From Massilia sp. Se16.2.3 (lineage in GTDB: Bacteria > Pseudomonadota > Gammaproteobacteria > Burkholderiales > Burkholderiaceae_D), in NCBI RefSeq assembly GCF_014171595.1, contig NZ_CP050451.1, positions 620,001 to 684,000 of the forward strand: 64,000 bases of DNA, read 5' to 3'. The position numbers and the translations under genes are program-made. The notes under the pieces are model-generated. The model worked only from the letters and a program-made list of their open reading frames with translations. It made no database searches and had not been told where the DNA came from. Numbering within the stretch: position 1 is the first letter of the stretch; every line of letters starts with the position of its first letter. Below, in pieces: positions 1-64,000 of the stretch.

Positions 1-1
1 G

Positions 2-85
2 CTGATGAAGTATGCCGAGCGCATCTTCTCGCGTCCGGCCTATATCGAAGCGCTGACCCCGTCCGAAAAGGTCATGCGCCGCTGA
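2..85 (+). CDS. sspA: Stringent starvation protein A, C-terminal end (partial)
   Basis: Only the last 27 residues are in the window (ending SEKVMRR). The tail with the stretch KYAERIFSRPAYIEAL resembles the C-terminal helix of SspA, a glutathione-S-transferase-fold protein that binds RNA polymerase and acts in stringent starvation and acid tolerance. The strongest support is context: sspB follows on the same strand, as in most beta- and gammaproteobacteria. The gap to sspB is about 255 bases, long for one operon, so sspB may have its own promoter. The 5' part lies outside the window. Confidence 0.8.
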   Translation: MMKYAERIFSRPAYIEALTPSEKVMRR

Positions 86-340
86 TTCCAGGGCAGTCAG
101 GCGTGGTGCCGCATGCCGCGGCGCGCGCCTGTCGTATCCGTACTTCGTTTTACCCGCGTCACTGTTATTGTTACCCCAACCCGCAGGCGGCGACGCCTTG
201 CGGTGAATCGCAGTAGACTGGCCCTACGCATCTTGCATAGCGCATCTTGCAGCAGCCTGCGCACGGCAGGCTTCAGGGCGACAGTCACGGCCCTTACCCG
301 TTTGCCGGTTCATCCGCGGATCCTTGTTTACTGATTGCAC

Positions 341-823
341 ATGCCTGATATTTCCACCAAACCCTACCTGCTGCGCGCCATTTACGAATGGTGCACCGAC
401 AGTGGTTTCACGCCGTATCTCGCAGTGAAGGTTGACGCGGCCACGACGGTTCCGATGGAATACGTCAGGAAAGGCGAGATCATCCTGAACATCAGTTATG
501 GCGCGACCTCGGGCCTGAAAATGGACAACGACGCCATCCAGTTCCGTGCCCGCTTTGCCGGTGTCTCGCGCGAAATCTATGTGCCGGTACAAAATGTGCT
601 GGCGATCTACGCCAACGAGAATGGCCAGGGCATGGCCTTCGACGTCAGCACCACCGCCGCCGAGATGCCGCCACCCGCCGAGGAAGCTGCCGCCTCCCCT
701 GGCCTGTCGGCCGTGCCTGGTGTGACGAGCGAGACGCCGTCCACGACGCTGTCGCATTCCCCCGACGGCGACGACGAGCCGCCGAAAAAAGGCGGCCGCC
801 CGACGCTGACTCGGATTAAATAG
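341..823 (+). CDS. sspB: ClpXP protease specificity-enhancing factor SspB
   Basis: Adaptor that delivers ssrA-tagged and other substrates to ClpXP in the cytoplasm; 160 residues. The first ~110 residues form the conserved substrate-binding fold (KPYLLRAIYEWCTDSGFTPYL near the start; LNISYGAT around residue 50). A Pro/Ala/Glu-rich flexible linker follows. The extreme C-terminus GRPTLTRIK matches the short ClpX-binding (XB) tail known from E. coli SspB, so the adaptor should be functional. I chose the ATG at 341; an in-frame TTG lies 6 bases upstream. It sits directly downstream of sspA, and its 3' end carries the likely promoter of the next tRNA gene. Confidence 0.95.
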   Translation: MPDISTKPYLLRAIYEWCTDSGFTPYLAVKVDAATTVPMEYVRKGEIILNISYGATSGLKMDNDAIQFRARFAGVSREIYVPVQNVLAIYANENGQGMAFDVSTTAAEMPPPAEEAAASPGLSAVPGVTSETPSTTLSHSPDGDDEPPKKGGRPTLTRIK

Positions 824-832
824 CGTTATAAT
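805..832 (+). promoter_or_regulatory. Likely sigma-70 promoter of tRNA-Thr
   Basis: A perfect -10 hexamer TATAAT lies at 827-832, ending 18 bases before the tRNA. A weak -35-like CTGACT sits at 806-811 with a short 15-base spacer, inside the last codons of sspB. The -10 is clear; the -35 is uncertain. Confidence 0.5.
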
Positions 833-850
833 TCCTGCCGTACAGATTAC

Positions 851-926
<76 letters not shown>

Positions 927-937
927 CTAGCGTAGTC

Positions 938-969
938 AAAAAGCCCAGCCCTTACCGGCTGGGCTTTTT
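938..969 (+). terminator. Rho-independent terminator of tRNA-Thr
   Basis: Perfect 13-base arms AAAAAGCCCAGCC (938-950) and GGCTGGGCTTTTT (957-969) around a 6-base loop, ending in five T. The A-run on the left makes it potentially bidirectional. Confidence 0.9.
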
Positions 970-1195
970 GCTTATAGGGCTGCGCGCTTTCCTTAGCGCG
1001 GCAGGTACAGGTGGCTGGGCAGTACGAGGGCAGCGGCTGTGCGGGCTGTGGGGCAAATTCGGATGCTCGATCGTCGATACCGGGTATATCGTTTACGCAG
1101 CTCACGCCGCATATTGTGCAGCCCGTCGCACGGCGCGCGCAGCGCGCAAGGTAGCCCTTTACAGTGTTTCCATCGATTCCCATACGGAGACCACC

Positions 1196-1964
1196 ATGAA
1201 CAAACTGCTCGGCACCACCCTGATGGCATCGCTTTTCACGCTGAGTGCGGGCGCTGCCTGCGCGGCTGACCTGGTGCGCGAGACACGCGCCGTCGACACC
1301 CGCGTCACGCGAGTCAAGCTCGACGGCGTGGTCGACCTGCTTGTGCGGCAAGGCGCGCAGGCCTCGCTCGTGGTGGCGGGCGAGCGTGCCGATGTGGCGC
1401 GCGTGACGACCCGCCAGCGGGGAGAGACGCTGGAAATCGGCACCGAGAAACGCAACAACTATAGCCTTGGCCGCAATCCAAAACTGCGTGCCGAACTGAC
1501 AGTGCCGAACCTTGCCGAGTTCGTCTCGGAAGGCGTGGGTGCAAGCACGGTCAGCGGTTTCGGCGGCGACAAGATCGTCGTCTCCCTGGACGGAGCCGGC
1601 GCTATCACGCTCAATGGCAACTACCGGAATATCGACGCCCGCCTGGGTGGCGTGGGCAGCATGACGATCGACGCGGCCAAGGCCGAGCGTATGGACCTGG
1701 CACTGCGCGGCGCGGGGCAGCTGGCCGTGACCGGGCAGACGCGCACCTTGCACGCCACCCTCGCCGGCGTAGGGGAACCTCGATGCGGAAAAGCTGCGCG
1801 CCGATACCGTGAACCTCGACCTGAGCGGCCTCGGCGGCGCAAGCGTGTATGCCAGCACGGCGGCGAACCTGAACCTGAGCGGCATGGGTTCGGCCACGGT
1901 GTACGGCAAACCGGCGCAGCGCAATGCCACGACCGATGGCATGGGCAAGGTGAGCTGGCGCTAA
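1196..1964 (+). CDS. Secreted DUF2807 (GIN-domain) protein, frameshifted in this sequence
   Basis: The ATG at 1196 follows GGAGACCACC and opens a Sec signal peptide (MNKLLGTTLMASLFTLSAGA, cleavage near ACA/AD). The mature part is a repetitive beta-solenoid of the DUF2807 type with recurrent G-V/A-G-S/A turns (LDGAGAITLNG, LGGVGSMTIDA, LRGAGQLAVTG), expected in the periplasm or cell envelope; function unknown. The reading frame breaks at the GGGG run 1772-1775. Dropping one G continues the same repeat pattern (LDLSGLGGASVYAS, LNLSGMGSATVYG) to a TAA at 1962-1964, giving 255 residues. I read the break as a one-base insertion, probably a sequence error. Confidence 0.8.
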
Positions 1965-1998
1965 AGGCCCGCGTGGCGGCAGCTCCTGCAGTGTGAAT

Positions 1999-2020
1999 GC
2001 AGCCCGCAAGGCCGGGCTGC
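1999..2020. other. Hairpin between convergent genes
   Basis: Perfect 8-base arms GCAGCCCG (1999-2006) and CGGGCTGC (2013-2020) with a 6-base loop, between the convergent DUF2807 and BON genes. There is no T-run on either strand, so it is not a canonical terminator, though its position suits transcript-end protection. Confidence 0.4.
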
Positions 2021-2050
2021 CGCTGCGCTCGCCGCCATCCTGCGGTACGG

Positions 2051-2362
2051 CTATTTCAGCACGGTATTATTTCGCACCTCGCTCACGCCCTTGACCTGAC
2101 GGGCGATCTGGACAGCGCGCTGCGCGCTTTCGCGCGAGGAAACGAAACCGCTCAGCTGGACCGTTCCTTTAAAAGTCTCGACCTGCACTTCGGTGGCCTT
2201 GACGGTGGGATCGGCCGCGAACGCGGCCTTGACCTTGCTGGTGATGAGGGCATCATCGATGTACTCGCCGGTGCCCTCGCGGTGCGCGGTTGGCGCGCAG
2301 CCGGCCATCAGGCACATCAGGCAGCCGGCCAGGATGGTGGTGAAACGCTGTGCAATTTTCAT
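2051..2362 (-). CDS. BON-domain lipoprotein (OsmY-like)
   Basis: A 103-residue protein with a lipoprotein signal (lipobox LMAGC, Cys21), then one BON domain (about residues 35-100: DDALITSKVKAAFAADP, GTVQLSGFVSSRESAQRAVQIA, VKGVSEVRNN). BON domains bind phospholipid or envelope surfaces; OsmY/DolP relatives respond to envelope or osmotic stress. It is the last gene on the minus strand after the Tad pilus operon, about 100 bases from the TPR lipoprotein. A functional link to the pilus is not shown by the sequence. Confidence 0.88.
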   Translation of the reverse strand: MKIAQRFTTILAGCLMCLMAGCAPTAHREGTGEYIDDALITSKVKAAFAADPTVKATEVQVETFKGTVQLSGFVSSRESAQRAVQIARQVKGVSEVRNNTVLK

Positions 2363-2460
2363 GGCAACGCTCCCGTGAGATGAATGGATATCGTCCCATT
2401 TTCGGAAGGGCGCGTCGACCGCGTTTGGTACTGAACAGAGGTACCAGCCCGGATGGCGGG

Positions 2461-3567
2461 TCAGGGCGCTTTGGGCACCGCATCGGCGGCGGCGAACCTG
2501 TCGCTGTCACGCAACGGCGTGCGCAGGACGAGTTTGCCGCGTGCCATGTCCTGGCCGAGGACCAGCCGCAGGTCGGTCGACGTACAGGTGACCACTTCGA
2601 CCAGCTGAACATCGTCGAAGCGTTCAGCCAGGCGCTGTGCGGCATCGCGATGGGCGGGGCCGTGCTCGATGCGGGTGCGGCGTACCTTGAAGCCTTTTTC
2701 ATTGCTCAGCCGCGTTACCTGCAGCCCATCGCCGTCGACCTGGCGCGACAGCGCACGTGCCATGCCGGTCACGCCGTTGCCGTTACGGATTTCCACCAGC
2801 ACGACATCCGGCCGCGTACGCGGTGGCGGCGCCGGCAGCGGATCGGGCTCACGGGCTGGCAACGCTTGCGCGATCGCGCGCTGCGACGGCAGCCTTACCA
2901 GCTCGAGCATGCCGTCCGCCGTCGTGCGCACCTCGGTGGCGGCCCACTCGCGCTCGGCACGCACGGGTGCTGCCACCGCGACCTGGATCGCCGCCACGGC
3001 CGTACCGCCGGCAACCGTGTAGTCGCGTTGGAAATCGTGGTCGCGCAGTGCACTGGCCTGGCGGAACATCCGTTCGGCGCGCTCGTCCTGCCCGAGGCGA
3101 CGCAGCGTTTCGCCCAGGTTGTGCCAGGCGCGGTGATCGAGCGGATCGAGCACGCAGGCTTTTTCGAGTGCGACAACGGCATTCTGGTAGTCGCCACCGA
3201 GCAGGTAGGCGTAGCCGAGGTTGGCAAACAGGTAGGCGCCGCCGGGGCCGCCGTCAGGCTTTAACTCGGCGGTGAGGCCTTGCCAGATCGGGATGGCGCG
3301 GGCGAATTCGCCCTGGCGGGCAAACGCGGCGGCCAGTGCGTTGCGGGCCTGCACGTGATGGGGAGCCGTCACCAGCGCTGCACGGTAGGACGCGATGGCG
3401 TCGTCGTAGCGGCCGGCGACATGGTGCGCGCGGCCCTGGTCATAAGCCAGATTGGCATCGACGCCGACCACGGGCTGTTCGACCTGGTGCGACATGTCGG
3501 CACAGGCAAGCAGCATGGCGCCGGCGCACAATACGGACATTTTCTTGAGGATTTTGCAGCTGGACAT
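2461..3567 (-). CDS. Tad-locus lipoprotein: TPR repeats plus C-terminal LytR_C domain (TadD-like)
   Basis: I chose the start at 3567 because AGGAG lies about 8 bases upstream; this gives 368 residues. The N-terminus has a lipobox-like LLAC (Cys near residue 22). Residues ~45-185 hold at least three TPR units (AYDQGRAHHVAGRYDDAIASY; YLFANLGYAYLLGGDYQNAVVALEKA; AWHNLGETLRRLGQDERAERMF). After a Pro-rich linker (PLPAPPPRTRP), residues ~265-355 match the LytR_C fold (VEIRNGNGVTGMARAL ... LRLVLGQDMA). TPR lipoproteins of the TadD type assist secretin assembly in Tad systems; the LytR_C addition suggests an envelope or peptidoglycan contact. It is the distal gene of the Tad operon. Confidence 0.8.
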   Translation of the reverse strand: MSSCKILKKMSVLCAGAMLLACADMSHQVEQPVVGVDANLAYDQGRAHHVAGRYDDAIASYRAALVTAPHHVQARNALAAAFARQGEFARAIPIWQGLTAELKPDGGPGGAYLFANLGYAYLLGGDYQNAVVALEKACVLDPLDHRAWHNLGETLRRLGQDERAERMFRQASALRDHDFQRDYTVAGGTAVAAIQVAVAAPVRAEREWAATEVRTTADGMLELVRLPSQRAIAQALPAREPDPLPAPPPRTRPDVVLVEIRNGNGVTGMARALSRQVDGDGLQVTRLSNEKGFKVRRTRIEHGPAHRDAAQRLAERFDDVQLVEVVTCTSTDLRLVLGQDMARGKLVLRTPLRDSDRFAAADAVPKAP

Positions 3568-3586
3568 GATGGAGCTCCTGGTCGGT

Positions 3587-4525
3587 TCAACGCACACCGC
3601 TGACGTTGGCCAGCGTACGGCTCAGCTGGATCATTGCTGGTCCCAGCAGGACCATCAGCAGCGTCGGGAAGATACAAAAGATGAGCGGGAACAGCAGCTT
3701 CAGGCCGATCTTCGCGGCGCACTCCTCGGCCAGCAGGCGGCGCTTGTTGCGCAGGTTGTCGGCATACACGCGCAGCGAGTCGCCCACGCTGGTACCGAAG
3801 CGTTCGGACTGGATCAGCATTGCCACCAGCGTGTCGATGTCGTCGACACCGCTGCGCAGGGCGAAGTTGCGCAGCGCCTTTTCCTTGCTGAAGCCGGCGC
3901 GCATTTCCATCAGCACCAGCTGCAGTTCCTGCGCCAGCGTCACGCTTTTGATGTGGATTTCGCCGGCCACTTTGACGAAGGCGCGTTCCAGGCTCAGCCC
4001 GGCCTCGACGCACACGGTCAGCAAATCGAGCGCATCGGGCAGGGTTTCGAAGATCTCGCGTTTGCGCCGGCGCACGATGCGATTCAAGGTCATGTTCGGC
4101 AGGTAGTAGCCGACAGTGGCTGTCAGCAGCAGCAGGAACAACAGCTTGCCGCCCGAGAGCAGGATCACCGATGTCGCCACCAGCACGCCGACCGTGGCCG
4201 GACCGATCAAGGCGAGCAGCGTCTTCGATGCGAAGAACAGGGTCGGCGCCACGGGACTGCGCCAGCCCGCATTCATGAAGCGGGTGCGCAGCGCCGACTT
4301 TTCCCAGCCCTCGTCCGGCACCGACAGCTTGGTCAGCGGCTGCGAGACCTTGGCCACGCGCTCGACCCAGCCGTCGGACTCGAGCTGGGTGGTGTCGGAC
4401 TTGCCGATGAAACGGCGCAGGCGTGTACGCAGCGCCCCTGGCGCGAACAGCATCATCGCCAGCCAGGCCAGCGCGCAAACGATGCCGAAGACGATCAACA
4501 GAAAGGATAATTGTGCGGCATTCAT
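3587..4525 (-). CDS. tadC: Tad pilus inner-membrane platform protein TadC
   Basis: 312 residues, type II secretion F/GspF family. An N-terminal membrane helix (SFLLIVFGIVCALAWLAMML) precedes the F domain (ALDLLTVCVEAGLSLERAFVKVA, then LVLMEMRAGFSKEKALRNFA and DTLVAMLIQSERFGTSVGD), and two closing membrane helices follow near the C-terminus (KLLFPLIFCIFPTLLMVLLG). It forms the platform with TadB, on which the TadA ATPase drives Flp pilin polymerisation. Only 9 bases separate it from tadB, consistent with one operon. Confidence 0.93.
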   Translation of the reverse strand: MNAAQLSFLLIVFGIVCALAWLAMMLFAPGALRTRLRRFIGKSDTTQLESDGWVERVAKVSQPLTKLSVPDEGWEKSALRTRFMNAGWRSPVAPTLFFASKTLLALIGPATVGVLVATSVILLSGGKLLFLLLLTATVGYYLPNMTLNRIVRRRKREIFETLPDALDLLTVCVEAGLSLERAFVKVAGEIHIKSVTLAQELQLVLMEMRAGFSKEKALRNFALRSGVDDIDTLVAMLIQSERFGTSVGDSLRVYADNLRNKRRLLAEECAAKIGLKLLFPLIFCIFPTLLMVLLGPAMIQLSRTLANVSGVR

Positions 4526-4534
4526 GGCAGCTCC

Positions 4535-5512
4535 TCAGATGCGGATCCGGATGACCCTGCGCAGCCAGACAACGCCGAACAGGATCATGCCGGCCGCGTA
4601 CCAGAGCAGGCGTACCCCGCTGGGGTCGGTCCACAGCATGCTCACGTACTTCGGGTTGACCAGCACCAGCATCAGCATCACGCCAAACGGCAGCAGGCCC
4701 AGGATCCAGGCCGACATGCGCCCTTCCGCCGAGAGCACGCGCACCTGGGCCACCAGCTTCAGGCGGCCGCGGATGATGGTACTGATATTGCCGAGGATTT
4801 CGGCCAGGTTGCCACCGGACTCGCGCTGGATCAGCACCGCGATGATCAGGTAGCGCAGGTCGGTGAGCGGAATGCGCGCGGCCATGTTGTGCAGCGCCTC
4901 GCCCATCGGCACGCCGTAGTTGATTTCCTCACGCGCGATCCGGAATTCGCTGCTCAGCGGCTCGGGCAACTCGTTGCCGACGATCTGCAGGACGTTGGTG
5001 AACGAATGGCCCGCGCGCAGCGCACGGGCGATGAAATCGGCGGCGTCGGGTAACTGGTGTTCGATGCGGCGCAGGCGGCGCGTGCGCGCGCGCCGCACCA
5101 GGCAATACGGCACGCTCAGCGCCAGCAGCATCAACGCGAACCGTACCGGCCAGGGCATCGGCCAGCGCGCGCTGAGCAGTGCAACGAGCAGGAAGGCAGC
5201 CAGCGAGCAGCCGAGGAAGCGCGCGACCGTCAAGCCGCTGCCGGCCTGCACCAGCAAGGCATCGAGCCGCTTCAGCAAGCTGACCCGGTGCAGCAGACGA
5301 TCGAAGCCTTCATGGGCACTGAATTTGCGCTGCTTGAGAATCGAGATGCGCTCGCCCGAACGTCCAGGTCCGCCCGACATGACCTGCAAGCGGCGCGCGA
5401 TCCGCTGCGCTGCCTTGCCGTGGGTGCTCGACCACCACAGGTAGACGCCTTCGATCAGCAGGATCACGGCGGCGAACAGGAAGACGGTGAAGCTGTAGAA
5501 AAGCAGGTCCAT
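4535..5512 (-). CDS. tadB: Tad pilus inner-membrane platform protein TadB
   Basis: 325 residues of the F family. An N-terminal membrane segment (FLFAAVILLIEGVYLWW) is followed by a basic cytoplasmic stretch, a second hydrophobic pair (FLGCSLAAFLLVALLSA) and the F domain (LPDAADFIARALRAGHSFTNVLQIVGNE, DLRYLIIAVLIQRESGGNLAEILGNIS), then two C-terminal membrane helices. It pairs with TadC. It lies between tadA and tadC with short gaps, as in canonical tadABC. Confidence 0.93.
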   Translation of the reverse strand: MDLLFYSFTVFLFAAVILLIEGVYLWWSSTHGKAAQRIARRLQVMSGGPGRSGERISILKQRKFSAHEGFDRLLHRVSLLKRLDALLVQAGSGLTVARFLGCSLAAFLLVALLSARWPMPWPVRFALMLLALSVPYCLVRRARTRRLRRIEHQLPDAADFIARALRAGHSFTNVLQIVGNELPEPLSSEFRIAREEINYGVPMGEALHNMAARIPLTDLRYLIIAVLIQRESGGNLAEILGNISTIIRGRLKLVAQVRVLSAEGRMSAWILGLLPFGVMLMLVLVNPKYVSMLWTDPSGVRLLWYAAGMILFGVVWLRRVIRIRI

Positions 5513-5545
5513 GAAGCGGCTCCACTGCAGGCAAGGCCCGCAGAT

Positions 5546-6892
5546 TCATTGGTAGATGCGGTCGGGATCGAAGGTGTCGTCCGGGATTTCGGCGCCGTAC
5601 ATTTTCAGGCGGTCGGCAAAGCGCGGACGCACACCGGTGGCGCTGAAACATCCCTGTACCTTGCCGTCGCGGTCGACACCCGTCTGCTCGAAGCGGAAGA
5701 TTTCCTGCATCGAGATGATGTCGCCCTCCATGCCGGTGATCTCCTGGATGCTCACCACCTTGCGGCAGCCGTCGATCAGGCGCGACGCCTGCACCACCAC
5801 CGTCACGGCCGAGCAGATCTGCTGGCGGATGGCGCGCGGGGTCAGGTTGGCGCCCGCCATGCCGACCATGTTTTCCAGACGTGCCAAGGCGTCGCGCGGC
5901 GTGTTCGAGTGGATCGTCGCCAGCGAGCCTTCGTGGCCGGTGTTCATCGCCTGCAGCATGTCGAGCGCCTCGGCGCCGCGCACTTCGCCGAGGATGATGC
6001 GGTCCGGACGCATGCGCAGGGCGTTCTTGACCAGCGCGCGCTGGGTGACTTCGCCCTTGCCCTCGATGTTCGGCGGGCGGGTCTCGAGACGCACCACGTG
6101 CGGCTGGCGCAGCTGCAATTCAGCCGCGTCTTCGATGGTGACGAGGCGCTCGTTGGCCGGAATGAAGCCCGACAGCAGATTCAGCAAGGTGGTCTTGCCG
6201 CTGCCGGTACCGCCCGAGATCAGGATGTTGATCTTGGCGATACCGAGGCCCTCGAGCACCTTGATCATCGGCGGCGTCATGCTCTTGTAGTCGAGCAGGT
6301 TCTGCACCGTCAGCGGGGTGGCGCTGAAGCGCCGGATCGACAGGATCGGACCGTCTACCGCGAGCGGCGGAATGATGGCGTTGACGCGTGAGCCATCGGG
6401 CAGGCGGGCGTCGACCATCGGGCTCGATTCGTCGACCCGGCGGCCGACGCGCGAGACGATCTTCTCGATGATCTTCATCAGGTGCGCATTGTCGTGGAAG
6501 GCGACGTCGGTCAGTTCCAGCTTGCCGCGGCGCTCGACATAGACGCGGTTCGCGGTGTTGACCAGGATATCGGACACGCTCGGGTCGTTCAGGAGCGGCT
6601 CGAGCGGGCCGAAGCCGAGCATCTCGTGCTGGATGTCGAGCACCAGGTTGTGGCGCTCGTGCTGGTTGAGGACGATGCGCTCTTCCTCGATGATGCGCTG
6701 GATCAGCAGCGCCAGCTCGTGCTTGAACTGCTCGGCGGTCAGGCGCTTGAGGCGCTCCAGGTCGATCCGGTCGAGGATCATCTGGTGCATCGACTTCTTC
6801 AGTTCCTGGTAGGCCTGGTTATTGGCCTCGGCCGGCAGGACGCCGGCCTTGCGGTCGTCTTCGGATACGGACAGGCGTTCACGCAGCGACAT
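5546..6892 (-). CDS. tadA: Tad pilus assembly ATPase TadA/CpaF
   Basis: Secretion ATPase of the GspE/VirB11 superfamily that powers Flp pilus assembly; 448 residues from the start at 6892, which has GGAGA just upstream (an in-frame ATG 63 bases further up lacks this support). Walker [10 protein letters not shown] lies near residue 220, the Asp box near [11 protein letters not shown], and Walker B in [19 protein letters not shown]. The His box is [13 protein letters not shown]. The N-terminal domain (about 1-180) is the usual CpaF helical/all-beta region. Confidence 0.95.
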
Positions 6893-6908
6893 GGTCTCTC
6901 CTTCGTTT

Positions 6909-8084
6909 TCAGTAGTCGGCTTCGCTGCGGCCGAACAGGCGGTCGAACAAGCCACGCGACTCGGGCGGACGCCGCGCCGTCACCAGTTCGACCAGGTCGG
7001 CCAGGCTGCGCGCGGCCGCGCTCGAGCGCGACAGTTCGAGCACCGGGACACCCTGGTTGACCGAGTCGGTGACGGCCACGTAATCGTTGGGCACTGTATG
7101 GACGACTTCGCAGCCGAGCGCCGCGTGCAGGTCCGGCAGGCGCAGGCGCCCGCCCTTTTCGTAGCGATTGACGATCAGGCGGATGCTCTCGATCGGGTAG
7201 CCGAGCGAGCGGAAGATGTCGAGCAGGCGGCGGGCATCGCGGATATCCGGCAGCGCCAGCTGCAGCACCGGGTAGATGATGTCGGTACTGTCGAGCGCGC
7301 GCAGCGAGACGGCGTCGATCTGGCGTCCGACGTCGAGCACGATGTAGTCATAATGCTGGCGCGCCACGCGCAGGATGGTGTCGATGTGTTCCGGCTTGGC
7401 TTCCTTTGCATGGGCCGGATCGTCGGCTGCGGCCAGCACGCCGAAACCCTGCGTCACGTGCACCAGGCACGAATCGAGAAAGGGGCCGTCGATGCGTGCG
7501 ATCTGTTCGCACACGTCAGACAGCGTCATGGTCGGCTTCTGGTCCGATACGTAGAGTGCGGCGTCGCCGAACTGTCCGTGCAGGTCGATCAGCAGCACCT
7601 TCTTCTCGGCCAGGGTCGCCAGCGCATAGCCGAAGTTGGTGGAGATGAAGGTGGCGCCGCTGCCGCCCTTGCAGGCGATGAAGGCAAGTACCTTGCCGTC
7701 GCGTAGCTGGGCGACGCCAGCGGCGGTGGAGATGCGGTCCATCGCCTCGTGGAAGGCACGGTGCACGAGCGGCAGTTGCAGCACCTCGCGCACGCCGGCG
7801 CGCATTGCCCGAATCAGGAATTCGGGCTGGTGCTGGCTGGTCAGCAGCATGAACTGGGCTTCTGGATACTGGCGTGCCAGGCGCTCGAGCAGATCGGCGT
7901 CATCGGGTGCACCGTCGCCCGCATCGACGATCACGAGGCCCGGCGCTTCACCCAAGGGGCGGTCGAGCGCCTCGCGCATCGAGACACGGCTGTTGGCCAC
8001 GTTCAGCGGCGGCACCCGGGCCGCGCCTTGGGACGCAAGCTCGGCAAACAGCAGGCTGTCGCGGCTGATCAAAAGGGCTTTCAT
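6909..8084 (-). CDS. tadZ: Tad pilus localisation protein TadZ/CpaE
   Basis: 391 residues. The first ~120 form a receiver-like (atypical response-regulator) domain (KALLISRDSLLFAELA ... QPEFLIRAMRAGVREVLQLP). Residues ~130-370 are a MinD/ParA-type ATPase with a deviant Walker A ACKGGSGATFIS that lacks the usual final GKT order, followed by KVLLIDLHGQFGDAALY. CpaE/TadZ proteins place the pilus machine at the cell pole. It lies 16 bases before tadA in the operon. Confidence 0.9.
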   Translation of the reverse strand: MKALLISRDSLLFAELASQGAARVPPLNVANSRVSMREALDRPLGEAPGLVIVDAGDGAPDDADLLERLARQYPEAQFMLLTSQHQPEFLIRAMRAGVREVLQLPLVHRAFHEAMDRISTAAGVAQLRDGKVLAFIACKGGSGATFISTNFGYALATLAEKKVLLIDLHGQFGDAALYVSDQKPTMTLSDVCEQIARIDGPFLDSCLVHVTQGFGVLAAADDPAHAKEAKPEHIDTILRVARQHYDYIVLDVGRQIDAVSLRALDSTDIIYPVLQLALPDIRDARRLLDIFRSLGYPIESIRLIVNRYEKGGRLRLPDLHAALGCEVVHTVPNDYVAVTDSVNQGVPVLELSRSSAAARSLADLVELVTARRPPESRGLFDRLFGRSEADY

Positions 8085-8159
8085 GACGATCCTCGTTGAG
8101 GCACTGATGGGGAAACGACGCTGCGGCCAGGCTCGACCCGCGAGCCCGGCGGGTGAGAC

Positions 8160-8432
8160 CTAGCGTCCGCTGCCGAGCGTGTTGAGCATGGGGGCGCTGG
8201 CGGCGCTTTCGGGTTGGACGAACGAACGCTGGTAGCGTTCCTGCGCCGCCAGCGCGGCCGGTCCGTCGATGCCGGTCGTCGGGTTGGCGTTGGCCGCACC
8301 ACGCGGGTCGATGGTCTGCGCCATCAGGTTGGCGCGCACCGCCGTGCCGAAGCTTTTCTCGAAGCGCGGGGCAGTCGAACAGGCCGCCAACAGCAGCAGC
8401 GCCGCGATCCATGCACAAGTCCTGGTTGCCAT
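8160..8432 (-). CDS. Small Tad-locus lipoprotein
   Basis: 90 residues with a lipoprotein signal (LLLLAACS, lipobox Cys about residue 18). The rest is low in recognisable structure (MAQTIDPRGAANANPTTGIDGPAALAAQERYQ). It lies 9 bases after the secretin gene and before tadZ, a position where other Tad loci carry CpaD/RcpB-type secretin-partner lipoproteins. I infer a periplasmic or outer-membrane helper role; no family is recognised with certainty. Confidence 0.7.
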   Translation of the reverse strand: MATRTCAWIAALLLLAACSTAPRFEKSFGTAVRANLMAQTIDPRGAANANPTTGIDGPAALAAQERYQRSFVQPESAASAPMLNTLGSGR

Positions 8433-8441
8433 TGCTGTCTC

Positions 8442-9992
8442 CTATTTGAGTTCGAAACCGTCGACGCTCTGGGCCGTGCGCGCGACAGGCACTGGGTTCC
8501 TGGGCGCGCTCTCGAGCCGTCCTCCCAGCATCAGGGCGGCACGCGAAGGCGCATCGACGCCGTCGGTCGGCAGCGCGAAACCGGTCGCGGTCATGGGCTT
8601 GACCAGGCGCGCCGTGATCACGAATACCAGCTCGGTGCGGTCCTGCTGGAAGTCGGTACTGCGAAACAGCGCACCGAGTACGGGCACCTCGCCCAGGACT
8701 GGCAAGCCTTTCAGGTTGGTGATCAGATTATTCTTGATCAGGCCACCGATGGCGAAGCTCTGGCCGTCATACAGCTGGACCGTCGTGCTGGCGCGGCGTG
8801 TGGTGACGACGGGCAGAATCGACGCGCCGGAAAAACCTTGAGCGTTGATGCCGATGCCCTCGCGCGACAGCTCCGACACCTCGGGCGCGACGCGCAGGTT
8901 GATACGCCCGCCACTGAGCACAGTCGGGGTAAAGCGCAGGCCGACGCCGAACTCCTTTTCCTCGAGCGTGATCTTGTTGTTGTCCTGCGCGACCGGGATA
9001 TAGAATTTGCCGCCAGCGAGGAAGCTGCCTTCCTGGCCGCTGATCGCCATCACGTTCGGCTCGGCCAGCACGCGCACCAATCCATCCTGTTTCTGGGCGT
9101 CGACGCCAAAGCCGTTGCCGTTTGGACGTACCGCTCTCAGTCCGCCTTTGGCGCTACCGCTCAGGAAGTTCGACGCCAGGGTGGCGGCCCAGCTGCCCGG
9201 GGAAAAGCTCCAGCTGGCGCCCGCCTCCAGTCTTTCCAGCAGCGTCTTCGACACCTCGGCGACTTTCACCTCGAGCTGAACCTGCTGGGGCGCAGCGACG
9301 CTCAGCAGATTCACCAGACGCACGGCCGGATTACTGGGAACGCCTCCCGCGGCGGCCCCGGTTGGCGCCAGCTCCTTCGGCACCGCGCCGAGCGCGTTCA
9401 GTGGCCGGCGCAAATAGGCACCGGCCAGTTCCGCCGCGCGCGCCACCGCGCTGGCATCGGAGACAGTCCCGGTCAGCACCAGCGAGTCGGCGGCGGCCAG
9501 CACCTTGATATCCTTCTCCTCGGGCATGACGGTCGCCAGGGTCGCCTGCAGCGCGCTCGGGTCCATAGCCACAGTGATGTCGAGTACGCTGCACAGGCCG
9601 CTGCGGCCTTGCACGATCATGTTGGTGGTGCCGACGTCGACCCCGGCGATATACATCGTGTCTGGCGCAACCAGCATCGCCTGGACGACAGCCGGGTTGC
9701 CGACACTGCGGTTCTGGACCACTTCGGGCATGCGCATCAGGGTCGACTTGCCCATCTGGAGCGCGACCTGGGCCGGGCGTGCCGCTTCGCCGCTGCAGCG
9801 CGGGCCCGCTTCGGCACGTGCACCTGCTGGCGGCGCCGCCTCGGCCTGGGGTCCCGGGCGCGCAGCTTTCGCAGTGCCGGCCAGCGCCAGCGCCATGGCG
9901 CCGAGCGCGACGTACAGCGCCGTGGGGCCGGACAGCGCGCGGCAGACTGGGCCGACGGGAAGGCCGGACAATTTCGTGGGGCGTGTATTCAT
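8442..9992 (-). CDS. cpaC: Tad pilus outer-membrane secretin CpaC/RcpA
   Basis: 516 residues from the ATG at 9992. A signal peptide (YVALGAMALALAGTAKA) is followed by an N-terminal pilus-plug/BON-like region (MLVAPDTMYIAGVDVGTTNMIV, LVLTGTVSDASAVARAAELA) and the secretin domain (QVQLEVKVAEVSKTLLERL, VLAEPNVMAISGQEGSFLAGG, GVGLRFTPTVLSGGRINLRV, FAIGGLIKNNLITNLKGLPVLGEVPVLG). The closing part matches the secretin signature. It forms the outer-membrane channel for the Flp pilus. The gap to cpaB is 25 bases. Confidence 0.94.
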   Translation of the reverse strand: MNTRPTKLSGLPVGPVCRALSGPTALYVALGAMALALAGTAKAARPGPQAEAAPPAGARAEAGPRCSGEAARPAQVALQMGKSTLMRMPEVVQNRSVGNPAVVQAMLVAPDTMYIAGVDVGTTNMIVQGRSGLCSVLDITVAMDPSALQATLATVMPEEKDIKVLAAADSLVLTGTVSDASAVARAAELAGAYLRRPLNALGAVPKELAPTGAAAGGVPSNPAVRLVNLLSVAAPQQVQLEVKVAEVSKTLLERLEAGASWSFSPGSWAATLASNFLSGSAKGGLRAVRPNGNGFGVDAQKQDGLVRVLAEPNVMAISGQEGSFLAGGKFYIPVAQDNNKITLEEKEFGVGLRFTPTVLSGGRINLRVAPEVSELSREGIGINAQGFSGASILPVVTTRRASTTVQLYDGQSFAIGGLIKNNLITNLKGLPVLGEVPVLGALFRSTDFQQDRTELVFVITARLVKPMTATGFALPTDGVDAPSRAALMLGGRLESAPRNPVPVARTAQSVDGFELK

Positions 9993-10017
9993 GGTTGCAC
10001 CTGGCACGGTAAGGGAA

Positions 10018-10878
10018 TCAGAAGCACTCTTGCGAGGAATGCAGGCCGTTGATGACGTTGACACAATTGCGCCGTACGGGCGGCGTGGCGACGCGGTAGA
10101 CGGCAGGCTTGTCCGGACGGCGCGGTGCGGCGGCCGGTTTCGCCGGTGCCGGCTTGACGACCGCTGGGGCGCCCGGCAGCAGCGTCAGTTTGGTGGCGCC
10201 GGTGGTCTGGGCCGACTGCGGGTCGACCTGGTTGCGCAGCGCCAGCGACAGCGTGCCGACACTGCGCGCCAGGTCCAGCGCTTCGGCCTGTTCCGGCGTC
10301 ACTTCCAGTGTGACGGCATTGACCACACGCGGCTTGGTCTCGTCCCGATTGACTTCCTGCGCCACCGCCAGCACCAGGATCCGCTCGAGCACGATCTTCG
10401 AGATATTCTGTTCACGCGCATTCGCTTCCGGCCCGGGATCCTTCTCGGTACTGACGATGATGTCGACGTAGTTACCCGGCAGCGCGAAGCCGGCCACGCC
10501 GATGACGTCGTTGACGCGCACAGTGATGGCACGCTTGCCCTCGGTGATCAGGGCAGACAGCCCCCCCAAGGTGCCAACCGGCGCCAGCTTCGCCTCGCTC
10601 AGCGGCTCGCCAGCCAGCAGGCTGGTCTTGAGCACCCTGCCCACCAGCTTCTGCGGGTCGGTGAAGGCGCCTTTCGGCATGCTGTCGGCGGGCCACTCGG
10701 CCAGTTTCAGCATGTCGGACGTGAGGCGTTGGCCGAGGCTGGTGTCGGCGGCGGCCACTACGATATGTCCGGCACTGGCGGTGGGCTGCAGCAGCAGCCA
10801 GCGCGAAGCAAGGACCACGGCCGTCAGGCCGAACAGGATGGCGACTGCCATCACGACAAGGGCGCGCTTGTTTTTCAT
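10018..10878 (-). CDS. cpaB: Flp pilus assembly protein CpaB/RcpC
   Basis: 286 residues. An N-terminal membrane anchor (ALVVMAVAILFGLTAVVLA) precedes a SAF domain (about 50-115: VVAAADTSLGQRLTSDMLKLAEWP ... LVGRVLKTSLLAGEPLSEAKL) and the RcpC/CpaB domain (AITVRVNDVIGVAGFALPGNYVDIIV). It is thought to gate or stabilise the secretin. The ATG at 10876-10878 overlaps the TGA of the upstream AAA+ gene by 4 bases, which also confirms the reading frame of that broken gene. The tail is Pro/Ala-rich. Confidence 0.92.
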   Translation of the reverse strand: MKNKRALVVMAVAILFGLTAVVLASRWLLLQPTASAGHIVVAAADTSLGQRLTSDMLKLAEWPADSMPKGAFTDPQKLVGRVLKTSLLAGEPLSEAKLAPVGTLGGLSALITEGKRAITVRVNDVIGVAGFALPGNYVDIIVSTEKDPGPEANAREQNISKIVLERILVLAVAQEVNRDETKPRVVNAVTLEVTPEQAEALDLARSVGTLSLALRNQVDPQSAQTTGATKLTLLPGAPAVVKPAPAKPAAAPRRPDKPAVYRVATPPVRRNCVNVINGLHSSQECF

Positions 10879-12273
10879 GGTTCGATTCCTGCGACGTGGC
10901 ACGAGGCCGGGGCGCTGCCGCTGGGGGAGATGCTGTTCCACGCCTGCTCCAGGGCAGCAATCGTCAGGCGCGGTTCGGTTCCGGCGAAGCCGGCGAAATC
11001 GAGCACACGGCCAAGCAGCTCGTGCGGATAGCAGGCCAGCAGCGGCGTGCCGCTGGCGCGATGCAGACGCATGACCGGTGGTCGAGCACGACCTCGTCGC
11101 AGTCGATGCCGCGCAGCCGGCAAGCCCGCCGCAACACGGCGCGGTACGCCGGTTCAGCCAGCGGGCCCAGGCCGATGCGGTAGCCGATGCGGCGCAGGAA
11201 GGCGGGATCGAACACGCTGGCCGGCGCCAGGTTGGTGGCAAAGACCAGCATGGCGTCGAACGGCACCGTGTCGCCGCTGCTGCCACCGAAGCCAAGACGC
11301 ATCGGCGCACCGTCGAGGGCGCTCAGCCAGCCGGCCAGCATCTCGGCCATGGGACGGCGCTGGCGGCCCGGGTCATCGATGACGAAGATGCCGTTGTTGG
11401 CTTGCAGCTGTGCCGGCGCATGGCAGGTGCCGCTGTCCGGATCCTGGCGCAGCGCCAGCATGCCGGATCGAGCTCGGCGCCGACATGCACCAGCGGACGC
11501 TGGCAGATTGCCCAACGCGCATCGCAGCTGCGCCGTTCTTCCTGCTGGCGCCCGATCGGCAGCGGCGCCGGGTGCAGCAGGGGGTCGTGCATCCGTACGA
11601 TCTTGCCTTCGACCAGGATGGCGTAAGGCAGCGCAACGGCGCCCGGTAACAGGCGTCCGAGCTTGCGCGCAAGTGTGGTCTTGCCCGAACCGGTAGGACC
11701 ATGCAGCAGTAAGGGACGCTGCGCATGGAGGGCGGCCCCCAGCAGTTCGCGCTGCGCCGCGTCGAGGCAGTCGTCGGCCAGCACCGCGGCCAGTTCGGCC
11801 GGCGTCGCACGGCGCGCCTGCGGCTGGCGCAGCGACTGACGTTCGACCATGGTGCGATAGGCGCCCAGCGTGACCGGCGTCGGACCGATGTAGCGGCACT
11901 CGGCCAAACTGGCAAGGGCGGCACGCTGGCCAATCGCGGTCAACTGGTACTGGACGTCGATGTCCGAGTCGCCCGACCACGCCACCTCGACCTGCTGTTC
12001 GTTCCCTAGTCCATTCAGGACTTCGCGCAGGACACTGATCGACAGCCGCAGCTTCCCGGCCAAGAGGGGCAGCGGCGCGCGGCCAGTTGCGTGCAGGGTT
12101 TTCAGGACCAGGGCGCACACCAGACGCGGTTCGAGCCCGGTATCGCTGACCGTTTTTGGCTGGCGCGGCAGGATCGCCGTCACTTCCGGGTCAGCCGACG
12201 CCATGCCCGATGCCGTACCGGGCACCGGGGAAGCGGCGCCTGGCGCGGTACGGGACGACAGCATGTCGATCAT
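10875..12273 (-). CDS. AAA+ ATPase of the Tad locus, two frameshifts in this sequence
   Basis: Start at 12273, with AAGGAG 9 bases upstream. Reading through two one-base deletions (C runs near 11463 and 11079) restores 466 residues ending exactly in the ATGA overlap with cpaB. The N-terminal ~170 residues contain a winged-helix-like region (LVLKTLHATGRAPLPLLAGKL). Walker A is [18 protein letters not shown] (about residue 190), Walker B IFVIDD, a sensor-1-like LVFATNLAPASVF, and a possible Arg finger in DPAFLRRIGYRI. This is a classic AAA+ layout, distinct from TadA and TadZ. Its job in the pilus is unknown; a regulatory or remodelling role is inference. Confidence 0.8.
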
Positions 12274-12369
12274 GGCGTTTCTCCTTGTATCCACTGGAGA
12301 GCATTCCCCAGGAATATTGAATTCATTCTAGCGACCGGTCCTTGCAGGCCATTGAGCCGCAGCAAGCGT

Positions 12370-12903
12370 TTACATGTAGACATGATTGCGCTGCGCCAGC
12401 AGCCAGAGCGTGGTCAACGCGATTGCGACCCCGTAAGGCATCGAGCCGACGCTGCGGCGCGACTGTGGGCTGTCCGGCATCGGCCCCATGCGTAGCAAGA
12501 TCGGCAACAGCATGTCGCGCAGGTTCGCGTAAGCCGCCGCCCAGCGCCCCGTAAATACAATGATCAGCAAGGCCATCACGCCGCCCACGCACCAGGTCAG
12601 CACGCAGGCCGTGATGGTTTCCGACGGTCCCAGAAACAGGCCGACGGTGGCCATCAGCTTGACGTCGCCCGCAGCCATGCCGCGTACCGCGTACAAGGGC
12701 ATGAACAAGGCGAAGCCGACGAGTGCCCCGAGCAGGGCATTCGGCAAGCCACCCGCCGCGGTATTCGTCAGGTGCAGGCCAAGCAGCGCAGCCCATCCGG
12801 CCATCAGTAATTTGTTCGGAATCTTGCGCACCGCAAGGTCGGTGACGGCGGCAATCACCACCACCGCCAGCAGTACCAGGTCGAGCTGGAGTTGAAGAGT
12901 CAT
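12370..12903 (-). CDS. tadV: Prepilin peptidase TadV/CpaA (A24 family)
   Basis: 177 residues from the start at 12903. An integral membrane aspartic peptidase with about six hydrophobic segments. The two catalytic Asp are expected in VIAAVTDLAVRKIPN (Asp about residue 22) and in MAAGDVKLMATVG, matching the AxxD and GxGD-like motifs, although the second reads AAGD. It cleaves the Flp pilin leader at the inner membrane. It is separated from flp by a terminator hairpin, so it is probably expressed by read-through. Confidence 0.9.
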   Translation of the reverse strand: MTLQLQLDLVLLAVVVIAAVTDLAVRKIPNKLLMAGWAALLGLHLTNTAAGGLPNALLGALVGFALFMPLYAVRGMAAGDVKLMATVGLFLGPSETITACVLTWCVGGVMALLIIVFTGRWAAAYANLRDMLLPILLRMGPMPDSPQSRRSVGSMPYGVAIALTTLWLLAQRNHVYM

Positions 12904-12916
12904 GTTCGCCCGCTCC

Positions 12917-12951
12917 AAAAAAAAAGCCCTCCGGACCAGAATCCGGAGGGC
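12917..12951 (-). terminator. Terminator between flp and tadV
   Basis: On the minus strand, 10-base arms (12942-12951 with 12926-12935, GCCCTCCGGA and its complement) are followed by nine T (12917-12925). It lies just after the flp stop, and would let flp be made in excess over the assembly genes. Confidence 0.9.
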
Positions 12952-12963
12952 GAACCTACGCTC

Positions 12964-13149
12964 TTACTTCAACGCAGCAGCCAGCTTGTCTTTCACCGCA
13001 TTGAAAGTCGCCTCGATCTGAGTGCCCAGGAGCGTTGCCGCACCCGCCATTGCGACACCGATCAGGGCGGCGATCAGGCCATACTCGATGGCGGTCACAC
13101 CGTCTTCGTCAGCAGCGAAGGCTTGCACAGCAGAAAAGATCGTTTTCAT
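12964..13149 (-). CDS. flp: Flp-family type IVb pilin
   Basis: 61 residues. A short leader (MKTIFSAVQAFAADEDG) ends in Gly, followed by VTAIEYGLIAALIGVAMA, the Flp motif with Glu at +5 and Tyr at +6 and a single hydrophobic polymerisation helix. Processing by TadV after the Gly is expected. GGAG lies upstream of the ATG at 13149. It is first in the Tad operon and followed by its own terminator. Confidence 0.96.
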   Translation of the reverse strand: MKTIFSAVQAFAADEDGVTAIEYGLIAALIGVAMAGAATLLGTQIEATFNAVKDKLAAALK

Positions 13150-13475
13150 GACAAACTCCATATGGTGGTTTATAAGAACAACCCTGAAGCGGCAGGAGAC
13201 TTCCCTTGACTCCGCTAACTGCGCTTTGTCGTTTCCGTTTCAGTGAGTTCACTATAAAAGATAATTCTTCAGAGCAAGTTGATTGATAGCAAGCTTTCTT
13301 AGTGGAATCAATTCGCACCGTCCGGGCTTGATCCAGATCGGTCCGCACCAGACTAGCGGAGGGCGCCGATTAAAAAATGCTATGTGAATATTGCTTGGGT
13401 CCGGAAAAGCGACTATCCTGTTTCGCTTGCTCTTCAGAAATTCGAAGCACACCGAAGCCACCGTAGAGCAGCAAG
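13150..13475. other. Intergenic region, divergent flp / GGDEF promoters expected
   Basis: 326 bases of lower GC than the neighbours, with no credible gene. On the minus strand a -10-like TATAGT lies at 13251-13256 for flp, but no good -35 is visible. No sigma-54 motif, palindrome or repeat was found on either strand. Confidence 0.4.
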
Positions 13476-14543
13476 TTGGCTGATACTCTTTCTCAGAACG
13501 ACATGGATTCCCTTCTGAAACACATGGTGGACATGACTGGCCACCGCGACCATGCGATGCTCGACATCTCGGTGGTGGCGGCGGTGCAGGAACTGGCCAC
13601 TGCCGCCCAAACGCGGGTGTTATCCATCTCCATCCTCAATGGCCAGGCCTACCTGCGCTCACGCGCCAGCGTCGGCGCCGATGGCCGTGCCCGTATCGAC
13701 GAGAACCACGACAGCGCCACGCCGGGCGAGCCCCTCGCCGGCTATCCGGAACTGGTCAACTGCCTGGAGAACCGCGCGGCGAGTGCCGAAGCCTGCGGTC
13801 CGGATGGCGGACGCACGCTATGGCTGCCGATCTGGTGCGGCGACAAGGCCGATACCTGCTTCGAGATCGTGCGCGACGCGCCCTTCCCCGCCGCCACCAT
13901 CCACATGATTACCGGCATCGTCGGGGTGTATCGGAATTTCCAGAACCTGCTCGACTACAGCGAACGCGATTCGCTGACGGGCCTGCTCAATCGCAAGACC
14001 TTCGAGGACCAGCTGACGCGCATGCTGCAATCGGCACACGAGCAGCTACCGCCGCAGGCCGGCCGGCCGGAGCGGCGCTGCAACCGGGGCGATGAACAGC
14101 AATGGCTGGCGGTGATCGACGTCGACCATTTCAAGATGGTGAACGATACCTTCGGCCACCTGTACGGCGACGAAGTGCTGATCCTCATTGCCAATCAGCT
14201 GCAAGGTTCGTTCCGCTCGCAGGACCGGGTATTTCGCTTCGGCGGCGAGGAATTCGTGGTGCTGCTGCGCTCGACGACGCTGGACAACGCGCGCCGTATC
14301 ATCGACCGCTTCCGCAGCAATGTCGAGGCCTATGAATTCCCGCAGGTCGGCCGGGTGACCGTCAGCGTCGGTTTCGTCAGCATCAACCCTTTCGATTCGC
14401 CCGTCGTCACGCTCGGCCACGCCGACCAGGCGCTGTATTACGCCAAGACCCACGGGCGCAACCAGGCTTGCCACTACAACGAGCTGGTCGAGCTCGGCCT
14501 GCTGCGCACGGTTACCTCGAACGATACCGCCGAGTTTTTCTAG
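13476..14543 (+). CDS. GGDEF diguanylate cyclase
   Basis: 355 residues if the TTG at 13476 is used; the next ATG is at 13503 and neither has a strong ribosome site. Residues ~20-150 look like a GAF-type sensory region (AMLDISVVAAVQELATAAQTRVLSIS ...). The GGDEF domain follows: RDSLTGLLNRKTFEDQL, DVDHFKMVNDTFGHLYGDEVL, then the intact active-site GGEEF. An RxxD inhibitory site (RSQD) sits five residues before GGEEF, so product inhibition by c-di-GMP is expected. No membrane segments. It is convergent with an HD-GYP phosphodiesterase and divergent from the Tad operon, so a role in pilus or attachment control is plausible. Confidence 0.92.
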   Translation: MADTLSQNDMDSLLKHMVDMTGHRDHAMLDISVVAAVQELATAAQTRVLSISILNGQAYLRSRASVGADGRARIDENHDSATPGEPLAGYPELVNCLENRAASAEACGPDGGRTLWLPIWCGDKADTCFEIVRDAPFPAATIHMITGIVGVYRNFQNLLDYSERDSLTGLLNRKTFEDQLTRMLQSAHEQLPPQAGRPERRCNRGDEQQWLAVIDVDHFKMVNDTFGHLYGDEVLILIANQLQGSFRSQDRVFRFGGEEFVVLLRSTTLDNARRIIDRFRSNVEAYEFPQVGRVTVSVGFVSINPFDSPVVTLGHADQALYYAKTHGRNQACHYNELVELGLLRTVTSNDTAEFF

Positions 14544-14548
14544 ACCCC

Positions 14549-15766
14549 TCAGGGCAGCAGCATGAACTTGTCCGCATCCACCCGCCATTTCTCCGGCGAC
14601 TCGTGGCGCACGATCTTGTCGCCGCCACCGAAACCGAGCGGGCGCGACAGGTCCAGCAGCTCCGGACGAATGTAGGTCTGGCTCTTGGTGTTGAAGAACA
14701 CATTGACCTTGGGCGTGAGCAGATTCGTCTCGTGCGGCTCGACGACGACGCCCAAGCGGCCCGATTCCAGCATTACCATGGTGCCAACTGGATAAATGCC
14801 GACGCAGCGCATGAATTCCTGGGTCAGCGAGGGGCTGAAGTGGAATTTGCTCCACTCATAGATCTTGCGCAATGCATCGGCCGCCGACATGCCCTTGTGG
14901 TAGCAACGGTCCGAGGTGATGGCATCGTAGACGTCGACGATCGCCGCCATCTGCGCCAGCTCCGAGGTTTGACCTTCGTTCTGCAGGTCCGGATAACCGC
15001 TGCCGTCGCGCCGCTCGTGGTGGTGCAGCGTGATATCGAGCGGAATCTGGCCGATATCGGCCGACTTGAGCAGGATGTCGTAACCATCGCGCGGATGCTT
15101 CTTGATGATCGCGAATTCCTCGTCGGTCAGGCGCCCTGCCTTGTTCAGGATATGGTCCGGCACCAGCGCCTTGCCGGTATCGTGCAGCAGGCCACCGATG
15201 CCGGCTTGGTAGGTCGTTTCCTCGTCCATGCCGCGCGAACGGCAGAACGCCACCAGCAGCGTGCATACCGAAACAGAATGCAGGAAAGTGTAGTCGTCCT
15301 TGTTCTTGATACGCAACAGGCCCAGCAGGGCGCCGGAATTGCGCAGGACCGATTCGGTGATGTTTTGTACGACCGGCGACACATTGTTCAGCTCGACCGC
15401 CTTGCCCAGGCGCGCGTCCTGCATCACCGTGCGTACCAGGCTCACGGCCTGGCGCCGGATGCCGACTGCGCGCTGCATCTCGTCGGCCAGCGCCGCGCGC
15501 ACCGGCTTGACCGGCCTGGCGGCAATCGCCGTGACTTCCGCCTCGGTTGTCGCCTGCGCTTCGGCCAGCGTGGGTGCGGCCACATCGAGCCCTTTGGCGC
15601 AGTCGATGATGACGACACGGATGCCGGCATGGATGATCTTGCGGATCTCGTCTTCGCTGCCAAGAACGAAGCGGGAACGGACAAACGGATGCTCCATCCA
15701 GCCGCAATCGAGGTCGTGGATGGCCATGCCCACGCGCAGCTGGGAGGAATCGATTTTCTTGAGCAT
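14549..15766 (-). CDS. HD-GYP c-di-GMP phosphodiesterase with DUF3391
   Basis: 405 residues from the ATG at 15766. The N-terminal DUF3391 (LKKIDSSQLRVGMAIHDLDC) precedes an HD-GYP domain (about 150-330): HSVSVCTLLVAF, GLLHDTGKALVP (HD pair), HHHERRDGSGYP (GYP motif), AAIVDVYDAITSDR. All metal-ligand motifs look intact, so hydrolysis of c-di-GMP is expected. An Ala/Val-rich linker separates the domains. Its stop is 6 bases from the stop of the facing diguanylate cyclase: opposing enzymes in one convergent pair. Confidence 0.93.
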   Translation of the reverse strand: MLKKIDSSQLRVGMAIHDLDCGWMEHPFVRSRFVLGSEDEIRKIIHAGIRVVIIDCAKGLDVAAPTLAEAQATTEAEVTAIAARPVKPVRAALADEMQRAVGIRRQAVSLVRTVMQDARLGKAVELNNVSPVVQNITESVLRNSGALLGLLRIKNKDDYTFLHSVSVCTLLVAFCRSRGMDEETTYQAGIGGLLHDTGKALVPDHILNKAGRLTDEEFAIIKKHPRDGYDILLKSADIGQIPLDITLHHHERRDGSGYPDLQNEGQTSELAQMAAIVDVYDAITSDRCYHKGMSAADALRKIYEWSKFHFSPSLTQEFMRCVGIYPVGTMVMLESGRLGVVVEPHETNLLTPKVNVFFNTKSQTYIRPELLDLSRPLGFGGGDKIVRHESPEKWRVDADKFMLLP

Positions 15767-15887
15767 GTTCCGGTCCGGCGATATGGTAATCTCCGCCACC
15801 ACGGCGGTTATGCAGTATATCAACTCTATTTCCAAGCATAAACTTTTTGCCCCTAATTTGTTGCACCTTGACACAACATAGTTCTAC

Positions 15888-16821
15888 ATGGAATTACGTC
15901 AACTGCGCTATTTCGTCGCTATCGTCGACCACGGCTCGCTCTCGCGCGCCGCCCTGGTCCTGCACGTGGCGCAGCCGGCGCTGACCCAGCAGCTGCGCCA
16001 GCTCGAGGAAGAGCTCGGCGCCCAGCTGCTGCACCGCTCCGCCCACGGCGTGCTCAGCACCGACGCCGGCAAGATTTTTTATGAACATGCCCAGGCGATC
16101 CTGAAACAAGTTGCCGATGCCCGCTCGGCCGTGACGCAATCGACGACGCGTCCCTCGGGCAGCGTCTCGCTCGGGCTACCGCACAGCATTTCCGGCGCGC
16201 TGGCGCTGCCCTTGCTGACCGCCGCCCGTGCCACCTATCCGGAAATCACGCTGCAATTGACCGAGGAAATCTCCGGCAGCCTGGTCGAGCAGCTGAAATC
16301 GGGCCGCCTGAACCTGGCTGTCCTGTTCGACGACGGCCAGCTCGGCGGTTTCGCCTCCTCCGCCCTGGTCGAGGAAGACTTGATGTACATCTGCCGCGCC
16401 GGCTCGGCCTCGGTGCCGCCCGGTCCCGCCATTCCCCCGGCTGCGGCGCTGGCCACCACCCTGATCCTGCCGGCGCGCCAGCACGGCGTGCGGCCGCTGA
16501 TCGAACAGGTGGCGGGCGGCGCCGGTTCTGGCGCTATCGAACGTGATCGAGATCAATTCGCTGGCCATCCTGAAGTCGGCGCTGCTGGCCGACATGGGCG
16601 CGACCCTGCTGCCGCTGGCACCGCTGCGCGCCGAGATCGACAGCGGCGAACTCATCGCCACGCCAGTGCACAGCCCCGCGATCCGCCGCACCGTCACCCT
16701 CTGCGCCTCGCGCAATATCCCACTGACGAATGCAGCCGCCGCTATCAGCCGCCTGGTGCGCCAGGTCACCGAGATGCTGTGCACGAATGGGCAGTGGCCA
16801 GGTGCTCAGCTTCTTGAATAA
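15888..16821 (+). CDS. LysR-family transcriptional regulator, frameshifted in this sequence
   Basis: The N-terminal winged helix is canonical (ELRQLRYFVAIVDHGSLSRAA, QPALTQQLRQLEEELGAQLL), followed by the substrate-binding domain (GSVSLGLPHSISGALALPLL). The frame breaks at 16526-16527; removing one T joins the two parts (ALSNVIEINSLAILKSALLA) and yields 310 residues, the normal LysR size. The sequence resembles the Nac/CynR branch, but I would not assign an effector. It lies upstream of and co-oriented with the 2-oxoacid oxidoreductase gene, a likely but unproven target. Confidence 0.85.
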
Positions 16822-17026
16822 CTGCTATCAGTTTTTCTTATACCCCCATCCGCAAAGCCTATTTCCCCTATGACGGGGAAGCCCCTACACTCCACGCGGA
16901 CCGATGAACCGCAGGGTTCATCCGCATAACAAGGCGCCGGCCACCGCCGGCCACTCCCGACCACGACAGCTGCCTACCCGGCAGCTCGGCTGGCCGGAAC
17001 CACCCAATACCAGCCTGGAGACTTTC

Positions 17027-20000
17027 ATGCCCGATACCGTCGCGCCGCAATCCGCCGCGCAGGATCTGCCTTCCCGCCTCACCACCGTCACCCTCGACGA
17101 CAAGTACCTTGCCAAGACCGGCAACATCTTCCTGTCGGGTATCCAGGCCCTCGTGCGCCTGCCGATGATGCAGCGCGAGCGCGACGCCGCCGCCGGCCTG
17201 GATACGGCGGGCTTCGTCTCCGGTTACCGCGGCTCGCCGCTGGGCGGCCTGGACGAAACCCTGTGGAAGGCAAAAAAACACCTGGAAGCGAACCACGTGC
17301 AGTTCGTGCCGGGCGTGAACGAAGACCTGGCCGCCACCGCCGTCTGGGGCACGCAAACCGTCGACCTGATCGGCCCGACCAAATACGACGGCGTATTCGC
17401 CATGTGGTATGGCAAGGGCCCGGGCGTGGACCGCTGCGGCGACGTTTTTAAGCACATGAACCACGCGGGGACGAGCAAGAACGGCGGCGTGCTGCTGGTG
17501 GCCGGCGACGACCACGGCGCCTACTCGTCGACCCTGCCGCACCAGTCGGACCACATCTTCTCGGCTTGCATGATCCCGGTGCTCTACCCCTGCAACGTGC
17601 AGGAATACCTGGACCTGGGCGTACACGGCTGGGCGATGTCGCGCTTCTCCGGCTGCGCCGTCGCTTTTAAAGCGCTGGCCGACACGGTCGAATCGAGCGC
17701 CTCGGTCGACGCCAACCCGCACCGCGTGCAGGTGAAACTGCCCCAGGATTTCGCGATGCCCGAAGGCGGCCTGAACACGCGCCTGTCGTCGATGCCGCTG
17801 GGCCAGCAGGCGCGCACGCAGGAAGCGCTGATGCAGGACTATAAAATCTACGCGGCGCTGGCCTATGCCCGTGAAAACAAGCTCAATCACACCACGATCG
17901 ACAGCCCGAACGCCAAGCTCGGCATCATCGCCTCCGGCAAATCCTACCTGGACGTACTGGAAGCGCTGGAAGAACTGGGCATCGACGAAGCCATGGCGGC
18001 CAAGGTTGGCCTGCGTCTGTTCAAGGTTGCGATGATCTGGCCGCTGGAACCGGAAGGCGTGCGCGAATTCGCGCAAGGGCTGGAAGAAATCCTGGTCGTC
18101 GAAGAAAAGCGGCAGGTCGTCGAATACCAGTTGAAAGAACAGCTCTACAACTGGCGCGACGACGTGCGTCCGCACATCATCGGCAAGTTCGACGACAAGG
18201 GCGAATGGGTCGCGCCGCGCGGCGACTGGCTGCTGCCTCCCAAGGCCGACTTCTCGGTGGCGCAGGTGGCGCGCGTGATCGCCGGCCGCATCGCCCGTCT
18301 GGTCACCGACGACACCACCCGTGACCTCATCAAGGCACGCCTGGCCTTCCTCGATGCCAAAGACGCCGTGCTGCAAAAGGCGATCACGACCCCGTTCCGC
18401 CCGGCCTTCTACTGCTCCGGCTGCCCGCACAACACCTCCACCAAAGTACCGGAGGGCTCCTTCGCGCTGGCCGGCATCGGCTGCCACGTGATGGCAACGT
18501 CCATCTACCCGGAGATGAACAAGCTGACCACCCACATGGGCGGAGAGGGCGCGCCATGGATCGGCCAGGCCGCGTTCTCGAAAGTACCGCACGTGTTCCA
18601 GAACCTGGGCGACGGCACCTATTTCCACTCGGGCTACCTGGCCGTGCGCGCCGCCGTCTCGGCCAAGGTGAACATCACCTACAAGATTCTCTACAACGAT
18701 GCGGTCGCGATGACGGGCGGCCAGCCGGTCGACGGCCAGACCTCGGTGCCGATGATCGCCCAGCAGATGGCGGCCGAAGGCGTGAAACGCATCGCGCTCG
18801 TCACCGAGGACCTGTCGCGCTATGCCGACCGCTCCTCCCTGCCGGGCATCGTCACCCTGCACGACCGCAAGGAGATGGACGACATCCAGCGCGAACTGCG
18901 CGAGCTGCCCGGCGTGTCCGTCATCATCTATGACCAGACCTGCGCCGCCGAGAAGCGCCGCCGCAGGAAAAAAGGCGAATTCCCCGACCTGCCCAAGCGC
19001 ATGGTCATCAATGAAGCCGTCTGCGAAGGCTGCGGCGATTGCGGCATCCAGTCGAACTGTGTCTCGATCCTGCCGAAAGAGACCGACTTCGGCCGCAAGC
19101 GCACCATCGACCAGTCGTCCTGCAACAAGGACTATTCCTGCACCAAGGGCTTCTGCCCGAGTTTCGTCACCGTCGAAGGCGGGACCCTCAAGAAGAGCAC
19201 GACCGGCGTCTCCAAAGGTGACGACGATGGCTGGGGTCTGCTGCCGGAGCCCGTGCTGCCAAGCGTCGAGCATCCGTACAACATCCTCATCAACGGCATC
19301 GGCGGCACCGGCGTGATCACCGTCGGCGCCCTGATGGGCATGGCCGCGCACCTGGAAGCGAAAGGCGCGTCGGTGCTGGACATGACGGGCATGAGCCAGA
19401 AGAATGGTTCCGTCACCTCGCACGTGAAAATCGCGGCGACGCCGGAGCGCCTGCGCGCCCAGCGCATCGCCACCGGCGAAGCGGACCTCGTACTCGGCTG
19501 CGACATGCTGACCACGGGCGCGGCCGACGCGATCTCGAAGATGCGTCCGGGACGCACGCTGGCCATCGTCAACCTGCACGAGCAGCCAACCGGTACCTTT
19601 GCCCAGAACGCCGACTGGCAGTTCCCGGCCGAGGACGTACGCGGCCTGATCGTGGAAGCGGTCGGTGGCGAAGGTGGCGCCGATTTCGTCGATGCCACAA
19701 AATTAGCCACCGCCCTGATGGGCGACTCGATCGCGACGAACCTCTTCCTGATGGGTTACGCCTGGCAGAAGGGCCGCATTCCATTGACCGAGGCATCGCT
19801 GATGCGCGCGATCGAACTCAATGGCGTTGCCGTCGCCTCGAACAAGAAGAGCTTCCTGTGGGGCCGCCGCGCTGCAGTCGACTTCAAGCGCGTCGAAAAG
19901 ACGGCGACGCCGACCCAGGCGGTGCTGGTGCAGATGCCGCAAAGCCTGGACACGGTCATCAAGAAGCGCGTCGAGTTCCTCACGAGCTACCAGGATCTCG

Positions 20001-20581
20001 CCTACGCCGGCAAGTACGCGCTGCTGGTGGAGAAGGTGCGCGCCGCCGAAAGCGCTGCGGGGCTGGGCAACAAGCTGTCGATGGCGGTCGCCAAATACTA
20101 CTTCAAGCTGATGGCCTACAAGGACGAGTACGAGGTGGCACGCCTGTACACCGACGGCCGCTTCCTCGATCAGGTGAAATCGCAGTTCGAAGGCGATGTC
20201 AAATTCAAGTTCAACCTGGCGCCGCCGCTGTTCGCGAAAAAGGATGCCAAGGGTCAGCTGGTGAAGAAGGAATTCGGCAGCTGGATGCTGGGTGCCTTCA
20301 AGGTGCTGGCGAAGCTGAAAGGCCTGCGCGGCGGTGCCTTCGACGTGTTCGGCCACACCGCCGAGCGCAAGATGGAGCGCGCCCTGATTGTCGAATACCG
20401 TGAGATGATCGAAGGCTTGCTGCCGATGCTGAACGCTGCCTCGTATGCCGATGCCGTCGAGCTGGCCAGCCTGCCGGAACAGATCCGCGGCTTTGGCCAT
20501 GTGAAGGAAAAGGCGGTTGAAAACTTCCGCCTGCGCAAGGCTGAGCTGCTCAGCGGCAACATCAAGAAACGCGCCGCGTAA
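17027..20581 (+). CDS. Indolepyruvate:ferredoxin oxidoreductase family protein (fused alpha/gamma)
   Basis: 1184 residues from the ATG at 17027, which follows CTGGAG. Oxidative decarboxylation of an aryl- or branched-chain 2-oxoacid to acyl-CoA is the family reaction. Order: N-terminal POR domain (FVSGYRGSPLGGLDE), TPP-binding domain around residues 450-650 (CSGCPHNTSTKVPEG, GIGCHVMATSIYP, GEGAPWIGQAAF), a Cys-rich cluster region at about 665 (CEGCGDCGIQSNC, then CTKGFCPSF) and the gamma domain (INGIGGTGVITVGALMG, about 755). Such single-chain ~1180-residue enzymes are common in betaproteobacteria and differ from the two-subunit archaeal IOR. With icmF downstream it fits amino-acid or branched-chain acid breakdown. 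Confidence 0.9.
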   Translation: MPDTVAPQSAAQDLPSRLTTVTLDDKYLAKTGNIFLSGIQALVRLPMMQRERDAAAGLDTAGFVSGYRGSPLGGLDETLWKAKKHLEANHVQFVPGVNEDLAATAVWGTQTVDLIGPTKYDGVFAMWYGKGPGVDRCGDVFKHMNHAGTSKNGGVLLVAGDDHGAYSSTLPHQSDHIFSACMIPVLYPCNVQEYLDLGVHGWAMSRFSGCAVAFKALADTVESSASVDANPHRVQVKLPQDFAMPEGGLNTRLSSMPLGQQARTQEALMQDYKIYAALAYARENKLNHTTIDSPNAKLGIIASGKSYLDVLEALEELGIDEAMAAKVGLRLFKVAMIWPLEPEGVREFAQGLEEILVVEEKRQVVEYQLKEQLYNWRDDVRPHIIGKFDDKGEWVAPRGDWLLPPKADFSVAQVARVIAGRIARLVTDDTTRDLIKARLAFLDAKDAVLQKAITTPFRPAFYCSGCPHNTSTKVPEGSFALAGIGCHVMATSIYPEMNKLTTHMGGEGAPWIGQAAFSKVPHVFQNLGDGTYFHSGYLAVRAAVSAKVNITYKILYNDAVAMTGGQPVDGQTSVPMIAQQMAAEGVKRIALVTEDLSRYADRSSLPGIVTLHDRKEMDDIQRELRELPGVSVIIYDQTCAAEKRRRRKKGEFPDLPKRMVINEAVCEGCGDCGIQSNCVSILPKETDFGRKRTIDQSSCNKDYSCTKGFCPSFVTVEGGTLKKSTTGVSKGDDDGWGLLPEPVLPSVEHPYNILINGIGGTGVITVGALMGMAAHLEAKGASVLDMTGMSQKNGSVTSHVKIAATPERLRAQRIATGEADLVLGCDMLTTGAADAISKMRPGRTLAIVNLHEQPTGTFAQNADWQFPAEDVRGLIVEAVGGEGGADFVDATKLATALMGDSIATNLFLMGYAWQKGRIPLTEASLMRAIELNGVAVASNKKSFLWGRRAAVDFKRVEKTATPTQAVLVQMPQSLDTVIKKRVEFLTSYQDLAYAGKYALLVEKVRAAESAAGLGNKLSMAVAKYYFKLMAYKDEYEVARLYTDGRFLDQVKSQFEGDVKFKFNLAPPLFAKKDAKGQLVKKEFGSWMLGAFKVLAKLKGLRGGAFDVFGHTAERKMERALIVEYREMIEGLLPMLNAASYADAVELASLPEQIRGFGHVKEKAVENFRLRKAELLSGNIKKRAA

Positions 20582-20582
20582 T

Positions 20583-20686
20583 GTAGGGTAGGCGGGTTCC
20601 CCGCCTACGCGTTCAGCCGGTTTTCGATACTGCGCGAATGCTTTGACATCTGTTGAACGCGTAGGCGGCAGAGCCGCCTACCCTAC
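20583..20686. repeat. Paired inverted REP-like element
   Basis: Two 33-base units, 20583-20615 and 20654-20686, are inverted copies of each other, separated by 38 bases. Each unit is itself a hairpin (GTAGGCGG paired with CCGCCTAC; the left copy has GGGG/CCCC at its tip). The two-unit head-to-head form resembles bacterial BIME/REP elements mobilised by RAYT transposases. It starts 2 bases after the upstream stop codon, so it may also act as a transcript-end structure. Confidence 0.8.
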
Positions 20687-20704
20687 GAACCTTACGCCCA
20701 ACTT

Positions 20705-20724
20705 GACGTTAACGTTAACGTCAT
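20705..20724. promoter_or_regulatory. 20-bp perfect palindrome, candidate MerR-type (LiuR-like) operator
   Basis: TGACGTTAACGTTAACGTCA is a perfect palindrome, ending 49 bases before the icmF ATG. Its GTTAACGT core resembles the published LiuR operator of branched-chain amino-acid and acyl-CoA catabolic genes in proteobacteria. The regulator itself is not in the window. Confidence 0.65.
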
Positions 20725-20773
20725 ATACCGTACAAATCGAACCTGTCCGCTTCCGACTTCCTGAAGGAACCCC

Positions 20774-23700
20774 ATGAACGACATCACCCCCGCCGCCAAG
20801 CTCGAGCTGCCTGAGCAGCAAAAGCTGGCCAACAAGGTGCGCTTCGTCACCGCCGCTTCGCTCTTCGACGGCCATGACGCCTCGATCAACATCATGCGCC
20901 GCATCCTGCAGTCGAACGGCGTCGAGGTCATCCACCTCGGCCACAACCGCTCGGTCGACGAAGTCGTCACCGCGGCGCTGGCCGAAGACGTGCAAGGCAT
21001 CGCCATCTCCAGCTACCAGGGCGGCCACGTCGAATACTTCAAATACATGATCGACCTGCTGCGCCAGCGCGGCGGTGCCCACATCAAGGTCTTCGGCGGC
21101 GGCGGCGGCGTCATCGTCCCGTCCGAAATCGAGGAACTGCATGCCTACGGTGTCGCGCGCATCTTCAGCCCGGAAGACGGCCAGCGCATGGGCCTCGTCG
21201 GCATGATCCGCTCGATGATCGAAGCCTGCGACATCGACCTGTCCGGCTACGCTCCCACCAGCATCGATGCCCTGCAGCTTGGTAACGCGGGCGACATCGC
21301 CGCGCGCCACCGTCCGCTGGCCCAGCTGATCACGGCACTCGAAAACGGCAAGGTCGAAGAAAGCCTGCGCACGCAGGTGCTGGAAACGGCCGACACCTTG
21401 AAGGTGCCGACGCTGGGCATCACCGGCACCGGCGGCGCCGGTAAATCCTCGCTGACAGATGAACTCATTCGCCGCATCCGCCTCGACCAGGGCGACCGCC
21501 TGAACATCGCCGTGATCTCGATCGACCCGTCGCGCCGCAAATCCGGCGGCGCCCTGCTGGGCGACCGTATTCGCATGAACGCGATCAATCCGTGGAACGG
21601 CCAGCACCGCGTCTTCATGCGCTCGCTCGCCACCCGCGAAGCCGGCTCGGAAATCTCGGCCGCGCTGCCAAGCGTGATCGCCGCTTGTAAAGTCGCTGGC
21701 TTCGACCTGGTGATCGTGGAAACCTCGGGCATCGGCCAGGGCGACGCGGCCATCGTGCCGCACGTCGACGCCTCGATGTACGTGATGACGCCGGAATTCG
21801 GCGCCGCCTCGCAGCTTGAGAAAATCGACATGCTCGATTTCGCCGACTTCATCGCCATCAACAAATTCGACCGCAAGGGCGCCCAGGACGCGCTGCGCGA
21901 CGTGGCAAAGCAGTACCAGCGCAACCGCGAACTGTGGAGCATGAGCCCGGACCAGATGCCGGTATTCGGCACCCAGGCATCGCGCTTCAACGACGATGGC
22001 GTCACCGCCCTCTACCACGGCCTTCTGCCGAAGCTGGCCGAACTCGGCCTGCGGGTCGAGCCGTCGCGCCTGGAAGCGCCTGGCCAGAAGCATTCGAGCG
22101 GCAAGAATGTCATCGTGCCGCCAGCCCGCGCGCGCTACCTTGCCGAAATCGCCGACACCGTGCGCGGCTACCACCGCAACACGTCGAAACAGGTAAAACT
22201 GGCACGCGAGCGTCAGCAACTGAGCGAGACGAAACGCATGCTGGCCGCCGCCAACCGTGAAGTGATCCTGGACGACCTGATCACCGAACGCGAAAACGCG
22301 ATGGACGGCAGCGCCAAGAAACTGCTGGCCATGTGGCCCGACATGCAGGCGGCCTACGCCGGCGACGATTACGTCGTCAAAATCCGCGACAAGGAAATCC
22401 GCACCAAACTGGTGCAAAAAACCCTGTCCGGCACCACGATTCGCAAGGTGGCGCTGCCGAAGTACGAAGACCACGGCGAAATCCTGCGCTTCCTGATGCT
22501 GGAAAACGTGCCGGGCTCCTTCCCGTTCACGGCCGGCGTGTTCGCTTTCAAACGCGAAGGCGAAGACCCGACCCGCATGTTCGCCGGCGAAGGCGATGCC
22601 TTCCGCACGAATAAACGTTTCAAACTGGTCTCGACCGGCATGGACGCGAAACGCCTGTCCACCGCCTTCGATTCCGTGACCCTGTACGGCGCCGATCCGG
22701 CACTGCGCCCGGACATCTACGGTAAAGTGGGCAACTCGGGCGTATCGATCGCGACCCTGGACGACATGAAGGTGCTGTACGACGGTTTTGATCTGTGCAG
22801 TCCGTCGACTTCGGTCTCGATGACGATCAACGGCCCGGCGCCGACCATCCTGGCGATGTTCATGAACACCGCCATCGACCAGCAGATCGACAAGTTCGTG
22901 GCCGACAACGGCCGCCAGCCGACCGACGACGAAGCGCAGAAGATCCGCGAGTGGGTGCTGGCCAACGTCCGCGGCACCGTGCAGGCCGACATCCTGAAGG
23001 AAGACCAGGGGCAAAACACCTGTATTTTCTCGACCGAGTTCTCGCTGAAGGTCATGGGCGACATCCAGGAATACTTTGTCCATCACCAGGTGCGCAATTT
23101 CTACTCGGTGTCGATCTCGGGCTACCACATCGCCGAAGCGGGCGCGAACCCGATCTCGCAGCTGGCCTTTACGCTGTCGAACGGCTTTACCTTTGTCGAA
23201 GCCTACCTCGCGCGCGGCATGCACATCGACGACTTCGCACCGAACCTGTCGTTCTTCTTCTCGAACGGCATGGACCCGGAATACACGGTGCTGGGCCGCG
23301 TGGCGCGCCGCATCTGGGCTGTCGCCATGCGCGACAAGTACGGCGCCAACGACCGCTCGCAGAAGCTGAAATACCACGTGCAGACTTCGGGCCGCTCGCT
23401 GCACGCCCAGGAAATCGACTTCAACGACATCCGCACCACGCTGCAGGCGCTGATCGCGATCTACGACAACTGCAATTCGCTGCACACCAACGCGTATGAC
23501 GAAGCCATCACCACGCCGACCGACGAATCCGTCCGCCGCGCACTGGCGATCCAGCTGATCATCAACCGCGAGTGGGGCCTGGCGAAGAACGAGAACCCGA
23601 ACCAGGGCGCCTTCATCATCGACGAACTGACGGACCTCGTCGAAGAAGCGGTGCTGCAGGAGTTCGAGCGCATCGCCGAACGCGGCGGCGTGCTCGGTGC

Positions 23701-24070
23701 CATGGAAACCGGCTACCAGCGCGGCAAGATCCAGGAAGAGTCGATGCTCTACGAGCACAAGAAGCACGACGGCTCGCTGCCGATCATCGGCGTCAACACC
23801 TTCCGCAATCCGAAGGGACTGGGCGCCCCGGCCACGATCGAACTGGCGCGTTCGACCGACGACGAAAAGCAGTCGCAATTGACGCGCCTGGAAGCTTTCC
23901 ACGCCCGCAACGCAGACGCGGCGCCGGCAGCACTGGCGGCACTGCAGCAGGCGGCGATCGACAACCAGAACGTGTTCGAGAAGCTGATGGACGCCGTGCG
24001 CGTCTGCTCGCTGGGCCAGATCACCACGGCCCTGTTCGAGGTGGGTGGGCAGTACCGCCGCAACATGTAA
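20774..24070 (+). CDS. icmF: Fused isobutyryl-CoA mutase IcmF
   Basis: 1098 residues, the full length of IcmF. Adenosylcobalamin-dependent interconversion of isobutyryl-CoA and n-butyryl-CoA (some homologues also act on isovaleryl/pivalyl-CoA). Order: B12-binding domain with [14 protein letters not shown] (His34 region), a MeaB-like G-protein chaperone with P-loop [12 protein letters not shown] (about residue 215) and [12 protein letters not shown], a linker, then the acyl-CoA mutase barrel ([44 protein letters not shown]). AAGGAACCCC precedes the ATG. A candidate LiuR-type operator lies just upstream and a terminator just downstream. Confidence 0.96.
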
Positions 24071-24093
24071 GCGACGCAGTCTTTCGCAGCAAG

Positions 24094-24121
24094 ACGGGCG
24101 CCCTTGGGTGCCCGTTTTTTT
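24094..24121 (+). terminator. Terminator of icmF
   Basis: Arms ACGGGC-GCCC and GGGT-GCCCGT around TT, followed by seven T (24115-24121), 24 bases after the icmF stop. It separates icmF from the convergent MFS gene. Confidence 0.9.
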
Positions 24122-24136
24122 ATGCCGCGCGGGTCA

Positions 24137-25387
24137 TCACGCCACCTGCCCTACGGCCTCCCCCGTCCGCTCCACCTGGCGCCGGAAAAAGAACAGCGTC
24201 ACCAGCACCAGCGAGATCGGCACCAGCGTCAGGTAGAAGGCGAAGTGCCCGCTGAAATTGCCGAACACATAGCCGGTGATGAAGGAACCGGTGGTGCCGC
24301 CCAGCGCCGAGAAGATCACCAGCAGGCCCGTCATGCAGGAATGCTGGTTCTTTGGCAGGGAACTGAGCATGACCGAATTGATGCCCGGGTAGATCGGTGC
24401 CATGAACAGGCCGATCAGCGGGAACAGGAAGGTCGCCAGCGGTGCCGTCGACCAGCTCACGTCGGCGCCAACGGCCAGGTCGCGCGTGAGCGGCAGCGCC
24501 AGCAGCACCATGGCCGCCATGCCGATCACGCAGCCGTTCATGACCGTGTACCAGTGCACCTTGCGCATTACCACGCCCGCGGACAGGCGCCCCAGCGCGA
24601 GGCAGGCGGCAAAGATGCTGGCCACCTGCACGCTCATCGCCGCCGGCAGTTTCAGGATCTCGTTGTTGAAGGTCGGCAGCCAGGTGCCGACGCTTTGCTC
24701 GATCAGCACGTAAAGGAAGGCGGTCAGCACGAACACGCAGACCAGCGGCTTTGCGAACAGCTTGAACATGGCGCAGAAATCCTCCCAGCGGCTGCGCCCG
24801 GCCGGCAGCCGGGCGTCGCGCTCGTCGAAGGGCGTACTTGCCAGCAGCACGAAGGTGAGCGCGCACAGCCCGCCCAGCACCCAGTACACCCCCAGCCAGC
24901 TGGGCGATTTCGGGTTCGCGGAATCGATGAACCAGGCGAACACCCAGTAGGCGCTCAGCACGCCCACCATGAACACGCCTTCCAGCGTATTCATGATGCT
25001 GGCATGGTGGCGGCGGTCGGTCGCGATCAGGCCAAGGGTCGAATACACCGACACCTTCACCAGGGCGAAAGCGATGCCGACGCAGAGGAACAGCAGCTTG
25101 GTCGTCGCAAAGCTGGGCAGCAGCGGCATGGCAACACAGGCGGCGCTGACGATCGCCAGCGCGACCAGCATCGCGTTCTTGTAGCCCAGCCGCGGCAGGA
25201 AGGACGCGACCAGGAAGGACACCACGGCGATCGGCAGGTCCTTGAAAGCTTCCAGGATGCTGGCGCCGGATTTGCTGACGTCGTAGTTGTTGATCACCTG
25301 CAGGATCACCGTGCCTACGCTGTTGAGCAGGATGGCGAAGACGAAGTAGATCAGGAACAAGGCCAATAGAATGCGCTGGTTTTTCAC
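24137..25387 (-). CDS. MFS transporter, likely disaccharide permease
   Basis: 416 residues with about 12 hydrophobic segments (for example ILLALFLIYFVFAILLNSVG, VVSFLVASFLPRL, LYVLIEQSVGTWLPTFN, ASIFAACLALGRLSAG). The general look is of the FucP-like MFS branch. It is the last gene of a run on the minus strand with a GH65 phosphorylase and beta-phosphoglucomutase, 32 bases after pgmB, so inner-membrane uptake of maltose or a similar alpha-glucosyl disaccharide is the natural inference. Substrate cannot be read from sequence. Confidence 0.85.
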   Translation of the reverse strand: MKNQRILLALFLIYFVFAILLNSVGTVILQVINNYDVSKSGASILEAFKDLPIAVVSFLVASFLPRLGYKNAMLVALAIVSAACVAMPLLPSFATTKLLFLCVGIAFALVKVSVYSTLGLIATDRRHHASIMNTLEGVFMVGVLSAYWVFAWFIDSANPKSPSWLGVYWVLGGLCALTFVLLASTPFDERDARLPAGRSRWEDFCAMFKLFAKPLVCVFVLTAFLYVLIEQSVGTWLPTFNNEILKLPAAMSVQVASIFAACLALGRLSAGVVMRKVHWYTVMNGCVIGMAAMVLLALPLTRDLAVGADVSWSTAPLATFLFPLIGLFMAPIYPGINSVMLSSLPKNQHSCMTGLLVIFSALGGTTGSFITGYVFGNFSGHFAFYLTLVPISLVLVTLFFFRRQVERTGEAVGQVA

Positions 25388-25419
25388 GCTGTCTCCCGTT
25401 TTTTATGATAGTGGGCGTG

Positions 25420-26062
25420 TCAGTAGTCTGCGAGGCGGAATTCAGTCAGGCTCGGGATCACGCGGTCGGCCTGGGTCAGCACGTCCGGGCTGCCTACGCC
25501 GACGGCGAACATACCCGCCGACTTGATCGAAGCCACGCCCGCCACCGCATCCTCCACGCCGAGGCAGTCTTCGGGCGCCACGCCGAGCGCCGCCGCCGCA
25601 TTCAGGAAGATCTCCGGATGCGGCTTGCTGTTGGCGATCAGGGCCGCGTCGACCACGACATCGAAACGGTCGCGGATACCGAGGCGGTCAAGTACCGTAA
25701 AGGCGTTCTTGCTGACCGAGGCGAGGCCGATTTTCAGGCCCGCCGCGCGTACCGCCGCCAGCGCATCGAGGGGCCCCCGGCAGCAGGTCGGCCGGGCCCA
25801 TGGTCGCGATCAGGTCCACGTACTGGCGGTTCTTGCGCTCGGCCAGCGCCAGCTTCTGTTCCATGGAGTAGGTCTTTGGCGAACCGGCCAGGATCAGGTT
25901 CAGGGACCCCATGCGGTCCACGCCTTTCAAATTTTCGTTGAACGCGTGATCGAAATGCACGCCTTCGGATTCGGCCAGTGCCTTCCAGGCCAGGTAGTGG
26001 TAATGGGCGGTGTCGGTGATAACGCCGTCGAGATCGAAAATGACCGCTTTGAATCGGCTCAT
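25420..26062 (-). CDS. pgmB: Beta-phosphoglucomutase, frameshifted in this sequence
   Basis: HAD-superfamily enzyme converting beta-glucose-1-phosphate to glucose-6-phosphate. The N-terminus has the catalytic motif AVIFDLDGVITDTAHYH (nucleophile Asp9 and acid/base Asp11 region); later motifs include SKPHPEIFLNAAAALG and VEDAVAGVASIKSAG. The frame breaks in a C run at 25774-25778 (plus strand); removing one base restores LDALAAVRAAGLKIGLAS and a 213-residue protein, the usual size. The ATG overlaps the GH65 stop by 4 bases (ATGA), showing translational coupling to the phosphorylase that makes its substrate. Confidence 0.9.
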
Positions 26063-28401
26063 GCCTGTGCCTCCATCGAAATGCGGGCCGACGGCGCCGC
26101 GCGGGTAAGCGACACCTCCTGGCCGAGGTGGGTAAAGACCAGCGCGTCGCCGGCCAGCAGCGTGTACTGCGCCGCCGCGCCGGTCACGCGCACCTGCAGC
26201 TGGGCGCCGCGCAGCTGGACCTTGAACTGGTAGTGCTGCCACTTGCGGGGAAGCGCCGGCGCGAAGCGCAGCGCGCCGTCGGCCACGCGCATGCCGGCAA
26301 AGCCGTAGGCCACGCCCATCCAGGTGCCGGCCATCGCCGCCGTGTGGACGCCGTAATGGGTATTGCCGTGGGTGTCGTCAAGGTCCAGGCGCGCCGTCTC
26401 CATGAAGTAATCGTAGGCCTTGTCGTGGTAGCCGACTTCCGAGGCAATGATGCTGAAAATGCAGGACGACAGCGAGGAGTCGTGGGTGGTGACGGCCTCG
26501 TAGTAGTCGAAGTCGCGCCGTTTGTCCTCCAGCGTGAACTCGTTCGACAGCAGCAGCAGCGCCAGCACCACGTCGGCCTGCTTGCACACCTGGTGGCGGT
26601 AGATCACCAGCGGGTGGTAGTTCAGCAGCAGCGGATAGTTTTCGCGCGGGGTGCTGGCGAAATCCCAGGGCTTTTTCGACAGGAAGCTGTCGTCCTGCTC
26701 GTGGATGCCCAGCTTGCCGTCGTACGGCAGGTGCATGCAGTCGGCGGCGCGGCGCCATTCGGCGGTTTCCTCGTCCGTCACGCCCGTGGCGGCGGCGATG
26801 CGCGCAAAGTCGGCCGGGCGCGCCGCGGCGAGCTGGCCGGCCATGTCGGCGGCAAAGCGCAGGTGCATGCGCGCCATCGCATTGGTGTAGTAGTTGTTGT
26901 TGACCAGCGCCGTGTATTCGTCCGGCCCGGTCACCTCGTTGATGCAGAAGCGTCCGGCGCGGTCGTAGACGCCGATGCCGAGCCAGATGCGCGCCGTCTC
27001 CAGCACGATTTCCAGGCCGGCCTGCGCCATGTAGTCGATGTCGCCGGTGGCCTCGAAATAGGACTTGATGGAATAAGCGATGTCGGCGTTGATGTGGTAT
27101 TGCGCGGTCCCGGCCGGGAAATAGGCCGAGCATTCGCTCCCGGCGATCGTGCGCCACGGGTAGAGCGCGCCGCGCGCGTGCGACATCTGGCGCGCCCGCT
27201 CGCGCGCCTGTTCCAGCCCGGCGTAGCGGTATTCCAGCAGCTTGCGCGCGATCTCCGGCTTCGAGTACAGGAAGAAGGGGAAGATATAGATCTCGGTGTC
27301 CCAGAAATAGTGGCCCTCGTAGCCTTCTCCGGTGACGCCTTTCGCGGCGATGTTGGTACGGCCGTCGCGGCCCACCGATTGGAGCAGGTGGTATTCGTTG
27401 AAGCGGATGCCCTGCTGCAGGGCGTCGTCGCCCGCGATCTCGACGTCGGCGCCCGCCCAGAAGTCGGCAAGATAGGCCGCCTGCGCGGCGCACAAGGCCT
27501 CGAAACCGGCGGCCTGGGCCTGGGCCAGGGTCTGGCGCGCGCGCGCCAGCAGTTCGCCTTCCGGATAATCGCGCGACGAGTGGTAGCTGCCGTACTTGGT
27601 CAGGCGCAGGGGCTGGCCTTCGGCGGCCGCGGGGGCGAACACCTGGCCGGCGCGCTCGCCGTCGCGCCAGGCGCTGCCGGGCGCATCGTCCACCTGCGTT
27701 GCAATCGCGCTCACCAGCATGAAGCCGCTGTTGTGGGTGCGCTGCACCAGGGCCGAGAAGGAACCATCCTGCTCGACCGACAGCGTGCGCAGGGCCGGTC
27801 CCGATACCGCCGAGCCGACGCGCGGATCGTCGCCCGCTTCCTGGTTCTTCACCGCGCCGTCGATGAAGGACTTCAGGCCGATCGATCCCGAAAAATTCAG
27901 CGGCGTGATCTCGACCTCGATCGCGAACAGGTGTTTATTGGCGAACGAGACCACCCGGCGGCTGCGCAGCGCGATGCGCTTGCCGTTGGGCGCCGTCCAC
28001 TCGAGCGCGCGCACCAGCACGCCGCTGCGCAGGTCCAGCACGCGTTCGTAGCGTCCGAGGGTGCCGGCCAGCGGGTCGAAACGCTCGCCGTCGATCGTGA
28101 TCTCGACGCCCTTGGCATTCGGGACGTTGAGCATGAACTGGTTGACCTTGGCCAGCGCATGGGCCGACTCCGGATAGACGATCGGCTCTGACTCGTAGAA
28201 ACCGTTCAGGTAGGTGCCGTCGAGCGACGTGCCGGCCGGGCCGGTATAGCCTTCTTCGCCGGTGCCGCGCAGCCCGATGTAGCCGTTCCCGAGCGCGAAC
28301 AGGGTCTCGCGCAGGAAATGGGAAGCGGTGTCGAACGCGCTCTCGCGGATGCACCAGGGATCGGTTGGAAGAGGTGAGGTCGGGCGGTCTGCTGTCTGCA
28401 C
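26059..28401 (-). CDS. GH65 disaccharide phosphorylase (maltose/kojibiose phosphorylase type)
   Basis: 780 residues, typical of GH65. The N-terminal beta-sandwich (ESAFDTASHFLRETLFALGN) leads to the (alpha/alpha)6 barrel: FNEYHLLQSVGRDGRTNIAA, GYEGHYFWDTEIYIFPF, and the catalytic acid in INEVTGPDEYTALVNNNYYTN (Glu near residue 488). Phosphate-binding HDSSLSS is also present. Inverting phosphorolysis of an alpha-linked glucose disaccharide gives beta-glucose-1-phosphate, which the coupled pgmB gene would use. Whether the substrate is maltose, kojibiose, nigerose or trehalose cannot be decided here; maltose is the commonest in this gene setting. Confidence 0.92.
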   Translation of the reverse strand: MQTADRPTSPLPTDPWCIRESAFDTASHFLRETLFALGNGYIGLRGTGEEGYTGPAGTSLDGTYLNGFYESEPIVYPESAHALAKVNQFMLNVPNAKGVEITIDGERFDPLAGTLGRYERVLDLRSGVLVRALEWTAPNGKRIALRSRRVVSFANKHLFAIEVEITPLNFSGSIGLKSFIDGAVKNQEAGDDPRVGSAVSGPALRTLSVEQDGSFSALVQRTHNSGFMLVSAIATQVDDAPGSAWRDGERAGQVFAPAAAEGQPLRLTKYGSYHSSRDYPEGELLARARQTLAQAQAAGFEALCAAQAAYLADFWAGADVEIAGDDALQQGIRFNEYHLLQSVGRDGRTNIAAKGVTGEGYEGHYFWDTEIYIFPFFLYSKPEIARKLLEYRYAGLEQARERARQMSHARGALYPWRTIAGSECSAYFPAGTAQYHINADIAYSIKSYFEATGDIDYMAQAGLEIVLETARIWLGIGVYDRAGRFCINEVTGPDEYTALVNNNYYTNAMARMHLRFAADMAGQLAAARPADFARIAAATGVTDEETAEWRRAADCMHLPYDGKLGIHEQDDSFLSKKPWDFASTPRENYPLLLNYHPLVIYRHQVCKQADVVLALLLLSNEFTLEDKRRDFDYYEAVTTHDSSLSSCIFSIIASEVGYHDKAYDYFMETARLDLDDTHGNTHYGVHTAAMAGTWMGVAYGFAGMRVADGALRFAPALPRKWQHYQFKVQLRGAQLQVRVTGAAAQYTLLAGDALVFTHLGQEVSLTRAAPSARISMEAQA

Positions 28402-28505
28402 GGCGTGTCCTTAAGCGATGTCGTCGTCGAATTTTTGGGCGAGCCAGGCCAGCGGCGGGCGGCGCACGCCTGCCGGTTGCTGTCTCGGGTTGAATCAGGG
28501 TGAAA

Positions 28506-29528
28506 TCAGGTCTGGCGCACGATCAGCCTCGTCGGCAGTACTTCGGAGGCAACCGGCTCCTCGTTGAGCAGCGCCAGCATCTTGCGGCCCAACAGCACAC
28601 CGCCGTCGCGCAGGTCCTGGTGCACGCTGGTAAGCGGCGGGACGAAACTGGCGGCGCCGGGGGTATCGTCGTAGCCGATGACCGACACTTCGTCCGGAAC
28701 CCGCAAACCGTGTTCGGCCAGGGCGCGGATTGCGCCCATGGCCAGCAAATCGCTGGCGGCGAACACGCCGTCGACGGCGCCGCTGCCCTTCTTCTTCAGC
28801 AGGCTCACCATGCTGTCGAATCCGGCTTCGAACGTGAAGGCCTTGGGACGGATGATATGGACGGTGCCGTGGCCCTGCATGGCCTCGATGAAGCCGGCGC
28901 AGCGCGCCTGCACTTCGGCGTGGTCGACGTCGCCCAGGAACACCAGCTTGCGGCGGCGCTGCTCGCGAAAGCGCGCGGCGGCACTGGCGCCACCGGCGTG
29001 GTTGTCGCTGCCGACCACCACGTACGAGTCGCTCGCCTCCGGCGCGCCCCACACCACCAGCGGCAAGCCGGCCTTTTGCAGGACTTTGACGGCCTCGCCA
29101 TGCGAACCCTGGCCGAGCAGGATCATGCCGTCGGCACCGCGCACGGGTGCACTGTCGAGCAGTTGGCGCGAGGTCAGCACGACCGTGTAGCCGGCCGTCG
29201 TCAGTTCCTCGGTGATGCCGCCCAGTAGCGCCAGCGGATACGGATCCGACATCGGCCGCCCCTTCACGGGCGTCATCTCCACCACCACCGCTACCGAATT
29301 GCTGCGGCCCATGCGCAGGTTGCGCGCACTGATATTCAGGCGGTAGCCCTGCTCTTCGGCAATGCGGCGCACCTTCTCACGGGTCTTGTCGGTGACGAGC
29401 GGGCTGTTGCGCAGCGCGCGCGACACCGTGATCGTGGACACGCCCGCCAGGGCGGCCAGGTCTTCCATCGTGGTGCCGGCTTCGCTCTTGCGTGCCGCGG
29501 TCGTCGCGCTTGTCTTGTTGGTCGCCAT
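28506..29528 (-). CDS. LacI-family regulator of the disaccharide locus
   Basis: 340 residues. The DNA-binding helix-turn-helix (about residues 20-45: TMEDLAALAGVSTITVSRAL) and hinge helix (SARNLRMGRS) are canonical; the ligand-binding domain follows (LALLGGITEELTTAGYTVVLTS, DGVFAASDLLAMGAIRALAE, VSVIGYDDTPGA). It lies at the head of the minus-strand run, divergent from the TonB-dependent receptor. Two palindromic sites in the shared intergenic region are its probable operators, giving sugar-dependent control in both directions. Confidence 0.93.
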   Translation of the reverse strand: MATNKTSATTAARKSEAGTTMEDLAALAGVSTITVSRALRNSPLVTDKTREKVRRIAEEQGYRLNISARNLRMGRSNSVAVVVEMTPVKGRPMSDPYPLALLGGITEELTTAGYTVVLTSRQLLDSAPVRGADGMILLGQGSHGEAVKVLQKAGLPLVVWGAPEASDSYVVVGSDNHAGGASAAARFREQRRRKLVFLGDVDHAEVQARCAGFIEAMQGHGTVHIIRPKAFTFEAGFDSMVSLLKKKGSGAVDGVFAASDLLAMGAIRALAEHGLRVPDEVSVIGYDDTPGAASFVPPLTSVHQDLRDGGVLLGRKMLALLNEEPVASEVLPTRLIVRQT

Positions 29529-29596
29529 GCGTGCTCAGTGAGAAAAACAGCTCTGCGGCAAATTATGACAGATTTAATCCGTGATGGAAGCCTAAA

Positions 29597-29631
29597 TGAC
29601 ATCGATAACAATTTTATTGACATCGATGTCA
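29597..29631. promoter_or_regulatory. Two LacI-type operators in the divergent promoter region
   Basis: TGACATCGATGTCA (29618-29631) is a perfect 14-bp palindrome with the central CG typical of LacI-family operators. TGACATCGATAACA (29597-29610) is a near copy. Their centres are 21 bases apart, two helical turns. The perfect site overlaps a good -35 TTGACA (29617-29622), with TTCAAT at 29640-29645 as -10 toward the receptor gene. Confidence 0.75.
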
Positions 29632-29789
29632 CTCCTTGATTCAATGACACATATTGTCAGGAGTCCTGCAGCCGACGGGGCCCGCCAATGCCACGCCACA
29701 CCACTGTGACAATAGCGCGTTCAACGGCCGATCGCTCGGCCCGGATGTCCAGGAGACGGATTTTGAACCATAAAAAAGAGAGCAATCAC

Positions 29790-32237
29790 ATGACCCAATC
29801 CAAGCAGTTCATGCTGTCCGCCACCGCCCTGGCCGTGCTGGCCCTCGTCGGCCAGGCCCGGGCCCAGACCACTGATCAAACGGCCGCACAGGACGCGCCA
29901 AGCGCTGCCGTGACCAGGGAAATCCAGCAAGTGGTCGTCACCGGCACGGCATCGGCCAGCGGCACGCGCAAGATCGACACCGCCTTTTCGATCACCACCG
30001 CCAATGAAGAGCAGCTGAAATCGGCTTCGCCGAGCAGCACCGCCGATGTCCTCAAGCTGGTGCCGGGCGTCTACGCCGAGGCGACCGGCGGCCAGTCGGG
30101 TGCCAATGTCGAGGTGCGCGGCTTCCCTTCGGGCAGCGATTCGCCCTTCGTCTCCGTCCAGCTGAACGGCAATCCGATTTACCCGGTGCCGGTGCTGTCC
30201 TTCTTCGAAGGCACCTCGGCCTTCCGCCTGGACGACACCATCGAGCGCGTCGAAGTGCTGCGCGGCGGCCCGAGCACGATCTATTCCGTCGGCCAGCCGG
30301 GCGCGACGATGAACTTCATCCTGAAAAAAGGCGACGACGTTGCCGAGCGCAGCATTCGCCTGACCACCGGCACCGGGCGGCTGCGTCGCGGCGACCTGTT
30401 CGTGGGCGGCAAGATCGCCGACGGCTGGTACGGCAGCTTCGGCGGCTTTTATCGCAAGACGCAGGGTGTGCGTGATCCGCAGTTTGCCGCCGACGACGGC
30501 GGCCAGCTGACCGGTACCCTCACCCGCAAGCTCGAGGGCGGAGAGTTGACCTTCTACGTGCGCGCCACCGACGACAAGAACGCCTTCTATACCGGCGTGC
30601 CGCTCATTTCCAGCAACGAAGGCCGTTCCATCAGCGCCTTCCCGGGCTTCGATCCGCTCACCGGCACCCTGATGAGCAACGAAATGCGCCACTTCACGAT
30701 CGACGCCGCGCCGGGCAAGACGCTCGAGCGCGACCTGGCCGAGGGCCGTGGCATGAAGGCGGCCGTCTGGGGCGCCAACTACGAACAGCGGATCGCCGGC
30801 TGGGACGTGTCGAACAAGGCAAATTATTTCAGCGGCGACCTGAACACGATTTCGATGTTCACCGGTAACAACCCGCTCAGCGCTGGCGCCTACCTGGCTG
30901 CCGCCAACGCCACCCATAACCCGGGCGCACCTGCCACTTCCGGCAGCATGACCTATGTCAACGGTGGCGCAGCGGTCGATCCGAACCAGCAAATCGTGCA
31001 GGCCGGCCTGTGGTCGGTGGAAAAGAAGCTGAGCTCGTTCACGAACGAACTGCGCGTCAGCCGCGAACTGTTCCCGGGCCATACCGTCACCGCCGGCGGC
31101 TACTACGCCAACTACAAGTCGGACGATGAGTGGTACCTGGGCAATAGCCACCTGATGACGGCGACACCAAACGCACGCCTCATCGACGTCAGCCTGAGCA
31201 ACGGGACGATCGTGTCGCGCGGCGGCAAGGAGGGCAATGTGTTCTACGCGCCGGTTGCTCACTATAAAGGCAACAACCTGGCCCTGTTCCTGGCCGACGA
31301 GTGGAAGATCAGCGACCGCCTGCGCGTGGACGCCGGCCTGCGCCGCGAACGCCAGAGCCTGGAAGGATCGGTCTCGAACCTGACGTCCGGCGACACCGAC
31401 AACAATCCGCTGACCGTCTACAACAACGGCACCTCGATGGCGACCGGCAACTACACCCGGCTGGAGCGCGACGACAGCGTCAATTCCTTCACGGTCGGCG
31501 GCCTGTATAAGCTGACCAAGGATGCCAGTGTGTTCGTGCGCGCCAATACCGGCCACACTTTCATCTACTTCGACGACATGCGCAACGCCGGCACCCAGGC
31601 CGCGCTGAACGACCGCAACGGCGTGCCGAATCCGAAGGTCACGCAATACGAAGTCGGCTTCAAGACCGCCAATTCGCTCTACAGCGCCTACATCAACGCC
31701 TTCTATACCGACTTTACCGGCATCTCGTTCCAGCAGATCACGACCGATGCCGTGCTCAATTCGGTGAGCGGCTCGCGCGGCCACGGTGTCGAGTTCGAAC
31801 TGGCGCTGCGTCCGGTCAAGAACCTGCAGCTGACCCTGACCGGCGACTACCAGAAATCGACGTACCGCGACAATCCGGCCATCAGCGGCAACGAAGTCCA
31901 GCGCCAGCCGAACCTGCAGTTCCGCTTCACGCCGAGCTACCGCATTCCGTTCGGCGAGAACGCCGTCAAGCTGTACGGCACCTACACCCATGTTGGCGAC
32001 CGCTGGGCCGACCAGGCCAACCTGTCCTACCTGCCCTCCTACCAGACCGTCGACATCGGCGCCCTGGCCACGTTCGGCGACAAGTGGGAACTGCGCCTGT
32101 CGGCCACCAACCTCACCAACGAACTGGGCCTCACCGAAGGCAATTCGCGCCTGACCGGCGCCCAGAGCAGCGGCCCGATCAACGCCCGTCCGATCTTCGG
32201 CCGCGCAGTGGAAGCCTCGCTGTTGTACCGCTTTTGA
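29790..32237 (+). CDS. TonB-dependent outer-membrane receptor, probably for a disaccharide
   Basis: 815 residues from the ATG at 29790 (GAGAG just upstream). A signal peptide ends near LVGQARA. A TonB-box-like IQQVVVTG precedes the plug (SSTADVLKLVPGVYAEATGG, VEVRGFPSGSDSPFVSVQLNG, TIERVEVLRGGPSTIYS) and a large beta-barrel ending in the aromatic RPIFGRAVEASLLYRF. It should import the sugar across the outer membrane for the divergent permease/phosphorylase operon. The operators upstream imply control by the LacI protein. Ligand unknown. Confidence 0.92.
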   Translation: MTQSKQFMLSATALAVLALVGQARAQTTDQTAAQDAPSAAVTREIQQVVVTGTASASGTRKIDTAFSITTANEEQLKSASPSSTADVLKLVPGVYAEATGGQSGANVEVRGFPSGSDSPFVSVQLNGNPIYPVPVLSFFEGTSAFRLDDTIERVEVLRGGPSTIYSVGQPGATMNFILKKGDDVAERSIRLTTGTGRLRRGDLFVGGKIADGWYGSFGGFYRKTQGVRDPQFAADDGGQLTGTLTRKLEGGELTFYVRATDDKNAFYTGVPLISSNEGRSISAFPGFDPLTGTLMSNEMRHFTIDAAPGKTLERDLAEGRGMKAAVWGANYEQRIAGWDVSNKANYFSGDLNTISMFTGNNPLSAGAYLAAANATHNPGAPATSGSMTYVNGGAAVDPNQQIVQAGLWSVEKKLSSFTNELRVSRELFPGHTVTAGGYYANYKSDDEWYLGNSHLMTATPNARLIDVSLSNGTIVSRGGKEGNVFYAPVAHYKGNNLALFLADEWKISDRLRVDAGLRRERQSLEGSVSNLTSGDTDNNPLTVYNNGTSMATGNYTRLERDDSVNSFTVGGLYKLTKDASVFVRANTGHTFIYFDDMRNAGTQAALNDRNGVPNPKVTQYEVGFKTANSLYSAYINAFYTDFTGISFQQITTDAVLNSVSGSRGHGVEFELALRPVKNLQLTLTGDYQKSTYRDNPAISGNEVQRQPNLQFRFTPSYRIPFGENAVKLYGTYTHVGDRWADQANLSYLPSYQTVDIGALATFGDKWELRLSATNLTNELGLTEGNSRLTGAQSSGPINARPIFGRAVEASLLYRF

Positions 32238-32263
32238 TTTGTAAGCTGCAGAGCTGTACGTTT

Positions 32264-32290
32264 GGGAGCGGCTTGCCGCTCCCTTTTTTT
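32264..32290 (+). terminator. Terminator of the TonB-dependent receptor gene
   Basis: Perfect arms GGGAGCGG (32264-32271) and CCGCTCCC (32276-32283) with a 4-base loop and seven T. Confidence 0.93.
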
Positions 32291-32370
32291 GTTCCGTCGC
32301 GCCGCACGGCAGCGCGCCGTCCTCTCCCGCGCCTGGCCTACAATGGATCCGACCCATCATGGAGCCCTGC

Positions 32371-32682
32371 ATGCCGATCAAGCCGGAACACCTTGCCGCA
32401 CTGATGCACGAAGTCGAACAGGAAGACCCGATCGATTTCGCCGACCTGCCCTTTGCCGAGGAGGATATGCGCCAGCTGGTCGCCAGCCACCTGTGCGAGA
32501 TGGCCGCTTCGATGGAAAACTTCAGCACCGAGGACCGCTTGATGACCCTGCTGGCCGTCTCGGCCAAGCTGGTGCTGGAAAACCTGGTGCTGCACGTGCA
32601 GCTGCTGCGCCGCCACGGCTTGCCGGTCGGCGACAACGTCGAAGCCTTGCTGAGCCGCTTGCGCAAGGGTAAGGACGAGTAG
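32371..32682 (+). CDS. Hypothetical small acidic protein
   Basis: 103 residues from the ATG at 32371, with GGAG 9 bases upstream; an earlier in-frame ATG at 32359 lacks such a site. Acidic N-terminal half (HEVEQEDPIDFADLPFAEEDM), then predicted helices (MRQLVASHLCEMAASMENFS, LLAVSAKLVLENLVLHVQLL). No signal peptide or membrane segment. I do not recognise the family; codon use matches the neighbours, so I believe it is a real cytoplasmic protein. It stands alone between a terminator and the prsT region. Confidence 0.65.
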   Translation: MPIKPEHLAALMHEVEQEDPIDFADLPFAEEDMRQLVASHLCEMAASMENFSTEDRLMTLLAVSAKLVLENLVLHVQLLRRHGLPVGDNVEALLSRLRKGKDE

Positions 32683-33056
32683 TTTCAACGTTCACCATCA
32701 CGCCTGGCCAGGGCGGCGCCAGGCAGGCTCCACGGGTGAGCACCTGCAGGTTGCCGCACGGTATGAGGGCGCGCGCCGTATCGCTTGCCCGCTGGCCGAA
32801 ACGGGTCTATCCTCCATCGCAGCTCTTTTGCTCAGGCCGCTTTAACAGCCGCTGGATCCCCATGCGGCCTGGCCGGGCGGGCCCTACGGGGCGTCGTGGC
32901 CTGCTCCAGCGTTGTCATTCCGTAAAGAAATAGCACGCCTGCAACAGTGCGCGATTGTGTGAGAACCAACCCATTCCATGAGGTATTATTGTTAGTGAGG
33001 AAACTCGTCGACCGGCTACCGGACGGCGTCTGCACTGCGTAAAACCTGAGGAACCC
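32683..33056. other. Intergenic region before prsT
   Basis: 374 bases without a credible gene. The last ~100 bases are more AT-rich and contain a -10-like TATTAT (32984-32989) without a fitting -35. No sigma-54 element and no copy of the 17-bp motif seen at the PEP-CTERM gene were found here. Confidence 0.4.
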
Positions 33057-35830
33057 ATGTCCCGTATTACCTCCAAGATGAAACTCACCACCGCCGTGGT
33101 GTCCGGCGCCCTGCTGCTGTCCGGCTTGGCCGGCTGCAACCGCGACCAGTCGACCGCCAGCCTGCTGGCCGAGGCCAAGCAATACCAACAGAAGGGCGAC
33201 CGCAAGGCCGCACTGATCCAGCTGAAGAACGCCGTGGCGAAGAGCCCGCAGGATGGCGAGGCGCGCATGGCGCTGGGCACGCTGTATCTGGAAACCGGCG
33301 ACAGCGTCTCGGCCGACAAGGAGCTGCGCAAGGCGGCCAGCCTCGGCATTCCTGCCGAGCGCACGCTGCCGCTGCTGGCGCAGGCCATGCAGGGACAGGG
33401 CAAGTTCAAGGAAATCCTTGCTGAAATCAAACCAGAGATGGCGGCGAAATCGGCGCCCCTGACGGCGCTGCGCGGCGATGCCATGCTCGCCACCAACGAT
33501 CTCGACGGCGCCAAGGCGGCCTACGAGGCGGCGCTGGCGCTGCAGCCGAACAGCGGCGCCGCCTTCACCGGCCTGGCGCGCCACGCGCTGCTCAAGCGCG
33601 ACGTGACCGCCGCCGAGCGCTACACCGCCGAGGCGGTGGAAAAAGACCCGAAGAATGCGGACGCCTGGATGTTCCGTGGCGGCATGCTGCGCGGCATGAA
33701 CAAGCCGGACGAGGCCCTGGCTTCGTTCGACAAGGCGCTGGCACTGCGTCCGTATGACCAGAACGCCAACCTGGAAAAGGCGTATATCCGCATCAACCAA
33801 GGCAAGTACGACCTGGCCACGACCGAGATCGAGGCCGCGCGCAAGATCGCGCCGAACGGCCTGCTCGTGACCTATGCCCAGGCCCTCCTCGACTACACGC
33901 AGGGCAAGAACGCGGCCGCGCGCGAATCCGTGCAAAAAGTCCTGAAGGTCGCGCCGGAGCACCTGCCGAGCATCCTGCTGGCCGGTGCCATCGAGCTGAA
34001 CCTGGACTCGGCCCAGCAGGCCCAGTCGCACCTGCGCAAATACCTGGAAGCCGATCCGGGCAACCTGCACGCACGCAAGCTGCTGGCCCAGGCGCTGCTC
34101 AAGGGTTCGCAGCCGAACGACGCCGTCGCCACGCTGGCGCCGGCCCTGAACGACAGCAAGGATCCGCAGCTGCTGGCGCTGGCCGGCGAGTCCTACATGC
34201 AGGCGCACGATTACAACAAGGCCACCACCTATTTCGAAAAGGCTGCCCAGCTGGCGCCGGAGGCGGCCGTGGTGCGCACCTCGCTCGGCCTGTCGCGCCT
34301 GAACCAGGGCGACACCGCCAAGGCCATCGGCGAACTCGAGCGCGCGACCGAACTCGATCCGAAATCGGACCGCGCCCTCACGGCGCTGGTCCAGGCCGAA
34401 CTCGGCCTGAAGCACTACGACAAGGCCCTGGCCGCGGTCGGCAAGCTGGAAAAAATCAAGCCGGAAGACCCGCAGACCTACAACCTGAAGGCCACCGTCC
34501 TGCTGAGCAAGGGCGATGTGCCGGCCGCGCGTGCCGCATTCGAAAAGGCACTGCAGGTGAAACCGATATTCTTCCCGGCGACCGCCAACCTGGCCAAGCT
34601 GGACATGATGGAGAAGAAGCCGGAAGCGGCGCGCAAGCGTTTCGAAAGCCTGCTCGAGAAGGACAAGAAGAACTTCGGCGCGATGTCGGCGCTGGCCGAA
34701 CTGGCTGCGCTGGACAACCGTCCCAACGACGCCACGACCTGGCTCGAGAAGGCCCAGGCCGAGAACCCGGACGCGATCCCGCCGGTGCTGAAGCTCGGTA
34801 GCCATTACCTGGCCACCAAGCAGGAAAAGAAGGCGCTGACGCTGGCGCGCAAATTCCAGGCATCGAACCCGGGCAATGCCGAACTGCTCGACCTGCTCGG
34901 CAAGGCCCAGCTGGCCACCGACGACGGCCTGGGCGCCCTCGATACCTACAGCAAGCTGGTCAACGTGGTGCCGAAGTCGGCACTGGCGCAGATGCGCCTG
35001 GCCGAGGCCCATGAGAAGCTGAAGAACGATGCCGCCGCCGCCGAAGCGCTCAAGCGCGCCGTCGCACTGCAGCCGGACTGGTGCAGGCACGCGTGGCCCA
35101 GATCGGCGTGGCCACGCGCCGCGGCCGCACCGACGAGGCGCTGGCAATGACGCGCGAGGTGCAGCAGCAGAATCCGAAGTCGCCCATCGGCTTCCTGCTC
35201 GAGGCCGACCTGTATCGCGCACAGAAGAAGCCCGAGCTGGCATTGGCCGCCTACGACAAGGCCCTGGGCGTGACCAAATCGGGCACGATCCTGATCCGCA
35301 GCGCCGAACTGCTGCGCCAGATGGGCAAGAACAAGGAAGCGGAGGCGCGCGTACTGCAGTTTGCCAAGGCCAATCCGGACGACGTCCCGGTCCATATGTA
35401 CCTGGCCGAGTCTTACCTGGCGGCCAAGGAATACAAGCCGGCCGCGAGCGTGCTCGAGGAGATGGTCAAGCGCAACCCGAACAATGGTGCGGCGCTCAAC
35501 AACCTGGCCTGGGCCTACCAGCAGTTGAAGGATCCACGCGCGCTGGCCACCGCCGAGCAGGCCTACAAGGTCGCGCCGACGAATGCGGCCGTCCTCGATA
35601 CACTGGGCTGGATGCTGGTCGAACAGGGGAATACGGAGCGTGGTTTGCCGCTGCTGCAAAAAGCATTGGCCGGTGCATCGGCGTCCCCGGAAATCCGCTA
35701 TCACGTGGCGCTTGGTTTGCATAAATCGGGCGACAAGAAGGGGGCGCGCAAGGAGCTTGAAACCCTGCTCGCCCAGAACCGTCCATTCCCCCAGTTGGAG
35801 GAAGCCCGTTCGTTGCTAAAAACCCTGTAA
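33057..35830 (+). CDS. prsT: PEP-CTERM system TPR-repeat lipoprotein PrsT, frameshifted in this sequence
   Basis: A lipoprotein signal (VVSGALLLSGLAGCN, lipobox Cys near residue 28) is followed by many TPR units across the whole length (SLLAEAKQYQQKGDRKAAL, KPDEALASFDKALALRPYDQN, NPNNGAALNNLAWAYQQLKD). The frame breaks near 35078 (GGACTGG); adding one C restores LQPDLVQARVAQIGV and 924 residues, matching the ~900-930 length of the PrsT family (TIGR02917), which marks exosortase A genomes. It probably acts in the periplasm on EPS or PEP-CTERM protein handling. It lies upstream of the N-acyl amino acid synthase operon. Confidence 0.9.
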
Positions 35831-35865
35831 CGGTCTACTATTTGACAAACTAGGATGAATCCGGA

Positions 35866-35897
35866 CCGCGCTTTTCCTGTCCCGGGCAAAAGCGCGG
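35866..35897. other. Hairpin between prsT and the FeeM-like gene
   Basis: Perfect 10-base arms CCGCGCTTTT (35866-35875) and AAAAGCGCGG (35888-35897) around a 12-base GC-rich loop. No T-run follows, so it is not a clear intrinsic terminator; it may be an RNA structure in the leader of the next gene. Confidence 0.45.
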
Positions 35898-35957
35898 CAT
35901 AGCGTCACAAGGTGCCACCAGTGCAGCGGCGGTGCCGCTAAACCGAGGTGTTCTGCG

Positions 35958-36731
35958 ATGACGAATCCCGACGACGTGCAGGGACGTGAAGACCGTTCCG
36001 ACGAATTCCTATCGAACGCTCATGTTTCGGAAGATCGCGATAATATAGCGAGCTCAGAATTAGAGGATGTTATCGTGAACCAAGATTCATATGGAATCCG
36101 GCTTACCGATACGGCGAAAGGACGTAATTCGGCCAGCATGCTGGTCAATAAAATGTATGCCTGGCGCGGCTATGCCGGCTCGCATCAGTTCAGCGACGAT
36201 CCCAATCGCATTACCCTGACCGCCACCGACAAGGGCGACGTGGTAGGCACCCTGACGCTCGGTATCGATTCCCCCATCGGCCTGATGGCTGACCAGATCT
36301 TCAAGGAAGAACTCGACGCGCACCGTGCGCGCGGTGCCAAGCTGTGTGAATTCACCAAGCTGGCGTTCGACCCCACGGTCCGCTCGAAAACCTCGCTGGC
36401 CAACCTGTTTCACCTGGCCGTAATTTACGCGCGCGATATCCACGATTGCACCGATATCGTCATCGAAGTCAATCCCCGCCATCGCCGCTTCTACGAGCAT
36501 ATGCTCGGATTCAAGCGCGAAGGCGATTTGAAAGACAATCCGCGCGTGAATGCGCCGGCCTATCTGCTGCGTATCGAGCTGTCGTATGTCACCGAGCAGA
36601 TTCAAAAACTCGGAGGCACCTTCAGCGAAGGGATGGCCGAACGTTCGTTTTATCCGTATTTTTTCTCCCCGCGCGAAGAGCAAGGTATCATCAACCGCCT
36701 GCGCCGCATCGACGAACAGCAAGTCGCATAA
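35958..36731 (+). CDS. N-acyl amino acid synthase, FeeM-like
   Basis: 257 residues; GAGGTG precedes the ATG. After a ~45-residue acidic N-terminal extension comes a GNAT/autoinducer-synthase-like fold: VGTLTLGIDSPIGLMADQIF, KLCEFTKLAFDPTVRSKTSL, DIVIEVNPRHRRFYEHMLGF. These match the FeeM catalytic core, which transfers a fatty acyl chain from acyl-ACP to an amino acid such as tyrosine. Published surveys link such synthases to exosortase/PEP-CTERM loci, and here prsT lies directly upstream and a PEP-CTERM gene close downstream. The next two genes suggest the product is processed further. Amino-acid and chain specificity cannot be read. Confidence 0.85.
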   Translation: MTNPDDVQGREDRSDEFLSNAHVSEDRDNIASSELEDVIVNQDSYGIRLTDTAKGRNSASMLVNKMYAWRGYAGSHQFSDDPNRITLTATDKGDVVGTLTLGIDSPIGLMADQIFKEELDAHRARGAKLCEFTKLAFDPTVRSKTSLANLFHLAVIYARDIHDCTDIVIEVNPRHRRFYEHMLGFKREGDLKDNPRVNAPAYLLRIELSYVTEQIQKLGGTFSEGMAERSFYPYFFSPREEQGIINRLRRIDEQQVA

Positions 36732-36800
36732 ATCCGCCCGACGCCGGCGCCTGGCGTGCCGGCGGCCCTCCTTTTTCACGGCTTCCCCGCTTTTGATCAA

Positions 36801-37709
36801 ATGACCACTCCTTTTCGCTACGAGCAGGCTTTTTCTCGCAATATTGGCTGGGTAACCCGAGACGAGCAGGCGCTGTTGCGAAACAAGCGGGTCGCCATTG
36901 CCGGCGGCGGCGGTGTCGGCGGCGTGCACGCGCTCACGCTGGCACGCCTGGGCATCACGAAATTCCGGATCGCCGACTTCGATACCTTCGACGTTCCCAA
37001 CTTCAACCGCCAGGTCGGCGCCATGGTGTCGACCCTGGACCAGCCGAAGGTCGAGGTCATCCGCCGCATGCTGCTCGACATCAACCCCGAGTGCGAGGTC
37101 GAGGTGTTTGCCGAGGGCATCAACGACGGCAACCTGGAAAGCTTCCTGAAGGGCGCCGACATGTACGTCGACGCGCTCGACTTCTTCGCCTTCGACATCC
37201 GCCAGAAGACCTTCGCCCTGTGCGCGCGGCTCGGCATCCCGGCCAGCACCGTGGCGCCGCTGGGCATGGGCGCAGCCCTGCTCAACTTCCTGCCAGGGCA
37301 GATGACGTTCGAGGAATATTTCCAGTGGGGCGATCTGCCGGAAACGGACAAGGCCGTGCATTTTGTCGTCGGCCTGGCGCCGGCCGGGCTGCACCGCCCG
37401 TATCTGGTGGTACCGGAAGCGGTCAATTTTGCCGAGCGGCGCGGCCCGTCGACCATCATGGCTTGCCAGTTGTGCGCCGGCGTGATGGGCACCGAAGCGC
37501 TGAAAATCCTGCTGGGCCGCGGCCGCGTGCTGGCCGCGCCCTGGGGCATCCAGTTCGACGCCTACCGTAACAAACTGGTACGCACCTGGCGGCCGGGCGG
37601 CAACAGGAATCCCCTGCACCGCCTGATGATCAGGATCGGCAAGAAGCAACTGGCCAAGGACCTGGCCGCGGCACGGGCACAGGCAGGCACACAACCGGGA
37701 GCAGCATGA
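36801..37709 (+). CDS. ThiF/E1-like adenylyltransferase
   Basis: 302 residues from the ATG at 36801. A Rossmann ATP site (RVAIAGGGGVGGVHALTLAR) is followed by the acidic/Asn/Arg set of E1-like enzymes (RIADFDTFDVPNFNRQVG) and KVEVIRRMLLDINP. A Cys-containing segment (MACQLCAGVMGTEALKILLG) is near the C-terminus; no rhodanese domain and no clear pair of CxxC zinc motifs. The family adenylates a carboxylate (ubiquitin-like C-terminus, MoaD/ThiS, or small-molecule/peptide carboxyl). No MoaD/ThiS partner is in the window. With an N-acyl amino acid synthase upstream and a nitroreductase overlapping downstream by 4 bases, activation of a small-molecule carboxyl group is my inference. Confidence 0.85.
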   Translation: MTTPFRYEQAFSRNIGWVTRDEQALLRNKRVAIAGGGGVGGVHALTLARLGITKFRIADFDTFDVPNFNRQVGAMVSTLDQPKVEVIRRMLLDINPECEVEVFAEGINDGNLESFLKGADMYVDALDFFAFDIRQKTFALCARLGIPASTVAPLGMGAALLNFLPGQMTFEEYFQWGDLPETDKAVHFVVGLAPAGLHRPYLVVPEAVNFAERRGPSTIMACQLCAGVMGTEALKILLGRGRVLAAPWGIQFDAYRNKLVRTWRPGGNRNPLHRLMIRIGKKQLAKDLAAARAQAGTQPGAA

Positions 37710-38779
37710 TGAGCGGACCGAACATCGCCGAACAGATCCTCGAGCTGGCGCGCTGGGCGCCCAGCGGCGACAACATGCAGACCTGGCGCTTCGAAATCGC
37801 CGCGCCCGAGCACATCGTCGTGCATGCCTATGACACGCGCGACCATTGCGTCTACGACCTCGACGGCCATCCGAGCCAGATCGCCTTCGGTACCCTGCTC
37901 GAGACGATCGCGGTTGCCGCCAGCGGCCACGGCCTGCGCGCCGATGTCACGCGCCGGCCGGAGGGACGCGACACCCATCCGATCTTCGACGTGCGGCTGG
38001 TGACCGACCCGTCCGTCGGGCGCAGCCCGCTGATCGACGCGATCACGCAGCGCACCGTGCAGCGCCGGCCGATGCGCACCACGCCGCTCACGGCCGAACA
38101 CAAGCGCCTGCTCGAAGCCACCGTCGCACCCGGCTACGCCCTCACCTGGCTGGAAAGCCGCGACCAGAAGTGGCAAGCCGCGCGCCTGATGTTCAACAAC
38201 GCCAAGCTGCGCCTGACGATGCCGGAGGCTTTCGAGACCCACCGCAGCATCATCGACTGGGAAAACCGCAAGCACAGCCCGGACAAGGTACCGGCCGGCG
38301 CGCTCGGGGTCGACGCCATGACCCTGCACCTGATGAAATGGGCGATGGTCAGCTGGCGCCGCATGAATACCGTCAACACCCTGATGGGCACCTGGGCGCC
38401 GCGCCTGCAGATGGACCTGGCGCCCGGCATGGCCTGCGCCGCCCACTTCGTGCTCAAGGCAAAGCAGGCACCGAAGTCGATCGACGACTACGTCGCGGCC
38501 GGCCGCGCGCTGCAGCGCTTCTGGCTGACCATGACCACCCTCGGCCTCTACATGCAGCCGGAAATGACGCCGCTGATTTTCTCGAAATACGCGCGCGAAG
38601 GCACCCGGTTTACGGCTCGCCCCAAGCTGGAGGGCGCGGCGAAAGCCTTGCAGAAACAGACCGAAGCGCTGATCTTCAACGACGCGCTGCACCCGGTGTA
38701 CATGGGACGCCTGGGCTACGGTCCCGCGCCCGACGCGCGCTCGGTACGGCGCCCGCTGGCGGAGCTGATGAAACGCTGA
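37706..38779 (+). CDS. Nitroreductase-fold protein coupled to the ThiF gene
   Basis: 357 residues; the ATG overlaps the ThiF stop (ATGATGA). The N-terminal motif ILELARWAPSGDNMQTWRFE is the FMN-contact segment of nitroreductases. Later parts (ITQRTVQRRPMRTTPLT; FWLTMTTLGLYMQPEMTPLI) fit the same superfamily, but the length is well above the ~200 residues of simple nitroreductases, with an added central region (residues ~150-230). Such proteins pair with ThiF in several uncharacterised loci. A flavin-dependent oxidation or reduction of the product made by the two upstream enzymes is plausible. A terminator follows. Confidence 0.8.
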   Translation: MMSGPNIAEQILELARWAPSGDNMQTWRFEIAAPEHIVVHAYDTRDHCVYDLDGHPSQIAFGTLLETIAVAASGHGLRADVTRRPEGRDTHPIFDVRLVTDPSVGRSPLIDAITQRTVQRRPMRTTPLTAEHKRLLEATVAPGYALTWLESRDQKWQAARLMFNNAKLRLTMPEAFETHRSIIDWENRKHSPDKVPAGALGVDAMTLHLMKWAMVSWRRMNTVNTLMGTWAPRLQMDLAPGMACAAHFVLKAKQAPKSIDDYVAAGRALQRFWLTMTTLGLYMQPEMTPLIFSKYAREGTRFTARPKLEGAAKALQKQTEALIFNDALHPVYMGRLGYGPAPDARSVRRPLAELMKR

Positions 38780-38811
38780 GCAGGTAGCACGGGCGACCAG
38801 GCGCGCACATC

Positions 38812-38849
38812 AAAAAAGCGGCGGTGACCCGATGGGCACCGCCGCTTTT
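38812..38849 (+). terminator. Terminator of the FeeM-ThiF-nitroreductase operon
   Basis: Perfect 9-base arms GCGGCGGTG (38818-38826) and CACCGCCGC (38837-38845), preceded by six A and followed by four T. Confidence 0.8.
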
Positions 38850-38905
38850 CATTGTCCCCGCTGCCTGGCGCCATCGGCGCTTGCGACAATGAAAGGACAA
38901 AAGAA

Positions 38906-38929
38906 AAAGAGCGGGCAAGCCCGCTCTTT
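38906..38929 (-). terminator. Terminator of the PEP-CTERM gene
   Basis: Arms AAAGAGCGGGC and GCCCGCTCTTT with a two-base loop. On the minus strand it is followed by a T-rich run, 27 bases after the stop of the PEP-CTERM gene. Confidence 0.85.
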
Positions 38930-38955
38930 CTCATGCAGTCATGCAGTCAGAAGAC

Positions 38956-39843
38956 TTAGGCCTTCTTTGCGCGCTTGCGGCTGACGACGCCAGCGCCCAG
39001 CATGGCGATGCCGAACAGGGCCAGCGAGCCTGGTTCTGGAACTTCAGCCAGTTTGAACTGACCGTTGTTCGAGACGAAGAAGTACTGGCCAGGAGCGTTG
39101 GCGTAAGCCGAGCCGTTGCAGCCGGCGCCGGTGAAGCCAGCGTATTGGCAAGCAACTTCAGCGACCAGGTTTTCGGTGCCGCTGCTGTTCGGGTTGTTCA
39201 CTGGGTTAGCGTTGGTGAACGCGAACGACATGATCGATTCCATCGACAGGTCGTCGCCGTTGCCGCGGAAGAAGTAGCCTGGAGCCAGGTCGCCGGCGTC
39301 AGCCTTGGCGAACACGCTCACTTGACCGTTGGCGATTGGGCTGCCGCTTGCATCGACCTGGCCGCCGCCGCCAGCCAGCACGTCGAACGAAGCGATCAGG
39401 TTGCCCAGGTTCGCGCCGTAGAAGCCCTCGGTGCCGCCGTACTGGTTGTTGGTTGGGTTCTGGTACATGCGGATGGTGCCGCCGGTGAACGAGAACGAAC
39501 CGTTGGTCGAGCCGCTGCCCAGGGTGCCGGTACCGAAGCCTTCGAAGGTTGCGGTGATGTTGCCGCCTGGGAAGTTCACTGGGAACAGTTTACCGTTGCT
39601 GTCAGCCTGGACGATGTTGAACACAGCGTGCTCGACGAACGAGAAGCTGTTGCCGCCGGTCGGGGTCAGCTGAATGAACGACTGGCCGTTGATGTCCAGG
39701 TATTCGCCGATTTCCTGGCCATTTTCGAAGCCGCCGCCGTTCGGGTTGAAGACCCAATCGTTCAGCACGACTTCTGCGTTAGCGGCACCAGCGAAAGACA
39801 TTGCAACAGCAGCGGCGCAAGCCATTTTCTTCAGAAATTTCAT
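38956..39843 (-). CDS. PEP-CTERM sorting-domain protein (exosortase substrate)
   Basis: 295 residues from the ATG at 39843 (AGGA upstream). A Sec signal peptide (KKMACAAAVAMSFAGAANA) and a mature domain rich in Gly/Asn (EVVLNDWVFNPNGGGFENG ... GTGTLGSGSTNGSFSFTGG) lead to the C-terminal sorting signal VPEPGSLALFGIAMLG followed by RKRAKK: motif, membrane helix and basic tail. XrtA, encoded downstream, should cut and transfer it to the surface or EPS matrix. Two Cys (about 260 and 268) may form a disulfide. The gene has a perfect sigma-54 promoter and a terminator, so it is a single regulated transcript. The mature domain is not one I recognise. Confidence 0.93.
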   Translation of the reverse strand: MKFLKKMACAAAVAMSFAGAANAEVVLNDWVFNPNGGGFENGQEIGEYLDINGQSFIQLTPTGGNSFSFVEHAVFNIVQADSNGKLFPVNFPGGNITATFEGFGTGTLGSGSTNGSFSFTGGTIRMYQNPTNNQYGGTEGFYGANLGNLIASFDVLAGGGGQVDASGSPIANGQVSVFAKADAGDLAPGYFFRGNGDDLSMESIMSFAFTNANPVNNPNSSGTENLVAEVACQYAGFTGAGCNGSAYANAPGQYFFVSNNGQFKLAEVPEPGSLALFGIAMLGAGVVSRKRAKKA

Positions 39844-39895
39844 AATTTTCAATCCTCGATTAAGTTGATCGGTTGGGCAAACACACTCAACATAT

Positions 39896-39911
39896 AGCAA
39901 GCGCCGTGCCA
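39896..39911 (-). promoter_or_regulatory. Sigma-54 promoter of the PEP-CTERM gene
   Basis: On the minus strand: TGGCACG-GCGC-TTGCT, an exact match to the RpoN consensus TGGCACGNNNNTTGCW with correct -24/-12 spacing, about 52 bases before the ATG. XrtA loci usually carry the sigma-54 activator PrsR (outside this window), the likely partner. Confidence 0.88.
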
Positions 39912-39928
39912 GCTCATCAGGACTCTTT

Positions 39929-39945
39929 AAAATCAACCACTTAGC
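39929..39945 (-). promoter_or_regulatory. 17-bp element upstream of the sigma-54 promoter (copy 1)
   Basis: Plus-strand AAAATCAACCACTTAGC, 17 bases upstream of the -24 element. It differs at one position from the copy before the GYWK operon. The core AATCAACCACTTA fits the IHF consensus WATCAANNNNTTR, so it may be an IHF site, an activator site, or both. Confidence 0.7.
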
Positions 39946-40067
39946 ATAAGCATTTAGAGCAATATCAACAACAATGTAAAAACTTTCGACATAACATTTC
40001 TCAATTGAAACGATAATTGGAATTTCAAATTTTCTTAATGCAAGTTATTTCCGGGTGGCACGCCCAT

Positions 40068-40892
40068 TTACTTTTCTTGGTGCAATTTGTTATTCAATTG
40101 CCCGATTAACTCGCTCGCTGCGCGTACGATTTGCGGCACGTCGAAGCCGGCACGGGTGAGTTCGCGGTAGAACGAGCGCGCCAGGATCCGGGCCGCCTCT
40201 TCGGGATTCCGGTACACGGTGCGCGCCGCACCCTCGGCCTCGGCTTCACGCGCCAGGGCCAGCTGGGCGAAACGCGAGTCGAGCAGGCGCTGCAACTGGG
40301 ATACCTGGATGGTCTTGCCGATGAACTGGCAGATCACCTCCAGCAGCAGCAGGTCGGCCTGGCGGAAGGACATGCCGGACACATTCACGACGCCGACGAT
40401 ACGGCCATCGATCGGAATCGGTCCCGACATCAGGCTGCGCCCCGGTGCCAGCGGCCGCCGCGCCAGCAGGGCGTAGGGGGAACTGCCGATGTCTTCCACC
40501 AGCAGCGCGCGCCCGCTGGCGAGCACCTGGCCGCAAATGCCCTCGCCGCGGCCGATGCTCGATGCGAACACCGCATCCGGAACCGCTTCCGGCGCATCCT
40601 TTCCCTGCGCGAGGTTGGCACGCGCATGGACGCGCAGGCGCGGTGCCTCGCCGCTGCCACTACTGAGCAGCATGATCGAGCAGCTGTCGGCACCGAGCAT
40701 GCGGGCGGTCTGGGTCGCCTGGCCGTCAAGATTGTCTTCGAGGCTGCCGCTGGAAAGAAACTGCTGCAGGTCGTGCAGGCGCACCAAACCCTGGTCGGCT
40801 GCTGCTTCGGCCGGGACTGCGGCCGGTGCCGCCGCTGTTTGGTCCTGCGGCCTGGCTGGTGCTTCCCGCTCTGCTTCCCGTTCTGCTTCCAT
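40068..40892 (-). CDS. GAF-domain protein
   Basis: 274 residues; GAGGTG precedes the start. A Glu/Arg/Ala/Pro-rich N-terminus (EAEREAEREAPARPQDQ) leads to a GAF domain, residues ~40-200 (LDGQATQTARMLGADSCSIMLL, GEGICGQVLASGRALLVEDI, SLMSGPIPIDGRIVGVVNVSG), then a helical C-terminal region without a recognisable output domain. No HTH, kinase, GGDEF or EAL domain. It resembles sensory adaptors. It lies 113 bases after the nucleotidyltransferase gene on the same strand, with an inverted repeat between them, so co-transcription with the GYWK operon is possible. Confidence 0.8.
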   Translation of the reverse strand: MEAEREAEREAPARPQDQTAAAPAAVPAEAAADQGLVRLHDLQQFLSSGSLEDNLDGQATQTARMLGADSCSIMLLSSGSGEAPRLRVHARANLAQGKDAPEAVPDAVFASSIGRGEGICGQVLASGRALLVEDIGSSPYALLARRPLAPGRSLMSGPIPIDGRIVGVVNVSGMSFRQADLLLLEVICQFIGKTIQVSQLQRLLDSRFAQLALAREAEAEGAARTVYRNPEEAARILARSFYRELTRAGFDVPQIVRAASELIGQLNNKLHQEK

Positions 40893-40911
40893 TCGTCACC
40901 TCGTCGGTTCG

Positions 40912-40930
40912 GCACGGGCCTGGCCCGTGC
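40912..40930. other. Inverted repeat between nucleotidyltransferase and GAF genes
   Basis: GCACGGGCC-T-GGCCCGTGC, perfect 9-base arms with a single central base. Without a T-run and with almost no loop it is more like a protein-binding palindrome than a terminator; role unknown. Confidence 0.4.
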
Positions 40931-41005
40931 ATTACTGAATAGACAGCGCCCGCTTCACGGAGCCGCTTTGCAGGCCCGCATTGCGGACACAGGCAGCCGC
41001 TTGCG

Positions 41006-42096
41006 CTAGCGCACCGGCTCGGCGCGCGGCGCCAGGAATGCTTTATGAAACAGGTGGCGCGACAGCATCCATGGCGGCATGCGCAGCCAGTTACCGCGTA
41101 TATATAACAGGCCATGGGCGAGCGGATCGAGCACGCCGGCACAGCTCGGATGAAACGGACGCAGCGCACGCGCGAACAGCGCATCCATTAGCGCGCGCAA
41201 GGGCCAGGCCGGACCTGCCGCTGCCAGCGCCGCGAAGGCCTGCGCCGGCACCGGGGTGCCGAGCAGGCGCGCGCAGTAGCGCAGCGCATAGAACAGCGGC
41301 CGCGCCAGCTCGAGTTCGTGCGCACGCGCCGGTAGCGCCGCCCAGAAGCCCGCTTCCTGCGCACCGAAGTGGCACAGCAGGCGGTGCAGGTCGAACAGGT
41401 CGCGCAGGCCATGGTGGTATTCGCCTTCGAAGAACAGGTGGGTGGCGCTGTGCAGCACCATGTCGCAGGGGGGGCCAGCACATACAGGCCGTCACTTCCG
41501 GCGATGGGCCGCGCCGCCGCCGCGCAGCCGCGCCGGATCGGGGCGTTGCGCCGCCGTCTGCGGCAGGATCGCATGATGTACGTCGATCACGCTGGCACGG
41601 CGCATGTGCTGCAAGGGCGGCAGTTCGTGCATCCATTCGCGGTAGTAGCGCTGGTCGTAGGCGTCGTGGTGGGTCCCGGCCCAGCCGTGCAGCATCAGGA
41701 GACTCTCGACTTCGTCCGGGCGCTCGCGCGGCACCGGGATGTCGATGTCGGAAAACAGCCGGCCCGCCGCCGCCGGCAGGCCGGCCGCGACATAGGCGCT
41801 CCCCTTCAGGATGATCAGGGGCAAGCGGGTACCGGCCAGCGCTCGCCGCACCTGGCCGAGTTCGAAGCGCACCGCGCGCGCATGGCGTTCCCGTGCAGTG
41901 CGGTCCCAGCACAGGCGGCGCCAGGCCAGCGGCGGCAGCGCGTCGGCCATGCCATGTTCCTCGGCCAGCAGGCACAAGGTGGCCCCATGCCGGCGGCGCG
42001 CGCCTGGCGCAGCAGCAGCTCCCATCCCGGCCCGTCCAGCGCAGCCATGCGCGCGGGGGTGCGCAGCACCTCGACCAGCAAAGGGAGCGGCCTCAT
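41006..42096 (-). CDS. Nucleotidyltransferase family protein (NTP_transf_5 type), three frameshifts in this sequence
   Basis: The ATG overlaps the stop of the HprK-like gene (ATGA). Motifs from successive frames form one protein: LLVEVLRTPARMAALDGPGW, ADALPPLAWRRLCWDRT, LPLIILKGSAYVAAGLP, GRLFSDIDIPVPRE (the Asp pair DID of the nucleotidyltransferase site), VIDVHHAILP, then MVLHSATHLFFEGEYHHGL and LRDLFDLHRLLCHFG. Breaks lie at a C run 41983-41986, in the GC-rich stretch 41500-41525 and in the G run 41468-41474. Correcting them gives 363 residues. This family is the third partner of the HPr-rel-A cassette; substrate unknown. Confidence 0.8.
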
Positions 42097-43025
42097 CGGC
42101 GCTGCGCCAGCAGGCGTTCGAACACGTCCATGGCGTCGTCGAGCGCGCCATAGCGGAAATCAACAGTGCGGGTGGCCTCGATCAGGCGCGCCACCGTCTC
42201 GAAACCGGCCCCGCCGAGCAGGCTGTAGTTGAAGGCGTTCTCGGCCAGACGCAGGTGGGCGCGTGCCTGCGCTACCGGCACCAGTTCGGCCGGGGCATCG
42301 CGCTCCCACTTCGGGAACACGATCCAGGCCGGTGCCGCCGGCTCGAGCGCGCGTGCGACGCTCGTGCCTGGCGCACGCATGTGCGCAACCGTACCCTTCA
42401 CCGTATCGCGCACGGGCACCGTCAATTCGGCCGCCGGCGCCCGGGCACGGATCACGTCGATCGAGCCGTTCTTCAGGCTGACCGGGCGCGGCAAGGGGTC
42501 GATGCGGCCGTCGTCCAGGCGGACGAGCGTCAGTTCGTCCGACAGCAGGCGCCAGCCGCGCGCGACCGGGGCGGCACACAGCGTGCTCTTGCCGGAACCG
42601 GGCGGCGCCGGCAGGATCGCCGCCGCCCCCTCCTTTTCGACGACGGCGGCGTGGATGACGAGCCAGGAATGGGCCTGGCTCGAGACGCACCAGTTCATTG
42701 CCCATTCGAACATCGGGAAGGCCTGCGCCAGCGGCAGCGGCTGGAAGGGCGCCATGCCCTCGTAATGGAAGTGGACCTGGGGCCGCACCGGGCGCCGCAG
42801 GCCCTGCGAGCCGGACAGGCGCACGTCGAAATCGGCAAAGCTGTCGCCGTCGCGCACCGGGTAGTCGGCATACATGCTGGCCAGGGTATCGGCCAGGGAG
42901 GGAAGCGCACTGCGCACGCAGGTGACGAAGGGGCCGGTCTGCAGCCGCAGGCCGGGGCCGCGCAGGCGCGCGGCCAGTTCGCGGCGGCCGAGCGTGGCGA
43001 CGGTGGGCAGGCCGGTGCTCAGCAA
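42093..43025 (-). CDS. HprK-related kinase A (HPr-rel-A system)
   Basis: 310 residues using the TTG at 43025, which sits next to the PqqD stop. The P-loop LPAPPGSGKSTLCAAPVARG (about residue 155) and following SDELTLVRLDDGRIDPLPRP match the HPr kinase/phosphorylase fold; RPVSLKNGSIDVI and NAFNYSLLGGAGFETVARLI are conserved in the HprK-related kinase A family. True HprK phosphorylates the PTS protein HPr, but this family occurs in a cassette with a PqqD-like protein and a nucleotidyltransferase, often in exosortase A genomes; its substrate is unknown. Overlaps both neighbours by a few bases. Confidence 0.85.
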   Translation of the reverse strand: MLSTGLPTVATLGRRELAARLRGPGLRLQTGPFVTCVRSALPSLADTLASMYADYPVRDGDSFADFDVRLSGSQGLRRPVRPQVHFHYEGMAPFQPLPLAQAFPMFEWAMNWCVSSQAHSWLVIHAAVVEKEGAAAILPAPPGSGKSTLCAAPVARGWRLLSDELTLVRLDDGRIDPLPRPVSLKNGSIDVIRARAPAAELTVPVRDTVKGTVAHMRAPGTSVARALEPAAPAWIVFPKWERDAPAELVPVAQARAHLRLAENAFNYSLLGGAGFETVARLIEATRTVDFRYGALDDAMDVFERLLAQRR

Positions 43026-43282
43026 GGCAGTGCGTCGATCAGGTAGAGCGCCGCCAGGTCGGCCAGCACCTCTTCCAGCTCCGGAAGGGATGCCGGATCG
43101 GCAGCGGCAAGCGCGGCGGCGGACTGCGGCGCGTCGCGCAGCGCCTGCAACAGCGCGAGGGCCGGTTCGGCCAGCAGGTGGGTGTCGCCGGAAAGGTCGT
43201 TGAAGAGCACGCATTCGCCGTCGTGGCAGCGGTGCATCAGGCGCTGGCCGGGGGCCAGGCGCCAGGTCGGATCACTTCTCAT
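43019..43282 (-). CDS. PqqD-family peptide chaperone of the HPr-rel-A system
   Basis: 87 residues, from the ATG at 43282. Motifs WRLAPGQRLMHRCHDGECVL, FNDLSGDTHLLAEPALALLQAL and LEEVLADLAALYLID correspond to the winged-helix PqqD/RRE fold that binds leader peptides of peptide substrates. The start codon lies 26 bases after the GYWK stop and the stop abuts the HprK start, so it belongs in the operon. A peptide- or protein-presenting role for the kinase or nucleotidyltransferase is inferred from the fold. Confidence 0.85.
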   Translation of the reverse strand: MRSDPTWRLAPGQRLMHRCHDGECVLFNDLSGDTHLLAEPALALLQALRDAPQSAAALAAADPASLPELEEVLADLAALYLIDALPC

Positions 43283-43308
43283 GCGTACCAGCAACGCGCC
43301 ACGAGGGC

Positions 43309-43938
43309 CTAGCGGAAGGTGGTTTCGAGGTAAGCGGCCAGCTGTGCGCCGGTCCATGGGGTGGCGCTGCCGGTCGGACGGTACGAGCCCTTCAGGCTGA
43401 ATTCGTCCCAGATCGCCACCACTTTGTCTTCTGCCAGCACGCTCGGGATCCCGGACATGGCCGAGGAACGGGCATTGAGCAGCGCCGTGACGATTTGCAT
43501 GGCCACGTTGTTGCGGTCGATGGCCTTGACCGGGTTCGGTTGCTCGAGGATTTCCAGCAGCGTGAAGTTCTTCAGGCCGGAATAGCTGCCGCGCGCAGCC
43601 AGCACGTCGGCGAAGCGCGTGGTCGGGCTGGTGCCGGTACGCGATTTCCACGCGCTGGAATGGGTTTTCCAGTAGCCGTGCGAACGATTATTGCTGCAGG
43701 AATTGGCCGGGTTGTGGCTGGCGGTCTTGATCGACATGAAGCCGGACGGCGAAGCGCAGGTGGCCAGGCTACCGGCCGCCATGCCTGGCTGGCTGTGCAG
43801 TGTCAGGATGACGCCGCCTGCACCGAGCCCAGCGCGGGTAAAGCGACGGCGCGCCGCCCCTTTTGGATCAAGGGCCGGCAGTTCGCCAACTGCCTGCGGA
43901 GCAGGCGACATCTCTGCAGTTTTATGTTGATCTTCCAT
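43309..43938 (-). CDS. Exported GYWK-type protein, first gene of the PqqD/HprK operon
   Basis: 209 residues from the ATG at 43938. The N-terminal ~30 residues are followed by a twin-arginine-like signal (ARRRFTRAGLGAGGVILTLH ... GMAAG), suggesting Tat export. The mature part has three or more Cys (CASPSG, SCSNNRSHGYWKTHSSAW) and the motif HGYWKTHSSAW, which resembles the GYWKNHxxAW segment recurring in bacterial secreted proteins of unknown function. Then come NFTLLEILEQ, AMQIVTALLNARSSAM, and the tail WTGAQLAAYLETTFR. No PEP-CTERM signal. A sigma-54 promoter lies upstream. It may be the target of the PqqD/HprK/nucleotidyltransferase proteins; this is a guess from operon order. Confidence 0.8.
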   Translation of the reverse strand: MEDQHKTAEMSPAPQAVGELPALDPKGAARRRFTRAGLGAGGVILTLHSQPGMAAGSLATCASPSGFMSIKTASHNPANSCSNNRSHGYWKTHSSAWKSRTGTSPTTRFADVLAARGSYSGLKNFTLLEILEQPNPVKAIDRNNVAMQIVTALLNARSSAMSGIPSVLAEDKVVAIWDEFSLKGSYRPTGSATPWTGAQLAAYLETTFR

Positions 43939-44002
43939 AATGCGTTCCTGAGTCCTCGAAAGTAGGCCATACCCAAGCGGGCACAGGTCTTTCCACTGCT
44001 TA

Positions 44003-44018
44003 AGCAAACCTCGTACCA
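44003..44018 (-). promoter_or_regulatory. Sigma-54 promoter of the GYWK/PqqD/HprK operon
   Basis: On the minus strand: TGGTACG-AGGT-TTGCT, one mismatch from the RpoN consensus, correct spacing, 64 bases before the ATG at 43938. Confidence 0.82.
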
Positions 44019-44037
44019 GTTAGCCTATATTACTCAT

Positions 44038-44051
44038 CAATTGATCAATTG
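44038..44051. promoter_or_regulatory. 14-bp perfect palindrome upstream of the sigma-54 promoter
   Basis: CAATTGATCAATTG reads the same on both strands and lies between the -24 element and the 17-bp element. It may bind a regulator dimer; no equivalent of the same sequence is present before the PEP-CTERM gene. Confidence 0.45.
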
Positions 44052-44057
44052 CAACAA

Positions 44058-44074
44058 AAAATCAATCACTTAGC
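44058..44074 (-). promoter_or_regulatory. 17-bp element upstream of the sigma-54 promoter (copy 2)
   Basis: Plus-strand AAAATCAATCACTTAGC, 39 bases upstream of the -24 element, 16/17 identical to copy 1 at 39929-39945 and in the same orientation. It also fits the IHF consensus. Confidence 0.7.
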
Positions 44075-44150
44075 CCCGTAGACAGTCTGGTACGCCCAAA
44101 CGACGACGGCGCCACCCGGCGCCGTTGTAAGAAAACCCGACAGGGTTCTA

Positions 44151-44786
44151 TCAGAAGAAGCTTTCCGGAATCACCAGAATATCACCCGGGCGCATCGGCA
44201 TGTTCGCCGAAATATCGCCTTCCTTGATCAGGTCGTCAAGGCGTACGTTGAGTTTTTCCTGCTTGCCGCCGACGTTGCGGATGATGCTCGCCTTGTTGCC
44301 GGAAGCGAATTCGGTGACGCCGCCGACCGCGATCAGGACATCCATCAGCGACATGTCGCGGCGGTAGGCCAGCGCCTGCGGCTTGGCGGCCTGGCCGATC
44401 ACGCGGATCTGCTCGCCGTAGTTACCGACGAAACCAGTGACGACGACGGTGACGACCGGTTGCTGGATGAACTTGGCCAGCGCCTTCTCGATGTCGCGTG
44501 CCAGCTCGGTCGAGGTCTTGCCGGCGGCAGGCAGGTCTTCGACCAGCGGCGTGGTGATCTTGCCGTCCGGACGCACCGGCACCGACATCGATACCTCGGG
44601 ATTGCGCCAGACGATGATATTGACGGCATCGCCCGGGCCGATCAGGTAATCGGCAGGCGCGGCGCCCGCCAGGGCTGCGGCCGATGGTGCCGCCGCCGGC
44701 TTGTTGAACCACGCGCAGCCCGACAGGGTCAGGGCGCAGGCAGTAGCCAGGGCCAGTTTGGTCAAATTCGTCATGATCTTGCTCAC
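44151..44786 (-). CDS. Polysaccharide export outer-membrane lipoprotein of the XrtA type (Wza-like)
   Basis: 211 residues using the GTG at 44786, with AAGGGG 7 bases upstream; an ATG at 44774 is the alternative. Lipobox LTLSGCAWF. Residues ~45-130 form the polysaccharide-export domain (YLIGPGDAVNIIVWRNPEVS, VRPDGKITTPLVEDLPAAGKTS), followed by SLBB-like repeats (RVIGQAAKPQALAYRRDMSLMDVLIAVGG, MRPGDILVIPESFF). It is the outer-membrane outlet for EPS. Unusually it faces away from the rest of the EPS operon, across an ~850-base gap. Confidence 0.9.
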   Translation of the reverse strand: MSKIMTNLTKLALATACALTLSGCAWFNKPAAAPSAAALAGAAPADYLIGPGDAVNIIVWRNPEVSMSVPVRPDGKITTPLVEDLPAAGKTSTELARDIEKALAKFIQQPVVTVVVTGFVGNYGEQIRVIGQAAKPQALAYRRDMSLMDVLIAVGGVTEFASGNKASIIRNVGGKQEKLNVRLDDLIKEGDISANMPMRPGDILVIPESFF

Positions 44787-45293
44787 GTCATTCCCCTTCA
44801 GACAAGCAGCGAGCGCGCGGCCCAGACTGTTGTTGTTGCAAATGTAAAATTGTGTTTTAGCCATCAAACCGACGTATTGTATCTTAATCATGCATGCCAA
44901 AAAGGCGTGCACGATTGAAATATTGTTATTTTTTACTCCGCTGGCAACAGTTCCCCTCCCTGTCATCAACGGGCACCGGCGAGCGAACAACACGGTCGGC
45001 CTGCCTGGTGGACAGTGCCCGATCAGCCAAGCCGCAGTAAACAGCAAGCGGCAACGCGCTGGCAGACCCTATCTATCAGAAGCTCGACTGCATCGCCCTC
45101 CTTGTACCGCATTGCTTCAGAAGACCTCGGCACTTTCGCAAGTCCGCAAGCCTGCGAGGGGACGAAACACCCCGACGCCGGAGACTGCAACAGGCGCAAC
45201 GCCAGCAGGCATGCGGGCTCCGGCAGACAGGCGCTAACGGGCGCGTCCGGAGCGCATTCATTATTTCGGATAGGAATCAATCGTGCAGCCCTT

Positions 45294-45313
45294 TTGTAAT
45301 TTAGACATTACAA
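45294..45313. promoter_or_regulatory. 20-bp inverted repeat upstream of the EPS operon
   Basis: TTGTAAT-TTAGAC-ATTACAA, perfect 7-base arms with a 6-base spacer, about 320 bases before the chain-length gene. A typical dimeric-regulator geometry; regulator unknown. Confidence 0.5.
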
Positions 45314-45532
45314 TACAAGGGTTTGATGTTGAGCAAAGGCTGCGGCCGGGTCTGGAAGTGGAAGATTGGCCCGCGCATCTGCCTTGACGTAGTGCAACAT
45401 TTAGGCTCTGCGGTAGTTTGCTTGTTGATAACAATAGTGCTTCAAGTAGATGCCTTGGGGATTTTTATGCATTGCAGCTAGGAACTTGTGTTGTAAGCGG
45501 TGCCATTTTGTCGCCTTACTTGCTCAATTTTC

Positions 45533-45547
45533 TGGCACGCAATTGCA
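45533..45547 (+). promoter_or_regulatory. Sigma-54-like motif with spacer one base short
   Basis: TGGCACG-CAA-TTGCA: both elements are perfect but separated by 3 instead of 4 bases, 88 bases before the chain-length ATG. RpoN spacing is strict. Since single-base deletions are common in this sequence, it may be a real promoter with one base lost. Confidence 0.4.
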
Positions 45548-45635
45548 ATTGCACAAACAACAAGCGATGATGCGTGTTCTTTGTTGATTGTTACAGTCCG
45601 GCTCCTGGCCGGGCCTTCATGGCGAGACTGACGAG

Positions 45636-47150
45636 ATGGCAGAAATAACAGCCCTTATCCTGAATTTCCTTAAGGCCATCGGTAAATACCGTTGGCATGC
45701 AGTGACCATCACCTGGCTGGTGGCGCTGATTGGCTGGGCAATCGTGCTCAAGCTGCCGAACCAGTACGAGACCACCGCGCGGGTCTACGTCGATACCCAG
45801 AGCATCCTGAAACCGCTGCTGTCGGGGATGACCTCGTTGCCGAACCTCGATCAGCAGGTGCAGTTCATGCGCCAGACCCTGATCAGCCGTCCGAACGTCG
45901 AGCGCGTCATGCGCATGACCGATCTCGACGTCAAGGCAAAGGACGCCGACGAGAAGGAAAAGATGATCGACAACCTGATCTCGAAGATCACCATCGCCGG
46001 CACCGAACGCGACGACATCTACACGATCAGCTACAAGGCCACCGACCCGAAGCTGGGCAAGGACGTGGTGCAGTCGCTGCTGACGATCTTCGTCGAGGGC
46101 AGCTTCGGCGGCAAGAAGCAGGAATCGGACAAGGCTGTCCAGTTCATCGACGACCAGATCCGCAGCTACGAGGAAAAGCTGGCCGCCGCCGAGGACAAGC
46201 TGAAGGAATTCAAGATCAAGAACATGGGCCTGCTGCCGCGTGAAGGCGCCGACTTCGGCAGCCGCGTCAACGCTGCCAACGACGCCCTCAGCCAGGCCAA
46301 GCTGGAACTGGCCGAAGCCGAGCAGTCGCGCAACGCCATCCGCCGCCGCATGACCGGCGGCAGCACCGCCGGCGGCACCGTCATGGCCGATCCGGAACTG
46401 GAAAGCCGCATCGCGACCGCCCAGAAGAACCTCGACACGCTGCGCCTGCAGTACACCGAGCAGCACCCGGACATCATTGCCACCCGCCGCCTGCTCGACC
46501 AGCTGCAGGCGCGCAAGCGGGAAGAAGCGAAGAAGGGCCGTCCCGACCCGGGCGCCGCCGCCAGCCCGATGATGCAGCAGCTGAACGTATCGCTGTCGGA
46601 CGCCGAATCGCGCGTCGCCAGCCTGCGTGCCCGCGTGGCCGAGTACCAGCAGCGCGTCGCCACCCTGCGCACCCAGAGCACCACCGCGCCGGAAGTCGAA
46701 GCCCAGCTGGCCCAGCTGAACCGCGATTACGCGATCAACCGCGAGAACTACCAGAAGCTGGTCGAGCGCCGCGAACAGGCCAAGCTGTCGGGCGACCTCT
46801 CGTCGGCCACCGACATGCTGACCTTCCGTGTGATCGAGCCGCCAATGGCACCGCTGGTGCCGACCGGTCCGAACCGCCCGGTGCTGTTCAGCGCCGCCTT
46901 CATCGTGGCGCTGATCGCCGGCCTGGCCGGTGCATTCCTGATGAGCCAGTTCCGCCCGACCTTCCTCAGCCAGACCGCGCTGCGTGAAGTGACCGGCGTG
47001 CCGATCCTGGGCACCATCAACATGCACTGGACCGATGGCCAGAAGGCGCAGCGCAAGAAGCGCCTGTACGGCCTGGCTGCCACCCTGCTGCTGCTGTTCG
47101 GCGTGTACGGCGCCGGCTTGGCGACCATGATGGCCCGTCCGGGCCTGTAA
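45636..47150 (+). CDS. XrtA-system polysaccharide chain-length determinant (Wzz/BcsF-like)
   Basis: 504 residues from the ATG at 45636. An N-terminal membrane helix (AVTITWLVALIGWAIVLKLP) and C-terminal helices (VLFSAAFIVALIAGLAGAFL and GLAATLLLLFGVYGAGLA) bracket a large periplasmic coiled-coil (YEEKLAAAEDKLKEFKIKNMG; SDAESRVASLRARVAEYQQRV). YETTARVYVDTQSILKPLL and the LVPTGPNRP segment are typical of Wzz proteins of the exosortase A family (TIGR03007 type). It sets EPS chain length with the separate kinase encoded next. Confidence 0.9.
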   Translation: MAEITALILNFLKAIGKYRWHAVTITWLVALIGWAIVLKLPNQYETTARVYVDTQSILKPLLSGMTSLPNLDQQVQFMRQTLISRPNVERVMRMTDLDVKAKDADEKEKMIDNLISKITIAGTERDDIYTISYKATDPKLGKDVVQSLLTIFVEGSFGGKKQESDKAVQFIDDQIRSYEEKLAAAEDKLKEFKIKNMGLLPREGADFGSRVNAANDALSQAKLELAEAEQSRNAIRRRMTGGSTAGGTVMADPELESRIATAQKNLDTLRLQYTEQHPDIIATRRLLDQLQARKREEAKKGRPDPGAAASPMMQQLNVSLSDAESRVASLRARVAEYQQRVATLRTQSTTAPEVEAQLAQLNRDYAINRENYQKLVERREQAKLSGDLSSATDMLTFRVIEPPMAPLVPTGPNRPVLFSAAFIVALIAGLAGAFLMSQFRPTFLSQTALREVTGVPILGTINMHWTDGQKAQRKKRLYGLAATLLLLFGVYGAGLATMMARPGL

Positions 47151-47171
47151 GGAAGAACGTTAGGAGCGAAT

Positions 47172-48194
47172 GTGAGCATTATCGAAAAAGCGGCCAGCCG
47201 CATTGACCACACCCGCGCACCAGCGCCAGCCCCGGTCGTCGAACACGACGACCAGGCCATCGTCCTGGAACCGCACGCGGCCCCGGCCTCCGCACACGCT
47301 GCACCGGCAATCGAAACCTTCGAACCGACGCCGGCCGAAGCGGCCGCCCTCGCCGCTGCCGCCACGGCAGCGCCGGCGCACGCACCAGCCCCTGCACGGG
47401 CCGCAGCAGCGCCAGTGCCACCCGTGCAGGCCCGTAGCGGCGGCCATCGCCCTGGCGCAAAAACGAGCGCCCGCAAGGTCGACCTCGACCTGGCGCGCAT
47501 GCGCGACGCCGGCATGGTGACCGCCGCCGGCGGACGCACCAACCTGCTCGAGGACTTCCGCGTGATCAAGCGCCCGCTGCTCAAGCGCGCCTTCAGCGAA
47601 GCCTCGGCCCCAGGCCGCCCGAACAACCTGATCATGCTTACCAGCTCGCTGCCGGGCGAAGGCAAGACCTATTGCGCCATCAACCTGGCCATGAGCATTG
47701 CGATGGAACTCGACCACACCGTGCTGCTGGTCGACGCCGACGTCGCCCGTCCTTCGGTGCTGCGCACGCTCGGCCTGCCGGCCCAGCGCGGCCTGATGGA
47801 CATCCTGCTCGACGACAAGCTCGACCTGTCGGACGTGATGCTGCGCACGAACGTCGACACCTTGAGCATCCTCCCGGCCGGCACTAGCACGCCGCGCGCG
47901 ACCGAACTGCTGGCCAGTTCGACGATGACGAGCCTGGTCACCGAGATCGCGCACCGCTATCCTGACCGCGTCATCATTTTCGATTCGCCGCCGCTGCTGC
48001 TGACGAGCGAATCGCGCGTCCTGGCCAGCCACATGGGCCAGATCGTGATGGTCGTCGAAGCCCAGGGCACGACCCAGCACGCCGTCAAGGAATCGCTGCG
48101 TCAACTCGAAGGCTGCAGCAACGTGAACCTCATCTACAACAAGGCCCGGGACATCCCCGGCATCGAAGAGACGTATGACTATCACTACGGCTAA
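47172..48194 (+). CDS. XrtA-associated tyrosine kinase, CpsD/CapB type
   Basis: 340 residues from the GTG at 47172, with AGGAG 5 bases upstream. N-terminal SIIEKAASRID, then an Ala/Pro-rich linker to about residue 100, then the P-loop ATPase: MLTSSLPGEGKTYCAINLAM (Walker A), HTVLLVDADVARPSVLRTLG (Walker A'), RVIIFDSPPLLLTSESRV (Walker B). No C-terminal Tyr-rich cluster; only a few Tyr near the end (YDYHYG), which could be autophosphorylated. It works with the chain-length protein encoded just upstream. Confidence 0.9.
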   Translation: MSIIEKAASRIDHTRAPAPAPVVEHDDQAIVLEPHAAPASAHAAPAIETFEPTPAEAAALAAAATAAPAHAPAPARAAAAPVPPVQARSGGHRPGAKTSARKVDLDLARMRDAGMVTAAGGRTNLLEDFRVIKRPLLKRAFSEASAPGRPNNLIMLTSSLPGEGKTYCAINLAMSIAMELDHTVLLVDADVARPSVLRTLGLPAQRGLMDILLDDKLDLSDVMLRTNVDTLSILPAGTSTPRATELLASSTMTSLVTEIAHRYPDRVIIFDSPPLLLTSESRVLASHMGQIVMVVEAQGTTQHAVKESLRQLEGCSNVNLIYNKARDIPGIEETYDYHYG

Positions 48195-49759
48195 GCGTTC
48201 GCAGCTGCCGTCGCCGCATTTGCCACCGTACGCGTTGCGCCTGGCGCCGCTGGCGGCGGCGCTGCTGGTGGCGCTGCCGGCCCATGCGGACCTGGGACGT
48301 CACCCCGACGTTCACCCTGAGCGAAACCTACAGCGACAACGTCAACCTGCGCGCCGACAATGACAAGCGCGCATCCTGGGTGACCGAAGCAATACCGGGC
48401 GTTTCCGTGGTGGGCAAGAGCTCGCGCGTGGACTTCGCCGCCAACGCCCGCCTCTACTACTACGCCTACAGCGAAGACGACGTTCCGGGCGTGCGCACCA
48501 GCCAGCACGAGTACAACGCCAACGGCCGCGTGAAGGTGGTCGATGAGCTGTTCTATGTCGACGCAGGCGCCAGCAGCAGCGCGCGCAGCATCTCGGCCTT
48601 CGGCCCGCTGGCCGAAGATGCCAACGGCAACCGCTACAGCCGCGAAAACCAGACCGACGTCAGCACCTGGCGCATCAGCCCCTACGTGACCCACCGCTTC
48701 GGCAACCTGGTCACCGGCACCGCGCGCTATACCCACGACGTGGTGAAATCCGATTCGCGCAGCCTGTTCGGCGACAGCTCGGCCGATGGCGTGGCCATCG
48801 ACCTCGTCGGCGGCCCGGGCTTTCGCAACGTCGGCTGGAGCCTGCACGCGGCGCATCAGACTGTCGACAACGAGAACTTCGGCGACACCTCGTCGCAAAA
48901 CATCCTGCTCAATGCGAACTACCGCCTCGGCCCGACGTTCGCGCTGACGGGGTCGGCCGGCTACGACAAGTTCGATTACCAGGCCCTGGGCGGACGCACG
49001 GCCGGCGCCAGCTGGACGACCGGCTTCATCTGGGCACCGTCGGCGCGCACCAACCTGCAGATGTCGATCGGCCGCCATTACCTCGGCAACACCGGCATGC
49101 TGGCCGCCTCGCATCGCAGCCGCCACAGCGTCTGGAGGCTGAGCTATTCCGACGCCGTCACCACCAGCCGCCAGCAGTTCACGCTGCCGTCGGCGATCGA
49201 CACCGCGTCCATGCTCGATGCGATGTTCCAGGCCACGATTCCCGATCCGGTGGTGCGGCGCCAGGCGGTGGAAAACTACATGCGCTACGCCAACCTGCCG
49301 CCTACGCTGGCCGACAACATCAACTACCTGAGCAACCGCTACATGCGCCAGAAGCTGCTGCAGGCATCGAGCGCGTTCAACTGGCGCCACAGCACCGCCG
49401 TGCTGTCGGCCTATGCCAGCGAGCGCGTCGCCCTGTCCTCGTCGGAAGCCGACAGCGGCCTGCTCGGCAGCCAGCTGCGCAGCCTGAACGACAGCGTGCG
49501 CCAGGTTGGCGTGAACGCCTCCTACAACTACCGCCTGAGCGCGCGTTCGAGCGCGCAGGCCTCGGCATCGGCATCGCATACGCGCTCGCTCACGACCGAC
49601 CTCGAAGGCAACCAGCAATCGTTGCGCCTGGGCCTGACCCACCGCTTCGGCCGCTCGGTGCGCGGCAGCCTGGAAGTGCGCCGCCTCGTCGGCGAGAGCG
49701 AAATCCGCCACGACTATACCGAAAACGCCGTCTCCGCCACCCTCACGGTCCAGCTCTAA
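48175..49759 (+). CDS. XrtA-associated outer-membrane beta-barrel-like protein (TIGR03016 type), frameshifted in this sequence
   Basis: The ATG at 48175 lies inside the kinase gene end (20-base overlap) and opens a signal peptide (RLAPLAAALLVALPAHAD). The frame breaks at 48291-48292; removing one C continues into WDVTPTFTLSETYSDNVNLR and gives 527 residues. The rest has alternating beta-strand patterns throughout (VDFAANARLYYYAYSEDD, LVTGTARYTHDVVKSDSRS, SFLGL-like tail SLRLGLTHRFGRSVRGSLEVR) and ends in a strand, ATLTVQL, as in outer-membrane barrels. It is a conserved companion of XrtA EPS loci, possibly part of the export channel. Confidence 0.85.
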
Positions 49760-49771
49760 CGGAGTAACACG

Positions 49772-50806
49772 ATGTACGAAACCTATTACGGACTCTCGGC
49801 CAAGCCCTTCCAGCTGCGCCCCGATCCCCATTTCTTCTTCGGCAGCAAGGGCCACAAGCGTGCCATGGCCTACCTGGAATATGGCCTGTCGCAGGGTGAG
49901 GGCTTCATCGTCATCACCGGCGAAATCGGCGCCGGCAAGACCACGCTGGTGCGCAACCTGTTCAGCAAGCTGCCGTCGGACCAGATCGTCGCCGCCCACA
50001 TCGTCAATACCCACCTGGATCCGGACGACACGCTGCGCATGGTGGTGTCGGCCTTCGGCCTGCCCTATGAAGGCGCCAGCAAGACCGACATGCTGACCCG
50101 CCTCGAGCACTTCCTGCGCAGCGTCGACCGCCAGGGCCAGCGCGCCCTGCTCGTCATCGACGAAGCCCAGAACCTGAGCCCGAAGACGGTCGAGGAACTG
50201 CGCATGCTGTCGAACTTCCAGACCGACGACAAGTCGCTGCTGCAGACCTTCCTGCTCGGCCAGCCGGAGTTCCGCGCCACCCTGCACAGCCCCAGCATGC
50301 AGCAGTTGCGCCAGCGCGTGATCGCCAGCTACCACCTGGGCCCGATGGACGCGCAGGAAACCCGCGCCTACATCGAGCACCGCCTGCACACGGTCGGCTG
50401 GCAGGGCGACCCGGCTTTCGATGACGGCGCCCACGCCGCCATCTTCGGCTACACCGGCGGCATCCCGCGCAAGACCAACACCCTGCTCGACCGCGTGCTC
50501 CTGATGGGCTACCTGGAAGAACTGCACGAGTTCAACGAGGGGCACATCCAGACCGTCATCAGCGACATCAGCGAGGAATTCCAGGCACCGAACCCGGTCG
50601 GCACGCCGGCCGCCGACACGCTGCGCATCGAATCGATCGAGGACGGCCTCGGCCTGCCCGAGCGCCGCGCCAGCGCCGAGGTGCTCGACGAGCGTATGAT
50701 GCGCCTCGAGAAATCGATCGTGTCGGTGCTGTCGATCCTGAAGAAAATCGTCGCCACCCCGCCGCAGGGGAACCCGGCGCATCACCACGTGGATACCCAG
50801 GAATGA
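49772..50806 (+). CDS. XrtA-associated AAA ATPase (ExeA/GspA-like)
   Basis: 344 residues. MYETYYGLSAKPFQLRPDP is the hallmark start of this family; Walker A ITGEIGAGKTTLVRNLF, Walker B ALLVIDEAQNLSPKTVEEL, then LLQTFLLGQPEFR and GYTGGIPRKTNTLLDRVLL. A ~70-residue C-terminal extension carries an acidic helix (LDERMMRLEKSIVSVLSILKKIV). Cytosolic; its role in EPS assembly is not known. The deacetylase start overlaps its stop by 4 bases. Confidence 0.92.
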   Translation: MYETYYGLSAKPFQLRPDPHFFFGSKGHKRAMAYLEYGLSQGEGFIVITGEIGAGKTTLVRNLFSKLPSDQIVAAHIVNTHLDPDDTLRMVVSAFGLPYEGASKTDMLTRLEHFLRSVDRQGQRALLVIDEAQNLSPKTVEELRMLSNFQTDDKSLLQTFLLGQPEFRATLHSPSMQQLRQRVIASYHLGPMDAQETRAYIEHRLHTVGWQGDPAFDDGAHAAIFGYTGGIPRKTNTLLDRVLLMGYLEELHEFNEGHIQTVISDISEEFQAPNPVGTPAADTLRIESIEDGLGLPERRASAEVLDERMMRLEKSIVSVLSILKKIVATPPQGNPAHHHVDTQE

Positions 50807-51687
50807 AAATGCAAGCTCCCGCAGCCCGGCCGCAGCGCCAGCCGGGTGAGCGTATCCGCAACGCCATGACCTGCGACGTCGAAGACTACTTCCAGGTCTC
50901 GGCCTTCGCTCCCTACATCAGCCGCGACAGCTGGCCGGCGCGCGAATGCCGCGTCGAAGCCAATGTCGATCGCATCCTGGCGCTGTTCGAGCGCCACGAC
51001 GTGAAAGGCACCTTCTTCACGCTGGGCTGGATCGCCGAGCGCTATCCGCAGATGGTGCGCCGCATCGTCGCGGCCGGCCATGAACTGGCCAGCCACGGCT
51101 ACGGCCACCTGCGCGCGTCCGACCAGAGCCGCGCGGAGTTCGACAACGACATCCGGTCGAGCAAGGCGCTGCTGGAAGACATCGGCGGCCAGCAGATCAT
51201 CGGCTACCGCGCCCCGAGTTTTTCCATCGGCCATGGCAACCTGTGGGCATTGGAAGCGCTGACGCAAGCCGGCTACCGCTACAGCTCGAGCATCTACCCG
51301 ATCGCCCACGACCATTACGGCATGCCGGACGCGCCCCGTTTCGCCTTCTATCCGAACGGCCCGGACGGGCTGCTGGAAATCCCGATCACCACGGCCATGC
51401 TGGGCGGTCGCAAGCTGCCGGCCGGCGGCGGCGGCTATTTCCGCCTGCTGCCCTACGCGCTCTCGCGCTGGATGGTCAAGCGCGTCAACGAGATCGACAA
51501 CGAGCCGGCGCTGTTCTACTTCCACCCGTGGGAAGTCGATCCTGGCCAGCCGCGCCCCGAAGGCCTGGGTGCCAAGGCGCGCTTCCGCCACTACATCAAC
51601 ATCGAGCGCATGGAAGGGCGCATTGCCGCCCTCGCCCAGGATTTCGCGTGGGACCGGATGGACCGCATTTTCCTGGAACGGCCATGA
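50803..51687 (+). CDS. XrtA-associated polysaccharide deacetylase (DUF3473 type)
   Basis: 294 residues. The NodB fold motifs are visible: AMTCDVEDYFQVS (Asp pair), GTFFTLGWIAERYP, HELASHGYGHLRASDQ (metal His pair), GYRAPSFSIGHGNLWALEAL, and the C-terminal DUF3473 part (PALFYFHPWEVDPGQPRPEG, FRHYINIERMEGRI). It should remove N-acetyl groups from EPS or its lipid-linked precursor. No signal peptide, so action in the cytoplasm is indicated. Confidence 0.93.
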   Translation: MKMQAPAARPQRQPGERIRNAMTCDVEDYFQVSAFAPYISRDSWPARECRVEANVDRILALFERHDVKGTFFTLGWIAERYPQMVRRIVAAGHELASHGYGHLRASDQSRAEFDNDIRSSKALLEDIGGQQIIGYRAPSFSIGHGNLWALEALTQAGYRYSSSIYPIAHDHYGMPDAPRFAFYPNGPDGLLEIPITTAMLGGRKLPAGGGGYFRLLPYALSRWMVKRVNEIDNEPALFYFHPWEVDPGQPRPEGLGAKARFRHYINIERMEGRIAALAQDFAWDRMDRIFLERP

Positions 51688-52932
51688 ATTCGATCATCGA
51701 GGGCGTGCTGCAAAAGAAGGCGGCGGCGGTCGCGGAAGCCGCCAAACCCGACCTGCTGCTGCTGGTACACCGCATCCCCTACCCGCCGAACAAGGGCGAC
51801 AAGATCCGCTCCTACCACCTGCTGAAGCACCTGGCGGGCAAGTATCGCGTGCATCTGGCGACCTTTGTCGACGACGAAGCCGACTGGCAGTACGTGCCCA
51901 ACGTCGAGGCCCTGTGCGCGAGCAGCCATTTCGCCCGGCTCGACCCGAAAAAGGGCAAGCTGCGCAGTGCCGGCGCGCTCGCCACGGGTAAATCGCTGTC
52001 GCTGGCCTACTACCGCGACGCCGGCATGCAGCAGTGGGTGACGCACACCATGCGCGAACACGGCATCGCGCGCGTGATGATGTTCTCGTCGGTGATGGCG
52101 CAGTACGCCGAACAATTCCCGGCCGCGCGCCGCGTGATCGATTTCTGCGACGTCGATTCCGACAAGTGGCGCCAGTACGCCGAGAAGAAAAAGTGGCCGA
52201 TGAGCTGGGTGTACCGCCACGAGGCGAAGAGCCTGCTCGACTACGAGCGCCGCGTCGCCGAGATCTGCGACGCTTCCCTGTTCGTGTCCGAGCCGGAAGC
52301 GGAACTGTTCCGCGGCCTGGCGCCGGAAAACCGCGCCAAGATCGGCTTCTTCAACAACGGCGTCGACACCGAGTACTTCAGCCCCGAGCGCAGCTACGAC
52401 AATCCGTTCGCGGCAGGAGAACAGGCCATGGTCTTCACCGGCGCCATGGACTACTGGCCGAACATCGATGCCGTCAAATGGTTTGCCGCCGAGGTGCTGC
52501 CGCGCGTGCGCGCCGCCGTGCCGCAGGCGCGCTTCTACATCGTCGGCTCGCGTCCGGCACCGGAAGTGCAGGCACTGGCGGGCGACGCCATCGCGGTGAC
52601 CGGCACCGTGCCCGACGTGCGCCCCTACCTGGCCCACTGCAGCGTGGCGGTGGCACCCCTGCGCATCGCGCGCGGCATCCAGAACAAGGTGCTCGAAGCG
52701 ATGGCGATGGCCCGTCCCGTCGTTGCCTCGCCCCAGGCCTCACGAGGGCATCGACGCCGCCAGCGGGCGCGAACTGCTCGTCGCCGACGCCCCTGAAGCC
52801 TACGCCGACGCCGTGATTGCGCTGCTGCGTACCCCGGACGACACCATGGGCCGCGCCGCGCGCGCCAGCGTCGAACGCCGTTACAGCTGGCCGGCCCACC
52901 TGTCCCAGATCGAAACGAGGTTCGAATGCTGA
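51684..52932 (+). CDS. XrtA-associated glycosyltransferase (stp1, TIGR03087 type), frameshifted in this sequence
   Basis: GT-B fold. VHRIPYPPNKGDKIRSYHLL at the N-terminus and FNNGVDTEYFSPERSYDNPF in the middle are characteristic of this XrtA family; the donor-binding region is VAPLRIARGIQNKVLEAMAM. The frame breaks at about 52737-52740, removing one base continues HEGIDAASGRELLVADAPEA, and the total is 415 residues. It starts in a 4-base overlap with the deacetylase and ends overlapping the exosortase gene. Sugar donor unknown. Confidence 0.88.
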
Positions 52933-54476
52933 TGAACGACAACCCGGCAATCGCCGGTGCCGGCGCGGGACGCCTGTCGGTCCCGAACGCGGCCATCATC
53001 ATCGCCGCCCCTGCTCGCGCCCTTCCTGCTGTACTGGAGCACCGCCGCCTCGATCGTCTCGGTCTGGAACAGCTCCGAGACCTTCGCCCACGGCTATGCC
53101 ATCCTGCCGATCAGCCTGTGGCTGGTGTGGCGCCGGCGCGAAGTGTTCGCGCGCATTCCAGCCGCGCCCGGTGGCCGGCCCCGGGTTTGCTCGCCCTGTG
53201 CGGCGCCGGCTGGCTGGTGGCGCGCGCCGGCGAAGTGCAGGTGGTGATGCAGTACGCTTTCGTCGCCATGCTCCCGGTCGTCGCGCTCGCGCTGATGGGC
53301 CGGCGCCTGGCCGGCTCGCTGACCTTCCCGCTGCTGTTCCTGCTGTTCGCGGTCCCCTTCGGCGAAGTCTTCGTCCACCCTTTGATCAACTTCACCGCCG
53401 ACTTCACGGTGGCGATGGTGCGCGCCACCGGCATTCCGGTGCTGCGCAACGGCACCCAGTTCGAACTGCCGACCGGCAGCTGGTCGGTGGTGGAAGCCTG
53501 CAGCGGCGTGCGCTACCTGATTTCCTCGATCACGCTGGGCTGCCTGTATGCCTACCTGAGCTACCGCTCGGCCAAGCGCCGCGCCCTGTTCATCGGCCTG
53601 TCGGTGATCGTGCCGATCGTCGCCAACGGCCTGCGCGCCTACATGATCGTCATGATCGGCCACATGAGCGGCATGGAACTGGCCACCGGTGTCGACCACC
53701 TGATCTACGGCTGGCTGTTCTTCGGCCTGGTCATGTTCATCATGTTCTGGATCGGCAGCTACTGGCGCGAAGACGAGGCCGACACGGCACCGACCGCCGC
53801 CGATGCCGCTGCCGGCGCGCCGAGCGTGCGCCCTGCCCCGACCCGTACGGTGGCCACCGCGGCGATTGCATCGGTGCTGGTGTGCGCCGTGTGGCCGCTG
53901 CTGGCCGCGCTGAGCGACAAGGCCGCCCACAACCCGGCGCCGGTAGTGCTGGACGGATCGAACCTGGCGTCGCGCCCTGCCGGCGAGCCGACCTGGAGCC
54001 CGGAATACATGGCGGCCGACGCGACCCTGAAGGGCGCCTACACGGCGGCCGGCGCCCCTGTGGACCTGAACGTCCTGTACTACCGCAACCAGGGTCCCGA
54101 GAAGCGCCTGATCAGCTCCGTGAACCGGGTCGACCTGCGCAAGCAGGGCTTCCGCCACGTGGCTTCCGAAGGCCGCGTCGAGGAGTTCAACGGCCGGCAG
54201 CTGGCGCTGCGCGAAACGCGCGTCAAGGGCCCGCAGGGTAACTACCTGGTCTGGCACTGGCACTGGGTCGATGGCCGCTTCACCGCCAACGACTACCTGG
54301 GCAAGCTGTGGCAGGCGAAAGCCAAGCTCATGATGCATGGCGACGATGGCGCCCTCCTCATGATCGCCACCCCGGTCGGCGAGCAGCCGGAAGCGGCACG
54401 TGCCGCCCTGCGCGCCTTCCTGCAATCGAACCTGGCGCCGCTGCAGTCGACGCTCGAGGCAACGCGGGAACGGTAA
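52926..54476 (+). CDS. xrtA: Exosortase A fused to an EpsI domain, with a compensating frameshift pair
   Basis: 516 residues. Multi-pass membrane cysteine transpeptidase that processes PEP-CTERM proteins. The catalytic triad is visible: Cys in [14 protein letters not shown] (about residue 190), Arg in [10 protein letters not shown] (about 237) and His in [10 protein letters not shown] (about 258). After the last helix ([13 protein letters not shown]) the C-terminal ~200 residues are an EpsI domain ([33 protein letters not shown]), fused as in other betaproteobacterial XrtA proteins. Residues ~28-82 as written are wrong-frame: one extra base near 53006 and one missing near 53170 hide the true [20 protein letters not shown] and [15 protein letters not shown] segment. 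Confidence 0.93.
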
Positions 54477-54478
54477 TC

Positions 54479-55666
54479 ATGGCTGTAACGAAGAACCGGC
54501 CAGCGCAGACGCCGCTGGTCGTGCACCTGATCTACCGGCTCGACTTCGGCGGGCTGGAAACCCTGCTGGTCGACTGCATCAACCACATGCCACCCGAGCG
54601 CTACCGGCACGCCGTCGTCTGCCTGACCGGCTACACGGCGTTTGCCGAGAAGATCACGCGTCCCGGCGTCGAACTGTATTCGCTCGACAAGCAACCGGGC
54701 CTGGGCCTCGGCATCCACGTCAAACTGTTCAAGCTGCTGCGCCAGCTGCGCCCGGCCGTCCTGCACACCTATAACTTCGCCTGCGCGGAGTATGCGGTGC
54801 CGGCCCTGGCTGCCGGCGTGCCGGTGCGCATTCACGCCGAGCATGGCCGCGACGCCAGCGATCCGCAGGGCCTGAACCGCAAGCACAACTTCCTGCGCCG
54901 CGCCCCGGTGCCCTTCATCGACCGCTACGTGCCGGTGTCGCACGACCTGGCGCGCTGGCTGACGAACGTCGTCGGTATTCCGGCCGCGAAGTCCGAGCTG
55001 ATCATGAACGGCGTCGACACGGTGCGCTTCGCGCCGCAGCTGGCCGCGGCCGGCACGCCGTGGCCGGCAGACACTTTCGTCATCGGCACCGTCGGCCGCC
55101 TGCAGGACGTGAAGGACCAGGCCACGCTGATCGAGGCCTTTGCCCTGCTGTGCGCGGCACGCCCGGAGGGGCGCTCCAGGCTGCGCCTGGCGGTCGTCGG
55201 CGACGGCCCGCTGCGCGAGAAGCTCGCGCAGAAGGCGGCTGACGCCGGCGTGGCGGACCTGGTCTGGTTCCCCGGCGCGCGCAACGACATTCCCGAACTG
55301 ATGCGCGCTTTCGATGTCTTCGCCCTGTCCTCGATCGCCGAGGGCACGCCGGTGACGCTGCTCGAAGCGATGGCCTGCGGCCTGCCCGTCGTGGCCACAA
55401 GCGTCGGCGGCATCCCGGAAGTAGTGCAGGAGGGCGTGAACGGTGCGCTGGTCCCGGCCAGCAACCCGCAGGCGCTGGCCGCCGCGCTGGGCCGCTATGT
55501 CGACGAGCGCGCACTCGTGGCCGCGCACGGCGCCGCGGCCCGCCTGAACATCGAACGCCATTACAGCGTTGCCGCGATGGTCGGCGCCTACACGGCGCTG
55601 TACGACCGCCTGTGCAACACCAAGACAACCCTCAAAGAGATGACCCAACCATGTGCGGAATCGTAG
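54479..55666 (+). CDS. XrtA-associated glycosyltransferase (stp2, TIGR03088 type)
   Basis: 395 residues from the ATG at 54479, 2 bases after the exosortase stop. GT4-like: LVVHLIYRLDFGGLETLLVD, AEHGRDASDPQGLNRKHNFL, VPVSHDLARWLTNVVGI, VIGTVGRLQDVKDQATLIEAF, and the donor site ALSSIAEGTPVTLLEAMACG with the EGTP/E motif intact. It should add a sugar to the EPS repeat unit on the cytoplasmic face. Overlaps the amidotransferase by 16 bases. Confidence 0.92.
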   Translation: MAVTKNRPAQTPLVVHLIYRLDFGGLETLLVDCINHMPPERYRHAVVCLTGYTAFAEKITRPGVELYSLDKQPGLGLGIHVKLFKLLRQLRPAVLHTYNFACAEYAVPALAAGVPVRIHAEHGRDASDPQGLNRKHNFLRRAPVPFIDRYVPVSHDLARWLTNVVGIPAAKSELIMNGVDTVRFAPQLAAAGTPWPADTFVIGTVGRLQDVKDQATLIEAFALLCAARPEGRSRLRLAVVGDGPLREKLAQKAADAGVADLVWFPGARNDIPELMRAFDVFALSSIAEGTPVTLLEAMACGLPVVATSVGGIPEVVQEGVNGALVPASNPQALAAALGRYVDERALVAAHGAAARLNIERHYSVAAMVGAYTALYDRLCNTKTTLKEMTQPCAES

Positions 55667-57603
55667 GCATTTTTGACCCACGGGGCACGCGTGTATTCGA
55701 CCGCGGCGCACTCGAACGGATGAACCAGACCCAGTTCCATCGCGGCCCTGTCGAAGGCGACGTGTACCTGGAACCGGGCGTGGGCTTCGGCCACCGCCGC
55801 CTGTCGATCATCGACCTCGCGGCCGGCCAGCAGCCGCTGTTCAACGAAGACCACACGATCGTCACCGTGTTCAACGGCGAGATCTACAATTTCCGCGAAC
55901 TGACCGCCGAACTCACAAGCCTCGGCCACACCTTCCGCACCCATTCGGACACCGAGACCATCGTCCACGCATGGGAACAGTGGGGAGAAGACTGCGTCCA
56001 GCACCTGCGCGGCATGTTCGCCTTCGCCATCTGGGACCGCAACCAGAAGATCTTCTTCGTCGCGCGCGACCACATCGGCATCAAGCCGCTGCACTACGCC
56101 TTCCTGCCGGACGGCACCTTCGTGTTCGGCTCGGAACTCAAATCCCTGCTGTCCTTCCCCGAACTGCCGCGCGTGATCGAACCGCGCGCCGTCGAGGAAT
56201 ACTTCGCCTACGGCTACGTGCCCGAGCCGCGTACCATCTTCAAGGATGCCTTCAAGCTGGCGCCCGGCTACTCGCTGACGCTCAAAGTGGGTGCGAACGC
56301 GGCCAATGCGAAACCGCGCCGCTGGTGGGACGTGCCGTTCAAGCCGCATGGCGCGATGACGGAAAAACAGATGGAAGAAGAGCTGGTGGTGCGCCTGCGC
56401 GAAGCGGTCGAGAGCCAGATGGAAGCCGAAGTGCCGCTGGGCGCCTTCCTCTCGGGCGGCGTTGACTCCAGCGCCATCGTCGCCATGATGGCCGGCCTGT
56501 CGAAGGAGCCGGTGAATACCTGCTCGATCGCCTTCAACGATGCCGCGTTCGACGAGTCGCAGTGGGCGCGCCAGGTGGCCGAACAGTACAAGACGAATCA
56601 CCAGTGCGAAACCGTCGACAAGGACGATTACGGCCTGGTCGACCTGCTGGCCGGCCTGTACGACGAGCCCTATGCCGACAGCTCGGCCATCCCGACCTAC
56701 CGCGTCTGCGAGCTGGCTCGCAAACGCGTTACCGTTGCCCTGTCCGGCGATGGCGGCGACGAGAATTTTGCCGGCTACCGCCGCCACCGCATGGCGATGG
56801 GCGAGCAGCAGGTGCGTTCGATGCTGCCGCTGGCGCTGCGCAAGCCCGTGTTCGGCTTCCTGGGTAAAGCCTATCCGAAGGCCGACTGGGCGCCGCGCAT
56901 CTTCCGCGCCAAGACGACTTTCGAGGCGCTGGCGCGCGACCTGACCGAGGGTTACTTCCACGGCGTGTCGATCCTGGTCGACCGCGTGCGCGACCAGCTG
57001 TTCTCGGATGGCTTCCGCAGCCAGCTGCAGGGTTACCGCGCGGTCGAGGTGATGCGCGGCCACGCCGCCAAGGCGCCGACCGAGGATCCGCTGTCGATCA
57101 TCCAGTACATCGACATGAAGACTTACCTGCCGGGCGACATTCTTACCAAGGTCGACCGCGCCAGCATGGCGCACGCGCTGGAAGTGCGCGTGCCGCTGCT
57201 GGACCACAAGTTCGTCGAGTGGGTCTCGGGCCTGCCGTCGAATTCGAAACTGCGCAACGGCGAGGGCAAGCACATCTTCAAGAAGGCGCTGCAGCCCTAC
57301 CTGTCCGACGACATCCTGTACCGCAAAAAAATGGGCTTCTCGATTCCGCTGGCGTCCTGGCTGCGCGGCCCGCTGCGCGAATCGATGAAGGCGGCGGTGC
57401 TGAACCCGATGTTGCTGGACACCGGCATCTTCAACCGCAACTACCTGCAGCGGATGGTCGACGAACACCTGGCCGGCACCAAGGACCACAGCACTGCGCT
57501 GTGGGCCGTGCTGATGTTCGAAGCTTTCCTGCGCAAGAACGGCGCCGACAGCGCCGGCGCCGCCGTCCAGATGGACAGCCCGCTGATCGCCACCGCCGCA
57601 TAA
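55651..57603 (+). CDS. XrtA-associated amidotransferase (asparagine-synthase-like, TIGR03108 type)
   Basis: 650 residues starting MCGIVGIFDPRG, so the N-terminal Cys2 nucleophile of the glutaminase domain is present, with FNGEIYNFREL. The synthetase domain has the PP-loop AFLSGGVDSSAIVAMM and SGDGGDENFAGYRRH. Full length and intact active sites indicate glutamine-dependent ATP-driven amide formation, probably on a uronic-acid or amino-acid group of the EPS precursor. It is one of the most diagnostic XrtA-locus enzymes. Confidence 0.94.
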   Translation: MCGIVGIFDPRGTRVFDRGALERMNQTQFHRGPVEGDVYLEPGVGFGHRRLSIIDLAAGQQPLFNEDHTIVTVFNGEIYNFRELTAELTSLGHTFRTHSDTETIVHAWEQWGEDCVQHLRGMFAFAIWDRNQKIFFVARDHIGIKPLHYAFLPDGTFVFGSELKSLLSFPELPRVIEPRAVEEYFAYGYVPEPRTIFKDAFKLAPGYSLTLKVGANAANAKPRRWWDVPFKPHGAMTEKQMEEELVVRLREAVESQMEAEVPLGAFLSGGVDSSAIVAMMAGLSKEPVNTCSIAFNDAAFDESQWARQVAEQYKTNHQCETVDKDDYGLVDLLAGLYDEPYADSSAIPTYRVCELARKRVTVALSGDGGDENFAGYRRHRMAMGEQQVRSMLPLALRKPVFGFLGKAYPKADWAPRIFRAKTTFEALARDLTEGYFHGVSILVDRVRDQLFSDGFRSQLQGYRAVEVMRGHAAKAPTEDPLSIIQYIDMKTYLPGDILTKVDRASMAHALEVRVPLLDHKFVEWVSGLPSNSKLRNGEGKHIFKKALQPYLSDDILYRKKMGFSIPLASWLRGPLRESMKAAVLNPMLLDTGIFNRNYLQRMVDEHLAGTKDHSTALWAVLMFEAFLRKNGADSAGAAVQMDSPLIATAA

Positions 57604-57631
57604 CGACATACTGAAGTTTGGAGCAAGACCC

Positions 57632-58849
57632 ATGCGTGTCCTTCACGTCCTCGACCATTCGATCCCGCTGCACAGCGGCTATACCTTCCGCACCGCTTCG
57701 ATCCTGCGCGAACAGCGCGCGCTCGGCTGGGAGACCTTCCACGTCACCGGGTCCAAGCACCAGGGCGGCAACAACCTGCTCGAGGAGACCGCCGACGGCC
57801 TGCACTTCTACCGCACCCCGAAGTCGCAGGGCGCAATGGCGAAGCTGCCGATCCTGAACCAGCTGGAAGTCATCCAGGGCCTGGAAAAGCGCCTTGTTGA
57901 GATCATCCCGACGATCAAACCCGACGTGCTGCACGCCCACTCGCCCTGCCTGAACGCGATCGCCGCCCTGCGCGCCGGCCGCAGGTTCGGCATTCCCGTG
58001 GTCTATGAAGTGCGCGCCTTCTGGGAAGACGCCGCCGTCGACCATGGCACCAGCACCGAGAACGGCCTGCGCTACAAACTCACGCGCGGCCTGGAAACCT
58101 ATGCCTTGAGGCGCGCCGACGCGGTCACCACGATCTGCGAAGGCCTGCGCGGCGACATCGTTGCGCGCGGCATCCCGGCCTCGAAAGTCACGGTGATCCC
58201 GAACGCGGTCGACATCGACAAGTTCGCCGTCGGCGGCGTTGCCGACATGGACCTGAAACGTAAACTCGGCTTCGAGCACAACCGCCTGATCGGCTTCATC
58301 GGCTCGTTCTACGCCTACGAGGGCCTGGACATCCTGCTGCGCGCGGTGCCGGCGCTGGCCGCGCGCCACCCGGACCTGCGCGTGCTGCTGGTCGGTGGCG
58401 GCCCGCAGGATGGCCGCCTGCGCCAGATGGCGCAGGAATTGAACATCGCCGACAAAGTCGTGTTCACCGGCCGCGTGCCGCACGACCCGGTGCAGAAATA
58501 CTACGACCTGCTCGACGTGCTGGTGTACCCGCGCCTGTCGATGCGCCTGACCGACCTGGTCACCCCCTTGAAACCGCTGGAAGCGATGGCGCAGGGCCGC
58601 ATCCTGGCCGCGTCCAGCGTGGGCGGGCACCGCGAGCTGATCGTCGACGGCAAGACCGGCGTGCTGTTCGCCCCGGACGATCCGGCAGCGCTGGCTGAGA
58701 AGGTCGGCGACCTGCTGGAAGCACAAGCCAAGTGGCCGGCGCTGCGCGTGGCGGGCCGTGAATACGTCGAGACCGAGCGCAACTGGCCGGTCAGCGTGGC
58801 ACGCTACAAGAACATCTATGGCCGCTTGACGGGACTGCAGGCCGCATGA
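57632..58849 (+). CDS. XrtA-associated glycosyltransferase (TIGR04063 type)
   Basis: 405 residues, GGAG 11 bases before the ATG. The N-terminus MRVLHVLDHSIPLHSGYTFR and EVRAFWEDAAVDHGTST are characteristic of this XrtA glycosyltransferase family. The GT4 donor site is LSMRLTDLVTPLKPLEAMAQG, preceded by GFIGSFYAYEGLDILLRA. Cytosolic, membrane-associated assembly of the repeat unit is expected. The stop overlaps the next glycosyltransferase (ATGA). Confidence 0.93.
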   Translation: MRVLHVLDHSIPLHSGYTFRTASILREQRALGWETFHVTGSKHQGGNNLLEETADGLHFYRTPKSQGAMAKLPILNQLEVIQGLEKRLVEIIPTIKPDVLHAHSPCLNAIAALRAGRRFGIPVVYEVRAFWEDAAVDHGTSTENGLRYKLTRGLETYALRRADAVTTICEGLRGDIVARGIPASKVTVIPNAVDIDKFAVGGVADMDLKRKLGFEHNRLIGFIGSFYAYEGLDILLRAVPALAARHPDLRVLLVGGGPQDGRLRQMAQELNIADKVVFTGRVPHDPVQKYYDLLDVLVYPRLSMRLTDLVTPLKPLEAMAQGRILAASSVGGHRELIVDGKTGVLFAPDDPAALAEKVGDLLEAQAKWPALRVAGREYVETERNWPVSVARYKNIYGRLTGLQAA

Positions 58850-60031
58850 AGATCCTGACTTTCAGTACCCTGTTCCCGAACGCCGAAAAACCGGGACACG
58901 GCATTTTCGTGGAAACGCGGCTGCGCCACCTGGTCGCCAGCGGCCAGGTCGAGGCGCGCGTGGTCGCGCCGATTCCGTGGTTCCCGTCGACCAATCCGCG
59001 CTTCGGCAACTATGCGCGCTTCGCCAAGGCGCCGCGCCACGAAACCCGCCACGGCATATCGGTGGCGCACCCGCGCTTTCCGGTGATCCCGAAAGTCGGC
59101 ATGAGCATCTCGCCATTGCTGCTGGCGCAGGCCGTGAAACCGGCGATCGGGCGCATGATCGACGAGGGCTACGACTTCGACCTGATCGACGCCCATTATT
59201 TTTATCCCGACGGCGTCGCCGCCGCCATGCTGGCGCGTGCCTTCAACAAGCCTCTGGTGATCACCGCGCGCGGCTCCGACATCACGCTGTTCCCGCAGTA
59301 CGCGCTGCCGCGCCGCCAGATCCTGTGGGCCGCGCAGCGCGCCGACGGCATCATCACGGTGTGTAACGCGCTGCGCGACGAGATCGTCGCGATGGGCATC
59401 GACGCCGACCGCGTGGTGTCGCTGCGTAACGGCGTCGACCTGCAGCTGTTCCACGAGCCGGCCGCACGCCGTCCGGATGCCATGTTCACGCTGCTGGCGG
59501 TCGGCCACCCGGTGCCGGTCAAGGCGCAGGACCTGATCATCGGCGCGCTGCCATTGCTGCCGGGCGTGCGCCACGGTGCTGGCGGGCGACGGCCCCGACC
59601 GCGCCAAGCTGGAAAACCTCGCGCGCGAACTGAAGGTGACGGACCGGGTGACTTTCACGGGCGCGGTGCCGCAAGCGCAGCTGCCGGCCCATTATGGCGC
59701 CGCCGACGCGCTGGTGCTGTCCTCGAGCCGCGAGGGCTGGGCGAATGTCCTGCTCGAGTCGATGGCCTGTGGCACCCCGGTCGTGGCCAGTCGCGTGTAC
59801 GGCACCCCGGAAGTGGTGGCGGCACCGGAAGCGGGCGTCCTGATGCGCGAACGCAGCTACCGGGGCGTGGCCGACGCGGTCAACGCCCTGCGCGCGAACT
59901 ACCCCGACCGTGGCGCGACGCGCCGCTACGCCGAACGATTCAGCTGGGACGACACGACCGAAGGCCAGCTGCGCCTGTTCGACGAAGTCCTCGCGCGCCG
60001 TGCCGGCGAGCTGGCGCTGGCGCAAACCTGA
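58846..60031 (+). CDS. Glycosyltransferase family 4 protein, frameshifted in this sequence
   Basis: MKILTFSTLFPNAEKPGHGI and ITARGSDITLFPQYALPRRQ identify the N-terminal GT-B half; the C-terminal half has VLAGDGPDRAKLENLAREL, VTFTGAVPQAQLPAHYGAAD and the donor site SSSREGWANVLLESMACGTP. The frame breaks at 59571-59572; dropping one C joins GVRTVLAGDG and gives 394 residues. It belongs to the EPS operon by its 4-base overlap with the upstream gene. Donor and acceptor are unknown. Confidence 0.88.
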
Positions 60032-60048
60032 CTTGGATGGACTGAACG

Positions 60049-60207
60049 ATGGAATCTATTCTGTGGGCGCTGGACCTGTGCGTCGTGGTGTATTTCTGCC
60101 TGTGGGCTTTGAAGACCGACAAGCGCCTGACAAAAGAGGCGGAGCAGGCGCAGAAAGAGGCTGCCCAGACGGCGGCCGCGGCACCGGAGGAGGGCAAGCA
60201 TGCGTGA
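60049..60207 (+). CDS. Small single-pass membrane protein of the EPS operon
   Basis: 52 residues: SILWALDLCVVVYFCLWALK is one membrane helix, followed by a basic then Glu/Gln/Ala-rich helical tail (TKEAEQAQKEAAQTAAAAPE). The reading frame exactly fills the gap between the glycosyltransferase and the O-antigen-ligase-like gene and overlaps the latter by 8 bases, and codon use matches. Probably an inner-membrane accessory of the polymerase; I do not recognise a named family. Confidence 0.65.
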   Translation: MESILWALDLCVVVYFCLWALKTDKRLTKEAEQAQKEAAQTAAAAPEEGKHA

Positions 60208-61651
60208 CCTGTTCCTGCTGGCGATCCTGCCGATCATGCTGTACGCGATGGTGCAGCGCCCCTTCATCGCCGTCGGCATGTGGGTCTGGACCGCGCTGTT
60301 CTTCCCCAACGGCTGGGTCTACGGCATGGCCTCGCACATCCGCTACAACCTGCTGTTTACCGCGGTGGCGATCCTCGGCTACCTCGCCTGGAAACACAAG
60401 CCGAGGGTCCAGCTGGGCATGATCGGCAGCTTCGTGCTGCTGTTTTTCCTGTGGACGGTGGGCAGTACCTTCACCTCGCTGTCGCCTCAGGAAGTCTCCA
60501 TCGAATACCTGATCCGCTTCTTCAAGGTGGTGATGCTGTTCGTGTTCGTCGCGCTCACCATCAAGGACAAGCTGCACGTCGACTTCGTGCTGTGGTGTAT
60601 CGTCCTCTCGGTGGGCTTCTATGCCGACCTCGAGGCCCTGAAATTCCTGGCCAGCGGCGGCCACCACAACATCGCCGGCATGCCCGGCCACGTGCTGGGC
60701 GACCGCAACGAGCTCTCGCTGGCCTTCGTGATGACGCTGCCGGTGTGCTACTACCTGCTGGGCGAATACGGCAAGCAGTCCCGCCTGCTGCGCCTCGGCC
60801 TGCTCGGCACGATGGCCTTGCTGGTGATCGGCGTGATCGGCACCATGTCGCGCGGCGGCTTCGTGGCGATGGCCGCACTGGGCGCCTACATGTACATCAA
60901 GAGCGACCGCAAGGTGCTGCTCACGGTGCTGATCGTCGTCCTCGTGATCGCCGTCATGCCTTTCATCACGGCCGACTACACGAACCGCATCGACACGATT
61001 CAAGCGGCCGACGAGGATGCCTCCTTCATGGGCCGCGTCGTGGCCTGGAAGCTGTCGTTCATCATGGCGACCAAGCACCCGTTCTTCGGCGGCGGTTTCA
61101 AGTCGCTGGAATACTTCCCGGTCTGGAGCAGCCTGTCGCGCGAGTTCTTCTCCTTCCCCTGGTTCTATACCGGCAGCGCGCTGCCCAACACCACGGTCGG
61201 CCGCGCCGCGCACAGTGTGTATTTCCAGGTGCTGGGCGAACAGGGCTTCGTCGGCCTGGGCCTGTATCTGGGCGGCCTGGCGAGCGCCTTCTTCACGGCC
61301 GGCAACGTCGCGCGCCAGGCCAAGCGCGCCGGCGCGCCCCACTGGCTGCGTACCCTGGCGACCATGCTGCAATTGAGCGTCTTCTCCTTTGCCCTCGGCG
61401 GCGCCGCGCTCAGCTTCGCCTACGTCGACCTGATCTTCTGCATGTTCGGGCTGGTGCTGGTGGTGCAGAAGCGCCTGTTGCCGGCGACGCTGCGCGAGAT
61501 GGCTGCCGGCCGGACCGGCGCCGCCGCGCCGGCGATGCCGCCCGCACCTGGCGCCAGCCTGCCCGCCCGGCCGCTGCCGGGTGCGCCTCTGCTTGCGAAG
61601 ACCACGTTTTCCGCACCTTTTGCCACCGGCGAGCGGCCGCGCCGGGGCTGA
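60200..61651 (+). CDS. XrtA-associated O-antigen ligase/polymerase-like membrane protein (TIGR03097 type)
   Basis: 483 residues with 10 or more membrane segments (LFLLAILPIMLYAMVQRPF, ALTIKDKLHVDF region, LLGTMALLVIGVIGTMSRGG, VLLTVLIVVLVIAVMPFI). The Wzy_C-type loop is seen in AHSVYFQVLGEQGFVGLGLY, with HxxYF typical of WaaL/Wzy proteins. The C-terminal ~50 residues are Pro/Ala-rich. Likely polymerises or ligates the EPS repeat unit at the periplasmic face. Confidence 0.92.
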   Translation: MRDLFLLAILPIMLYAMVQRPFIAVGMWVWTALFFPNGWVYGMASHIRYNLLFTAVAILGYLAWKHKPRVQLGMIGSFVLLFFLWTVGSTFTSLSPQEVSIEYLIRFFKVVMLFVFVALTIKDKLHVDFVLWCIVLSVGFYADLEALKFLASGGHHNIAGMPGHVLGDRNELSLAFVMTLPVCYYLLGEYGKQSRLLRLGLLGTMALLVIGVIGTMSRGGFVAMAALGAYMYIKSDRKVLLTVLIVVLVIAVMPFITADYTNRIDTIQAADEDASFMGRVVAWKLSFIMATKHPFFGGGFKSLEYFPVWSSLSREFFSFPWFYTGSALPNTTVGRAAHSVYFQVLGEQGFVGLGLYLGGLASAFFTAGNVARQAKRAGAPHWLRTLATMLQLSVFSFALGGAALSFAYVDLIFCMFGLVLVVQKRLLPATLREMAAGRTGAAAPAMPPAPGASLPARPLPGAPLLAKTTFSAPFATGERPRRG

Positions 61652-61685
61652 TACACGAATAACAAACGCGGATTCTTCACCCTTG

Positions 61686-62645
61686 ATGAACGACCACCTG
61701 ATCCGATCCACCGGCAATGCCATCGCCCGCCTCACGCGCGGCAATGGCCGCGTCGCGATCGTCAATTACCACCGGGTGCTGGCCGCGCCCAGCCCCCTAC
61801 CTGGCGTCCGAGCCCAGCATCGACGTCTTCACCGGCAGATGGAATTGCTGGCGCGCTGCTTCAATGTCCTGCCGCTGCGCGATGCGCTGGCGGCGATCGA
61901 CGCCGGCACCGTACCGCCGCGCGCGGTCTGCATCACCTTCGACGACGGCTACCGTTCGGTGCACGACCTGGCGCTGCCGGTGCTGCGCCGCCTGAAGCTG
62001 CCGGCCACGGTGTTCGTCAGCAGCGGCTACGTCAACGGCCACACGATGTGGAACGACAGCATCGTCGAAGCCGTCGAGACCCTGCCGGAGCAGGAGCTCG
62101 ACCTGGCCGAATTCGGCCTTGGCGTGTACTCGCTGCGCAGCATGCCCGAGCGCGCGGCCACGCTGGGCCGCCTGACCGAGGCCTCGAAATACCTGCCGCC
62201 GCAGGAACGCAGCCGCCTCGTCGGGCGTTTGCAGACCCCGGTGGGCGAGCGCGCTGCCGAGGGACTGATGCTGACCCCGGAAATGGTCGTCAATCTCGAC
62301 CGCCACGGCATCGAGATCGGCGCCCACACGGTGACCCATCCGATCCTGACCAGCCTCGACGAAGCGGCCGCGCAGCAGGAAATCAGCGACAGCAAGCGCG
62401 AGCTCGAAGCGATCGTCGGCAAGGAGGTAGCGCTGTTCGCCTACCCGAACGGCAAGGTCGGCAAGGACTTCGACGCGCGCCATGTGGCGATGGTGCGCGC
62501 GGCCGGTTTCCAGGCCGCTTTCACCACGGCAGTCGGCGCCATCACGCGCCGCCACGACCGCTACCAGCTGCCGCGCAGCCGGCCTTGGGACGACACCCCG
62601 TTCCGCTTCGCACTGCGCCTCCTGCAATGGCTGGCGCGCGGCTAG
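61686..62645 (+). CDS. Second polysaccharide deacetylase, with a compensating frameshift pair
   Basis: 319 residues. NodB-type motifs: VAIVNYHRVLAAP, CITFDDGYRSVHDLALPVL (catalytic Asp pair), LPATVFVSSGYVNG, EIGAHTVTHPILTSLDEAAA (His pair) and ALFAYPNGKVGKDF. Residues ~38-50 as written are wrong-frame: an extra C in 61793-61797 and a missing base near 61834 hide the expected YLASEPSIDVFT. No signal peptide, so it may act on a cytoplasmic precursor. It is distinct from the DUF3473 deacetylase upstream. Confidence 0.88.
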   Translation: MNDHLIRSTGNAIARLTRGNGRVAIVNYHRVLAAPSPLPGVRAQHRRLHRQMELLARCFNVLPLRDALAAIDAGTVPPRAVCITFDDGYRSVHDLALPVLRRLKLPATVFVSSGYVNGHTMWNDSIVEAVETLPEQELDLAEFGLGVYSLRSMPERAATLGRLTEASKYLPPQERSRLVGRLQTPVGERAAEGLMLTPEMVVNLDRHGIEIGAHTVTHPILTSLDEAAAQQEISDSKRELEAIVGKEVALFAYPNGKVGKDFDARHVAMVRAAGFQAAFTTAVGAITRRHDRYQLPRSRPWDDTPFRFALRLLQWLARG

Positions 62646-62648
62646 CCG

Positions 62649-63934
62649 ATGAAACAACACGTACCCATGAACAAACGCGCATTACTCATTGCTTTCCATT
62701 TCCCGCCGCAGGCGGGCAGCAGCGGCATCCAGCGGACGCTGAGCTTTTCGAAACTCCTCGGCCGCCATGGCTGGGAACCGATGGTGCTGTCGGCCCACCC
62801 GCGCGCTTATGATGTGCAGAACCCCACGCAGCTGGCCGCGATCTCGCCCGACCTGGTCGTGCGCCGCCCGTTCGCGCTCGATACCAAACGCCACCTTGGC
62901 TTCAAGGGGCGCTACCTGCAGGCGATGGCGATGCCCGACCGTTTCGTCTCGTGGTGGTTTGGCGCCATGCCGACCGGGCTGTCGATGATCCGCCGCTACA
63001 AGCCGCAGGTGATCTGGTCGACCTTCCCGGTCGCCACCGCGCACCTGATCGCGCTCGGCCTGCACCGCCTGACCGGGCTGCCCGGATCGCCGACTTCCGC
63101 GACCCGATGCTGCAGCCCTCGCACCCGACCTCGAAGCACCAGCGCGCCATCTATGGCTGGATCGAGCGCCAGACCATCATGCGCTGCCGCTTCGCCGTGT
63201 TCACCACGCAAAGCGCCCTGCGTTCCTACCGCGAGCGTTTTCCCGACATCGAGCCGGGCAAATTCCTCGTGATCGAGAACGGCTATGACGAGGAGGAGTT
63301 CGGACGGCTGCTGGAAGCGGCAGCGGCCACTCCGGCGGTGGCCGCCAGTGGCCCCGCGGCCGCGCCGCGCCGCATCACCCTGCTGCACAGCGGCGTCCTG
63401 TACGATGCCGGCCGCAACCCGGAATCCTTCCCGGCGGCGCTGGCCGCACTGAAGAGCGCGGGGAAGGTCGACGCCGCCGGCTTGCGGGTGATACTGCGCG
63501 CACCGGGCAGTGTCGGTGGAACCCAGGCCAAGGTCGACCGCCACGGCGTCGGCGACATCGTCGAGGTGCTGCCGCCGGTGCCCTACCGCGACGCACTCAA
63601 CGAAATGCTGGCGGCCGATGGCCTGCTGCTGTTCCAGGGCACGCCCTTCAACAGCCAGATTCCGGCCAAGATCTACGAATACTTCCGCACCCGCAAACCG
63701 ATCCTCGGCCTGGTCGATCCGGCCGGCGAAACCGCGGGGGTGCTGCGCGATGCCGGCTTCACCCTCAGCGCGCAGGTGACCGACGCCGCTGAAATAGCTG
63801 CGGCGCTGGAGCGCTTCCTGCCTGGCCTGCGCGACGGCAGCGCCTACATCGCCAGCGACACCGTGATCGCGCAGGCGTCGCGTACCCACAAGGCGGCGCA
63901 GCTGGCGCAACTGTTCGACAAGGCCGTGTCATGA
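62649..63934 (+). CDS. Glycosyltransferase, frameshifted in this sequence
   Basis: GT-B-type N-terminus ALLIAFHFPPQAGSSGIQRT and IWSTFPVATAHLIALGLHRL; the C-terminal half (RITLLHSGVLYDAGRNPESF, LLLFQGTPFNSQIPAKIYEY, RTRKPILGLVDPAGETAGVL) holds the donor-binding end. The frame breaks near 63082; adding one base restores LPWIADFRDPMLQ and 428 residues. Two possible ATGs (62649 and 62667) without a clear ribosome site; I kept the first. Part of the EPS operon; overlaps the next gene by 4 bases. Confidence 0.85.
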
Positions 63935-64000
63935 GCTTGAAACCCGTTTCCGAGATCGACGCGAAGATCGCCAAGGGCGCGGTCTGGATGGTCGCCTTCA
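63931..64000 (+). CDS. Polysaccharide flippase/MATE-like membrane protein, N-terminal end only
   Basis: Only 23 codons are in the window: MSLKPVSEIDAKIAKGAVWM-VAF. The AKGAVWM start is typical of Wzx-type oligosaccharide flippases, where it opens the first membrane helix, and a flippase is the one expected EPS component still missing from the locus. The ATGA overlap with the upstream glycosyltransferase supports the start. Identity is an inference from very little sequence. Confidence 0.55.
   Translation, partial: MSLKPVSEIDAKIAKGAVWMVAF

Follow-up and report, generated by a model that had tools for sequence, protein, structure and literature searches.

Genes and control elements at the locus

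The window, a stretch of 64,000 nucleotides from Massilia sp. Se16.2.3, carries two transcription units on its reverse strand that appear from their sequences to have a common sigma-54/PrsR-type control region, as a first-pass annotation of this DNA had proposed. The first contains a pepA-like PEP-CTERM gene (38956..39843, reverse strand), which matches NF033554 (floc_PepA) with 134.8 bits (cut-off 80) and TIGR02595 with 22.7 bits (cut-off 16), and starts 52 nt downstream of a sigma-54 -24/-12 element (39896..39911, reverse strand; TGGCACGGCGCTTGCT) without mismatches to TGGCACGN4TTGCW. The second unit is preceded by a sigma-54 element with one mismatch (44003..44018, reverse strand; TGGTACGAGGTTTGCT), and both sites were recovered as originally described when the coordinates were read back. 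All genes of this second unit lie on the reverse strand. It begins with a protein that contains a GYWKTH stretch (43309..43938), has matches in 48 of 61 genomes of the genus and gives no family match in Pfam and NCBIfam at an E-value of 0.001. This is followed by a PqqD_rel_X protein of the HPr-rel-A system (43019..43282; TIGR04353, 49.6 bits, cut-off 35) and an HprK-related kinase A (42093..43028, start approximate; TIGR04352, 382 bits, cut-off 200), so that the pair that characterizes the HPr-rel-A system, HprK_rel_A kinase plus PqqD_rel_X, is present with both members above cut-off. The last gene encodes a nucleotidyltransferase with an interrupted reading frame (41006..42097), in which PF14907 is found in two separate ORFs (41492-42097 and 41006-41461). 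In a profile search, the PEP-CTERM domain was detected in the product of 38956-39843 and had no match in the GYWK, PqqD, or HprK proteins.

Upstream of each sigma-54 element lies a 17-mer (39929-39945 and 44058-44074), in the same orientation and at gaps of 17 and 39 bases from the -24 element, exactly as first noted. The two copies are identical at 16 of 17 bases and 4.1 kb apart. Allowing up to three mismatches, the 17-mer is found at these two places of the window and nowhere else in it, against 0.08 matches expected from 100 dinucleotide shuffles. In the genome, a single contig of 5,351,291 bases, the 15-mer AATCAANCACTTAGC occurs exactly at two places, the same two; with up to two mismatches it has 21 genome matches, compared with seven for the reversed control pattern. 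The proposal that the 17-mer fits the consensus of integration host factor (IHF) is borne out by both sites, which have no mismatches to WATCARNNNNTTR. The predicted IHF core of the pepA promoter (39931..39943, reverse strand and reverse relative to the gene), inside the 17-mer and 19 bp upstream of TGG, reads TAAGTGGTTGATT on the gene strand, with 0 mismatches to YAANNNNTTGATW and a score of 15.4. That of the HprK operon (44060..44072, reverse strand, also in reverse orientation), likewise inside its 17-mer and 41 bp upstream of TGG, reads TAAGTGATTGATT, with 0 mismatches to the consensus and a score of 16.1.

A second common element, a PrsR-type box, is found further upstream at both promoters and had been overlooked in the first-pass annotation. 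The box of pepA (39975..39991, reverse strand; TGTCGAAAGTTTTTACA) ends in TTTACA and is separated from the -24 element by a spacer of 63 bp; that of the HprK operon (44126..44142, reverse strand; TGTCGGGTTTTCTTACA) ends in CTTACA, one base off, and has a spacer of 107 bp. Besides these two, the pattern TGTCGN4TTTTTACA with up to two mismatches has a single weak match in the window, at 22375. In the portions of their paper available here, Haft et al. (2006; PMC1569441) describe a 17-nt motif 1 that ends in TTTACA and is the predicted PrsR site, followed by a motif 2 that corresponds to sigma-54; TGTCGN7TTACA fits motif 1 in its TTTACA end, its spacing and its gene association. Because each promoter has, upstream of the 17-mer, a separate box that fits the PrsR motif of 2006, the 17-mer itself is probably not the PrsR site, and the suggestion that it could be such a site or a fused IHF/activator site is not supported.

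The HprK-operon spacer also contains a hairpin (44106..44125, reverse strand) with an 8-bp stem, ACGGCGCC-GGGT-GGCGCCGT, and a fold z of -3.2. By eye, the stem is retained with changed pairs in three relatives (L213, L214, and L217), and it is probably the end of the transcript of the upstream gene.

An IHF-like motif in related promoters

The element was followed in two sets of promoters, 201 in total, all of which have a box and a sigma-54 site. Set A comprises 121 promoters among the matches listed, picked by box and sigma-54 site alone and with spacer totals limited to 45-75; set B comprises 80 promoters and oversamples long spacers. Unseeded motif finding by EM on the 201 promoters returned AAATCAANNACTTA, which is the IHF consensus, with a log-likelihood of 601.7 against 42.4 on shuffled spacers. 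In set A, the consensus with at most one mismatch occurs 47 times in reverse and 23 times in forward orientation, compared with 8.7 and 8.5 in dinucleotide shuffles. A matrix trained on set A finds sites with a score of 8 or higher in 65 of its own 121 training promoters and in 72 of the 80 of set B (67/73 when set B is cut to loci fetched by box and sigma-54 site alone), against 11.4 of 201 in mononucleotide shuffles. The remaining 56 set-A promoters are without a site scoring 8, and an in-phase site of at least 8 is present in 64/121. After spacers with at least 60% identity had been dropped, 190 of the 201 promoters were left, and 127 of them have an IHF site. Few promoters of Alphaproteobacteria have a site scoring 8 (10/38), and therefore IHF is either dispensable there or its site has diverged.

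The sites are found both ways round, mirrored about the base W of WATCAA and not about the centre of the core, and in set A the gaps to the promoter are mostly 18-20 for reverse sites (37/47) and 5-7 for forward sites (15/23). An A/T-rich flank lies 9-14 bases to the left of W, on the same side of the motif in both orientations; in the raw profile of the 137 sites with a score of 8 or more (42 forward, 95 reverse), forward and reverse sites alike have an A/T fraction of 0.69-0.85 at positions -14 to -9 relative to W, with a dip to 0.49-0.60 at -7 and -6.

Two alternative readings of the 17-mer have to be weighed against these features. Many NtrC-type promoters have two boxes, and the 17-mer could accordingly be a second site, next to the promoter, for PrsR or another dimeric activator, a reading to which the partial dyad symmetry of the core in some promoters (e.g., CAAG-NN-CTTG) and the G-T preference within its N4 would lend themselves. 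Against it, the 17-mer does not have the sequence of the PrsR-type box, TGTCG-N7-TTACA, which is present once, upstream; a palindromic activator site would mirror about its own centre, but the mirror point of the two orientations is W, which lies 6 bases away from the core centre; and IHF sites are characterized by such an A/T-rich flank and by the WATCARNNNNTTR make-up. Tandem PrsR boxes are not in excess 0-103 bp upstream of the box either, with 68 matches (up to three mismatches) against 73 in shuffled sequences for 200 promoters. A second activator site is thus very unlikely. As for the 17-mer as the PrsR site proper, that candidate was rejected on the separate upstream box, the mirroring about W and the IHF make-up.

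The other alternative takes up the earlier observation that the identity of the 17-mers extends past the 13 IHF positions, and assigns the core to IHF and the extra identical bases to a second protein, PrsR or HU. Part of that observation is general, since the G-T preference in N4 and T/A beside W are common to the 201 promoters, and part is not, as no conservation is seen at the base that adjoins the core on its GC side (0.11 bit). The 16/17 identity of the window copies and the G/T bias at two bases of N4 agree with a fused element, but the lack of conservation at that adjoining base speaks against it, and the bias within N4, modest at 0.62 and 0.49 bit in the 201 promoters, could reflect a preference of IHF itself in these promoters; we consider such a fusion highly improbable. 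Given its consensus, its place between box and promoter, its occurrence in either orientation mirrored about W and its A/T-rich flank, the 17-mer most likely represents an IHF docking site between the activator box and the promoter.

Helical geometry of the spacers

The base W, which we take to lie near the middle of the IHF complex, divides each spacer into two arms. The arm from the box to W measures about 33, 43, 54, or 65 bp and the arm from W to the -24 element (TGG) about 20, 31, or 42 bp, both stepping by about 11 bp, and therefore both arms are in helical phase. In the non-redundant set each arm has R = 0.89 at 11 bp. The 22-bp difference between the two gaps in the window, previously read as two helical turns, is thereby meaningful, as 11-bp-step spacing is general in promoters with a box and a sigma-54 site. 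The two promoters of the window fill two cells of this lattice, and each arm differs between them by two turns. The same series is visible among 56 matches in the genus, whose spacers, sought at 66-96, are found only at 71-75, 77, 83-87, and 94-96.

The two arms also appear balanced, their difference being near 23 bp, plus or minus one turn, in 136 of the 137 scoring sites. In raw counts of these sites, all 62 with a total near 63 are in the cell of 4+1 turns and all 18 with a total near 85 in 5+2, and totals near 74 are divided between 4+2 (12 sites) and 5+1 (15 sites), with one at 3+3. Tested as a plain association, the balance is seen in set B (Fisher p 2e-5 after removal of spacers with at least 50% identity), which oversamples long spacers, and is absent in set A with its totals of 45-75 (p 1.0 and 0.58); the claim of balance therefore rests on the empty cells at a given total.

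The regulon in the genome and the HprK operon

The genome has 14 strict boxes, each followed by a sigma-54-like site with at most three mismatches. Thirteen precede PEP-CTERM ORFs (12 by PF07589, one by C-terminal pattern only) and one precedes the HprK operon. An IHF site that reaches a score of 8 is missing at three of the 14; of the other 11, one has its site off phase. Conversely, in the DNA retrieved for 29 PF07589 genes (up to three mismatches per element), 18 have a box and a sigma-54 site, one has a sigma-54 site only, and 10 have neither. A control is provided by the 11 exact TGGYACGN4TTGC sites of the genome: the five at PEP-CTERM/HprK promoters score 11.5-16.1 for IHF, and the other six, which may not be promoters, have no IHF score of at least 8 within 110 nt (best 7.7).

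The trans-acting components are encoded as well. The genome contains prsR (G000:C1:697074-698402; 749.7 bits, cut-off 502.6) and both IHF subunits, ihfB (NF001222, 152.4 bits, cut-off 115) and ihfA (NF001401, 162.4 bits, cut-off 111). It is uncertain whether the regulon works in this strain, since in the assembly the match to rpoN is broken into two parts that lie in different frames, and prsT is likewise divided over two frames. At the level of sequence, then, the promoters display the three elements together with the mirror rule and an 11-bp lattice with its filled cells, and the genome contains prsR, ihfA, ihfB, and, in two pieces, rpoN.

A box and a sigma-54 site precede the HprK operon in 29 of the best 30 loci of the genus, its own included (0 in 20 shuffled rounds), and 23 of these 29 also have an IHF consensus. 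In other genera, box and sigma-54 site are found at 16 of 29 loci (0 in 10 shuffled rounds); at 10 of these 16 promoters an IHF-like site reaches a score of 8, with one such site clearly out of phase. Judged by these sequences, the HprK/PqqD operon is a regular member of the regulon, a conserved target without PEP-CTERM. Its spacer of 107 is outside the range of 32-92 given by Haft et al. (2006) but on the 11-bp series, and that of pepA is inside; the other HprK loci of the genus have spacers of 73-97, with one of 120. In this lineage, the longer spacer holds the hairpin that may end the transcript of the upstream gene.

The conservation of this operon bears on a third alternative, in which one promoter of the window would have been copied from the other by a short duplication, as the near identity of two 17-mers only 4.1 kb apart could suggest. 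Opposed to such shared ancestry are the box-to--24 spacers, which differ in sequence outside the shared elements, the box and sigma-54 site that the HprK operon has of its own at nearly all of the best genus loci, and the persistence of element and phase in the 190 promoters left after similar spacers were removed. A copying event is extremely improbable.

Proposed mechanism and its implications

Our favoured reading, which we hold with high confidence on the basis of the sequence comparisons, places both promoters in the PrsR (XrtA/PEP-CTERM) regulon and sees each as built from three parts, namely one 17-bp box for PrsR, a site for IHF, and a sigma-54 promoter, with IHF folding the spacer and selection acting on the geometry. 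The 50-107 bp from box to -24 would be too short and too stiff for unaided looping, and IHF would therefore fold the spacer into a hairpin of DNA that brings PrsR onto the closed sigma-54 holoenzyme. Selection would keep this geometry rather than the orientation of IHF, which could sit either way round. PrsR and IHF binding, formation of the hairpin and dependence on IHF are what we infer from this arrangement.

A broader proposal, to which we lean with some reservation, is that the spacings found in nature across the PrsR regulon may amount to a library built on one rigid nucleoprotein hairpin. IHF would be the obligatory, orientation-indifferent pivot of this hairpin, each arm would be separately locked to the helical repeat, and the arms would lengthen alternately by one turn, which would leave the enhancer arm ahead by one to three turns (the main cells, counted in turns, being 3+1, 4+1, 4+2 or 5+1, 5+2, 6+2, and 6+3). 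The HPr-rel-A operon would be a widespread member and therefore part of exosortase/PEP-CTERM physiology.

In environmental Proteobacteria, flocculation is under the control of PEP-CTERM/exosortase systems, and matrix assembly probably is too. Their promoter has been described as two motifs and a variable spacer; a third element with strict geometry predicts that the regulon is gated by IHF and, through it, by growth phase and nucleoid state. Members of the regulon can be found by scoring three parts plus phase, its natural variants can be used to ask about the spatial arrangement of enhancer-binding protein, bent DNA, and sigma-54 holoenzyme, and the uncharacterised HPr-rel-A genes become tied to the PEP-CTERM/exosortase system.

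Comparison with known systems

Sigma-54 promoters assisted by IHF are textbook knowledge, with nifH and Pu as examples. Unlike these, the present case concerns a whole regulon whose natural spacings lie on a two-arm 11-bp lattice, with IHF in either orientation if W stays in place, and we know of no such lattice in other sigma-54 regulons. In the general scheme, as outlined in the accessible part of one report, IHF bends the DNA between enhancer and promoter so that the activator meets the holoenzyme (PMC7962754), and both promoters of the window resemble it in having a predicted IHF site between the two. The same excerpts apparently list an exosortase-substrate gene of Geobacter sulfurreducens as up-regulated in ihf mutants (PMC7962754), which opposes an activator role of IHF; the comparison is by kind of gene, not by promoter type.

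In the open-licence literature, no report of IHF in the PEP-CTERM/PrsR regulon was found, although absence is weak evidence here; among the matches listed, none links a helical turn, DNA bending, or a UAS with PEP-CTERM, and for HPr-rel-A or the HprK-related kinase they contain 'PqqD family' only. The closest single promoter is that of pepA in Aquincola tertiaricarbonis, which, in the excerpts of that study, has a mapped -24/-12 start, is RpoN1-dependent and has a previously predicted enhancer upstream (PMC9850573). The pepA promoter of the window is alike in combining a PEP-CTERM gene, a sigma-54 promoter and an upstream enhancer or box, and differs in its predicted IHF site, IHF being unmentioned in those excerpts.

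The description by Haft et al. (2006; PMC1569441), as far as its available portions go, comprises a spacer with a mean of 62.8 and a range of 32-92, a motif 2 with -24 GG and -12 GC, the co-occurrence of PrsK, PrsR, and PrsT, and a few sites before other genes. The promoters of the window agree with it in the end of motif 1, in the -24 GG and -12 GC of motif 2, and in the genome encoding PrsR. In those portions there are two motifs, the spacer is given as mean, SD, and range, and IHF is never mentioned; here, by contrast, there are a third element, predicted to be an IHF site, two phase-locked arms, either orientation, spacers that reach 107, and, as a conserved target, an operon whose products lack PEP-CTERM.

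Elements of the two window promoters

The sigma-54 promoters of a pepA-like PEP-CTERM gene and of the GYWK/PqqD/HprK operon each carry the same 17-mer upstream (39929-39945 and 44058-44074), and this observation of the first-pass annotation proved exact when coordinates and sequences were read back. The two window sites are the only exact matches of the 15-mer AATCAANCACTTAGC in the whole genome; allowing one or two mismatches adds 19 more, and the reversed control pattern gives 7. A pattern search revealed at both promoters a 17-nt box that had been missed: TGTCGAAAGTTTTTACA for pepA (39975-39991, minus strand), with a spacer of 63 to the -24 element, and TGTCGGGTTTTCTTACA for the HprK operon (44126-44142, minus strand), with a spacer of 107. 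As the box is upstream of the 17-mer in both cases, the 17-mer is flanked by box and promoter, where an IHF site is usually found. Haft et al., 2006 (PMC1569441) describe a 17-nt motif 1 ending in TTTACA, followed after a mean spacer of 62.8 nt by the sigma-54 motif 2, and propose PrsR as the motif 1 binder. The whole window box would correspond to motif 1, judging from how it ends, how far it lies from the sigma-54 site and which genes follow, rather than from the published logo.

The predicted regulon in the Massilia sp. Se16.2.3 genome

The genome has 14 copies of the strict box TGTCGN6YTTACA (reversed control, 1), always with a sigma-54-like site 51-107 nt downstream (≤3 mismatches, GG kept). 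Thirteen boxes are upstream of PEP-CTERM reading frames, 12 recognised by PF07589 and one by a C-terminal pattern only, and one is upstream of the GYWK/PqqD/HprK operon. At 11 of the 14, the spacer holds an IHF-like site scoring ≥8; in 10 of these, base W of WATCAA in the IHF consensus lies 19, 20, 30 or 42 upstream of TGG in the -24 element, and one is off phase. The other three boxes have weaker sites, with W at 20 (two) or 38 (one). Among 29 PF07589 loci, 18 have a box and a sigma-54 site (≤3 mismatches each), one has a sigma-54 site and an IHF core without such a box, and neither box nor sigma-54 site was found at 10, all within fetched DNA whose 1.5-kb flanks cut long genes. Profile searches located PrsR 13 kb right of the window, above the family cut-off, and showed that the genome also encodes IHF alpha, IHF beta and RpoN.

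The rpoN gene (G000:C1:1412980-1414421, on the strain's own contig) is matched in two parts that lie in different frames, a point that matters for whether the regulon functions in the strain or the assembly contains indels. PrsT is likewise split on the plus strand, with TIGR02917 positions 11-668 in one ORF (33057-35150) and 671-898 in the next (35081-35830), possibly through an assembly indel, and the operon's nucleotidyltransferase (PF14907; 41006-42097, minus strand) is interrupted, two ORFs matching separate parts of the family. The breaks in all three genes are probably assembly errors.

A third element between box and promoter

Set A, chosen without regard to any third element by scanning species genomes for a box, 45-75 nt and a sigma-54 site, comprises 121 promoters in at least 120 stretches. 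There are 47 reverse and 23 forward occurrences of the IHF consensus (≤1 mismatch), compared with 8.7 and 8.5 in dinucleotide shuffles (maxima 18 and 16 in 200 rounds). Of the 47 reverse cores, 37 end 18-20 bp from TGG; of the 23 forward ones, 15 end 5-7 bp from it. A PEP-CTERM pattern was found downstream of 70 of the 121 promoters and looked for but not found at 35, while 16 were cut by a contig end.

Set B adds 80 promoters with the same two patterns and a spacer of 30-130 from the own genome and the genus, 73 in loci fetched by the box and sigma-54 pattern itself, whereas the other 7 come solely from own-genome loci retrieved through searches for PEP-CTERM, sigma-54 or the 15-mer. Expectation maximization (EM) without a consensus seed over all 201 spacers yielded AAATCAANNACTTA. 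It put the occupied fraction of spacers at an estimated 0.87 and reached a log-likelihood of 601.7, versus a highest value of 42.4 among 30 shorter runs with the spacers shuffled. The set-A matrix scores ≥8 in 65/121 promoters of A, its own training set, and in 72/80 of B (67/73 of those pattern-fetched); mononucleotide-shuffled spacers give a mean of 11.4/201 (50 rounds).

The spread of the element in set A, with groups assigned by hand from titles, is uneven: a site scoring 8 is present in 18/18 promoters from Oxalobacteraceae, 28/48 from other Beta/Gamma, 10/38 from Alphaproteobacteria, 4/10 from delta or other phyla and 5/7 from unplaced MAGs. Sphingomonad promoters (L135, L151, L179 and other alphaproteobacterial loci) have the box and sigma-54 site without a good IHF consensus. 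Inspected by eye, several of their spacers share bases resembling AATC and then a G/C-rich stretch that stops about 7 bp before TGG; this may be an IHF site that has diverged.

IHF site or activator site

The first-pass annotation had raised the question of whether the 17-mer serves PrsR, IHF or both. A palindromic activator site would mirror about the core centre, and the two observed orientations mirror about base W instead: in a non-redundant set (190 promoters after dropping spacers ≥60% identical; site in 127), the distance from W to TGG is 19-20 bp in 21/41 forward and 60/86 reverse sites, and one turn longer in most of the rest. The middle of the IHF complex is roughly at W. In both orientations the same side of the motif is A/T-rich (0.69-0.85 A/T at -14 to -9 from W in the raw profile), with dips at -7 and -6. 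The third-element motif, WATCARNNNNTTR, is the IHF consensus quoted in PMC8421141 and PMC9519438, which describe two bends 9 bp apart in a 35-bp site with the consensus on the right and an A-tract on the left. Motif match, mirroring and flank side therefore favor IHF over an activator; the IHF reading, which the position of the 17-mer also supports, is retained, and the activator reading gives way to the separate box upstream. In PMC7962754, a Geobacter sulfurreducens exosortase-substrate gene is apparently among those up-regulated in ihf mutants; were its promoter of the box/IHF/sigma-54 kind, this would conflict with an activator role.

A helical lattice of two arms

Spacers fall into classes near 52, 63, 74, 85, 96 and 107, and a search at 66-96 in 41 genomes (the own and 40 of the genus) gave 56 matches, all at 71-75, 77, 83-87 or 94-96. 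Each arm is phased separately, with R = 0.89 at 11 bp both from box to W and from W to TGG (non-redundant set). Counted in turns per arm, the 137 sites that reach the score threshold in sets A and B occupy 3+1 (18) and 4+0 (1) at a total of 52; 4+1 (62/62) at 63; 4+2 (12), 5+1 (15) and 3+3 (1) at 74; 5+2 (18/18) at 85; 6+2 (9/9) at 96; and 6+3 (1, the window HprK operon) at 107. This occupancy suggests alternate lengthening of the arms; plain arm-arm association is significant in set B only, where long spacers are oversampled. The window pepA promoter is 4+1 (arms 43 and 20) and the HprK operon promoter 6+3 (65 and 42), two turns apart in each arm and with the same arm-to-arm difference of 23 bp.

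The HprK operon as a probable regulon member

The first operon gene has relatives in 48/61 genus genomes (49 matches), and 29 of the 30 best genus loci, the own included, have a box and a sigma-54 site upstream (mismatch sum ≤4), against none in 20 rounds of block-shuffled loci. The IHF consensus (≤1 mismatch) is found in 23 of these 29, and spacers are 73, 83-86, 94-97, 107 (own) and, once, 120. The nearest relatives (L213 and L214, protein 68% identical) have a spacer of 96 and an IHF core 30 bp from TGG, compared with 107 and 41 bp in the window; the stretch from IHF site to promoter therefore accounts for the whole 11-bp difference. HprK_rel_A is above cut-off in 41/369 genomes of the class, and 29 of the best 30 loci belong to other genera. 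Sixteen of these 29 carry a box and a sigma-54 site some 0.8-1.2 kb upstream of where hprK matches (none in 10 rounds of block shuffling), and 10 of the 16 have an IHF-like site scoring ≥8, which in one case is clearly off phase.

In the window and near relatives, an 8-bp GC-rich hairpin in the spacer directly adjoins the box (window fold z -3.2); by eye, it has changed bases that still pair in the relatives L213, L214 and L217. Transcription of the upstream XrtA export gene probably ends at this hairpin, which may also explain the long spacer there.

The product of the first gene (43309-43938, minus strand) contains a GYWKTH stretch, and its N-terminus looks twin-arginine-like by eye; searches of Pfam and NCBIfam gave no match. 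It may be a substrate of the HPr-rel-A (HprK_rel_A kinase and PqqD_rel_X) system or a partner in it. The gene between the two promoters (40068-40892, minus strand) has NifA as its only NCBIfam match, weak at 20.4 bits against a cut-off of 528.85.

Comparison with known systems

The PrsR boxes and IHF sites are predictions from sequence. On that footing, the window promoters would be the same kind of machine as IHF-assisted sigma-54 promoters and putative members of the PrsR regulon of Haft et al., 2006. Relative to that literature, and as far as our searches show, what would be new is the third element, a pivot indifferent to orientation, the lattice of two arms and HPr-rel-A as a target.
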